Of a DNA stretch of 40,151 bases, positions 1 to 40,151 are shown in pieces. The notes beneath the pieces are model-generated. The model saw only the letters and a program-made list of their open reading frames with translations, was not told the origin of the DNA and did no database searches. The stretch's first letter is position 1. Each line of letters starts with the position of its first letter. The position numbers and the translations under genes are program-made. Source of the stretch: Thermoanaerobaculum aquaticum. GTDB lineage: Bacteria; Acidobacteriota; UBA4820. The DNA lies in the NCBI GenBank assembly GCA_020722885.1, contig DYJZ01000006.1:1-40151 (forward strand), in the 5' to 3' direction.

Positions 1-20
1 ATACCATGCCTTTAATAATA

Positions 21-52
21 AGGAGCGGGATGCTTTTCTGCTCCTTTTTTTA
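21..52 (+). terminator. Rho-independent terminator of an upstream gene outside the window
   Basis: AGGAGC ... GCTCCT inverted repeat followed by a T tract. Confidence 0.6.
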
Positions 53-297
53 TTCAGGATATTCTTAAGGCATGATGTGCCGTCTTATTACAATTTGTAT
101 GGCGGCAGGGCTGTTTGATCCTAAAACGAAGGTGGAGATAGTCATTTTTTTAAAGCGCATCTGTTTCAAACGGACAATTCGAGAATCACTGACAAGAAAG
201 ATGGACTAATAAAGAAAGAATCATCCTGTCTTGCTTTGCAAGCCACCCTTCTTTAGAAGTATTTCTGCGGATGAAATGAGGAAAACCACTTCGTTAG

Positions 298-336
298 CCT
301 GACCCACTAAGTCTTACTCGTAGGGACAGGTTTTTT
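298..336 (+). terminator. Possible terminator hairpin
   Basis: CCTGACCC ... GGGACAGG imperfect stem followed by TTTTTT. Confidence 0.4.
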
Positions 337-340
337 ATGT

Positions 341-390
341 GGAAGATTGCTTCAGGGGTTTATCCTTCGAAGTAGCACTCACATTGACAG
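341..390 (+). repeat. Dispersed intergenic repeat, family R1 (GATTGCTTC...CTTCGAAG...CACTCGCAATGACAG type)
   Basis: ggaagattgcttcaggggtttatccttcgaagtagcactcacattgacag; similar to copies near 11091, 11157, 16467(-) and 27558. Confidence 0.75.
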
Positions 391-469
391 GTTAAGGTCT
401 GTATGCCGTGAGTGCTTTTTTGAGGAAAACAGCCCAGGGTATCCTTTCCATTGGTAGTTCCTAAACTTC

Positions 470-537
470 CATTTTAAAGGACATTTCTAATTAGTTTAAA
501 TAAGAACATTATCATATAATTATGACAGACTTCTACA
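470..537 (+). repeat. Dispersed intergenic repeat, family R2 (acatttctaattagtttaa.taagaacattatcatata.tt.tgaca)
   Basis: Near-identical to 16607-16666 (+) and in part to 27464-27510 (-). Confidence 0.8.
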
Positions 538-542
538 TGTGC

Positions 543-571
543 TTGCAAAAAAAAGTGTTATATTGTATAAT
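543..571 (+). promoter_or_regulatory. Sigma70-type promoter upstream of rpmB
   Basis: TTGCAA - 17 nt - TATAAT, about 30 nt upstream of the rpmB start. Confidence 0.7.
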
Positions 572-604
572 AACTACTTTTAGTAAAACGTTAAGGAGTT
601 AACC

Positions 605-796
605 ATGTCGAGAGTTTGTGAAATTTGCGGAAAAAAGCCCTCTGTTGGGAATAATATTAGCCACGCCCATAATCTCACAAAGAGAAGATGGCTTCCGAAC
701 CTTAAGAAAATAAAGGTTGAGGGAAATGGAAAAACCACTCATAAAGTGGTTTGCGCTAAGTGTATTAAAGCCAACAAGGTTAAGAAAGCTTCCTGA
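605..796 (+). CDS. rpmB: 50S ribosomal protein L28
   Basis: [33 protein letters not shown] is a typical L28 N-terminus; AAGGAG RBS. Confidence 0.97.
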
Positions 797-1925
797 TTCC
801 GGACAAAAAGTCAATAACTTTTTGGGCAGCCCTTTTTGAAGCCCCTGAAGTCCCAAGTATTTCTGTGATTTCATTTTTTATCTCGATGTGTTTTTTCTTT
901 TCTTTGTCAAGGTTTTGAAGTTTTTCTTCAATATAATGGATGCAATTTGACGGATTGAAATCCTCTTGAATTAGTTCCTTAAAAATTTCCCTGTTTAAAA
1001 TTATGTTTGGAAGAGAAACGAAGGGGAGTTTCACAAGTTTTTTGCCAATAAAATAGGTAAAAGAATTAAGAGAGTAAAAAACAATAGATGGTATACCACT
1101 TAAAGCACACTCGAGAGAGGCAGTTCCTGAAGCGACAAGAGCAATGTCGCTGTAACTTATTGTTTCGTAGTAAAAATTGTCAAGAATATAAAAATTGCTG
1201 GGTAATTCAATTTCAAAAACCCTTTTATCTACCCCTTTTGCTTTTGGTATTACAAAAAGGAGGTCGTTTCTCTTTCTATTTAAGTTTATTGCGGTTTCAA
1301 CGAGAGCTTTTATATGTGATTTGACTTCAGAGTTTCTACTTCCAGGAAGCATAGCAATTATTTTTTGTTTTTGATTAAAGTTTATTCTTTTTAAAAATTC
1401 CTCTTTTGGTTTCAATTCCCTTTTTATGTCTAAAAGAGGGTGGCCAACATAAGCAGAGTTGATACCGCTATTTTTAAGGTAACCTTCCTCAAAAGGTAGA
1501 ATGTTCAGACAAAGGTCAACATTCTTTTTCAAAAACTTTGTTCTTCCTTTTCTCCATGCCCACACCTGTGGTGTTATGTAATAGATAACTGGAATATTCA
1601 ATTTTCTGGCAAACTTAATAAGTTTGAAATGGAAATCGGGAAAATCTATAACTATAAGAAGATCTGGTTTTTCTTTTTTCAAAAGGTTTTGAAACTTTTT
1701 GTAAAAACTGTAGATTGAAGGAAGTTTTGCGATGACTTCCAGAACGCCGACGACAGAAATCTCTTCCATATTGAAATCAACTCTCACGCCTGCATTCCTG
1801 AGGTTTTCACCTCCCATACCGAAAAAGAAACTGTCTGAAGAAAGATTTAGAATCTCCTTCACAAGGTTTGTGCCGTGAATATCGCCAGAATTTTCTCCTG
1901 CAGAGATGCAAATTTTGTGGCTCAA
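780..1925 (-). CDS. lpxB: Lipid-A-disaccharide synthase
   Basis: [47 protein letters not shown] motifs of LpxB. Confidence 0.96.
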
Positions 1926-1977
1926 AAAAATCCTCCAGAAACTATTCTAAACTTTTTTAATAATCTGGTAAACTATT

Positions 1978-2628
1978 ATGGGAGGATTTGATTTGTTTGT
2001 TACTTTTGAAGGAGTTGAAGGAAGCGGAAAAACTACGCAGATTGGCCTTCTGTGCCAATATCTTTCAAAGAAAAAAATTGATTTTATTGCTACGAGAGAA
2101 CCTGGAGGTTCTCCAATCGGAGATAGTTTAAGAAAGATTCTTCTATCCGAAGAGAGCAGGATAGACCCCAAAACTGAACTTCTTTTATACCTTGCTGAAA
2201 GAAGTGAGCACATCGAAAAGATTATAAAGCCAAACATTGAAAAGGGAAAATTGGTGATCTGCGACAGGTTTTCTGATGCAACAAGGGCATATCAGATATT
2301 TGGAAGAAAGCTTCCCCGAAATATAGTTGAAAGCTTCATTGAGTTTTCAACAAACGGACTTGAACCAGATTTTACAATTCTTTTAAGGCTTGACCCGGTA
2401 ACTGCTCTTTTGAGGGCTAAAGCAAGAAATTCTCAAATGCTTTTCTCTGAAGGTAGATTTGAATCGGAGGAACTTGATTTTCACAAAAGAGTGTTTGAGG
2501 GTTACGAAATACTTGCAAGAGAATCAAAGGGAAGGATAAAAGTTGTCAATGCTGTTGGGGATCAGGGCGAAGTTTTTCATTCGGTTTTGAAGGTTCTTAT
2601 CCAGTGCGGAGTTATTAATGAAGCCTAA
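1978..2628 (+). CDS. tmk: Thymidylate kinase; TTG at 1993 preceded by GGAGG may be the real start
   Basis: FVTFEGVEGSGKTTQ P-loop, TREPGGSPIGD, CDRFSDATRAYQ. Confidence 0.96.
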   Translation: MGGFDLFVTFEGVEGSGKTTQIGLLCQYLSKKKIDFIATREPGGSPIGDSLRKILLSEESRIDPKTELLLYLAERSEHIEKIIKPNIEKGKLVICDRFSDATRAYQIFGRKLPRNIVESFIEFSTNGLEPDFTILLRLDPVTALLRAKARNSQMLFSEGRFESEELDFHKRVFEGYEILARESKGRIKVVNAVGDQGEVFHSVLKVLIQCGVINEA

Positions 2629-3550
2629 ACCAGATGAAAAACTTTCATTGAAGCACAAGATAGTTTGGCAATTAGAACTTTTAGCAGTTTATTTTTTTAA
2701 AGCCATTTTCTATCTTTTTCCATACAAATACAAAATAGAAATAGGAAAAAAATTGGGTTCTTTGATATTTAAATTTGATGGAAAGCATCGACGGGTGTGC
2801 CTTGATAATGTCAAAAGTGCTTTCCCGCACCTTGATGATAACGAAGTTTTCGATCTGGCAAAGAAATCGTTTGAAAATATTGGGAGGCTTTTTGTTGAAA
2901 TAATCTATCTAAAGAGGCTTTTCAGGAACATTTTCTCAAAGTCAAGAATAATAGGATGGGAAAACCTTCAGGAATTGCAACTGAAAAACGAGGGATATTT
3001 TCTTGTTTCCGGACATTTTGGAAATTGGGAATATGTTGCCTATATGCAAAGCCAGCTTGGCTATCCTCTCGAGATGGTTACAAGGCCCCTTGATAACCCA
3101 TTTCTTGAAAAATTTTTTAGAAAAATAAGAGAAGCGTCAGGAAACAGAGTCGTTTATAAGAGAAACGCAGTTCGAGAAATGGCAAGGGCTATCAAAAGCA
3201 AAGAGGGTGTTGCATTTGTATTTGATCAAAATTTTGGTGAAGAAGGTGCTATTTTTGTTCCGTTTTTCGGAAGGTTGGCTGCTACCACTCCTGCGCTTGG
3301 AAAAATTGCAGCAAGACTCAAAACTCCCATTTTGCCTGTTTTTGCAGTTCCAGAAGGTACTGGCTACAAAATAATTTATGAAAAGCCTGTGTATCCTGAA
3401 CTTTCGGAGAATTATGAAAAAGAGGCAATAAGATTGACCGAGGTGGTTACAAAACTTCTTGAAGAACGGATTCGGGAAACTCCTTATGCGTGGTTCTGGA
3501 TGCACAACAGGTGGCGGACACAGCCGAAAAGTTTAGGGAAAGAGGGGTAG
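2618..3550 (+). CDS. Lysophospholipid/lipid A biosynthesis acyltransferase (LpxL/HtrB family)
   Basis: SGHFGNWEY (HxxxxE/D-type motif), FDQNFGEEGAIFVPFFGRLAATTPALGKIA, WFWMHNRWRT C-terminus. Confidence 0.92.
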   Translation: MKPKPDEKLSLKHKIVWQLELLAVYFFKAIFYLFPYKYKIEIGKKLGSLIFKFDGKHRRVCLDNVKSAFPHLDDNEVFDLAKKSFENIGRLFVEIIYLKRLFRNIFSKSRIIGWENLQELQLKNEGYFLVSGHFGNWEYVAYMQSQLGYPLEMVTRPLDNPFLEKFFRKIREASGNRVVYKRNAVREMARAIKSKEGVAFVFDQNFGEEGAIFVPFFGRLAATTPALGKIAARLKTPILPVFAVPEGTGYKIIYEKPVYPELSENYEKEAIRLTEVVTKLLEERIRETPYAWFWMHNRWRTQPKSLGKEG

Positions 3551-3555
3551 GAAGA

Positions 3556-4134
3556 TTGAACAAAAGGTTTGGGGTTTTTCTTGACCGAGATGGAACTATT
3601 ACGGAAGAAGCTGGATATCTCACTGATTCAAAAAGGTTAAAACTGATTCCTGGCTCTGCAGAAGCAATAGCTTTGTTAAACCGTTTTAAAATTCCTGCTG
3701 TGGTTGCAACAAATCAGGCGGGCGTTGCGAGGGGGTATTTTGAAGAGTTTATGGTAAAAGAGTGCAACAAGAAACTTAAAGATATGCTGGGAAGATTGGG
3801 GGCAAAACTTGATGCGATATACTACTGTCCTCACCATCCTGATGTGGGAATACCTCCCTACAGAAAAAATTGTGACTGTAGAAAACCGAAACCTGGAATG
3901 TTATTGAGAGCAGCAAAAAAATTTAATCTTGACCTTTCGAAATCTTATGTAATAGGCGATAAAGCGACCGACCTTGAAGTGGCTGCGGTTGTCTCAGTCA
4001 GACCAATTCTTGTTAAGACTGGCTATGGTCTTGGTGAAATTCTTTATGGTAGGGCTAAATGGAAAATAAAGCCAATAGCGGTCTGCGAGAATCTTTTTGA
4101 AGCAGTATCTTTTATTATTGATAAGGAGTTTTGA
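3556..4134 (+). CDS. gmhB: D-glycero-beta-D-manno-heptose-1,7-bisphosphate 7-phosphatase; TTG start at 3556 preferred over the GTG at 3490
   Basis: FLDRDGTITEEAGYL HAD motif, NQAGVARGYF, CPHHPD...CDCRKPKPGML zinc loop. Confidence 0.93.
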   Translation: MNKRFGVFLDRDGTITEEAGYLTDSKRLKLIPGSAEAIALLNRFKIPAVVATNQAGVARGYFEEFMVKECNKKLKDMLGRLGAKLDAIYYCPHHPDVGIPPYRKNCDCRKPKPGMLLRAAKKFNLDLSKSYVIGDKATDLEVAAVVSVRPILVKTGYGLGEILYGRAKWKIKPIAVCENLFEAVSFIIDKEF

Positions 4135-5142
4135 TTGAGAAAGCATTACAAAAAATTGATAAAAACGGTTGAGTCTTTTGGAAAGGCAAAGATTCTTGTT
4201 CTGGGAGACCTTGTTCTTGACAGATTCTGGTTTGGAACGGTCCAGAGAATATCAAGGGAAGCTCCGGTTCCTATTGTAAAACTTGCCAAAAGTAGCATCG
4301 CTCCTGGATGTGGAGCCAACTGTGCCTCAAATCTTGCCTCGCTGGGGGCAAAAGTGGTTATTTTCGGTGTCATTGGAAAAGACTCTGAAGGAGATAGCTT
4401 AATAAAACTTCTGAAAAAATTGGGTGCAGAAACCAGATTTGTTCTTCAGGAAAAGAATTTTTTTACGCCAACCAAGACAAGGATTCTTGCTGGAAGTCTT
4501 CATGGACCAAAACAACAGCTCGTAAGGGTTGACTCGGGGGAGGAATCTGTTTTTGAGCAAAGAATATATTTAAAGGCTGAGAAAATTCTCAAGAAAGTTA
4601 TTGTAAATGTGTCTTGTGCGATCATTTCTGACTACGGATACGGGCTTTTTAAAAATAAAAAAATTTTTGAAATTTCCAAAATGGCAGGAATTACTGGTGT
4701 AGATTCAAGATTTTCTCTACTCGATTTTAAAGGTGCAACCACCGCTACCCCAAATGAAGAGGAATTTGAAAAAGCCATAAAGAAACCACTTCCTGAAAAT
4801 TTAAGCGAATTTGAAAAAGAGGGGGAGAGGTTAAGAGCACAACTTGAACTTGATGCTCTTCTCGTCACAAGGGGAAGCAAGGGTATGGCACTTTTTGAAA
4901 AAGGAAAAAAAGCAGTTCATATTGATATAGTGGGGAAGGATGAAGTGGTAGATGTTACTGGAGCAGGAGATACCGTTATGGCAACCTACATACTTTCTCT
5001 ATCCACCGGAGCTGACTTTGTTGAAGCTGCAAATATTGCCAATGTGGCGGGAGGAATAGTGGTCCAAAAACCTGGAACTGCTACAGTTTCGCAGAAAGAA
5101 CTTATAAGCCAGCTTGATAAATGGGGCAGAAACCTTTTATGA
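4135..5142 (+). CDS. rfaE1: D-glycero-beta-D-manno-heptose-7-phosphate kinase
   Basis: PfkB-family kinase: ILVLGDLVLDRFWFGTVQRISREAPVPIV and DVTGAGDTVMATY. Confidence 0.93.
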   Translation: MRKHYKKLIKTVESFGKAKILVLGDLVLDRFWFGTVQRISREAPVPIVKLAKSSIAPGCGANCASNLASLGAKVVIFGVIGKDSEGDSLIKLLKKLGAETRFVLQEKNFFTPTKTRILAGSLHGPKQQLVRVDSGEESVFEQRIYLKAEKILKKVIVNVSCAIISDYGYGLFKNKKIFEISKMAGITGVDSRFSLLDFKGATTATPNEEEFEKAIKKPLPENLSEFEKEGERLRAQLELDALLVTRGSKGMALFEKGKKAVHIDIVGKDEVVDVTGAGDTVMATYILSLSTGADFVEAANIANVAGGIVVQKPGTATVSQKELISQLDKWGRNLL

Positions 5143-5621
5143 GAAATTTTGAAGAGAAGTTAATAAAAAGAAAACAGCTTCAAGCAAAACTTAGCCGGAA
5201 GGCAAGAGGCGATAAAAAACTTGTATTAGCTAATGGATGTTTTGATATTCTTCATATAGGTCATATAAGATATCTCAAAGAGGCAAAAAGTTTTGGGGAT
5301 ATTCTTCTTGTGGCTGTAAACTCCGATTCGTCGGTGAAGAAATTGAAGGGGGAAAATAGGCCCGTGGTTGCAGAGATAGAAAGGGCAGGAATAATTGCCG
5401 CATTAAGATATGTTGATTTTGTTGTAATTTTTAATGAAGATGATGTTTGTTCTATAATAAGAGAGACACAGCCGGACATACATTGTAAAGGGGGCGATTA
5501 CAATGAAGAGAATGTTCCGGAAAGGGAAGAAGTTATAAAGAATGGAGGAATCGTGAAAATAGCAGGAGGAGAAAAATTAAGGTCAAGTTCGGATTTGATA
5601 AAAAAGACAATCAGTCAATAG
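5139..5621 (+). CDS. rfaE2: D-glycero-beta-D-manno-heptose 1-phosphate adenylyltransferase
   Basis: NGCFDILHIGHIRYLKEAKSFGDILLVAVNSDSSVKKLKGENRPVV; ATGA overlap with rfaE1. Confidence 0.93.
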   Translation: MRNFEEKLIKRKQLQAKLSRKARGDKKLVLANGCFDILHIGHIRYLKEAKSFGDILLVAVNSDSSVKKLKGENRPVVAEIERAGIIAALRYVDFVVIFNEDDVCSIIRETQPDIHCKGGDYNEENVPEREEVIKNGGIVKIAGGEKLRSSSDLIKKTISQ

Positions 5622-5790
5622 AGATAGCCCCTGTGGGACAGTTTTCGACGCACATAAAGCATTCTGTACAATTTTCCGGCTGTGCCACAACCACTCTCCC
5701 TTTTTCTACTATAAACACATCTTCAGGGCATATATCAAAACAAAGTTGGTTGTTTTCGCATAAAACAGGGTTAATTTTTACATCAGCCAT
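5611..5790 (-). CDS. Small 4Fe-4S ferredoxin (59 aa), absent from the supplied ORF track
   Basis: Translation MADVKINPVLCENNQLCFDICPEDVFIVEKGRVVVAQPENCTECFMCVENCPTGAISID; CxxCxxCxxxCP motif; GGAGG RBS upstream. Confidence 0.93.
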   Translation of the reverse strand: MADVKINPVLCENNQLCFDICPEDVFIVEKGRVVVAQPENCTECFMCVENCPTGAISID

Positions 5791-5877
5791 ATATTTCCTC
5801 CAGAGGTTAAATGTAAACCAAAAAAATAGATTTGTAAAGTGAAAGTTTAGACTTTTTAATTATAGGGGTGAAAACAC

Positions 5878-5904
5878 TTGACTTTTTCATATCAAAGATA
5901 TAAA
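5878..5904 (+). promoter_or_regulatory. Possible promoter for the LysM gene
   Basis: TTGACT - 15 nt - TATAAA. Confidence 0.35.
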
Positions 5905-5946
5905 CTAAAAAATGGAATGGAATTTGAATTGAGAGGGGATAAAGCC

Positions 5947-7398
5947 ATGAAGATCCGAATTTGGAAATGGTTGCCCGTTTTAGTGCTGGTTTTAATTGTT
6001 ATTCTGGAGTATCAAATTTTTGCTCAAGAAGCAGAACCACAGGAACAACAGGCGGTAAGCACTCCTCAGCAGAATGTTCCGCCTGATGTTTCCAAAAAAG
6101 CAAGGGAATACAAAGGGTCTCCAAGTCCGCCAAGAAACATAGTTCAGCAGGCAGACGGGCACTGGACTCCCTACAGCCCACCCCAGCCGAAAGAGGGAGA
6201 CTATATAATTCAATCTGGAGACACACTTTCAGTTCTTGCTCAACAAAAACTGGGGAACTGGCTTCTCTGGCCCACAATCTGGGACTTAAACCCATATATT
6301 CTGGATGCTCACTGGATTTACCCAGGTGACCCGCTTTCAATGCCAGCACCTCCAAAGGTAATAGGCGAAGAATTAGAAGGAGAGGAAGGAGAAGAGGGGG
6401 AAAAAGCCCAAATAGAAAGACTTATTTTAGAAGAGGAAGCTCCACTTCCGCCTGTAAATGCAAAAGATGTGTATTGCTCAGGTTTTATTACTGACAGATT
6501 CCAGATGCCATCTTTGAGGATAGCCTCAGCGCAGGCGAGAATGAGGGAATCACTTGGCGAGGGAGACTTAGTCTATATTAATGGCGGCAATCAGGATGGA
6601 GTTGTTGCGGGAATGGAATATTTTATTATTTCTCAAGGACCACCAATTTATCATTCCGTTTCTGGAAAATATTTGGGGAAACTTTACCAAAAAGTGGGGA
6701 AAGTGAAGGTTCTGTGCGTAAGGGAAAGAGTTTCCATTGCAAAGATTACCCTTTCCTGCGATGAGGTAAGATACGGAATGGCATTGCTTCCTTTTTCACC
6801 AATTCCCATTCCCTGGAATATTAAAGCCTCAGAACAATTACCTCTGTGCTATAGCGAAACAGGAAAGATAAGAGGAAAGATTATCTGGAGCGATGACAGA
6901 ATTGATAGCAATGGACAACACAGTATTCTTTATGCAGACCTCGGAGCAAACCAGAAAATACTTCCTGGAGACAAGTTCTGGATTTACAGATATTCATCTG
7001 GGGAGGACACTCTCGTAGATTCTATAAATGACCTTTTCAAACAGCAGAGAGTCGATGTCGCAGAAAAAGATCTTTTCAGAAGCGATATTAAAAAGGGGAA
7101 AATCAAGAATCCAAACAAGAAAGCTTCAAATAAGAAAAAAGATTCCCGTCTTCCTGAAGGAGTTGCTATGGAAAGTAGCGAGAATGAGGCATTAAATGAA
7201 CTCGAGACGGAAAGGGGTGACAGCAGAGTTCCTTCCAATGTGAGAAGGATGGAAGTTGAGCCCTCTGAAGGCATTGATTCCATCAGAAAATATGTAGGCG
7301 AAGCGGTCGTTTTGACGACGCAAGGCGAAACATCCTGTCTTAAAGTGATTGTTTCTTCGGAGGAGATAAAACTCGGAGATACCATAGAGCTTGAGTAG
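5947..7398 (+). CDS. LysM peptidoglycan-binding domain protein, secreted or anchored
   Basis: N-terminal hydrophobic segment; YIIQSGDTLSVLAQQKLGNWLLWPTIWDLNP..IYPGDPL LysM domain; start placed at internal ATG 5947. Confidence 0.85.
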   Translation: MKIRIWKWLPVLVLVLIVILEYQIFAQEAEPQEQQAVSTPQQNVPPDVSKKAREYKGSPSPPRNIVQQADGHWTPYSPPQPKEGDYIIQSGDTLSVLAQQKLGNWLLWPTIWDLNPYILDAHWIYPGDPLSMPAPPKVIGEELEGEEGEEGEKAQIERLILEEEAPLPPVNAKDVYCSGFITDRFQMPSLRIASAQARMRESLGEGDLVYINGGNQDGVVAGMEYFIISQGPPIYHSVSGKYLGKLYQKVGKVKVLCVRERVSIAKITLSCDEVRYGMALLPFSPIPIPWNIKASEQLPLCYSETGKIRGKIIWSDDRIDSNGQHSILYADLGANQKILPGDKFWIYRYSSGEDTLVDSINDLFKQQRVDVAEKDLFRSDIKKGKIKNPNKKASNKKKDSRLPEGVAMESSENEALNELETERGDSRVPSNVRRMEVEPSEGIDSIRKYVGEAVVLTTQGETSCLKVIVSSEEIKLGDTIELE

Positions 7399-7418
7399 TT
7401 CTCTACGGGAATTTTGAA

Positions 7419-7450
7419 TGAGCCCCTTTTGAAAGGGGCTCATTTTTTTT
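7419..7450 (+). terminator. Rho-independent terminator
   Basis: TGAGCCCCTT..AAGGGGCTCA hairpin followed by 8 T. Confidence 0.9.
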
Positions 7451-7459
7451 GAAGAGAAA

Positions 7460-8332
7460 ATGTTTTATTTGATTGAAAACAATCTTTTGAAGGTAGAAGT
7501 GAACAAGAGTGGGGCAGAGCTTTTTTCACTTTTCAGCAAAAAATTTCAGAAGGAGTTTATCTGGAACGGTGATCCAGAGTTCTGGCAGAGAAGATCCCCA
7601 CTTCTTTTTCCGATAGTTGGAAGACTTAAAGATGATACATATGAAATTGAAGGCAACCAATTTAGTATGAAACAGCACGGCTTTGCAAGAGATGTTGTTT
7701 TCAATCCTTCTAAAGTAGAAAAAAAAGAATTGGTCTTTGAACTTTTTGAAAATGAAGAAACTATGAAAATGTATCCATTCAGATTCATACTTAGAATTGC
7801 TTACAAAATAGAGGGAGCAAAGGTAAAGATAAAGGCTGAAATTGAAAACAGAGATGATAAAATTCTTCCTTTTTCGTTTGGGTTTCATCCTGCATTTGTT
7901 TGCCCTTTCAATATAGGTGAAAAAATTGAAGATTATTATGTGGTCTTTGGAAAAGAAGAGATTTGTGAAAGATTTGTTTTAGAAAATGGACTGATATCAA
8001 ATAAGGAGCTGTTCAATATTCAAGATAAAGTTTTAAACCTTTCAGAAAATCTTTTTGAAAACGATGCAGTAATTTTAGGGAAGCTTCTCTCAAAAAAAGT
8101 TTTTTTGCAGAGAAAGAATGGAAGAGGTTCTAAAATAGAAGTAGCTTTTAAAGGATTTCAATATCTGGGGCTGTGGAAAAAGAAAGATGCACCATTTTTG
8201 TGCATAGAACCGTGGAACGGTCTGCCTGATTACAAAGAAAGTGATCATAACTTTATTAGGAAAGCGGGAATCAATTTCTTAGAAAGAAATTGCAAAGCCA
8301 CTTATGAAATGGAAATAGGAGTATTTGAATAA
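7460..8332 (+). CDS. Aldose 1-epimerase family protein (LacX-like)
   Basis: NKSGAELFSLFSKKFQKEFIWNGDPEFWQRRSPLLFPIVGRL, FGFHPAF, CIEPWNGLPD. Confidence 0.85.
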   Translation: MFYLIENNLLKVEVNKSGAELFSLFSKKFQKEFIWNGDPEFWQRRSPLLFPIVGRLKDDTYEIEGNQFSMKQHGFARDVVFNPSKVEKKELVFELFENEETMKMYPFRFILRIAYKIEGAKVKIKAEIENRDDKILPFSFGFHPAFVCPFNIGEKIEDYYVVFGKEEICERFVLENGLISNKELFNIQDKVLNLSENLFENDAVILGKLLSKKVFLQRKNGRGSKIEVAFKGFQYLGLWKKKDAPFLCIEPWNGLPDYKESDHNFIRKAGINFLERNCKATYEMEIGVFE

Positions 8333-8363
8333 ATCTTGCTAATAAATGTAAAGGAGGTAGTAA

Positions 8364-8603
8364 ATGGCTCGAGCTTATGTAAGAATTTGCATAGACCCAG
8401 GATTTGAGAAAAAAATAAAGGATGATCTATCTCAAATGCAGGAGGTGATTTCAGCGTAACTCACAGCAGGAGAACAGGATATGATAGTTATAGTTGAAGG
8501 TAAAGATTATGAATCAATTCTTGATTTTGTAATAAAAAAAATCAGGAAAAAGGCAGGGGTCAAGATTACCTGGACCAATTTTGTGGTGGATATTGAAGAT
8601 TAA
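8364..8603 (+). pseudogene. AsnC/Lrp-type RAM (ligand-binding) domain protein interrupted by an in-frame TAA at codon 32
   Basis: AGGAGG RBS; MARAYVRICIDPGFEKKIKDDLSQMQEVISA*LTAGEQDMIVIVEGKDYESILDFVIKKIRKKAGVKITWTNFVVDIED, same frame on both sides of the stop. Confidence 0.75.
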
Positions 8604-8685
8604 ATCAACAACATTTCTTCACCACGCAGCAATGCGTTGCAAGAAATTCTTTTTTTATGTAAAATGAGTGTGAAGGGAAGATGCT

Positions 8686-10302
8686 GTGATTCTTGATAAG
8701 TCAAGAGAGAGGTCTGAAAGAGCAAGAGAATTTCTTGAGAACGGACAGTATAAAGAAGCGGCGTCTGCTTTTATTTCTTTAGGAGATTACGCTTCTGCTG
8801 CAAGAGCCCTCGTCTGTGCCAAATCTTATAGAGACGCGGCTCAATGTTACGAAAAAGCAAACAGGCCTCTTGATGCGGCGAAACTCTTTCTTCTGGTAAA
8901 GGATTGGGAAAAGGCTGCGCAACTCTTTTCCTCAGCCGGAGATGAAATGAGAGCAGAGATAGCGAGAGAGCAGTTGCGAAAGGAGAAGCATAAAAATGAA
9001 AAAGTTCCATCTGAGGTTGCTCAATCTTCCATTCCTAAAAAGGCAGACGAAAAAGAAGATGAAATTTGGCCTGAGGGAGAGATCTTTAAAGTGCTAAAGG
9101 CTGGTGAAATGAACATTGCAGTTAATCTTTATCTTAAACCAGGAGCACCATCTGGCTGGACTCTACTTCAGGAAAATATGTCCAAAAAACCATTGTCATC
9201 TCTTGCTGAAATGTTTCTTATGGCGAGAGATTATGCCATAGCAGGAGATGCTTTTAAAAAACTTGGAAATCATAGAAAAGCAGCAGAATGTTTGTCCCTT
9301 GCGGGGTTGTATGAAGAAGCAGCAGACTTTTATGTAAGGTGTGGTGAAAACAACCTTGCAGCACAGAATCTTGAAAAAGCACACCAGTGGCAGAGAGCAG
9401 CAAACATTCATTCCGAGGAAGGAAGATTTGTAGAGGCGGGAAGATGTTACGAGAAACTTGATGATCCTGTAAAAGCAGCCGGAATGTATCTGAAAGCACA
9501 GAAATCTGACCTTGCTCTTCCACTTTTGCAGTCAGTACAGCCTTCTCATCCAGCCTTTCCTCAATGCAGACTTCTTGCCGGAAAAATATTGTTTCAAAAA
9601 GGGCAGAGAGACCTTGCACTATCTCTTCTTTCTCCTCTTGCACAATATGACACTCTGTCTGATTCGTCTCTGGATGTTCTCTATCAACTGGCAGGACTGA
9701 TGGAATTTGGGGAAGAATTGGAAAAAGCTAAAGAGATATATCAAAAGATCCAGCATACCCGTTTTGGATATAAGGATGTTGAAAAAAGGCTCGAAAACCT
9801 GAAAAATCTTTCGAGTAAGCCAGGAGTTGCAGAACCCCCAAAATATTCAATTAAAAAGGAGCAGGAAAATATAGTTGACACCAGTCCATTAAGAGATTGC
9901 AGTCTTCTCGACAAACTGACTCTTGATGATTTAAGAAAACTTTACTCTTCAGGGACGATAATTGAGCCCCAATTTGGAAATATAGTTTTGAAAAAGGGCG
10001 AATATAGCAAAGGGCTTTACATAATTCTTCACGGAGGGTTATCTATTTCCTCTGATCCAGATAATCTCAAGGTTGCAGTTGGATTTTTAGGAAGAGGCGA
10101 CTATGTTGGTCTGGGAGCGCTTGTACAGGGTCCACCTCAGCCAAACAGCCTTGTTGCTCAAAAAAATACAAAAATACTTTTTATTCCAAAAGAAAAACTT
10201 GAACATCTGATTTCTACTGAGCCTGAAATAGGATTGAGACTTTACCGTTCCATAGCAGAACATCTTGTCAATACAATGATGAAGATGTCGCAGAAAAAAT
10301 AA
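8686..10302 (+). CDS. TPR-like repeat protein with C-terminal cyclic-nucleotide-binding domain
   Basis: Repeated A..Y..AA..F/Y helical repeats; C-terminus GNIVLKKGEYSKGLYIILHGGLSIS...VGFLGRGDYVGLGALVQGPPQPNSLVAQKNTKILFIPKEKL resembles a cNMP fold. Confidence 0.8.
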   Translation: MILDKSRERSERAREFLENGQYKEAASAFISLGDYASAARALVCAKSYRDAAQCYEKANRPLDAAKLFLLVKDWEKAAQLFSSAGDEMRAEIAREQLRKEKHKNEKVPSEVAQSSIPKKADEKEDEIWPEGEIFKVLKAGEMNIAVNLYLKPGAPSGWTLLQENMSKKPLSSLAEMFLMARDYAIAGDAFKKLGNHRKAAECLSLAGLYEEAADFYVRCGENNLAAQNLEKAHQWQRAANIHSEEGRFVEAGRCYEKLDDPVKAAGMYLKAQKSDLALPLLQSVQPSHPAFPQCRLLAGKILFQKGQRDLALSLLSPLAQYDTLSDSSLDVLYQLAGLMEFGEELEKAKEIYQKIQHTRFGYKDVEKRLENLKNLSSKPGVAEPPKYSIKKEQENIVDTSPLRDCSLLDKLTLDDLRKLYSSGTIIEPQFGNIVLKKGEYSKGLYIILHGGLSISSDPDNLKVAVGFLGRGDYVGLGALVQGPPQPNSLVAQKNTKILFIPKEKLEHLISTEPEIGLRLYRSIAEHLVNTMMKMSQKK

Positions 10303-10340
10303 TTTAATAGAATAATGTCAAAAATTTTAAAGAGAAGTTT

Positions 10341-10850
10341 ATGGACGCTCTAAAATGCATCGTTACAAGAAGAAGTGTGAGGGATTTTTCAGAAAAAAAG
10401 GTTGGCGATAAAGACTTGTTAGAAATTTTAAAATGTGGAATGTATGCTCCTTCTGCGAGAAACAGGAAACCGTGGCATTTCATCGTTATGAGAAAAAAAG
10501 AGACGATGATTAGAATAACAGAATTTCATCCTCACGCAATGATGTTAAACAGTGCCAGCGTTGCAATTGCTGTGGTGGCAGATACCTCACTTGAAAAAAA
10601 TAAAGGATACCTGGTCCAGGACTGTTCGGCTGCTGTTCAGAATATCCTTTTAGCGGCACATTCTCTCGGATTGGGAGCAGTCTGGCTCGGGATCTATCCA
10701 AGAAAAAAAAGAATGAAAGGGCTTAGTGAACTGCTTGAATTGCCTGAAAATGTTGCTCCACTAGCAGTGGTTGCAATAGGACACCCCGAGAAAAAACTCG
10801 AACAACTGGATAGATTTGATGTGGCAAGAATTCACTATGAAAAGTGGTGA
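10341..10850 (+). CDS. Nitroreductase family protein
   Basis: IVTRRSVRDFSEKKV..LLEILKCGMYAPSARNRKPWHFIVM; QNILLAAHSLGLGAVWLGIYP. Confidence 0.92.
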   Translation: MDALKCIVTRRSVRDFSEKKVGDKDLLEILKCGMYAPSARNRKPWHFIVMRKKETMIRITEFHPHAMMLNSASVAIAVVADTSLEKNKGYLVQDCSAAVQNILLAAHSLGLGAVWLGIYPRKKRMKGLSELLELPENVAPLAVVAIGHPEKKLEQLDRFDVARIHYEKW

Positions 10851-11090
10851 AGAACTGCAAAAGTTCAGAAACACATAAGACTTTTCTGAGGGTGAAAAAA
10901 AGCGAAAAAAACTTATTAATGATATTGATGAAAAAATGATTAGTAGATGCTGTGGAATATGTATCCCAGCCTACAGGCGGAATTTATTTGCCTACCATTG
11001 TTGTCAATTTGCGTTAATAACAATTAACTGTCATCACGAGGATGGCTTCGAAGCATGGACAGTCGAAGTGATCTTCTTTTGTTTGAAAAG

Positions 11091-11141
11091 AGGGAGATTG
11101 CTTCGTAAGAGATAGCCTCGAAGGGTGGCTCGCAATGACTG
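11091..11141 (+). repeat. Dispersed intergenic repeat, family R1
   Basis: agggagattgcttcgtaagagatagcctcgaagggtggctcgcaatgactg. Confidence 0.75.
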
Positions 11142-11156
11142 CTCAAAGCTCAAAAA

Positions 11157-11206
11157 GGAAGATTGCTTCGGGGGTGATTGCCCTGAAGTAGCACTCGCAA
11201 TGACTG
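11157..11206 (+). repeat. Dispersed intergenic repeat, family R1
   Basis: ggaagattgcttcgggggtgattgccctgaagtagcactcgcaatgactg. Confidence 0.75.
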
Positions 11207-11344
11207 CTAAAAACTTAAAAATGAATTTGTCTTGCTGCCTTCCTTCCCAAAAAGTCTCAAATGTTGTGGACTTCTACAAGGTCTTGACAAAAGCAAAAAA
11301 AACAATCATAGTAATAGAGCGGCTGCTGCCGCAGGAGGTAAGAT

Positions 11345-13309
11345 ATGTTTCTTGAAAGAAAATTGAAGTTTTTGGTTTTGTCGGTTTTAATTTTGGTCTT
11401 TTTCTCTTTTGGTTTTAGTGCAAAGCCTGTTTCCCCGGACGATGCAAAAACGGTTGCAGAAAATTATCTTGATTACATACTAAAAAATGATGGTTCATGG
11501 GGTAACTACGAGAAGGCAGAATGTGCAGCTATTGAGCCCATATTTGTTGATGAAGTTCTTGTTGGTTTTGTTGTCCATATATCGCCAATGGGTTTTATTC
11601 TGGTTTCCGGGGATGATGAACTTCCCCCCGTAAAAACTTTTTCAACGGATGCTTTTTTTGCTCAGGATGCAAATGAATTTTATAGGTGGGTATGCAATGA
11701 ACTAAAAGAGTTGGTAACCGTTTTGAGGACAGAGTCAAGTTCGAAACCGGTTTTTGAAACGGTAAACAGAAATTTGTGGAACAGGTTTTTAAAAACATAT
11801 AAAAAAGGAGAATCATCTTCTTTTATCTCGTCCGTTCCAGCACCATACCTGACGACAACGGTGTGGGATCAGATGGATCCATACAATCGGTTTTGTCCTG
11901 AATGGAATGGAGAAAAATGTCCGGTAGGATGTGTTGCAACTGCAACGGCACAGGTTATGAAGTACTGGAATTATCCTTCGCAGGGAACGGGAAGCGAGAG
12001 TTACACCTCAAGTACTCACAGATTTCAGCTTTCGGCAGATTTCAATCATCCATACTATTGGGATTTAATGTTAGATAGTTACGGCTTAAGTGGAACTGAA
12101 GAGCAGAAAAATGCCGTTGCTCAGCTCTGTTATGACCTTGGCGTTGCCTTTCATATGGATTATGACATATACGGCTCTGGCGCTTACACGACAGATGCAG
12201 TCCAGATTCTGCATAAGTATTTTTACTACTCAAATGAGATTGAATCAGGTAACTATCCTGGAAGCGATCAGGATTGGTTCAACGAATTTAAGGAGGAAAT
12301 TGACAACGGAAGACCAACACTTATGTCTATTAGGGGTTATGATGGGGGGCATGCTGTTGTCTGCGATGGTTACAGGACCGATACGGGAAATATGCTCCAT
12401 TTGAATTTTGGATGGGGAGGAACAGGAAACACATACTATGCAATTAACAACATTGTTGTTGCAGGATATGATTTTACATGGGTTGAAGGGCAGGAAATAG
12501 TAAAAAAAATTATTCCCTCTGAACCCCAGGCTGTTGCATGCTACTCTGCTGCTTCTCCGATGGGGGGGAAGGCTCCCGTGACCGTATCCTTTGCCGGACA
12601 GGGAAAAAGGGGAGTTCCACCCTATACCTACTCGTGGGATTTTGGAGACGGCACAACTGGAACCGAGCAATATACAAGCCATATTTATTCTAACTCCGGC
12701 TCTTATACTGTAACTCTGACAGTTACAGATTCATTAAATCAAACTTCAACCGATGACCATCTAAAAATAACTGTTAGTAGCAGCACTGGCCTTTCTGCCA
12801 CTTCGCAGGCTTCAATAACCTCAGGTAAGGTTCCTTTAACGGTTGATTTTACAGCCGTAGCGCAGGGAGGTGTTCCATCCTATACTTATATATGGAACTT
12901 TGGTGACGGAACTTCACAAACGACCGAAGAAACCACGATCAGTCATACCTATACAATTGCTGGAACATACACGGCTATTTTGACAGTAAAGGATGCGGTA
13001 AATGCTCAGGCTACTGCACCGGGTATACAGATAATAGCTCAACCATTGAATCCACCACCTCAAATAGATTTGGTAAGTAAACTTTCAAACCCTTTCAGGT
13101 TGAAAGTTTCTGGCTCATGCTTCATAGAGTCAAGTGTTATAAAAATAGATGGCAATCCAGTACCCACTACTGTTTTCAAAAGTTCAACAAAGCTTATTGC
13201 AAAAGGAGGAACAGCCCTCAAAAATATGTGCCCTAAAGGTGTCCCAGTGACAATAACGGTTGAAAACGAAGCTGGCAATGTCTCAAATGAATATTCCTTT
13301 ACGCGGTAG
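11345..13309 (+). CDS. Secreted C10 (streptopain-like) cysteine peptidase with two PKD domains
   Basis: Signal peptide; PVGCVATATAQVMKYWNYP (catalytic Cys), GGHAVVCDGY (catalytic His), LHLNFGWGGTGNTYYAI; two YSWDFGDGT/YIWNFGDGT PKD repeats; GCAGGAGG RBS. Confidence 0.93.
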   Translation: MFLERKLKFLVLSVLILVFFSFGFSAKPVSPDDAKTVAENYLDYILKNDGSWGNYEKAECAAIEPIFVDEVLVGFVVHISPMGFILVSGDDELPPVKTFSTDAFFAQDANEFYRWVCNELKELVTVLRTESSSKPVFETVNRNLWNRFLKTYKKGESSSFISSVPAPYLTTTVWDQMDPYNRFCPEWNGEKCPVGCVATATAQVMKYWNYPSQGTGSESYTSSTHRFQLSADFNHPYYWDLMLDSYGLSGTEEQKNAVAQLCYDLGVAFHMDYDIYGSGAYTTDAVQILHKYFYYSNEIESGNYPGSDQDWFNEFKEEIDNGRPTLMSIRGYDGGHAVVCDGYRTDTGNMLHLNFGWGGTGNTYYAINNIVVAGYDFTWVEGQEIVKKIIPSEPQAVACYSAASPMGGKAPVTVSFAGQGKRGVPPYTYSWDFGDGTTGTEQYTSHIYSNSGSYTVTLTVTDSLNQTSTDDHLKITVSSSTGLSATSQASITSGKVPLTVDFTAVAQGGVPSYTYIWNFGDGTSQTTEETTISHTYTIAGTYTAILTVKDAVNAQATAPGIQIIAQPLNPPPQIDLVSKLSNPFRLKVSGSCFIESSVIKIDGNPVPTTVFKSSTKLIAKGGTALKNMCPKGVPVTITVENEAGNVSNEYSFTR

Positions 13310-13327
13310 CAAAATAAAAAAAGTTGA

Positions 13328-14077
13328 TTAAGGGGGGAGTATTCCCCCCTTTTTTATTTTTTCTTCAACTTTTAAAAGGTCTTCTTTTCTGTCGACCGAA
13401 ACTCCAATCCACTTTTCAACGAAAGAAGTTTTGATTTTTAATCCATTTTCAATTGCGCGGAGCTGTTCCAGAGACTCAGCCTTTTCAAGTTTACCCTGAG
13501 GTAAAACTGAAAACTGCAAAAGAAAATCTCTTTTATAGGCATAAATTCCTATGTGTTTGTAAAAAGTAAAATCAGAAGGTTTTTTATCTCTTACATATGG
13601 TATTGGACTTCTTGAAAAGTATATTGCAAAGTTGTATTTATCAATTATTACCTTAACACAGTTTGGATTCTCAACATCTTTTTTACTCTTCATTTTTGTA
13701 ATTAGTGTTCCCATCTGAAGGTCTTTTTGTTCTTCAAATAGTCCGATCAGACTTTCGATAGCTTCTGATTCTATAAGTGGTTCGTCTCCCTGAATGTTCA
13801 ATATAACATCATAATTTAAATTCTTTGCAAGATATGCAATTCTATCGGTCCCAGATTGACACTCTTTCGGTGTCATCTCTGCTAATCCTCCGAAAGACTC
13901 CACAGCTTTCAGGATTCTTTGGTCGTCTGTTGCAACAATAAGTGAATTTAACTTCTTACATTTAAGCGCTCTTTTATAGACCCACTCTATCATTGGTTTT
14001 CCACAAATTAAGGCAAGAGGTTTTCCTGGAAATCGCTTTGAATCGTATCTTGCGGGAATTATTCCGACCACATTCAT
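13328..14077 (-). CDS. kdsB: 3-deoxy-manno-octulosonate cytidylyltransferase (CMP-KDO synthetase)
   Basis: MNVVGIIPARYDSKRFPGKPLALICGKPMIEWVY; NIQGDEPLI; start moved to the internal ATG with GGAGGAAAAG RBS. Confidence 0.95.
   Translation of the reverse strand: MNVVGIIPARYDSKRFPGKPLALICGKPMIEWVYKRALKCKKLNSLIVATDDQRILKAVESFGGLAEMTPKECQSGTDRIAYLAKNLNYDVILNIQGDEPLIESEAIESLIGLFEEQKDLQMGTLITKMKSKKDVENPNCVKVIIDKYNFAIYFSRSPIPYVRDKKPSDFTFYKHIGIYAYKRDFLLQFSVLPQGKLEKAESLEQLRAIENGLKIKTSFVEKWIGVSVDRKEDLLKVEEKIKKGGILPP
13331..13358. terminator. Bidirectional terminator between the peptidase gene and kdsB
   Basis: AGGGGGGAGTATTCCCCCCT followed by T tract, overlapping the kdsB 3' end. Confidence 0.75.
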
Positions 14078-14184
14078 CTTTTCCTCCAAAGGAAATATTA
14101 GCACAAAAAAAGAGAGTTCTTGACAGTCATTCAATTTTAAGCAAAAATATATTGATTGAGGCTTTTATGAGAAAGGAATTGACA

Positions 14185-15018
14185 ATGAAAAAAGTTATTT
14201 ATGTCTGTTTAATTACATTTACCTTAATTGCTGCTGGATGCAAAACGCCTGTTTCTCTTCAAGTTGAACCAAAAGAGGTAAGTCTCTACGATAAGGATGC
14301 CACCACCACACTGAAAGTTAAAGCTTTTGATAAAAATAATGAAGAGTTAAAAAAAGTTAAATATGAATTTATATCAGAAAACTCTTCAGTTGCGACCGTA
14401 GATGCCACCGGAAAAATTACCGCAAAAGGATCAGGTGAAACTGCGGTTCAGGTAAGAAGTAAGAAACTTACAGAAACTGTTTCCGTAAAAGTCAACATTG
14501 TAGAGACCATAAAACTGGAATTGCCTCTGGCGGGAGTTTTTGAACTTCAGGGACCGGAAAAAAGCGTCCATAAACTTGTTGTAACTGCTAAAAATGAAAA
14601 GGGACAGGACATAGACCTGTCTCTTTTAAAATTCTCGAGTTCAGACAACAATATTGCAACAGTAAATGAGAAGGGGGAGATTACGCTTATAAACGATGGA
14701 AAAGTAGTTATCACAGCCGGGCTTGGAAAGAAAAAGGGGTCTATTGAAATTCCTGTAATAGTTTTAAGACCATCCGCAGTTAAAGTTGACTCGCCCCGTT
14801 TTTCAATAAATGTGGGTGAAACTGCATATCTTCCTTTTAAAGTAATTTCAACTAAAGGAACACCACTTTTTGATTTTCCAGTTAATGTTTCATTCGAAAA
14901 GGATGGAATAGCCACCGCAGATACAGTTGGAAGAGTTACAGGAATCGCCAGAGGAACAACGAAAGTTACAATAACTGCAGGTGAGTCTTCAAACACAATT
15001 ACTTTAACAGTAAGATAG
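14185..15018 (+). CDS. Lipoprotein with repeated bacterial Ig-like (Big_2) domains
   Basis: Lipobox LIAAGC; repeated VATVDATGKITAKGSGETAVQV / IATVNEKGEITLINDGKVVITA / IATADTVGRVTGIARGTTKVTITAG. Confidence 0.85.
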   Translation: MKKVIYVCLITFTLIAAGCKTPVSLQVEPKEVSLYDKDATTTLKVKAFDKNNEELKKVKYEFISENSSVATVDATGKITAKGSGETAVQVRSKKLTETVSVKVNIVETIKLELPLAGVFELQGPEKSVHKLVVTAKNEKGQDIDLSLLKFSSSDNNIATVNEKGEITLINDGKVVITAGLGKKKGSIEIPVIVLRPSAVKVDSPRFSINVGETAYLPFKVISTKGTPLFDFPVNVSFEKDGIATADTVGRVTGIARGTTKVTITAGESSNTITLTVR

Positions 15019-15029
15019 GAGAAGGGAGT

Positions 15030-16211
15030 ATGTTTAAAACAATAAGAGACTACGATGTTTCAAGAAAGAGAATTTTTTTGAGACTTGACCTCAATGTTCC
15101 TATAAAAGAGGGAAAGATTAAAGATGATTCAAGAATTGTTGCCTCCTTACCAACAATAAAATATCTTCTTGAAAAAGGAGCTAAAGTCGTTGCCGCATCT
15201 CACCTCGGAAGACCCAAAAATGGCTATGAACCTCAAAACTCTCTTGAACCCGTTTCAAAAAGACTTTCCGAACTTTTAGCGGAATACCGCATCCACTTTG
15301 CAAAGGATGTTGTGGGTAAAGATGCATTTGATAAATCATCCAAGCTCAAGGAAGGTGAACTTCTTCTGATTGAAAATGTTCGATTTGAAGCAGGCGAAAC
15401 AAAAGGGGACGAAGAACTTGCAAAAAAGTTCAGAAAATTTGGCGATATTTATGTTACAGACGCTTTTGGTGCACTTCACAGGGCTCATGCTTCAGTTTAT
15501 CAGGCGGCTAAACTATTTGATGTTGTTCTCTCTGGGTTTCTTGCCGAAAAAGAAATTATCTATCTCAAGGAGACTTTAAAAAATCCTGAAAGACCCTATT
15601 TTGCAATTCTTGGGGGTGCGAAGGTTTCAGATAAAATCCCGATACTCAAGAGTCTGGTTGAGAAGGTTGATGGAATGGCTATAGGCGGTGCCATGGCATA
15701 CACCTTTCTTCTTGCAAAGGGTTACAAGGTCGGCAAATCGCTTGTTGAACCTGATATGATTGAAACATCTCTCGGGATAATGAAAAGAGCGGAAGAGAGG
15801 GAAATTCAGTTTTTACTTCCCGTTGACCATAAAATTGCCAGATCCCTTGAAGATAAAGAATTTAAAATTTCCGATTCTGTTGAAGATGATTTTTGTGGAT
15901 ACGATATAGGTATTAGTACGGTGAAACTTTTCGAAAGGGAAATAAAAAAGGCAAAAACAATAGTTTGGAATGGGCCGTTGGGTGTTTTTGAAAATCCTCT
16001 TTTTAGAAGCGGAACAATGGATATTGCGAAAATTGTGGCAGAAACGGATGCAATAAAAATCGTTGGTGGAGGGGATTCTGTTTCTGCTGTCAGGTTGTCG
16101 GGAGTTGCAGATAAGATTACTCATATTTCGACAGGTGGTGGTGCATCTCTGGAACTTATTGCAGGGGAAAAACTTCCAGGTGTTGAAATTTTATACGAGA
16201 AAGGTCAATAA
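15030..16211 (+). CDS. pgk: Phosphoglycerate kinase
   Basis: FLRLDLNVPIKEGKI, ASHLGRPK, LLIENVRFEAGE, ILGGAKVSDKI, WNGPLGVFE, GGGDSVSAV. Confidence 0.98.
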   Translation: MFKTIRDYDVSRKRIFLRLDLNVPIKEGKIKDDSRIVASLPTIKYLLEKGAKVVAASHLGRPKNGYEPQNSLEPVSKRLSELLAEYRIHFAKDVVGKDAFDKSSKLKEGELLLIENVRFEAGETKGDEELAKKFRKFGDIYVTDAFGALHRAHASVYQAAKLFDVVLSGFLAEKEIIYLKETLKNPERPYFAILGGAKVSDKIPILKSLVEKVDGMAIGGAMAYTFLLAKGYKVGKSLVEPDMIETSLGIMKRAEEREIQFLLPVDHKIARSLEDKEFKISDSVEDDFCGYDIGISTVKLFEREIKKAKTIVWNGPLGVFENPLFRSGTMDIAKIVAETDAIKIVGGGDSVSAVRLSGVADKITHISTGGGASLELIAGEKLPGVEILYEKGQ

Positions 16212-16401
16212 AAAGGGGGCTTTAAAAATATTCAAAGCCGTAGTTTTTCTCCTTTTATAGCACTCCAATTAAATTCTTATTATTCTTTATTTGTAGTCTT
16301 CTGTCAGAAAGAGAGTTTTCATAAAAAAAGGGATTATACCACATCTGTCCAAAATAAATTTTGACAGAAGCATCTAAGAAGTTAAAAGGAAAAATGTCAA
16401 G

Positions 16402-16633
16402 ACTAATTAGAAATACTCCGTTGCGAGTGCTCACTAACCGTGTCATTGCGAGCCCACTCTAAAATTGTCATTGCGAGTGCTCCTTCGAAGCAATCGCCCC
16501 CGAAGCAATCTTCCACTTGCTCACAAAGCCGAAAAGGAAAGCCTTAGAGGGGTGGTTCAATAGGGGTTTGCAAAAATTATTTAATCTTCTTGCGGTTTTT
16601 CTACTGCCATTTAAAAGAACATTTCTAATTAGT
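16402..16633. repeat. 232-bp segment bounded by perfect 13-bp inverted repeats, nested in the copy 1 remnant
   Basis: ACTAATTAGAAAT (16402-16414) and ATTTCTAATTAGT (16621-16633). Confidence 0.7.
16467..16514 (-). repeat. Dispersed intergenic repeat, family R1, reverse orientation
   Basis: gtcattgcgagtgctccttcgaagcaatcgcccccgaagcaatcttcc. Confidence 0.75.
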
Positions 16634-16666
16634 TTAAGTAAGGACATTATCATATAGTTTTGACAA
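16607..16666 (+). repeat. Dispersed intergenic repeat, family R2
   Basis: ccatttaaaagaacatttctaattagtttaagtaaggacattatcatatagttttgaca. Confidence 0.75.
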
Positions 16667-16957
16667 AGAACTTATGGGAATGGCTCTAAAGGTTTTTTTC
16701 AAACACCGACCATCAACCCCGAAACCTATTAGCCGAACCTTTTTGAGAATTAATTGGACAGCATAATAACATATACAGGCATAAAAACAGTGAGCCTCAT
16801 TTTCAACCCCCCTTAATACCAGTCAAAAACCCTCAATTTTTGAGGATAAACCTTCCGCTTTCAAATTATCCTCGACAGCAGTGAAAAAGAGAAATAAAGG
16901 AAAAACTTTTTGGAGGAAAGAAGATTTAACTTCTAACAGTTTTCAATTTTTAATTCA

Positions 16958-18256
16958 TTATCTCATTAGCTTTTTATTTAGCGGAATAAAGAGAAGTTTG
17001 TCTATTCTTTTTCCATCCATATCTATCACTTCGATTCTAAAATTTTCGCAAAATAAAAAGTCACCCTCTTTTGGTATTTTACCAAGCTTGTGAAGAACGA
17101 AGCCTGCCACAGTGCGGTAAGGATTTTTGTTTTCCAATCTAAATTTAAGACCTATCTTCTCTCCTATTGTTTCAATAGGAACAGAGCCGCTTACAACCCA
17201 GCTACCATCGCCTCTTCTCCTGAATGGTGTCTGGTAGGAGGAGACATTTGAAAACTCCGACATTATTGCTTTCAGGAAATCTCTTAAAGTGACTATTCCC
17301 TTTAAGCCACCATATTCGTCCACAATGATTGCAATATGGCTTTTTTTTCTTTGAAATGTTCTCAAAGCATCGAGAGAATTTTTGCTTTCGGGAACTATAA
17401 GTGGTTGACGGAGGATTTTTTCAATATCAACCCTGTTGAATGTCAAAATTTCTCTGAGCGCCTCCTGGGTATGGATAAAACCAACGATATTATCGAGAGA
17501 ATTTTCAAAAACTGGATAGGAGATATGGCTTGATTTCAGAAAAAATTCTTTTAACTCTTCATCTGAGGAATTTCTGGGAATGGCTATGACTTTTGTTCTT
17601 GGAGTCATTAAAGAGGTTATGGGAAGGTCAGAGAGACGAAAAATTTGACTTATGACCCTGTGCTCATACCTTTCGATGACTCCCGCTTCAAGTCCGTCTT
17701 CAAGTAAATCGACAATTTCCTCTTCTGTAATATCAGCAGTTTTTCTCGCATTAAGATTGAAAAGAGAAAGGGGTATCTGGCTTGAGATGTTTAAAATAAA
17801 AACAAAGGGAAGAAAAAGTTTTGTAAGGTAATACATAAAAGGGGCTGTAATTAGTGCAACTTTTTCTGGAGATAGAAGAGAAATCTTTTTTGGAACAAGT
17901 TCGCCGAAAACAAGTGCAAGATAGGAAACAAAAACTCCCAGAACTGCAAATGCGGTGTAAAACGAAAACTTTAAAGGAAATCCAAGACTGCCAAGAAATT
18001 CAGCAAAAGGTTCAGCAAATTGAATTCCCCCAAAGGCACCTGCAAAAATGGAGGAAAGTGTTACGCCAATCTGAACAGTCGATAGAAACTGACCTGGAGA
18101 ATTTAGCAGATGAAGAGCCATGTCAGCGCTTTTTCTGCCCCCTTTAGAAATCCTTTCAAGTTTAGATTTCTTTGATCGTATTAAGGCTATCTCCGCCATA
18201 GCGAAAAAGCCATTTAGCATAATACATAGAAAGACTATGAAGACCTTAAAAACCAT
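16958..18256 (-). CDS. HlyC/CorC family protein: CNNM (DUF21) transmembrane, CBS pair, CorC_HlyC domain
   Basis: LNGFFAMAEIALIRSKKSKLERISKGG; TPRTKVIAIPRNSS; IVDEYGGLKGIVTLRD; DGSWVVSGSVPIETI; TVAGFVLHKLGKIPKEGDF. Confidence 0.93.
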   Translation of the reverse strand: MVFKVFIVFLCIMLNGFFAMAEIALIRSKKSKLERISKGGRKSADMALHLLNSPGQFLSTVQIGVTLSSIFAGAFGGIQFAEPFAEFLGSLGFPLKFSFYTAFAVLGVFVSYLALVFGELVPKKISLLSPEKVALITAPFMYYLTKLFLPFVFILNISSQIPLSLFNLNARKTADITEEEIVDLLEDGLEAGVIERYEHRVISQIFRLSDLPITSLMTPRTKVIAIPRNSSDEELKEFFLKSSHISYPVFENSLDNIVGFIHTQEALREILTFNRVDIEKILRQPLIVPESKNSLDALRTFQRKKSHIAIIVDEYGGLKGIVTLRDFLKAIMSEFSNVSSYQTPFRRRGDGSWVVSGSVPIETIGEKIGLKFRLENKNPYRTVAGFVLHKLGKIPKEGDFLFCENFRIEVIDMDGKRIDKLLFIPLNKKLMR

Positions 18257-18303
18257 TAATCCTCCATAAACATTATAACCTTAATTAAAATAATGAGAAA
18301 AGT

Positions 18304-19284
18304 TTATCTATTCTGGCACTCTTGAATTGGGCACTGCAAAAGAATTGAAAGAAAACGGTCAACACCTAAAGCTATACCTGAGCTTTGTGGCATCTCTTCT
18401 ACCGCTTCAAAAAAAAGAAGGTCTTCAGGGTGAGGTGGTTTTCCCATTTTCTTTCTCTCTTCTTGAAAATGTAAATATCTTTTAAAATTTGCTTCCCTGG
18501 TCGTTAGTTCATTGTAAGCATTTGCAATTTCAATTCCTGCGACAAATAGTTCAAACCTGTCTGATAACCCGTCTTTTCTTACTTCTGCAAGTGCGCACTG
18601 AAATTGAGGGTAACCTTTTAGAATTACTGGTTTATCAAATCCTTTTAGCTTTTTTTCAATAATTGAAACTGAAATAAAAGAAAAACAATCGTTCCCTGTC
18701 CAATTAGAGTTGACTTCTGCCCCGAGTGATTTTGCAAGCCTCTGCCATTTTTCATCTGTATCGAGCTCAAATAGTGAGTAGCCGGTTACTTCTTTTAGGA
18801 AATCGCTAAGTTCGAAAACATAAATACCATTTCCCAGTGCAATTTTCTTTTTTTCATTAATTAAAATTGGTTCAAATTCAAAGCTGTTTTCAATTTCTCT
18901 CAAAAGTTCCTCACAATCTTTAACAATTTGGACAAGAGAGGATTCACTTCTGTACCATTCGAGCATAAGAAATTGATGAGAATGGCTGAAAGACTCCATT
19001 TCATCTCTGAAGGATGGAGACAGGGAAAAGACTCTATTTACTTGAGCAGCGAGAATTTTCTTTAGATAAAATTCAGGAGAGGTAGGAAGAAAATATCTTC
19101 TTTTACTCACGCTCCCCTCTGCTATAAAGGGGTCAAGGTGCGGTTCCATTCCTGCTGTGGGAACTAAAATCGGTGCGTCAACTTCAAGAAAGTCTCTCTC
19201 AAAGAAAAATTTTCTTATGATTCTTAAAAATAGGTCTCTCTTTTTTAAGTTTTCTATTTTCTCTTTAAGTTTATTTGACTTCAT
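18304..19284 (-). CDS. epmA: Elongation factor P--(R)-beta-lysine ligase (EpmA/PoxA/GenX, short class II LysRS-like)
   Basis: FFFERDFLEVDAPILVPTAGMEPHLDPF, LPTSPEFYLKKIL, SFRDEMESFSHSHQFLMLEWYR, GIALGVDRFLSILL; no N-terminal OB-fold. Confidence 0.9.
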   Translation of the reverse strand: MKSNKLKEKIENLKKRDLFLRIIRKFFFERDFLEVDAPILVPTAGMEPHLDPFIAEGSVSKRRYFLPTSPEFYLKKILAAQVNRVFSLSPSFRDEMESFSHSHQFLMLEWYRSESSLVQIVKDCEELLREIENSFEFEPILINEKKKIALGNGIYVFELSDFLKEVTGYSLFELDTDEKWQRLAKSLGAEVNSNWTGNDCFSFISVSIIEKKLKGFDKPVILKGYPQFQCALAEVRKDGLSDRFELFVAGIEIANAYNELTTREANFKRYLHFQEERKKMGKPPHPEDLLFFEAVEEMPQSSGIALGVDRFLSILLQCPIQECQNR

Positions 19285-19287
19285 ATA

Positions 19288-19890
19288 TTAGATTGAAAAA
19301 CTTTTCAGCGTTGTCCCAAAAATAAGTTCTCTGTATTCATTTTCCCTATTTTCAAAAGGAATTAGAGCAATACAATATTCTTTCAAAAAGAAATTAGCTT
19401 CAACACCTGTTACATCAGCTGCTCTGTCAAGGTAAGAAAGATAGTAGAGTTTAGCAACCTTTTCGAGATTTTCTGGATTAACAATCACATCTACAATTTT
19501 TGCCTCTACTAAAGAATGTTCTTCTTCGAACTGCTGGCTTTCAAGGGAATATTTCAGGGTTAAATCCTCCGAGTATAAGCTTCTTAAATTTATAAAGGCG
19601 GGATAAAAAATTGCATTTAGAGGTTTCAGTTTTGAGTAGGCATTCATTTTTTTGCTGTCATCTGAATTTACACTTAAAGTGCCTTCTATCCTGTAAAAGG
19701 GAAAGTAAATCAATTCTCCATTCAATTTAAATTTTTTCTTATAAACTTTGACTCTAACTGTTTCAGGGTAACTATCCATAATATAGGCTATTTTACATGA
19801 AAAGCAAAAGAAAATTTTGGAGTTATTTCCTCCATTCAATTCCTTACCGCAGTTTTTGCATTCAAGAGGAGCAAAAAGAGATTCCTTCAT
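19288..19890 (-). CDS. Uncharacterised zinc-ribbon protein A
   Basis: CKNCGKEL..FFCFSCK zinc ribbon followed by KKKFKLNGELIYFPFYRIEG; 4-nt overlap with the next gene. Confidence 0.7.
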   Translation of the reverse strand: MKESLFAPLECKNCGKELNGGNNSKIFFCFSCKIAYIMDSYPETVRVKVYKKKFKLNGELIYFPFYRIEGTLSVNSDDSKKMNAYSKLKPLNAIFYPAFINLRSLYSEDLTLKYSLESQQFEEEHSLVEAKIVDVIVNPENLEKVAKLYYLSYLDRAADVTGVEANFFLKEYCIALIPFENRENEYRELIFGTTLKSFSI

Positions 19891-21023
19891 TGTCTTTTTC
19901 CTTTTAACGCCTTTTCAAAGCCTTTTTCAAGAGTTGCAAAAATAAAATCAAGATAGGGTGACAAAAAAGATTTAGACGGGTCTGCCAATTTGCTGATGAA
20001 CAATCCATCTGGAGTTACTTTTGCGCCAAAGGGTGTCTTTAAAAGAAGATAGGCAATATTCAGCCCTCCTCCAAAAACAATGGAAACGAAAAAGAATATT
20101 ATAGTTCCAATGTACATTGAGGTTGGAAAATCTTTCTGGATTTCTTTGAAAGTGAAAGGTATGGCAAGGAAAGAGATGAATTGTCCAAAGAAAAATCCAA
20201 GAAAAGATGACAGTAAAAGTGAAGCAAAAACAGCGAGGTTTCTCCTGCAGGGCAGAACGCCAGAGATAAATTCACCATTGATGCAATCGAAGATCAATTT
20301 AAAATATGACCCGCGGAAACTGAAGAGAAGTTCTTCTAAGGGATAGTATATTATTGCAAGGTTCATTTCTAGAATTTCAAGAGAATCTTTCCCTCCCTTT
20401 GCTGATTTTATCCCATTTTCAATAATATTTTCCCTCGGAATGTTTGGACTTATAACTTCTCCAATTTTGTAAAGTTCAGAAGTATCAACCGCCTTCAAGT
20501 TGTTTATATTAGTTACAATAGACTTTCTTAAACTTTCTTGAGAAATCTCAGACTCAGAAAAAGTAGATGCTTCATAAAGATACCTGAAATCGCTCAGTAC
20601 CACTCTACTGTCTTCTTCGACAATTATCTCAGGCTTATTCCTAATATAACCAATTGAGAAGGAGTCCTGCGAATCTAAATTTATTTTTAATAAATTAGGG
20701 GCAACAATTCTTTCCTTTCCTGTTTCCATTACACCACCCCTTTTGCCAGTTAAGAGATAAAATGGAACAAACACTTTTTTTCTCGAAGTAAGGATAGATC
20801 CTTTTCTAACAAGTGGATTGACCAGCTTCGAAGCAAAAAGTTTTTCTGTTATTCTTTTTAAATCAAAATTCTTGTTTTCTTCCATTACAAATCGGGGAAT
20901 GTAGTTTTCAGGCTTGAAATAGAGACTCTTATTACAGTAGAGACACTTGACTTTTCTCATTCCGAGTGGTGGGGAGAGAGTACCTCCACAATAGGGGCAG
21001 TTGAGGTTTTCATAAAACATCAA
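19887..21023 (-). CDS. Uncharacterised zinc-ribbon membrane protein B
   Basis: CPYCGGTL..KCLYCNKSLYFK ribbon, RKKVFVPFYLLTGKRGG, two predicted TM segments. Confidence 0.72.
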   Translation of the reverse strand: MMFYENLNCPYCGGTLSPPLGMRKVKCLYCNKSLYFKPENYIPRFVMEENKNFDLKRITEKLFASKLVNPLVRKGSILTSRKKVFVPFYLLTGKRGGVMETGKERIVAPNLLKINLDSQDSFSIGYIRNKPEIIVEEDSRVVLSDFRYLYEASTFSESEISQESLRKSIVTNINNLKAVDTSELYKIGEVISPNIPRENIIENGIKSAKGGKDSLEILEMNLAIIYYPLEELLFSFRGSYFKLIFDCINGEFISGVLPCRRNLAVFASLLLSSFLGFFFGQFISFLAIPFTFKEIQKDFPTSMYIGTIIFFFVSIVFGGGLNIAYLLLKTPFGAKVTPDGLFISKLADPSKSFLSPYLDFIFATLEKGFEKALKGKRQ

Positions 21024-21733
21024 TCAAGTTTCCTCATTATAGATTCTGTAATAAAATACGAAGCAGTCAGAGAAATTGCAAGCGTAAGAAAAAAAGAAAA
21101 AAGAGGAGGTTTCAGGAAATAGGATATGGTTGCAAAAAAGAAAAAGTAGACGAATAAGAAAGAAACAACTTTATTTACCTGATTTTTTGATATCGATTCT
21201 GGAATTTTTTCAAAGTATATTTTTCCGGCAGTTGCTTCAATAAAAAATTTTGTTTTAATTGTTGTGGATTCAGATTCATAAATGTAAAAAGGTAGCTGGT
21301 AGATAGATAAACTTTCTTTGTTTTCCCTTTGTGCAAGTAGCAGAGTCTCATCGTCAGGTTTTATAAGATCACCCCATTCTTTCACATTTTCAGTATAGAA
21401 AAGGGGAGAAGAGGAGGGAATTTGCAAAGATGAAAGAAATGAAGGATGGGGGCTAAAAAGGGGATATACTTTTAAAGATTCTCCCTTTCTTCCAAAGGGA
21501 AGAAAAATTTTCTTTTGCAATTTAAATTTTGTCTTGTCAAGACCTAACATTCTAAGGGTTTCAATCAGGATTAAAGCAGCTCTTTTTTCTGTGATTATAG
21601 GGGAAAAATAGTAATATTTTAGCGCAGAATAATATTTTAAATACAAAGAAGAGGAACAGTATTCGCACTCAATGAAATCTGTTTCTCTTTCAAGAACGAT
21701 AGAATTTCCACAGTTAGAGCAAATGACTTTCAA
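21020..21733 (-). CDS. Uncharacterised zinc-ribbon membrane protein C
   Basis: CSNCGNSI..ECEYCSSSLYLKYY ribbon, QKKIFLPFGRKGESL, two C-terminal TM segments; 4-nt overlap with the next gene. Confidence 0.72.
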   Translation of the reverse strand: MKVICSNCGNSIVLERETDFIECEYCSSSLYLKYYSALKYYYFSPIITEKRAALILIETLRMLGLDKTKFKLQKKIFLPFGRKGESLKVYPLFSPHPSFLSSLQIPSSSPLFYTENVKEWGDLIKPDDETLLLAQRENKESLSIYQLPFYIYESESTTIKTKFFIEATAGKIYFEKIPESISKNQVNKVVSFLFVYFFFFATISYFLKPPLFSFFLTLAISLTASYFITESIMRKLD

Positions 21734-21749
21734 AGACTCCCCACTTTAA

Positions 21750-23123
21750 TTACTCTGTCCATAAAGTTTTCTTGTAATACACGGGCTCTTGAGGGAGAGG
21801 GCCAAAGCGGAATTCCTTTTCCAGAGATGAAACGAAAGTTCCCCATTTCCCGCATTTCTGGCAAAAATCCTTCCAGAATGACTCTTCTTTTCCACAATGG
21901 TTGCAGAAAAAAACAAACTCTTCAGGTTTTAACATTCGCCACATTTCATTGTAGTAAGAGCAAGCCTTAAGATACTCCTGACGTCTTTCATTAATTTTTG
22001 CGAGGTGGTATTCAAGCGATGGGGTGGGAGAATACTGAGATTCAATTTCACTGAAAATTTGTTCAGCCCGTTGATAAAAACCCTGTCTGGACAATAGTCT
22101 TGCAAGAAGAAATTTGGGAAGAACAGGATTCCTGGCTTCCGCTATTATTTCTTCATATTCTTTTATGCAAAGATCAGGTTCTCCTTTTTCGAGAAGTAGC
22201 TTCTCTAAAAATAACAATGGGACCATTGAATCGCAGTTGAGAAAGCCTTCCCTGTAATTAGCAAGCGCCCCACTTTCGTCGCCAGAAAGAAGAAGAGCTT
22301 CAGCAAGTCTAAGATATACCGGAAGAAAATGGGGGAAATTTCTTTTTAATGAATTGAGTCCCAAAATTGCTTCGTCAATTTTATTTTGAGAGAGGAGGTA
22401 GGAGTAGATTTCATAATCTATTGAGACGGTATATAGTTCGTCCTCTTTTATCTCTTCTTCCAAAACGGATGCCCTGAGAATCTTCTCCTGTATCTCCTTT
22501 GCCTTATACCAGTTTGTTTCCTTAATGTACAAATTTCTTAAAAGCCTGAGAGCATAAAGTGCTCTTTTGGGCTGGATGGAAATTATCTCTTCAAGCCATC
22601 TCTTTGCCTCGTCAAAATTTCCTTTTTTAAGATAGTCTTCTGCCATTGCGTAAAGAGCCTGAAGATGTTTGGGATTTTCATTTAGCGCTTTTTTGTGCCA
22701 TACAATAGCCTCTTCAATCTTTCCGATGTCCCTTAAAGCATCGCCTATTTTAATGAGGGCGGGAAGTGAATGTGGATTGAGTGCTATTGCTTCCTTAAAA
22801 TGCTTTATTGCTTCAAAGGGTCTTGCGCCAAGAATGGCATCCATTCCTTTAAGATACCTTGTTTCAGATTCTTTATTTGCTCGTTCCCTGAACTTAAGAA
22901 ACCAGGAGGATAGAAACCTGTTTACTCCAAGCCCGACTGCTATTACAATAAATGAAATGAAGCCAAAAAGGAGAGAGAAAATAAGAGCAGTTGAGAGTTT
23001 GAAAGGTATCCCGAAAGCAAAAAAATCGCTCTCAAGAATCTCAAGGTTTTCTTCAGCAGCGCGCACTATTACTATGACAATAATAATTAGAAGAGCGTAA
23101 CTTAGCGCCGTTTTTAGGCGCAT
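21750..23123 (-). CDS. LapA-LapB-like fusion: N-terminal membrane domain, TPR repeats, C-terminal zinc ribbon
   Basis: Two N-terminal TM with FKLSTALIFSLLFGFISFIVIAVGLGVN (DUF1049/LapA-like); TPRs; FFCNHCGKEESFWKDFCQKCGKWGTF resembles the LapB/YciM rubredoxin-type ribbon. Confidence 0.78.
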   Translation of the reverse strand: MRLKTALSYALLIIIVIVIVRAAEENLEILESDFFAFGIPFKLSTALIFSLLFGFISFIVIAVGLGVNRFLSSWFLKFRERANKESETRYLKGMDAILGARPFEAIKHFKEAIALNPHSLPALIKIGDALRDIGKIEEAIVWHKKALNENPKHLQALYAMAEDYLKKGNFDEAKRWLEEIISIQPKRALYALRLLRNLYIKETNWYKAKEIQEKILRASVLEEEIKEDELYTVSIDYEIYSYLLSQNKIDEAILGLNSLKRNFPHFLPVYLRLAEALLLSGDESGALANYREGFLNCDSMVPLLFLEKLLLEKGEPDLCIKEYEEIIAEARNPVLPKFLLARLLSRQGFYQRAEQIFSEIESQYSPTPSLEYHLAKINERRQEYLKACSYYNEMWRMLKPEEFVFFCNHCGKEESFWKDFCQKCGKWGTFVSSLEKEFRFGPLPQEPVYYKKTLWTE

Positions 23124-23129
23124 TTTAAT

Positions 23130-23498
23130 TTACTCCTCCTCTTCCTGAAGAAGTCCCTTGTCGTAAAGTTCTTGACAATGGACGCAGTACCTTGCCCATG
23201 GAACAGCTTCAAGCCTTTTCTCTTCAATTTTCTCACCACAGTGGAGACATTCTCCAAAACTCTGCTCTTTGGTCCTGACAATGGCATCGGCTATTAGCCT
23301 CAGGGTCTTTCTGTCTGAATCAGAAAGGGAATACCAATATTCCTTGTTGTAGTTTACTGATGCTTCATCAACAGAGTCCAGAGTACCGTCCGCGCCAGCA
23401 TCACCACTTTTGTGGATTTTTTCAAAGTAAGCCTTTTCAAGTTCCATCCTTTTCTGAATCAGAAGTTTCTCGTATTTTGCTCTTGTTTTTTTATCCAT
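23130..23498 (-). CDS. DksA/TraR family C4 zinc-finger protein
   Basis: CLHCGEKIEEKRLEAVPWARYCVHCQELYDKG. Confidence 0.92.
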   Translation of the reverse strand: MDKKTRAKYEKLLIQKRMELEKAYFEKIHKSGDAGADGTLDSVDEASVNYNKEYWYSLSDSDRKTLRLIADAIVRTKEQSFGECLHCGEKIEEKRLEAVPWARYCVHCQELYDKGLLQEEEE

Positions 23499-23512
23499 TT
23501 TCTACCCCTTTT

Positions 23513-23974
23513 TTACTTTGCATAAGGAATATTGTTATATATAGTGTAAGCTCTGTAAATCTGCTCGACGAGAACAAGAAGAGCCATTTCATGAGAAAAA
23601 GTCATTTTTGAAAGAGAAACAAGTTTTGCGTTTTTCGGAATAAGATTTCTATCAAAGCCGTAGGCTCCACCTATCACGAAGCATAATTTCTCGCCAGAGT
23701 CCTTGTACTTTTTAAGTATGTTTGAGAAATTTTCGCTGCTGTATTCCGTTCCTTCTGCTGAAAGGAAATAAGTGTGAGACTCCTTTGGAATCTTTGAAAG
23801 AAGGAAGATGGTCTCCTCCTTTGTTCTTGCAGAGACATCTTTTTTCTCCGCAAGGGCAACATAATCAAAGGAAAGCCTCCAGCCATTTGACATCTGAGAT
23901 GAGAGTCTCTTTATCTCTTCCATTATGGCTTTGTTTCGAGTTTTTCCAACCGTCAAAAGTTTAATCTCCCACAT
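23513..23974 (-). CDS. rlmH: 23S rRNA (pseudouridine1915-N3)-methyltransferase
   Basis: FVIGGAYGFDRNLIPKNAKLVSLSKMTFSHEMALLVLVEQIYRAYTIYNNIPYAK. Confidence 0.95.
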   Translation of the reverse strand: MWEIKLLTVGKTRNKAIMEEIKRLSSQMSNGWRLSFDYVALAEKKDVSARTKEETIFLLSKIPKESHTYFLSAEGTEYSSENFSNILKKYKDSGEKLCFVIGGAYGFDRNLIPKNAKLVSLSKMTFSHEMALLVLVEQIYRAYTIYNNIPYAK

Positions 23975-24001
23975 ATTATAAGTGCCTATAATAACCCAAA
24001 C

Positions 24002-24916
24002 TCATTTTTCTTTCAATTGTTCCCAGAGATTTTTTCTGCTTATTTTGAGCCACTTTGCTGCCTCACTTCTATTGCCTCCGCATCTTGCAAGAACGGACAT
24101 TATGTACGCTTTTTTCAGTTGCTTTAAAGACATTTTTGCATTTGTTGCATTCTCTATTGGCGTTGAAATGGATAACAGGTAGCTTGGGGGAAGATACTCC
24201 GCTTTCAAAAAAGTTTCGTTTTTAAGTGAAAGATAAATTGCGACATTCTTTAACTCTCTAATATTGCCATTCCAATTATAATTAAGAATAAAATCCTTTA
24301 AATCTTCTTCAATCTCGAAATTTTTTATTTTATGTTTTTTAAATTCTTCTTTGAGAAACTTCTTAAAAAGCGGCAAAATATCTCTTTTTCTTTCTCTTAA
24401 AGGGGGCAAATAAATTTCAAAGACATTGAGTCTGTAAAACAGATCTGCCCTCAATTTTTTTTCCCTGATCAAAATGGCTGGATCATTTTGAAATTCGGCA
24501 ATTATTCTTCCATTAAATTTAAGTTTTCTTTTGCCACCGATTTTTTCAAACTCGCCCGTTTCAAGAACCCTTAGAAAAAGTGCCTGTGTTTTGAAGGAAA
24601 CATCTTCAAGTCCGGCGATGCAAATCATTCCTGAACCGGCAGATTCCAGAATACCCGCTTTGGGAAGGACACCTGTTGCGATTCCTTTTTCAACTCCAAG
24701 AATCTCGCTCTCAACAAGAGTTTCAGGAAGGTCTGTTATCCTTACTGAAATAAATGGCTCCGATTTAAAAGGACTCTTACTGTGTATGTATTTTGCAAGG
24801 AAGGTCTTGCCAGTTCCCGTTTCTCCAACAATTACTACAGGCATTTTTTCTGTGGCTATCTTTTCTGACAATTTCAAGATGCTTTTAAATTCTGGGTCGT
24901 TAGAAGCAATTATCAT
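24002..24916 (-). CDS. Sigma-54 activator-like AAA+ protein (bEBP) with Fis-type HTH and no N-terminal sensor; degenerate Walker B and GAFTGA
   Basis: VVIVGETGTGKTFLAKYIHSKS; RADLFYRLNVFEIYLPPLRERKRDI; YNWNGNIRELKNV; C-terminal GGNRSEAAKWLKISRKNLWEQLKE. Confidence 0.85.
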   Translation of the reverse strand: MIIASNDPEFKSILKLSEKIATEKMPVVIVGETGTGKTFLAKYIHSKSPFKSEPFISVRITDLPETLVESEILGVEKGIATGVLPKAGILESAGSGMICIAGLEDVSFKTQALFLRVLETGEFEKIGGKRKLKFNGRIIAEFQNDPAILIREKKLRADLFYRLNVFEIYLPPLRERKRDILPLFKKFLKEEFKKHKIKNFEIEEDLKDFILNYNWNGNIRELKNVAIYLSLKNETFLKAEYLPPSYLLSISTPIENATNAKMSLKQLKKAYIMSVLARCGGNRSEAAKWLKISRKNLWEQLKEK

Positions 24917-25263
24917 TTTACAGAGACTCTTGGCGCGTCAAGCCAGATTTTTTCAAGATTGTAAGTTCTTCTTTTTTCATCAAGAAAAATGTGAAGGATA
25001 AAAAAGCCGTAATCCATCAAAATCCACATTGCGTTTTTCATCCCTTCTGTATGAAGAGGTTTTACTCCATACCATTCATAAATCTGGTCTCCAATTTTTT
25101 TTGCCATCGCAGCAACCTGTTTTGTGTTTGTCGCAGAGGTTATTACAAAATAGTCTGTCAAAGTAGTCAATTTCCTCAAATCAAGTGTGAGTATTTCCTG
25201 TCCTTTCATTTCTTCAATAACATTTAGCGTCTTTTTCAAAATCTTTTTTTCTAAAAGTTTCAT
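24913..25263 (-). CDS. rsfS: Ribosome silencing factor
   Basis: DLRKLTTLTDYFVITSATNTKQVAAMAKKI; WILMDYGFFILHIFLDEKRRTYNLEKIWLDA. Confidence 0.95.
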   Translation of the reverse strand: MKLLEKKILKKTLNVIEEMKGQEILTLDLRKLTTLTDYFVITSATNTKQVAAMAKKIGDQIYEWYGVKPLHTEGMKNAMWILMDYGFFILHIFLDEKRRTYNLEKIWLDAPRVSVK

Positions 25264-25844
25264 TAACTCTCCTTTCTTATATAAAGCTTCTCTTTTTTTA
25301 TATATCTTAATACGGCTTTTGGGACAAATCTTTCAACAGAAATACCCTTTAAAAGATTGTTTCGTATCTGTGTTGATGAAACATTTATTTTTTTTGTTTT
25401 AATATCCATATCTCTTTTATCTTTTAAAACAATTTCTTCCTTGCCTCTCGGAATAACTACAATCCTGGCAAGGTCCCTTATTTTTTCAGGTGATTTCCAT
25501 AAATCTAATGAATCATACGAATCTTTTCCCATTAGAAGAAGGAATTTTGAATTCTTGTATTTTTTTTTAAGAAAAGCAAGCGTGTCAGAAGTAAATGAAA
25601 TTCCTCCTTTTTCAAGTTCGCAGTTTTCAATAATAAAGGTGTCGTCATTGGTACAGAGAAGAGAAACCATGTTAGACCTGTGAAAATCTGAAACGTGTGG
25701 CTTTGTTTTCTTTAAAATGTGTCTGCTGCAGGGGATAAAAAGAATTAAATCAAGAGAAAGGCACTTTTTCGCTGTTTTTGCTATTTGAAGATGACCATTG
25801 TGAGGAGGATCAAAAGTTCCGCCAAGAATACCAATCCTTTTCAT
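25263..25844 (-). CDS. nadD: Nicotinate-nucleotide adenylyltransferase
   Basis: IGILGGTFDPPHNGHLQIAK; FLLLMGKDSYDSLDLWKSPEKI; NVSSTQIRNNL. Confidence 0.96.
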   Translation of the reverse strand: MKRIGILGGTFDPPHNGHLQIAKTAKKCLSLDLILFIPCSRHILKKTKPHVSDFHRSNMVSLLCTNDDTFIIENCELEKGGISFTSDTLAFLKKKYKNSKFLLLMGKDSYDSLDLWKSPEKIRDLARIVVIPRGKEEIVLKDKRDMDIKTKKINVSSTQIRNNLLKGISVERFVPKAVLRYIKKEKLYIRKES

Positions 25845-26839
25845 TTTTCCTCAAAGTAAGACCAAACTTTTTTTAGAAGAGGTTTTAAGCCCCTGTGGGC
25901 AGCAGCAGAAATTTTGAAATAAGGAATATTAAGGTTACTTATATATTCTTTTAGTTCTTCCTCACGTTCCTCATTATAAGGTATGTCAATCTTTGTCCCA
26001 ACAACAATCAAAGGTTTTTCAAGCAGGTTTTTCTGGTACATCTCCATTTCATTCTGAATCGTTTTAAATCTCATTAAAGGAGAAGAGGTCTCATCAGATA
26101 AATCCACAAGATGAAGCAATAATCTTGTTCTTTCTATATGTTTAAGAAATTCGTCTCCCAGTCCAGCTCCCTTGTGCGCACCTTCGATCAACCCCGGAAT
26201 ATCTGCAATAACGAAAGAATTGTGTTTTTTACCCTCGACGACGCCAAGATTGGGGCTTAATGTTGTAAAAGGATAGGGAGCAATTTTGGGCTTTGCACTG
26301 GTGAGTGCCGCAAGAAGAGTGGATTTGCCTGCATTTGGCATTCCTACAAGCCCGACATCTGCAAGAAGCTTGAGTTCAAGCCTCAGGAAGAATTCCTCTC
26401 CATTTTCACCCTTTTGTGCGAAACGGGGAGTCTGGTGCGTTGAAGTTTTGAAATGTGCGTTTCCTTTTCCGCCCCTACCGCCCTTTGCTATCAAAATCTT
26501 TTTATTTGGATCGGTTATGTCTGCTACTACTTTATCTTGATCTTCTATATAAACAACAGTTCCGAGAGGAACATAAATAAAGAGGTCTTTTCCTGCGGAA
26601 CCGCTCTTAAGGCTTCCTTCACCTGGCTTTCCGCTTTCTGCTATGAATCTTTTTTTGTACCTGAATGAGAGAAGAGTTCTTAAAGACTGTTTTCCTACGA
26701 TGTAAACACTGCCACCACGCCCACCATCTCCTCCATCAGGTCCTCCTTTGGGAACATATTTTTCTCTTCTGAAACTTACTGCTCCGGCTCCCCCGTGCCC
26801 CGATTTGACAAAGATACGGGCGGAATCAACAAACATCAA
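25841..26839 (-). CDS. obgE: GTPase Obg
   Basis: GHGGAGAVSFRREKYVPKGGPDGGDGGRGGSV; GMPNAGKSTLL; IADIPGLIEGAHKGAGLGDEFLKHIERT. Confidence 0.97.
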   Translation of the reverse strand: MMFVDSARIFVKSGHGGAGAVSFRREKYVPKGGPDGGDGGRGGSVYIVGKQSLRTLLSFRYKKRFIAESGKPGEGSLKSGSAGKDLFIYVPLGTVVYIEDQDKVVADITDPNKKILIAKGGRGGKGNAHFKTSTHQTPRFAQKGENGEEFFLRLELKLLADVGLVGMPNAGKSTLLAALTSAKPKIAPYPFTTLSPNLGVVEGKKHNSFVIADIPGLIEGAHKGAGLGDEFLKHIERTRLLLHLVDLSDETSSPLMRFKTIQNEMEMYQKNLLEKPLIVVGTKIDIPYNEEREEELKEYISNLNIPYFKISAAAHRGLKPLLKKVWSYFEEK

Positions 26840-26845
26840 GCCCCG

Positions 26846-27097
26846 TCAGGGAAGGACATCGACGAAAACTCCAAGTCTTCCCCTTTTTCTAAAAGAAACC
26901 TTTCCGTCAATCAATGCAAAAAGGGTATCGTCGCTTCCAATTCCAACATTTTTTCCAGGCTTGTGCGGGGTTCCGCGCTGGCGGACAAGGATTGCTCCTG
27001 CTTTTACCATTTCACCACCAAACATCTTTACGCCGAGCCTCTGCGAGTTGCTGTCTCTTCCGTTTCTTGAACTTCCTTGACCTTTTTTATGAGCCAT
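26846..27097 (-). CDS. rpmA: 50S ribosomal protein L27
   Basis: [29 protein letters not shown]. Confidence 0.97.
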
Positions 27098-27100
27098 CTC

Positions 27101-27406
27101 CTAATCCTTCTCAATAGAGTTAATTTCAACAAGAGTGAAAAGTTGTCTATGGCCTCTTAATTTCTTGTAGTGTTTTCTTCTCTTCTTATGGAAGACAAGA
27201 ATTTTCTTATGCTTGCCTTCAGAAATAACTTTTGCTTTTATAGTCCATTTTCCATCTTCGTTGAAATCGATTTTGTTGTTATTAGATACGAGAATAGGCT
27301 TAAAAGTTACTTCTTCTTGAGTCTTTAGACCAAGCCTTTCAACCTTTATTTTGTCTCCGCTGCTAACCTTATACTGCTTTGACCCTGTCTTAAAAATGGC
27401 GTACAT
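27101..27406 (-). CDS. rplU: 50S ribosomal protein L21
   Basis: MYAIFKTGSKQYKVSSGDKIKVERL; KKRRKHYKKLRGHRQLFTLVEI. Confidence 0.96.
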   Translation of the reverse strand: MYAIFKTGSKQYKVSSGDKIKVERLGLKTQEEVTFKPILVSNNNKIDFNEDGKWTIKAKVISEGKHKKILVFHKKRRKHYKKLRGHRQLFTLVEINSIEKD

Positions 27407-27429
27407 CTAATCCTCCATGACAATCCTAT

Positions 27430-27458
27430 ATTATGATATAAGATTGAATTTTTGTCAA
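27430..27458 (-). promoter_or_regulatory. Sigma70-type promoter for the rplU operon
   Basis: Reverse strand TTGACA - 17 nt - CATAAT, about 24 nt upstream of rplU. Confidence 0.65.
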
Positions 27459-27463
27459 GACTT

Positions 27464-27510
27464 TGTAGAAGTCCATGTCATAACTATATGATAATGTTCT
27501 TAGGAGATTT
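27464..27510 (-). repeat. Dispersed intergenic repeat, family R2, reverse orientation
   Basis: Reverse complement: ctcctaagaacattatcatatagttatgacatggacttctaca. Confidence 0.7.
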
Positions 27511-27557
27511 GCTTAAAGGCATTTACAAACGAAGTGATCTTCCTTTGTTTGGGAAGA

Positions 27558-27605
27558 GGGAGATTGCTTCGCAAGACAAGGCTTCGAAGGAGCACTCGCA
27601 ATGAC
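27558..27605 (+). repeat. Dispersed intergenic repeat, family R1
   Basis: gggagattgcttcgcaagacaaggcttcgaaggagcactcgcaatgaca. Confidence 0.75.
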
Positions 27606-27751
27606 AGGTTACGTCTGCTCGCAATGACTGCGACAAAATGGAGTGAAGAAGATTGTTTTGCAAGATAAGGCTTAGAAAAATTTTATGTTTAAACGAATTG
27701 TGCTAAAATAAAAATTTAGCCCCAAAGGGCAGAATATTTAAGGAGGATTAA

Positions 27752-29266
27752 ATGGCAAAGAAAGTTCCTGTTTACAAAAATTTTATTAATGGAAAATGGG
27801 TTTCAAGCAAATCGGGTAAAACTTTTGAAAATGTAAACCCCGCAGACACAAATGATGTCATAGGTTACTTTCAGGATAGCACGCCTGAAGATGTGAATGA
27901 TGCCGTTCAGGCAGCAAAGGAAGCATTCAAAAAATGGCGTTTAATACCTGCCCCCAAAAGAGGGGAGCTTGTTATGCAACTTGGGCTCTATTTGAAAAAA
28001 AATAAAGAAAGTCTTGCCAGAGATGCAACAAGGGAAATGGGAAAGATTCTTAAAGAAACAAGAGGAGATGTTCAGGAAGGGATAGATTGTGCTCTCTACT
28101 GGTCTGGAGAGGGAAGAAGACAATTTGGGGAAACAACCCCTTCTGAACTCCCCAATAAATGGGCGATGACCGTAAGGCAGCCGATAGGGGTATGTGGCTT
28201 GATTACTCCGTGGAATTTTCCTATGGCAATTCCCTGCTGGAAATTGATGCCTGCCTTAGTTTGCGGCAACACTGTTGTGATGAAGCCAGCGACTCTCTCT
28301 CCTCTTAGCGTCTGGAATCTTGTTAAGGGAGCGGAAGAAGTCGGGTTTCCTCCAGGTGTAATAAATTATGTTACAGGCAGCGGAAGAAATGTTGGTACCC
28401 CTCTTTGTGAACATCCAGATGTTTCTCTTATTTCTTTTACTGGATCCACAGAGGTTGGAAGGCAGATAAATCTCGCATGCGCAAAGGATTTTAAGAGAGT
28501 AGGGCTTGAAATGGGTGGCAAAAACGCCATCATTGTTATGGACGATGCCAATCTTGAACTGGCTCTTGATGGAGTCCTTTGGGGGGCATTTGGAACAACA
28601 GGTCAGAGATGCACCGCCACAAGTCGATGTCTTGTTCACAAGAAAATTTATGACAAATTCCTTTCTATGCTGATAAAGAGGGCTAAATCTCTAAAAGTAG
28701 GTCCAGGACTTGATGAGACAACGGAAATGGGCCCTGCTGTTGATGAAAAGCAACTCAATACAGATCTTGAATACATAGAAATTGCAAAAAAAGAGGGAGC
28801 AAAACTCGTTTGTGGTGGAAAGCGTCTAACTGGTCCTAAATATAAGAATGGATTTTTTATTGAACCAACTATTTTTGCTGATGTTACTCCAAAGATGAGA
28901 CTCTTTAAGGAAGAGGTTTTTGGTCCTGTTCTTGCGGTAGTCCCTTTTAAGACATTTGAGGAAGCAATTTATTTGCAGAATGACTGCCGTTATGGTCTGT
29001 CCGGTTCAATCTACACCCAGGATGTAGACAAAGCCTTTACAGCTATGAGGGATGTTCAAACAGGCTTGTTCTATGTCAACGCTCCAACCATTGGAGCAGA
29101 AAATCATCTTCCTTTCGGAGGAGTAAAGCAGACAGGAAATGGACATAGAGAAGGTGGAAAAGAGGCACTTGACCTCTTCTCTGAATGGAAAGCTATCTAT
29201 GTTGATTTCTCTGGAAGGCTTCAGAAAGCTCAAATAGATACAGACGAAATTGTCAAAGTTAAGTGA
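27752..29266 (+). CDS. NAD(P)-dependent aldehyde dehydrogenase family protein
   Basis: [79 protein letters not shown]. Confidence 0.94.
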
Positions 29267-29272
29267 TTGATG

Positions 29273-29299
29273 GGGCGGGGAATTCCCCGCCCTTTTTTT
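29273..29299 (+). terminator. Rho-independent terminator
   Basis: GGGCGGGGAATTCCCCGCCC followed by T7. Confidence 0.92.
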
Positions 29300-29350
29300 A
29301 AAAAACACAACAAAAATTTATTTCTGCCTTAATTTTTAAAATAAAAAATT

Positions 29351-29377
29351 TTGCTTTTTTCAATAATTTATTATAAA
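29351..29377 (+). promoter_or_regulatory. Possible promoter of the NDP-sugar operon
   Basis: TTGCTT - 15 nt - TATAAA upstream of 29400. Confidence 0.35.
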
Positions 29378-29399
29378 ATACTTTGTTTATGGAGGTGAT

Positions 29400-30560
29400 A
29401 TGGCTGTTTCAATTTTAGACCTTAAAAGACAATATAAACAGATAGAGAAGGAAGTTACTGCATCAATCTCTAAAATATTTGAAAATCAACATTTTATCCT
29501 CGGAGAAAACGTTTCAAAACTTGAAATAGAAACTGCTGAATATTTAGGGGCAAAATATTGCATTGGAGTTGCTTCAGGAACAGACGCCCTTCTTCTTTCC
29601 CTTAGGGCTATGGGTTTGAAGGAAGGCGAAGGCGTGATAACAACATCTTTCACATTTTTTGCTACTTCCGGGGCTATTCACAATGCAAAAGGCAGACCAT
29701 TTTTTGTTGATATTGACCCTGTTAGTTTTAACATTTCTCCTGCAAAATTAAGAGAATTTCTTGAAAGTGAATGCGACAGGGCTGAAGAGGGAGTAGTTTT
29801 CAAGAAAGATAAAACAAAAATCAAAATAGTTCTTCCTGTTCATCTTTATGGTCTTCCCTGTGAAATGGATGAGATAACTTCTATTTGTAAAGAATACAAT
29901 CTTAAAATTCTTGAAGATTCCTGTCAGGCATTCGGCTCTGAATACAAAGGAAGAAAAGCAGGAACATTCGGAGAAGCCTCAGCTTTTTCATTTTTTCCCA
30001 CCAAAAATCTTGGCGGTGCTGGTGATGGGGGATTGATATCGACGGGTGACGAGAATCTCGCAAAAAGACTAAAAAAACTAAGGGTTCACGGCTCTGAAAG
30101 AAGATACTATCATGATGAAATTGGATACAATTCAAGACTTGATGAGATTCAGGCAGCCGTTGTAAGAATAAAGTTGAAATATCTTGATAAGTGGAATAAA
30201 AAAAGGGCTGAAATAGCGGATTTATACAGGGCGGAATTTGAAAGGGTGAAGGAGGTCGAAACTCCTTTTTGTCCATCCCATTCAAAACATATTTATCATC
30301 AGTTTGTAATAAGGGCAAAAAGGCGGGATGAACTAAAGGCTTATCTCGATCAAAAAAATATAGGCAATATGATATACTATCCTGTGCCTCTTCATATGCA
30401 GACCTGTTTTGGTTTTTTAGGCTATAAAAGAGGTGATCTCTTAGAAACAGAGAAGGCTGCGGACGAGGTTCTGGCTCTTCCCATTTTTGCAGAATTGAGG
30501 GAAGAAGAAGTGAAAGAAGTCGTGAGAGAAATTGCCAATTTCTATTCAGGAAGCAGATAA
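29400..30560 (+). CDS. DegT/DnrJ/EryC1/StrS family sugar aminotransferase
   Basis: GVASGTDALLLSLRAMG; VLPVHLYGLPCEMD; LEDSCQAFGSEYKGRKAGTFGEASAFSFFPTKNLGGAGDGG; YNSRLDEIQAAVV. Confidence 0.94.
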   Translation: MAVSILDLKRQYKQIEKEVTASISKIFENQHFILGENVSKLEIETAEYLGAKYCIGVASGTDALLLSLRAMGLKEGEGVITTSFTFFATSGAIHNAKGRPFFVDIDPVSFNISPAKLREFLESECDRAEEGVVFKKDKTKIKIVLPVHLYGLPCEMDEITSICKEYNLKILEDSCQAFGSEYKGRKAGTFGEASAFSFFPTKNLGGAGDGGLISTGDENLAKRLKKLRVHGSERRYYHDEIGYNSRLDEIQAAVVRIKLKYLDKWNKKRAEIADLYRAEFERVKEVETPFCPSHSKHIYHQFVIRAKRRDELKAYLDQKNIGNMIYYPVPLHMQTCFGFLGYKRGDLLETEKAADEVLALPIFAELREEEVKEVVREIANFYSGSR

Positions 30561-31063
30561 TGCTTTGTGATTTATCGCTTTCAGAAAAAGTGTGGGCTGT
30601 CATAAGAAGCAAGCCTAAGAAGGAAATTTTTGTAAAAGATTTTTTTGTGAAAGATGGGTTTGAAGTTTACCTTCCAATAATTAAACTTAAGGGAAAAGAG
30701 ACAAAGGCAAAGCCTCTTTTCCCCGGCTATGTTTTTACAAAATTGTCTCCCCGTTTTGATATTTCATATATAAAAAAATCACCCAATGTGCTTTGTCCTC
30801 TTATGTTCAAAGAGCAACTTGCGGTTCTTGAGGAAGAGACGATCAATTTCTTCAAGCAAAGGCAAGATTCCAGCGGAGTTATTTATGTGGAAAAGCCCAA
30901 TAAATTTAAAAGGGGACAGAAAGTAAAAATATCAAAAGGTTCATTTTCTGGACTTGAGGGTGTTGTTTTAGAGTATCTTAAAGAAAAAGAAAGAGTAAGA
31001 CTTTTACTTCAATATTTTGGTAGAGAGATAAATATTGAAGTTAAAGAGTCTATTCTTAACTGA
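30560..31063 (+). CDS. NusG-family operon-specific transcription antiterminator (RfaH/UpxY-like)
   Basis: VWAVIRSKPKKEIFVKDFFVKDGFEVYLPIIK..PLFPGYVFTKL NGN domain; KRGQKVKISKGSFSGLEGVVLEY KOW; second gene of a surface-sugar operon. Confidence 0.88.
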   Translation: MLCDLSLSEKVWAVIRSKPKKEIFVKDFFVKDGFEVYLPIIKLKGKETKAKPLFPGYVFTKLSPRFDISYIKKSPNVLCPLMFKEQLAVLEEETINFFKQRQDSSGVIYVEKPNKFKRGQKVKISKGSFSGLEGVVLEYLKEKERVRLLLQYFGREINIEVKESILN

Positions 31064-31106
31064 TATTTTGTAAAATCAAATAAACAATTTGATGCCGGAG
31101 GTTTAA

Positions 31107-32150
31107 ATGAAGAAATTAAAAAATAATGTGAATAGTGTGAAAATTTGTGTGGCGATTCTTGCGGGAGGTTCCGGGACAAGACTCTGGCCTTTGAGCAATC
31201 CAGAAGTATCAAAACCTTTCATAAATCTCGGAAAACTTGGAACTCTGTACGATGAGGCTGTAAAGAGGGCTTTTTCTTTATCTCCAGAAATTGTTTTAAC
31301 CGTAGCTTCGGAAAAACTTCTTCCTTTTTGTGAAAGAGAAAATGTGAGACTGCTCAAAGAACCATGTCCAAAGAATACAGCACCAGCCATTGCTCTTGCC
31401 GCACTATATGCAAAGAAAGAGATTGGTGGGGATGCTGTTTTAGTTATTCTTCCTGCTGACCATTCTATTCCCGAGACAGATAAATTCAAGGAGAGATTCC
31501 TTGCTCTTACCTCACTTTCAAGGCAGAGAGATGGGTTTGGACTTATTGGAATTGTGCCAACATATCCTGCAACAGGTTATGGATACATAGAGATGGCGGA
31601 AGAGGTTGAATTTGGATACAGAGTAAAGTCTTTCAGAGAGAAACCCGATTACGAAACCGCCTCGAAAATGGTTAAAAGTGGCAAATTTCTCTGGAATTCA
31701 GGGATGTTTGCTTTTCCAGTAGATGTTCTTGAAAAAAATATGGAAAAGTATTGTCCTGATTATATAAATGCTTCAAGAAAAATTATTGAAAACAAAGTAG
31801 AAGAAGATTTTAAAAATTTGAAGCCTGATTCTATAGATTATGCCTTGATGGAAAAGGCTGATACTGTTTATGTTGTAAAAGCAGATTTTAAATGGTCAGA
31901 TGTTGGGAATTTTAAATCTCTTTATGAAATTCTTCCAAAAGATGAAAATGGAAATGCAGTAATAGGCAATCCGAAAATTGAAAACTGTAAGAACTCCCTG
32001 ATCATAACAGACAGAGAGGAGACAATTGCAAGAGAAATTGATTCTTATGTGTTTGCAGATTTAAAAGAAGGGTCTTTATGCACACCACTTGATAAGTCTG
32101 AAGGAATAAAGAAACTTGTTGAAGAGATTTTAAAAAAGGAGAAGAAATGA
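31107..32150 (+). CDS. Mannose-1-phosphate guanylyltransferase-like protein
   Basis: VAILAGGSGTRLWPLSNPEVSKPF; LKEPCPKNTAPAIALAALY; VILPADHSIPE; FREKPDYETA..GKFLWNSGMFAF. Confidence 0.9.
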   Translation: MKKLKNNVNSVKICVAILAGGSGTRLWPLSNPEVSKPFINLGKLGTLYDEAVKRAFSLSPEIVLTVASEKLLPFCERENVRLLKEPCPKNTAPAIALAALYAKKEIGGDAVLVILPADHSIPETDKFKERFLALTSLSRQRDGFGLIGIVPTYPATGYGYIEMAEEVEFGYRVKSFREKPDYETASKMVKSGKFLWNSGMFAFPVDVLEKNMEKYCPDYINASRKIIENKVEEDFKNLKPDSIDYALMEKADTVYVVKADFKWSDVGNFKSLYEILPKDENGNAVIGNPKIENCKNSLIITDREETIAREIDSYVFADLKEGSLCTPLDKSEGIKKLVEEILKKEKK

Positions 32151-32863
32151 AAGGCGTAATACTTGCTGGTGGAACAGGGTCAAGGCTCTATCCTTTGACA
32201 AAAGTAACAAATAAGCACCTTTTACCTGTTGGGAGAAAGCCAATGATATATTACCCTGTTGAAAAATTTACAGAGATAGGGATTGAGGAAATTCTTATAG
32301 TAACAGGAACAGAGCATATGGGCGATGTTGTAAGTTTGCTCGGTTCAGGAAAAGACTTTAACTGCAGATTCACTTACAAGGTTCAGGACGAGGCGGGTGG
32401 AATTGCTCAGGCACTTCTTCTAGCGGAAAACTTTGCAGGGGGAGACTCTGTTGGTGTAATTCTCGGTGATAACATTTTTGAAGATTCTCTTCTGGAAATG
32501 GCAAAAAATTTTAGTCAAATCCAGAAAGAAAAAGGGGCAAGGATCGCTCTTAAAGAAGTCAAGGACCCGAAAAGGTTTGGCGTTGCCACTTTGCGGGGCG
32601 ATAAAGTTGTAAAAATAGTTGAAAAACCTGAAGAACCTGAATCAAACTACGCTGTTACAGGAATCTATTTTTATGACTCTTCTGTATATGAAATAATAAA
32701 AAAGCAAGAACCGAGTGCAAGAGGGGAACTTGAAATAACTGATGTGAACAATGCATACATTGAGAAAAATGCTCTCGAATATGATTTTCTTAAAGGGTGG
32801 TGGACAGACGCCGGAACATTTGAAAGTTTGAAAATTGCAAATGAACTCTTGGAGGTAAAATGA
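32147..32863 (+). CDS. rmlA: Glucose-1-phosphate thymidylyltransferase (short form)
   Basis: MKGVILAGGTGSRLYPLTKVTNKHLLPVGRKPMIYYPVEKF; VILGDNIFED; VEKPEEPESNYAVTGIYFYD; WWTDAGTFESL. Confidence 0.88.
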   Translation: MKGVILAGGTGSRLYPLTKVTNKHLLPVGRKPMIYYPVEKFTEIGIEEILIVTGTEHMGDVVSLLGSGKDFNCRFTYKVQDEAGGIAQALLLAENFAGGDSVGVILGDNIFEDSLLEMAKNFSQIQKEKGARIALKEVKDPKRFGVATLRGDKVVKIVEKPEEPESNYAVTGIYFYDSSVYEIIKKQEPSARGELEITDVNNAYIEKNALEYDFLKGWWTDAGTFESLKIANELLEVK

Positions 32864-33318
32864 TTGAAGGAGTAAAAATTAAAAATTTGAAAGTCATTCC
32901 AGACGATCGCGGTGAAGTAATGGAAATTTTAAGAAACGATGACGTGATGTTTGAAACTTTTGGGCAGGTTTATCTGTCAACAACTTACCCGGGTGTTGTA
33001 AAAGCATGGCACTACCACAAACTTCAAAAAGATAATTTTGCCTGTATAAAGGGAATGGTGAGGCTGGTTCTTGCAGATTTAAGAGATGGTTCACCGACAA
33101 AAGGTGAAATAAACGAATTTTACATTGGAGAAAGAAATCCTCTTCTTGTTCAGGTTCCAATAGGTGTTTACCACGGCTGGAAATGTCTCGGGAATGAAGA
33201 GGCTTATGTGATAAACATTCCAACAAAATCATACAACTACAATGAGCCGGATGAATACAGACTTCCAGCTCATAACAATGGCGTTATAAACTACGACTGG
33301 GCGGTAAAAGACAGATAA
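32860..33318 (+). CDS. dTDP-4-dehydrorhamnose 3,5-epimerase family protein (RmlC-like cupin)
   Basis: VVKAWHYHKLQKDNFACIKGMVRLVLADLRDGSPT; VQVPIGVYHGWKC. Confidence 0.82.
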   Translation: MIEGVKIKNLKVIPDDRGEVMEILRNDDVMFETFGQVYLSTTYPGVVKAWHYHKLQKDNFACIKGMVRLVLADLRDGSPTKGEINEFYIGERNPLLVQVPIGVYHGWKCLGNEEAYVINIPTKSYNYNEPDEYRLPAHNNGVINYDWAVKDR

Positions 33319-33321
33319 ATA

Positions 33322-34173
33322 ATGAAGAAAATACTGCTTTTGGGTGCTAAAGGGATGTTTGGAACTGATGCTAAAGAATATCTTAGATCATTTTATGATA
33401 TTTATCCTGCTGACATTCCTGAAGTTAACATTACAGATATAAAGTCCCTGAAAGATGTATTTGAGAAATCAAAGCCTGATATTGTAATAAATGCTGCTGC
33501 TTTTACCGATGTCGATGGGGCAGAGAAGAAAAAGGAAGAAGCATTAAAAGTGAATTTTGAAGGTGCATCAAATGTTGCAAAAATTTGCAAAGATAAAAAG
33601 GCTTTTCTTGTTCATATATCTACAGACTATGTTTTTCCCGGGATTAAGAAGGAGGGATACCTTCCCGAAGATGAGGCGGGGCCATCGACCTGCTACTATG
33701 GTGAAACCAAATTGTTGGCTGAAAATGAGATAAAAAAAATTTTTTCAGGAGACAATTTTTTAATTTGTAGAACACAGTGGCTCTACGGGAAGAATGGAAA
33801 AAATTTTGTAAAGACAATTGTCAGATTGTCCCGAGAAAAAGATAAAATTGATGTTGTTGGTGACCAGTGGGGTGTACCAACGTGGACAAAAGATTTAGTT
33901 GAGCAAATTGACTATCTACTAAAAAATGGATATGTTGGCATTGTGCATACGGTAGGAGGTGGCGGTCCGATCACCTGGTTCACATTTGCAAAGGAAATAT
34001 TGAAGGCAACAGGAAGCCGCTGCAAAGTAAATGAAATAAATTCTGACCAATTAAAAAGAGATGCTATAAGACCTAAATATGGATTTCTTAGAAACGAGGC
34101 TATACCGGAAAATTTGATCAGAGATTATAGAGTATCTCTTAAAATGTATCTGAAAGAGGAGAATTTTCTATGA
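33322..34173 (+). CDS. rmlD: dTDP-4-dehydrorhamnose reductase
   Basis: LLLGAKGMFGTDAKEYL; VINAAAFTDVDGAEKKKEEALKVN; HISTDYVFPG; YGETKLLAENEI; WLYGKNGKNFVKTI. Confidence 0.92.
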   Translation: MKKILLLGAKGMFGTDAKEYLRSFYDIYPADIPEVNITDIKSLKDVFEKSKPDIVINAAAFTDVDGAEKKKEEALKVNFEGASNVAKICKDKKAFLVHISTDYVFPGIKKEGYLPEDEAGPSTCYYGETKLLAENEIKKIFSGDNFLICRTQWLYGKNGKNFVKTIVRLSREKDKIDVVGDQWGVPTWTKDLVEQIDYLLKNGYVGIVHTVGGGGPITWFTFAKEILKATGSRCKVNEINSDQLKRDAIRPKYGFLRNEAIPENLIRDYRVSLKMYLKEENFL

Positions 34174-35222
34174 AAAATATCCTTGTTACCGGAGCTGCCG
34201 GTTTTATAGGGAGTAATTTTGTCAGAAGAGCTCTAAAACTAAAAAGTGATTGGAGAATTGTTGCTTTAGATGCCCTTACCTATGCAGGAAATCTTGAGAA
34301 TCTCAAGGGTTTAAAAGAAAGCTATAAAGAGAGATACGCATTTGTAAAAATTGATATAAGAGATAAAAATGGAGTCTTCAACCTCTTTAAACAGGAGGAT
34401 TTTGACGGAGTTATCCATTTTGCTGCTGAAAGCCATGTTGACAGGTCAATTCTTGGACCACTTCAATTTGTTGAGACAAATGTTCTGGGAACGGTCAATC
34501 TTCTTGAGGGAGCAAGAAAATTTTTTAAAAACGAGGAATGCAGGTTCCTGCATATTTCGACGGATGAAGTATACGGAGCGCTCGGTGATAAGGGGGCTTT
34601 TACAGAAGAAACCAAAATAGATCCTTCCTCTCCATATTCTGCAAGTAAAGCTGCGTCAGACCTTTTTGTTCTTTCCTACTTTAAAACATATAGATTAAAT
34701 TGTGTTATAACAAGATGCTGTAACAATTATGGTCCCTATCAGTTTCCTGAAAAATTGATCCCCTTTATGATAAAAAGAGCAATTGATGGTGAGCCGCTGC
34801 CTGTCTATGGTGATGGGAGAAATGTAAGAGACTGGATTTTTGTTGACGACCACAATGATGGAACGATCCTTGCATTTGAAAAAGGTAACAAAGGAGAGAT
34901 TTACAATCTGGGAGCAAGGTGTGAAAAGAGAAACATTGACCTTGTAAAACTGCTTATTGAAAAACTAAAAGTTTTTCTAAAAGATAGAAAAGGTTTTAAA
35001 GAACCTGAGATTGCTTTTGTAAAAGACAGGCCGGGACACGATTTCAGATATGCGATGGATCCATCAAAAGCAGAAAGAGAATTGGGGTTCAAGCCAAAAG
35101 TTTCCTTTGAAGAAGGAATTGATTTGACCGTTAAATGGTATATTGAGAACGAAGGGTGGTGGAGAAGAATAATCTCTGGTGAATATCTTGAATATATTGA
35201 AAAACAGTATGCGAAACGGTAA
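34170..35222 (+). CDS. rmlB: dTDP-glucose 4,6-dehydratase
   Basis: ILVTGAAGFIGSNFVRRAL; HFAAESHVDRSILGP; HISTDEVYGAL; YSASKAASD; CCNNYGPYQFPEKLIPFMI; VRDWIFVDDHNDGT. Confidence 0.95.
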   Translation: MKNILVTGAAGFIGSNFVRRALKLKSDWRIVALDALTYAGNLENLKGLKESYKERYAFVKIDIRDKNGVFNLFKQEDFDGVIHFAAESHVDRSILGPLQFVETNVLGTVNLLEGARKFFKNEECRFLHISTDEVYGALGDKGAFTEETKIDPSSPYSASKAASDLFVLSYFKTYRLNCVITRCCNNYGPYQFPEKLIPFMIKRAIDGEPLPVYGDGRNVRDWIFVDDHNDGTILAFEKGNKGEIYNLGARCEKRNIDLVKLLIEKLKVFLKDRKGFKEPEIAFVKDRPGHDFRYAMDPSKAERELGFKPKVSFEEGIDLTVKWYIENEGWWRRIISGEYLEYIEKQYAKR

Positions 35223-36240
35223 AGATGGCTCATTTGATGAGAATTGTTCTGTGATCAAATCTCTTCTTGTTACAGGTGGAGGCGGTTTTGTAGGTGGAAA
35301 TTTTGTCAGGCTTGTTTTGCAGGAAAAGTTAGAGTGGAGAATCTGTGTTGTTGACAGAATAGTGGGGCAGAAGATTACTCCATCGCTTGAAGGGCTCATA
35401 GAAAGATACAATCAGAGGTTAAGGCTTGAAAAAATAGACCTGAATGACGAAAAGCTGGGCAGGCTATTTGAAGAAGAGGGGTTTGACTATGTGCTTCATT
35501 TTGCGGCAAAAAACCCTTCAGGTAAGGAAATGGGAGACCCCAGCGAATTTGCAGAGGTAAACATAGAAAGAAGCGTAAGACTTCTCGAAGAGGTAAGAAA
35601 AGCGAGTTACACGAAAAAGATTAGATTTGTTCACCTTTCGTCTTATGAAGTTTATGGAACGATGGAAGAAAGGGGATTTTCTGAAGAAAGTTCGTTGAAG
35701 CCAACAACCCCCTATGCGGCAAGCAAGGCAGGGGCTGACCTTTTTTCTTTTGCCTACAACAAAACTTTCGGAATGGATGTTATTTCAACCAGAACGACCA
35801 ATATTTATGGTCCCTATCAGTCTTACGATAAATTTATTCCTATGATAATTGAAAAGGTGCTTCAAAACAAAGAAATAAAAATATTTGGTGATGGAACAAT
35901 AGTGAGAGACTGGATATATGTTGACGATCACAACAGGGCTGTTTTAAGTCTTCTTGAAAGTGGCAAAAGTGGTGAAGTTTATCACATTGGGGCGAACAAC
36001 CCGCGAAGTCAGAACGAAATAATAACAGAAGTTTTAAGAAATCTTTCTACCTATTTAAACAAAAATGTTAAAGACCTTGAAAAACTTGTCAAATATGAAA
36101 AGGGGAGAATTGCTGAAGACAAAATAAGAACTCTTAAAACAGACAAAATAAAAAAAGAAATTTCCTTTGTTCCTCAGGTATCTTTTGAAGAAGGGATAAA
36201 AAGAACAGTGGAATTTTATTTAAAAAGGAAATTTTCATAA
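35209..36240 (+). CDS. RmlB-paralogous NAD-dependent epimerase/dehydratase (extended SDR) with altered active-site motif; start uncertain (ATG 35209 or GTG 35251)
   Basis: LLVTGGGGFVGGNFVRLVL; HLSSYEVYGT; YAASKAGAD; RTTNIYGPYQSYDKFIPMI; VRDWIYVDDHNRA. Confidence 0.88.
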   Translation: MRNGKDGSFDENCSVIKSLLVTGGGGFVGGNFVRLVLQEKLEWRICVVDRIVGQKITPSLEGLIERYNQRLRLEKIDLNDEKLGRLFEEEGFDYVLHFAAKNPSGKEMGDPSEFAEVNIERSVRLLEEVRKASYTKKIRFVHLSSYEVYGTMEERGFSEESSLKPTTPYAASKAGADLFSFAYNKTFGMDVISTRTTNIYGPYQSYDKFIPMIIEKVLQNKEIKIFGDGTIVRDWIYVDDHNRAVLSLLESGKSGEVYHIGANNPRSQNEIITEVLRNLSTYLNKNVKDLEKLVKYEKGRIAEDKIRTLKTDKIKKEISFVPQVSFEEGIKRTVEFYLKRKFS

Positions 36241-36259
36241 ATATAAGGAGATATAAAAA

Positions 36260-37126
36260 ATGACGGTGAAAAAGATTTTACTATTTTTGCTAATTCTACT
36301 TTTTTCAACCTTGCTTATTTCATTTGAGGAGCCGGTAAAAACTTTGAAGGAAAAGCAGCAGAAGTTGAATGTTAGAACCATATACAAAAAGTCAAAAATA
36401 AAGATAGCAAGAGCAAAAAGGTATGAAGTTGTAGATGGTGCTTCAACAGAAAATGTTTTAGAGAGAATTGAAAAAGAATTTGATACAGAGGGAAGAATCG
36501 TAGTCCTGCGGAAATTTAATGGTAATATCATTGAAAAAGAAAGTCACTACAAATACGACAAAAACTCTAATCTGGTTAAAGAAGTTGTTCGGTCAGGGGA
36601 AGGAAAAATTTTGGAAGAAACAGACTATAAATATGACTCCGAAGGAAGAGTAATTTCGGCTGAATCTAAGGATGGGAATGGGAAATTAACTGATATTTAT
36701 GAATATTATTATGGTAAAGACAGGAAAATTATAAGGGCAAAAATGTACAATGGAGAGAAAATTTTGTTGAATACAGTTGAATATTTTTATCCTGCTGATT
36801 ACGACAAAGATGAATGCTATGAAATGAATATCTTCGATGATGCCGGCAATCTTGTGTCGAGAGTGGTTTATACTTACGATGCCAGAGGAAATCTTGTAGA
36901 AAAAATAAATTACAGAAAGGGAAATGTAGAAAAAGACAGGCTTTACTATTCTTATGATGAAAACAACAACCTTACCCGGATAAAAAAAGTAACCGGTACA
37001 AATATTGTATCAGGATATGAGAAAAGGGCTTACAACAAAGAAGGATTAAACACAGAAATAAAAATCTTATCAGGAGAAAATGTCATTACATCCTTTATAA
37101 AAATTGAGTACGAAACCTATCAGTAA
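36260..37126 (+). CDS. Secreted protein with RHS/YD-like repeats
   Basis: Signal-peptide-like N-terminus; YKYDKNSNLVKEV, YKYDSEGRVISAESKDGNGK, YTYDARGNLVEKI, YSYDENNNLTRIK. Confidence 0.75.
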   Translation: MTVKKILLFLLILLFSTLLISFEEPVKTLKEKQQKLNVRTIYKKSKIKIARAKRYEVVDGASTENVLERIEKEFDTEGRIVVLRKFNGNIIEKESHYKYDKNSNLVKEVVRSGEGKILEETDYKYDSEGRVISAESKDGNGKLTDIYEYYYGKDRKIIRAKMYNGEKILLNTVEYFYPADYDKDECYEMNIFDDAGNLVSRVVYTYDARGNLVEKINYRKGNVEKDRLYYSYDENNNLTRIKKVTGTNIVSGYEKRAYNKEGLNTEIKILSGENVITSFIKIEYETYQ

Positions 37127-37141
37127 AAGAAATGGATAAAT

Positions 37142-37993
37142 ATGTCCTTTCTTATTAATCAAAAAACTTTCAAAAATCGAAGAAGTAAAGACAAAGCAAA
37201 GTTTATTCTCCTGTTTATTCTTATAAGTTGTTTTATTGAAGAGAGTTCTGCTTCACTATACGACTTTGAAGGAAATACAATAAACAGTCGTTTCAAAACA
37301 CCTGAAGGGTTTAGCAGAATTGTTCCCTCACAAAAAAGTTTTGGAGAATTTCTTCAGAATTATAAAATTAAACCAGAAGGAACACCTGTTCATCTTTTCA
37401 ACGGGAAAATAAAGCAAAACAAAGTATGGGCGGCTGTTCTTGATATGCCAATAATTGAAAAAGACCTTATTCAATGTGCAGATGCAATAATTAAACTCAG
37501 GGCTGAGTACTTTTATGAAAAAGGGGAATATGAAAATATTATTTTTACTCTGACAAATGGTATGGTTGTTCCATACAGAAAGTATATTGAAGGATACCGT
37601 ATAAAAGTTGCAGGAAATAAAAGTGAATGGGTAAAAACTGACAAAAAAGGAGAGAGCAGAAAAATTTTTGAAGAATACCTTGAATTTATTTATACCTATT
37701 GTGGAACAGCGTCTTTGCAAAAAGATACAGTTAAGGGTGAATTAAACAATATTGAAATAGGGGATATTTTTCTTGAAGCTGGTAGCCCTGGACACGCAGT
37801 CATTGTTGTTGATCTTGCACAAAATGAGAAAGGTGAAAAAATTATGCTTCTTGCTCAAAGTTATATGCCCTCACAGGAGATGCACATTCTAAAGAGTGGT
37901 GAGGAGTTTTCTCCCTGGTATAAAGTGGAAGATACAGAATTGAAAACCGCGGAGTGGATTTTCCCGAAAGGAAGTTTAAGGAAGTGGAAATAA
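37142..37993 (+). CDS. DUF4846-type secreted protein
   Basis: ADAIIKLRAEYFYEKGEY; YLEFIYTYCGTASL; IEIGDIFLEAGSPGHAVIVVD; LLAQSYMPSQEMHILK; AEWIFPKGSLRKW. Confidence 0.75.
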   Translation: MSFLINQKTFKNRRSKDKAKFILLFILISCFIEESSASLYDFEGNTINSRFKTPEGFSRIVPSQKSFGEFLQNYKIKPEGTPVHLFNGKIKQNKVWAAVLDMPIIEKDLIQCADAIIKLRAEYFYEKGEYENIIFTLTNGMVVPYRKYIEGYRIKVAGNKSEWVKTDKKGESRKIFEEYLEFIYTYCGTASLQKDTVKGELNNIEIGDIFLEAGSPGHAVIVVDLAQNEKGEKIMLLAQSYMPSQEMHILKSGEEFSPWYKVEDTELKTAEWIFPKGSLRKWK

Positions 37994-38017
37994 AAGAGGT
38001 ATAAAAATAAAGGGAAA

Positions 38018-38557
38018 ATGGATAAAATTAAGAGAAATAATTTTTTTAATTACTCATTTTCTGAAAAATTCTGCGTTTTCAGAGACGAAGAAAATGGTGT
38101 GATTCTTTATAAATCTGATTGTGATGATTTAATGGATATTTTTATAAAAGAATATCCTGAAGGCATATTTGATATGATTTTTGCAGATCCCCCTTATTTT
38201 TTATCAAATGGTGGCATTACCTGTAGGGCAGGTAAAATGACAAAAGTTGATAAAGGTGAGTGGGATAAATCAAAAGGTGTCAATGGAAATCACAGGTTTA
38301 ACCTTTCCTGGCTTTCCCGTTGTCAAAAGTTACTTAAGCCCAACGGAACTATCTGGGTAACTGGAACACATCATGTTATCTATTCTGTGGGTTTTGCAAT
38401 GCAGCAACTCGGTATGAAAATATTAAATGACATTTCTAGGGAAAAGCCGAATCCTCCACCAAATCTTTCCTGTCGTTATTTTACCCATTCAACTGAAACA
38501 ATAATCTGGGCTGCAAAAAATAATAAATCAAAACATTTTTTAATTATGAAGAAATGA
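38018..38557 (+). CDS. Beta-class DNA methyltransferase, N-terminal part (motif IV DPPY), separated by a -1 frame change
   Basis: MIFADPPYFLSNGGITCRAGKMTKVDKGEWDKSKG...PNPPPNLSCRYFTHSTETIIWAAKNNKSKHF; DpnA-like family. Confidence 0.88.
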   Translation: MDKIKRNNFFNYSFSEKFCVFRDEENGVILYKSDCDDLMDIFIKEYPEGIFDMIFADPPYFLSNGGITCRAGKMTKVDKGEWDKSKGVNGNHRFNLSWLSRCQKLLKPNGTIWVTGTHHVIYSVGFAMQQLGMKILNDISREKPNPPPNLSCRYFTHSTETIIWAAKNNKSKHFLIMKK

Positions 38558-38880
38558 GGCGATTAAATCAAGGAAAGCAAATGAAAAGTGTATGGACAAT
38601 TCCAGCTCCAAACAGCGAAGAAAAATTGTATGGTAAACATCCAACACAAAAACCGGTTAAACTTTTAGAAAGAAGTATTTTAGCAAGTACTAAAGAAGGT
38701 GATTTAATCTTTGATTCATTTGCAGGTAATTCAACTACCGGCATTGCTGCAATAAAATTGAATAGATTTTTTGTGGGTTGTGAGATTGATGAAGAATATG
38801 TATCACTATCCATAAAAAGATTAAAAGGGTGTATTTATGAAAATACTAATAGACTTGATTTTTGGAAAATGAAATCATGA
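38554..38880 (+). CDS. Beta-class DNA methyltransferase, C-terminal part (motif I/X)
   Basis: GKQMKSVWTIPAPNSEEKLYGKHPTQKPVKLLERSILAST..IFDSFAGNSTTGIAAIKLNRFFVGCEID; collinear with the upstream ORF in frame -1. Confidence 0.85.
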   Translation: MRRLNQGKQMKSVWTIPAPNSEEKLYGKHPTQKPVKLLERSILASTKEGDLIFDSFAGNSTTGIAAIKLNRFFVGCEIDEEYVSLSIKRLKGCIYENTNRLDFWKMKS

Positions 38881-39088
38881 AAAAAGGTGGGCTTGGCGGA
38901 GCTAATACATTAACAGGATTAAATTTTGAGAAAAAATCGATCTGTATAAATTACTGGAAAAAATACCAGGATATACACTAAAGAAATCAAAAGAAAAAGC
39001 TGGAATTTATGTTTATTTTGAACAAAAATTAGTAGCACGATGCTTTAGGAAATATGAATTTGATGAAAATAAAATCCAATTACTATAG
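38877..39088 (+). pseudogene. Type II restriction endonuclease remnant, frameshifted
   Basis: ATGA overlap with the methyltransferase; MKKGGLGGANTLTGLNFEKK then, in another frame, IDLYKLLEKIPGYTLKKSKEKAGIYVYFEQKLVARCFRKYEFDENKIQLL*. Confidence 0.65.
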
Positions 39089-39178
39089 AAAGATTAAAGA
39101 ATTTAAAGGAAACAATCCTTTATAAGGAGTGAATATTATAAAAAATCATATTGCAAAAAATGGAAAATATCATGGGAT

Positions 39179-39448
39179 GTAGAAGCAGGTGCCGATCTTT
39201 TGGATTTCATTGTGGCTCTGCCTTCTCAACTGTTTTACAATACAATGATTCCTGCCTCTGGTTTGTTGCCCGTAATAATAAAGAAAAATAAATTCAGTTG
39301 TGTGGGTACAGAAGAAGAAGAAGATGATGAGGCATTCGAAGAAAAGATGAAAACCCTCACATCAGAACTGGCAAAGCAAATGGAAAAAGGAAGAAGACTG
39401 GATGAGGAGATAAAAAGAAATTTAGCAAAAATTGGGTGGAAGGTATAA
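39179..39448 (+). pseudogene. Type I restriction-modification HsdM C-terminal remnant
   Basis: VEAGADLLDFIVALPSQLFYNTMIPA, then CLWFVARNNKEK in another frame, then VGTEEEEDDEAFEEKMKTLTSELAKQMEKGRRLDEEIKRNLAKIGWKV typical of the HsdM C-terminus. Confidence 0.75.
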
Positions 39449-39479
39449 AATATAATCTAAACAAAAAAAGGTGGAGCAT

Positions 39480-39769
39480 CACATCTGTCCAAAATAAATT
39501 TTGACAGAACCATCTAAGAAGTCAAGGGGAAAAGAAAAAGGAAAAAGGTGAGCCATTTTCGGATAAAATAATTTTTCCCTACTAAAAAGGGAACTATAAA
39601 ACACTGAAATGAGGCTCAACAATTGCTGGATAAGTGCACTTTTTGAGGGAAAACCAAAATTTAAATGACAATCCCGTGTACCTCATTTTCAAACCCCCCT
39701 AATACCAGTCCAAAACCCTCAATTTTTAAGGATAAACCTTCTGTTTTCAAATTATCCTGGACAGCAGTG
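39480..39769. repeat. IS/MITE-like remnant, copy 2
   Basis: Shares left block (39480-39535) and right block (39681-39769) with copy 1 at 16340-16883. Confidence 0.65.
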
Positions 39770-39805
39770 CTTTGACATTAATTTAAAATTATAATAATAA
39801 TAAAC

Positions 39806-39997
39806 ATGAACACAATAAAAGATTTAATAGTGCATAGTCTTCACCATAGTTTTGCGACGCATCTACTGGAAAGTGGTGTTAATTTAAGGTATATTCAGGA
39901 GATTTTCGGGCATACAGGCTCAAAAACGACGAAAATTTACACGCTTGTAAGCAAGAAGTCATAGGAAAAGATAAAGAATCCATTGGATACTTTATAA
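39806..39997 (+). pseudogene. Tyrosine recombinase/integrase C-terminal fragment with in-frame TAG
   Basis: [54 protein letters not shown]; HxxH/R and Tyr active-site region. Confidence 0.85.
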
Positions 39998-40019
39998 ATC
40001 TGAAAAAAGAGATTGAAAG

Positions 40020-40151
40020 ATGACAAAATTTGTTAAAAATGAAGAATTCTGGCAATTCAGTCAGAATCGGGATAAACGAAATACTTCGTCTATACTCCCA
40101 AAATGGAACAAAAAACGAAGTACTTCGGATATGAACGAGTTATATGAAATG
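40020..40151 (+). CDS. Start of an unidentified ORF running off the window edge
   Basis: Open frame MTKFVKNEEFWQFSQNRDKRNTSSILPKWNKKRSTSDMNELYEM; no recognised motif. Confidence 0.3.
   Translation, partial: MTKFVKNEEFWQFSQNRDKRNTSSILPKWNKKRSTSDMNELYEM

Follow-up and report, generated by a model that had tools for sequence, protein, structure and literature searches.

A conserved cassette of three zinc-ribbon genes in Acidobacteriota and its relationship to YdjG-like partners of SPFH proteins

Three overlapping zinc-ribbon genes

The window, a 40,151 nt stretch of contig DYJZ01000006.1 from a member of the Acidobacteriota, contains three consecutive genes on the minus strand, termed C, B and A in order of transcription, each encoding a protein with an N-terminal zinc ribbon. 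All three are genuine genes with the boundaries originally assigned to them in a preliminary description of the locus, which had also reported a 4 nt overlap at both junctions. This holds for B and A, which share the tetranucleotide ATGA, and for C and B when B is read from the TTG start at 21023, but not when it is read from the adjacent ATG, which leaves an overlap of 1 nt.

Gene C (21020-21733, on the minus strand like all features of the trio) encodes 237 amino acids, comprising a zinc ribbon, a PF-strand domain, a second PF strand similar to that of YdjG-like proteins and a hairpin of two transmembrane (TM) segments. The ribbon (21656-21721) is formed by cysteines C5, C8, C23 and C26, which are invariant in 11 orthologues. 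The first strand motif, FLPFGRKGES, is found at 21476-21505, and the second motif region, IYQLPFYIYES...FIEATAGKIYFEKIP (21200-21304), is the counterpart of the sequence LPVWLVTY..NGQTGKV.G..P in YdjG-like proteins. The two hydrophobic segments lie at 21047-21178 (residues 186-229).

Gene B (19887-21023; 378 amino acids, or 377 from the ATG at 21020) encodes a zinc ribbon, a YdjG-like beta domain, a two-TM hairpin and a cytosolic tail. Its ribbon (20934-20999) contains cysteines C9, C12, C27 and C30, invariant in 13 orthologues, and is followed by the first motif, FVPFYLLTGKRGG (20733-20771), and by a second motif region at 20247-20378, IIYYPLEELLFSFRGSYFKLIFDCINGEFISGVLP, corresponding to the predicted strands of residues 216-259. 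The two hydrophobic segments (20037-20240; residues 262-329) are predicted to be helical. In a structure model with a mean pLDDT of 76, the elements are arranged in the order ribbon, long PF strand, helices and a further long PF strand.

Gene A (19288-19890) encodes the shortest protein, 200 amino acids in length, consisting of a zinc ribbon (19795-19860; cysteines C11, C14, C29 and C32, invariant in 13 orthologues) and three PF- or PA-strand motifs. The model of A is confident (mean pLDDT 86, pTM 0.83), and again places a ribbon before a long PF strand, helices and a second long PF strand, an arrangement resembling that predicted for B. Hydrophobic segments are found in none of the A orthologues in the window's order, whereas two are present in most orthologues of both B and C, as had been proposed for the latter pair. 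The preliminary description was likewise correct in stating that A is without a TM part; however, as this is true of A in nearly all families, the absence does not represent a recent loss. The suggested common layout, an N-terminal CxxC..CxxC ribbon followed by a K.K.F.PF strand motif, is also borne out by the orthologues of A, B and C, across which the ribbon cysteines are invariant and the P(F/Y) of the motif is invariant or nearly so.

None of the three proteins matched a Pfam, NCBIfam or PADLOC family above its curated cut-off, with ribbon matches occurring at chance level, in agreement with the original impression that they belong to no known family. Comparison of the B and A models with the PDB using Foldseek retrieved nothing with E < 0.7, and a sequence profile search of the PDB identified just the ribbons of RNA polymerase and ribosomal proteins, at E values of 0.0075 or worse. 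A search of the open-licence literature on SPFH proteins and zinc ribbons found no paper describing the three-gene form. A role in transcription, as might be suggested by the label 'TFIIB-type ribbon', was rejected in view of the membrane anchors and the lack of any other DNA-binding part; a role in defence was similarly set aside, there being no PADLOC match and no defence genes seen in the vicinity.

Conservation and genomic context of the cassette

A search of 40 relatives detected gene B in the window genome, in 11 of the 12 other members of its order (Ca. Aminicenantes) and, as one distant match outside the order, in G027. Throughout the order, both the gene order C-B-A and the tight spacing are retained wherever the contig extends far enough; in one genome (G009), A alone is visible, at the start of a contig. 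Profile searches, which encompassed 297 genomes of the phylum Acidobacteriota and, elsewhere, plasmid records, found C-B-A in eight further acidobacterial families (f4, f11, f17, f27, f34, f40, f44 and f71), including one genome, G129 of f27, in which the cassette is divided between two contigs. In another family (f25), C and B are found beside a contig end. The three genes are therefore neighbours in many genomes besides that in which they were first noticed.

By contrast, the genes surrounding the trio are mostly unrelated from one family to the next. Those flanking it in the window's family are a TPR gene, dksA and epmA, with the TPR gene preceding C-B-A and the epmA-like gene following it, on the minus strand in the window; in a sister family, the flanking genes appear, from translations read by eye, to encode an Mpl-like protein, RecG and an acyl-CoA synthetase. 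The constancy of the order C-B-A while all of its surroundings vary indicates that selection keeps the unit together. In all four genomes of the window's family, TPR-C-B-A-epmA run in one direction and are separated by no more than 16 nt. This arrangement is confined to that family, so that a fixed TPR-trio-epmA operon can be rejected and the previously suggested cooperation of the trio with epmA and the LapAB-like TPR protein is not supported.

The LapAB-like protein itself (21750-23123) has N-terminal hydrophobic segments, consistent with membrane anchoring, as well as TPR repeats and, at its C terminus, a CxxC..CxxC tail, and scores 77 bits against LapB models, far below the cut-off of 363. 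The EpmA/GenX-like gene (18304-19284) falls just under the NCBIfam cut-off, with 245.6 bits against 286.9.

Sequence relationships among the trio and with YdjG-like proteins

The proposal that the three genes are diverged duplicates was assessed through comparisons of profiles with and without the zinc ribbon. With ribbons retained, the families of the window's order gave probabilities of 97.6% for B with C, 95.5% for A with B and 85% for A with C, the latter two resting mainly on the ribbon itself. Once ribbons had been masked, the distant families of B and C still aligned with a probability of 98.4% (E = 1e-14, 197 columns), in accordance with the mid-domain previously ascribed to both, and those of the window's order did so with 62% in the region of the second strand; column-shuffled controls for comparable profile pairs gave E values between 0.05 and 1. 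In a tree built from B and C together with canonical YdjG-like proteins, each of the three resolved as one group, with support of 90/87, 97/92 and 100/99, and the separation of B and C into distinct clades implies that they parted before these families did, such that the split is old. On the basis of their profiles and this tree, B and C are ancient paralogues, and to this extent the original proposal stands. It does not extend as readily to A, the ribbon-masked profile of which matched its own distant orthologues at 99.1%, but those of B, C or the YdjG-like proteins at only 5-42% (best 41.6%), with the PF motif alone being aligned. As its sequence has just the ribbon and PFY motif in common with B and C, A is possibly a third paralogue.

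The profile of B also identified single proteins in other Acidobacteriota, for example L085, which consists of a ribbon, the motif LPFWAFDA, LPVWLAAFAYKQKVYRFVVNGQTGKVTGEAP and a TM segment. Relatives of L085, annotated either as zinc-ribbon proteins, with the label 'TFIIB-type', or as hypothetical proteins, are borne by plasmids of Comamonas, Paracoccus, Vibrio, Tsukamurella and Enterococcus. In each annotated plasmid record that was opened, representing Pseudomonadota, Actinomycetota and Bacillota, the gene for the relative was found directly after an SPFH gene; in Enterococcus, it is followed in turn by a TPM-domain gene, giving the same gene content as B. subtilis ydjI, ydjG and ydjH. The product of ydjG has been described as a double zinc-ribbon TM protein, encoded beside band-7 and TPM proteins (PMC11237479).

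Comparison with the profile of these YdjG-like proteins gave a probability of 98.9% for full-length B (E = 1.9e-17, 250 columns) and 96.8% for B with its ribbon masked (E = 2.4e-10, 199 columns). The corresponding values for the distant C family were 99.0% at full length (195 columns) and 95.9% without the ribbon (E = 6e-9). By these profile matches, B and C are members of the YdjG-like superfamily of SPFH-partnering zinc-ribbon membrane proteins, the tie to B. subtilis YdjG itself running through the syntenic relatives and thus resting on synteny and the published description (PMC11237479). This makes the designation of the trio as an 'undescribed system' too strong. An N-terminal C4 zinc ribbon is common to the YdjG-like proteins and all of A, B and C; B and C additionally share with them a beta domain, running from a PFW strand to PVW..NGQTG..P, that is homologous outside the ribbon, and a C-terminal membrane anchor, which A does not have. 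For this beta domain in A, the probability was 28-42%, with the motif alone aligned, although the predicted order of elements is similar. The trio differs in composition, in that a YdjG-like protein is a single polypeptide usually bearing two ribbons and one TM segment, whereas the trio comprises three proteins with one ribbon each, of which B and C have a two-TM hairpin and A is soluble.

Nine trio genomes, from the window's order, f27 and f17, also encode a canonical single-gene YdjG-like protein, so there the trio is an addition and not a simple replacement; none was found beyond the trio in G143, G293, G054, G077 and others. In the window genome, the canonical double-ribbon gene (L098:1799-2911, on contig C31) is separate from both the trio and the SPFH gene, and in several genomes of the order it is co-directional with a gene that, by eye, resembles glycosyltransferase-9 or heptosyltransferase genes. 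At another locus (L082:4820-6571), a YdjG-like ribbon protein carries an extra C-terminal domain of extracellular appearance. Weaker matches in G143 (contig C11, approximately 4825-5910) and G293 (contig C20, approximately 21154) may reflect an additional, diverged ribbon set in these two genomes of f44.

Association with SPFH genes and candidate function

In four genomes from three families (G143, G293, G237 and G129), C is immediately preceded by a Band_7_1 SPFH gene, giving an SPFH-C-B-A array in which the distance from SPFH to C ranges from a 4 nt overlap to around 31 bp, and the adjacent SPFH proteins have C-terminal zinc ribbons. These represent 4 of the 31 trio genomes; SPFH genes do not adjoin the trio in the window's order, the one in the window genome (G000:C44) being situated on another contig. 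The two nevertheless co-occur, strong Band_7_1 matches being present in 28 of the 31 trio genomes, according to a list compiled by hand from the profile-search results, versus 105 of 266 others (Fisher p = 3e-8). Outside the window's order, the figure is 18 of 19 trio genomes (p = 1.5e-6), both p values representing upper limits on the surprise, as the genomes are related and kinship is uncorrected. A trio without a strong Band_7_1 match was found in G021, a single contig estimated to be 95% complete. At a contig end in G199 (L077:7695-8921), one ORF containing two ribbon-PFW units adjoins sequence for the zinc-ribbon tail of an SPFH-like protein.

SPFH proteins organise bacterial membranes; to our knowledge, there are few cases in which their anchoring at the membrane by partner proteins is known. 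One is provided by the pspA-ydjGHI genes of B. subtilis (PMC8581546, PMC11237479), where, as in the Acidobacteriota, an SPFH protein with C-terminal ribbons is accompanied by a ribbon-bearing membrane protein. In cells deleted for ydjG or ydjH, neither YdjI nor PspA is recruited to the membrane; under alkali stress, cells without YdjG or YdjH also show disturbed shape (PMC8581546). The acidobacterial loci differ in that PspA (PF04012) was not found in 18 of 20 trio genomes, namely the window genome (91% complete) and 17 others, precluding full membership of a Psp system. Furthermore, in the loci that were read, neither the trio nor the SPFH gene has a TPM gene next to it; SPFH is instead preceded by a gene for a short coiled-coil protein of the LIMLP_15305 type, as seen in 10 of the 13 SPFH loci read in trio genomes.

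The explanation we favour, with moderate confidence, is that the products of C, B and A assemble with one another, and that together they represent the YdjG-like zinc-ribbon partner of a YdjI-type Band_7_1 SPFH scaffold, here distributed over three proteins. The C-terminal two-helix hairpins of B and C would anchor both in the inner membrane, leaving their ribbons and paired PF-strand beta domains on the cytosolic side, and A would join them as a third, soluble subunit of the same design. By analogy with the action of YdjG and YdjH on YdjI in Bacillus, the trio may dock and organise the SPFH oligomer at the membrane, and together they may participate in membrane upkeep under envelope stress, mostly without PspA. 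A membrane-associated complex of A, B and C is likely, as, by the same analogy, is a role for the trio in care of the envelope. If this is correct, a widely conserved three-subunit partner of YdjG type, mostly operating without PspA, would mean that scaffolds of this type also function outside the Psp response. Three gene families with no public model would also gain a name and a testable role, and the trio would constitute a natural set of paralogues in which to separate the functions of ribbon, beta domain and anchor.

Alternatively, the trio could be a membrane complex independent of SPFH, such as a regulator sensing metals or redox state through its ribbons, to which the SPFH adjacency is secondary. 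The small number of genomes with adjacent genes, the trio of G021 and the location of the order's trio in other operons all accord with such a view, which we consider unlikely given that the adjacency arose in three families with identical order and near-zero gaps, that relatives of B and C in three other phyla also adjoin SPFH genes and, for a regulator, that Pfam and NCBIfam scans detected no DNA-binding domain apart from the ribbon. It is more improbable still that B and C are the sole SPFH partners and A an unrelated soluble ribbon protein, merely co-transcribed and with its own task. Such an arrangement would accord with the lack of a convincing match between the ribbon-masked profile of A and those of B, C or YdjG-like proteins. 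Against it, A follows B in every family whose contig reaches far enough, shares with B and C both the ribbon and the recurring P-F strand motifs, and has a predicted order of elements resembling that of B. Equally doubtful is control of LPS assembly by the trio and the LapAB-like TPR protein, which, while likewise membrane-anchored with a CxxC..CxxC tail and closely linked to the trio in all four genomes of the window's family, is of the LapB/YciM type, is unrelated in sequence to A, B or C, and is encoded beside them in no other family, their neighbours there being the Mpl-like, RecG, acyl-CoA synthetase and other genes.

The favoured reading of the trio as a multi-subunit SPFH partner can be extended, more tentatively, to the LIMLP_15305-like protein, which, given the absence of PspA, may act as its functional stand-in. 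C, B and A might then come together as a hetero-oligomeric collar at the membrane, one of the three subunits being soluble, and constitute, with the Band_7_1 SPFH and LIMLP_15305-like proteins, a PspA-free machine for envelope maintenance particular to the Acidobacteriota. On contig C44 of the window genome, the LIMLP_15305-like gene (L112:2354-2845) is found directly before the SPFH gene (L112:2849-3970).
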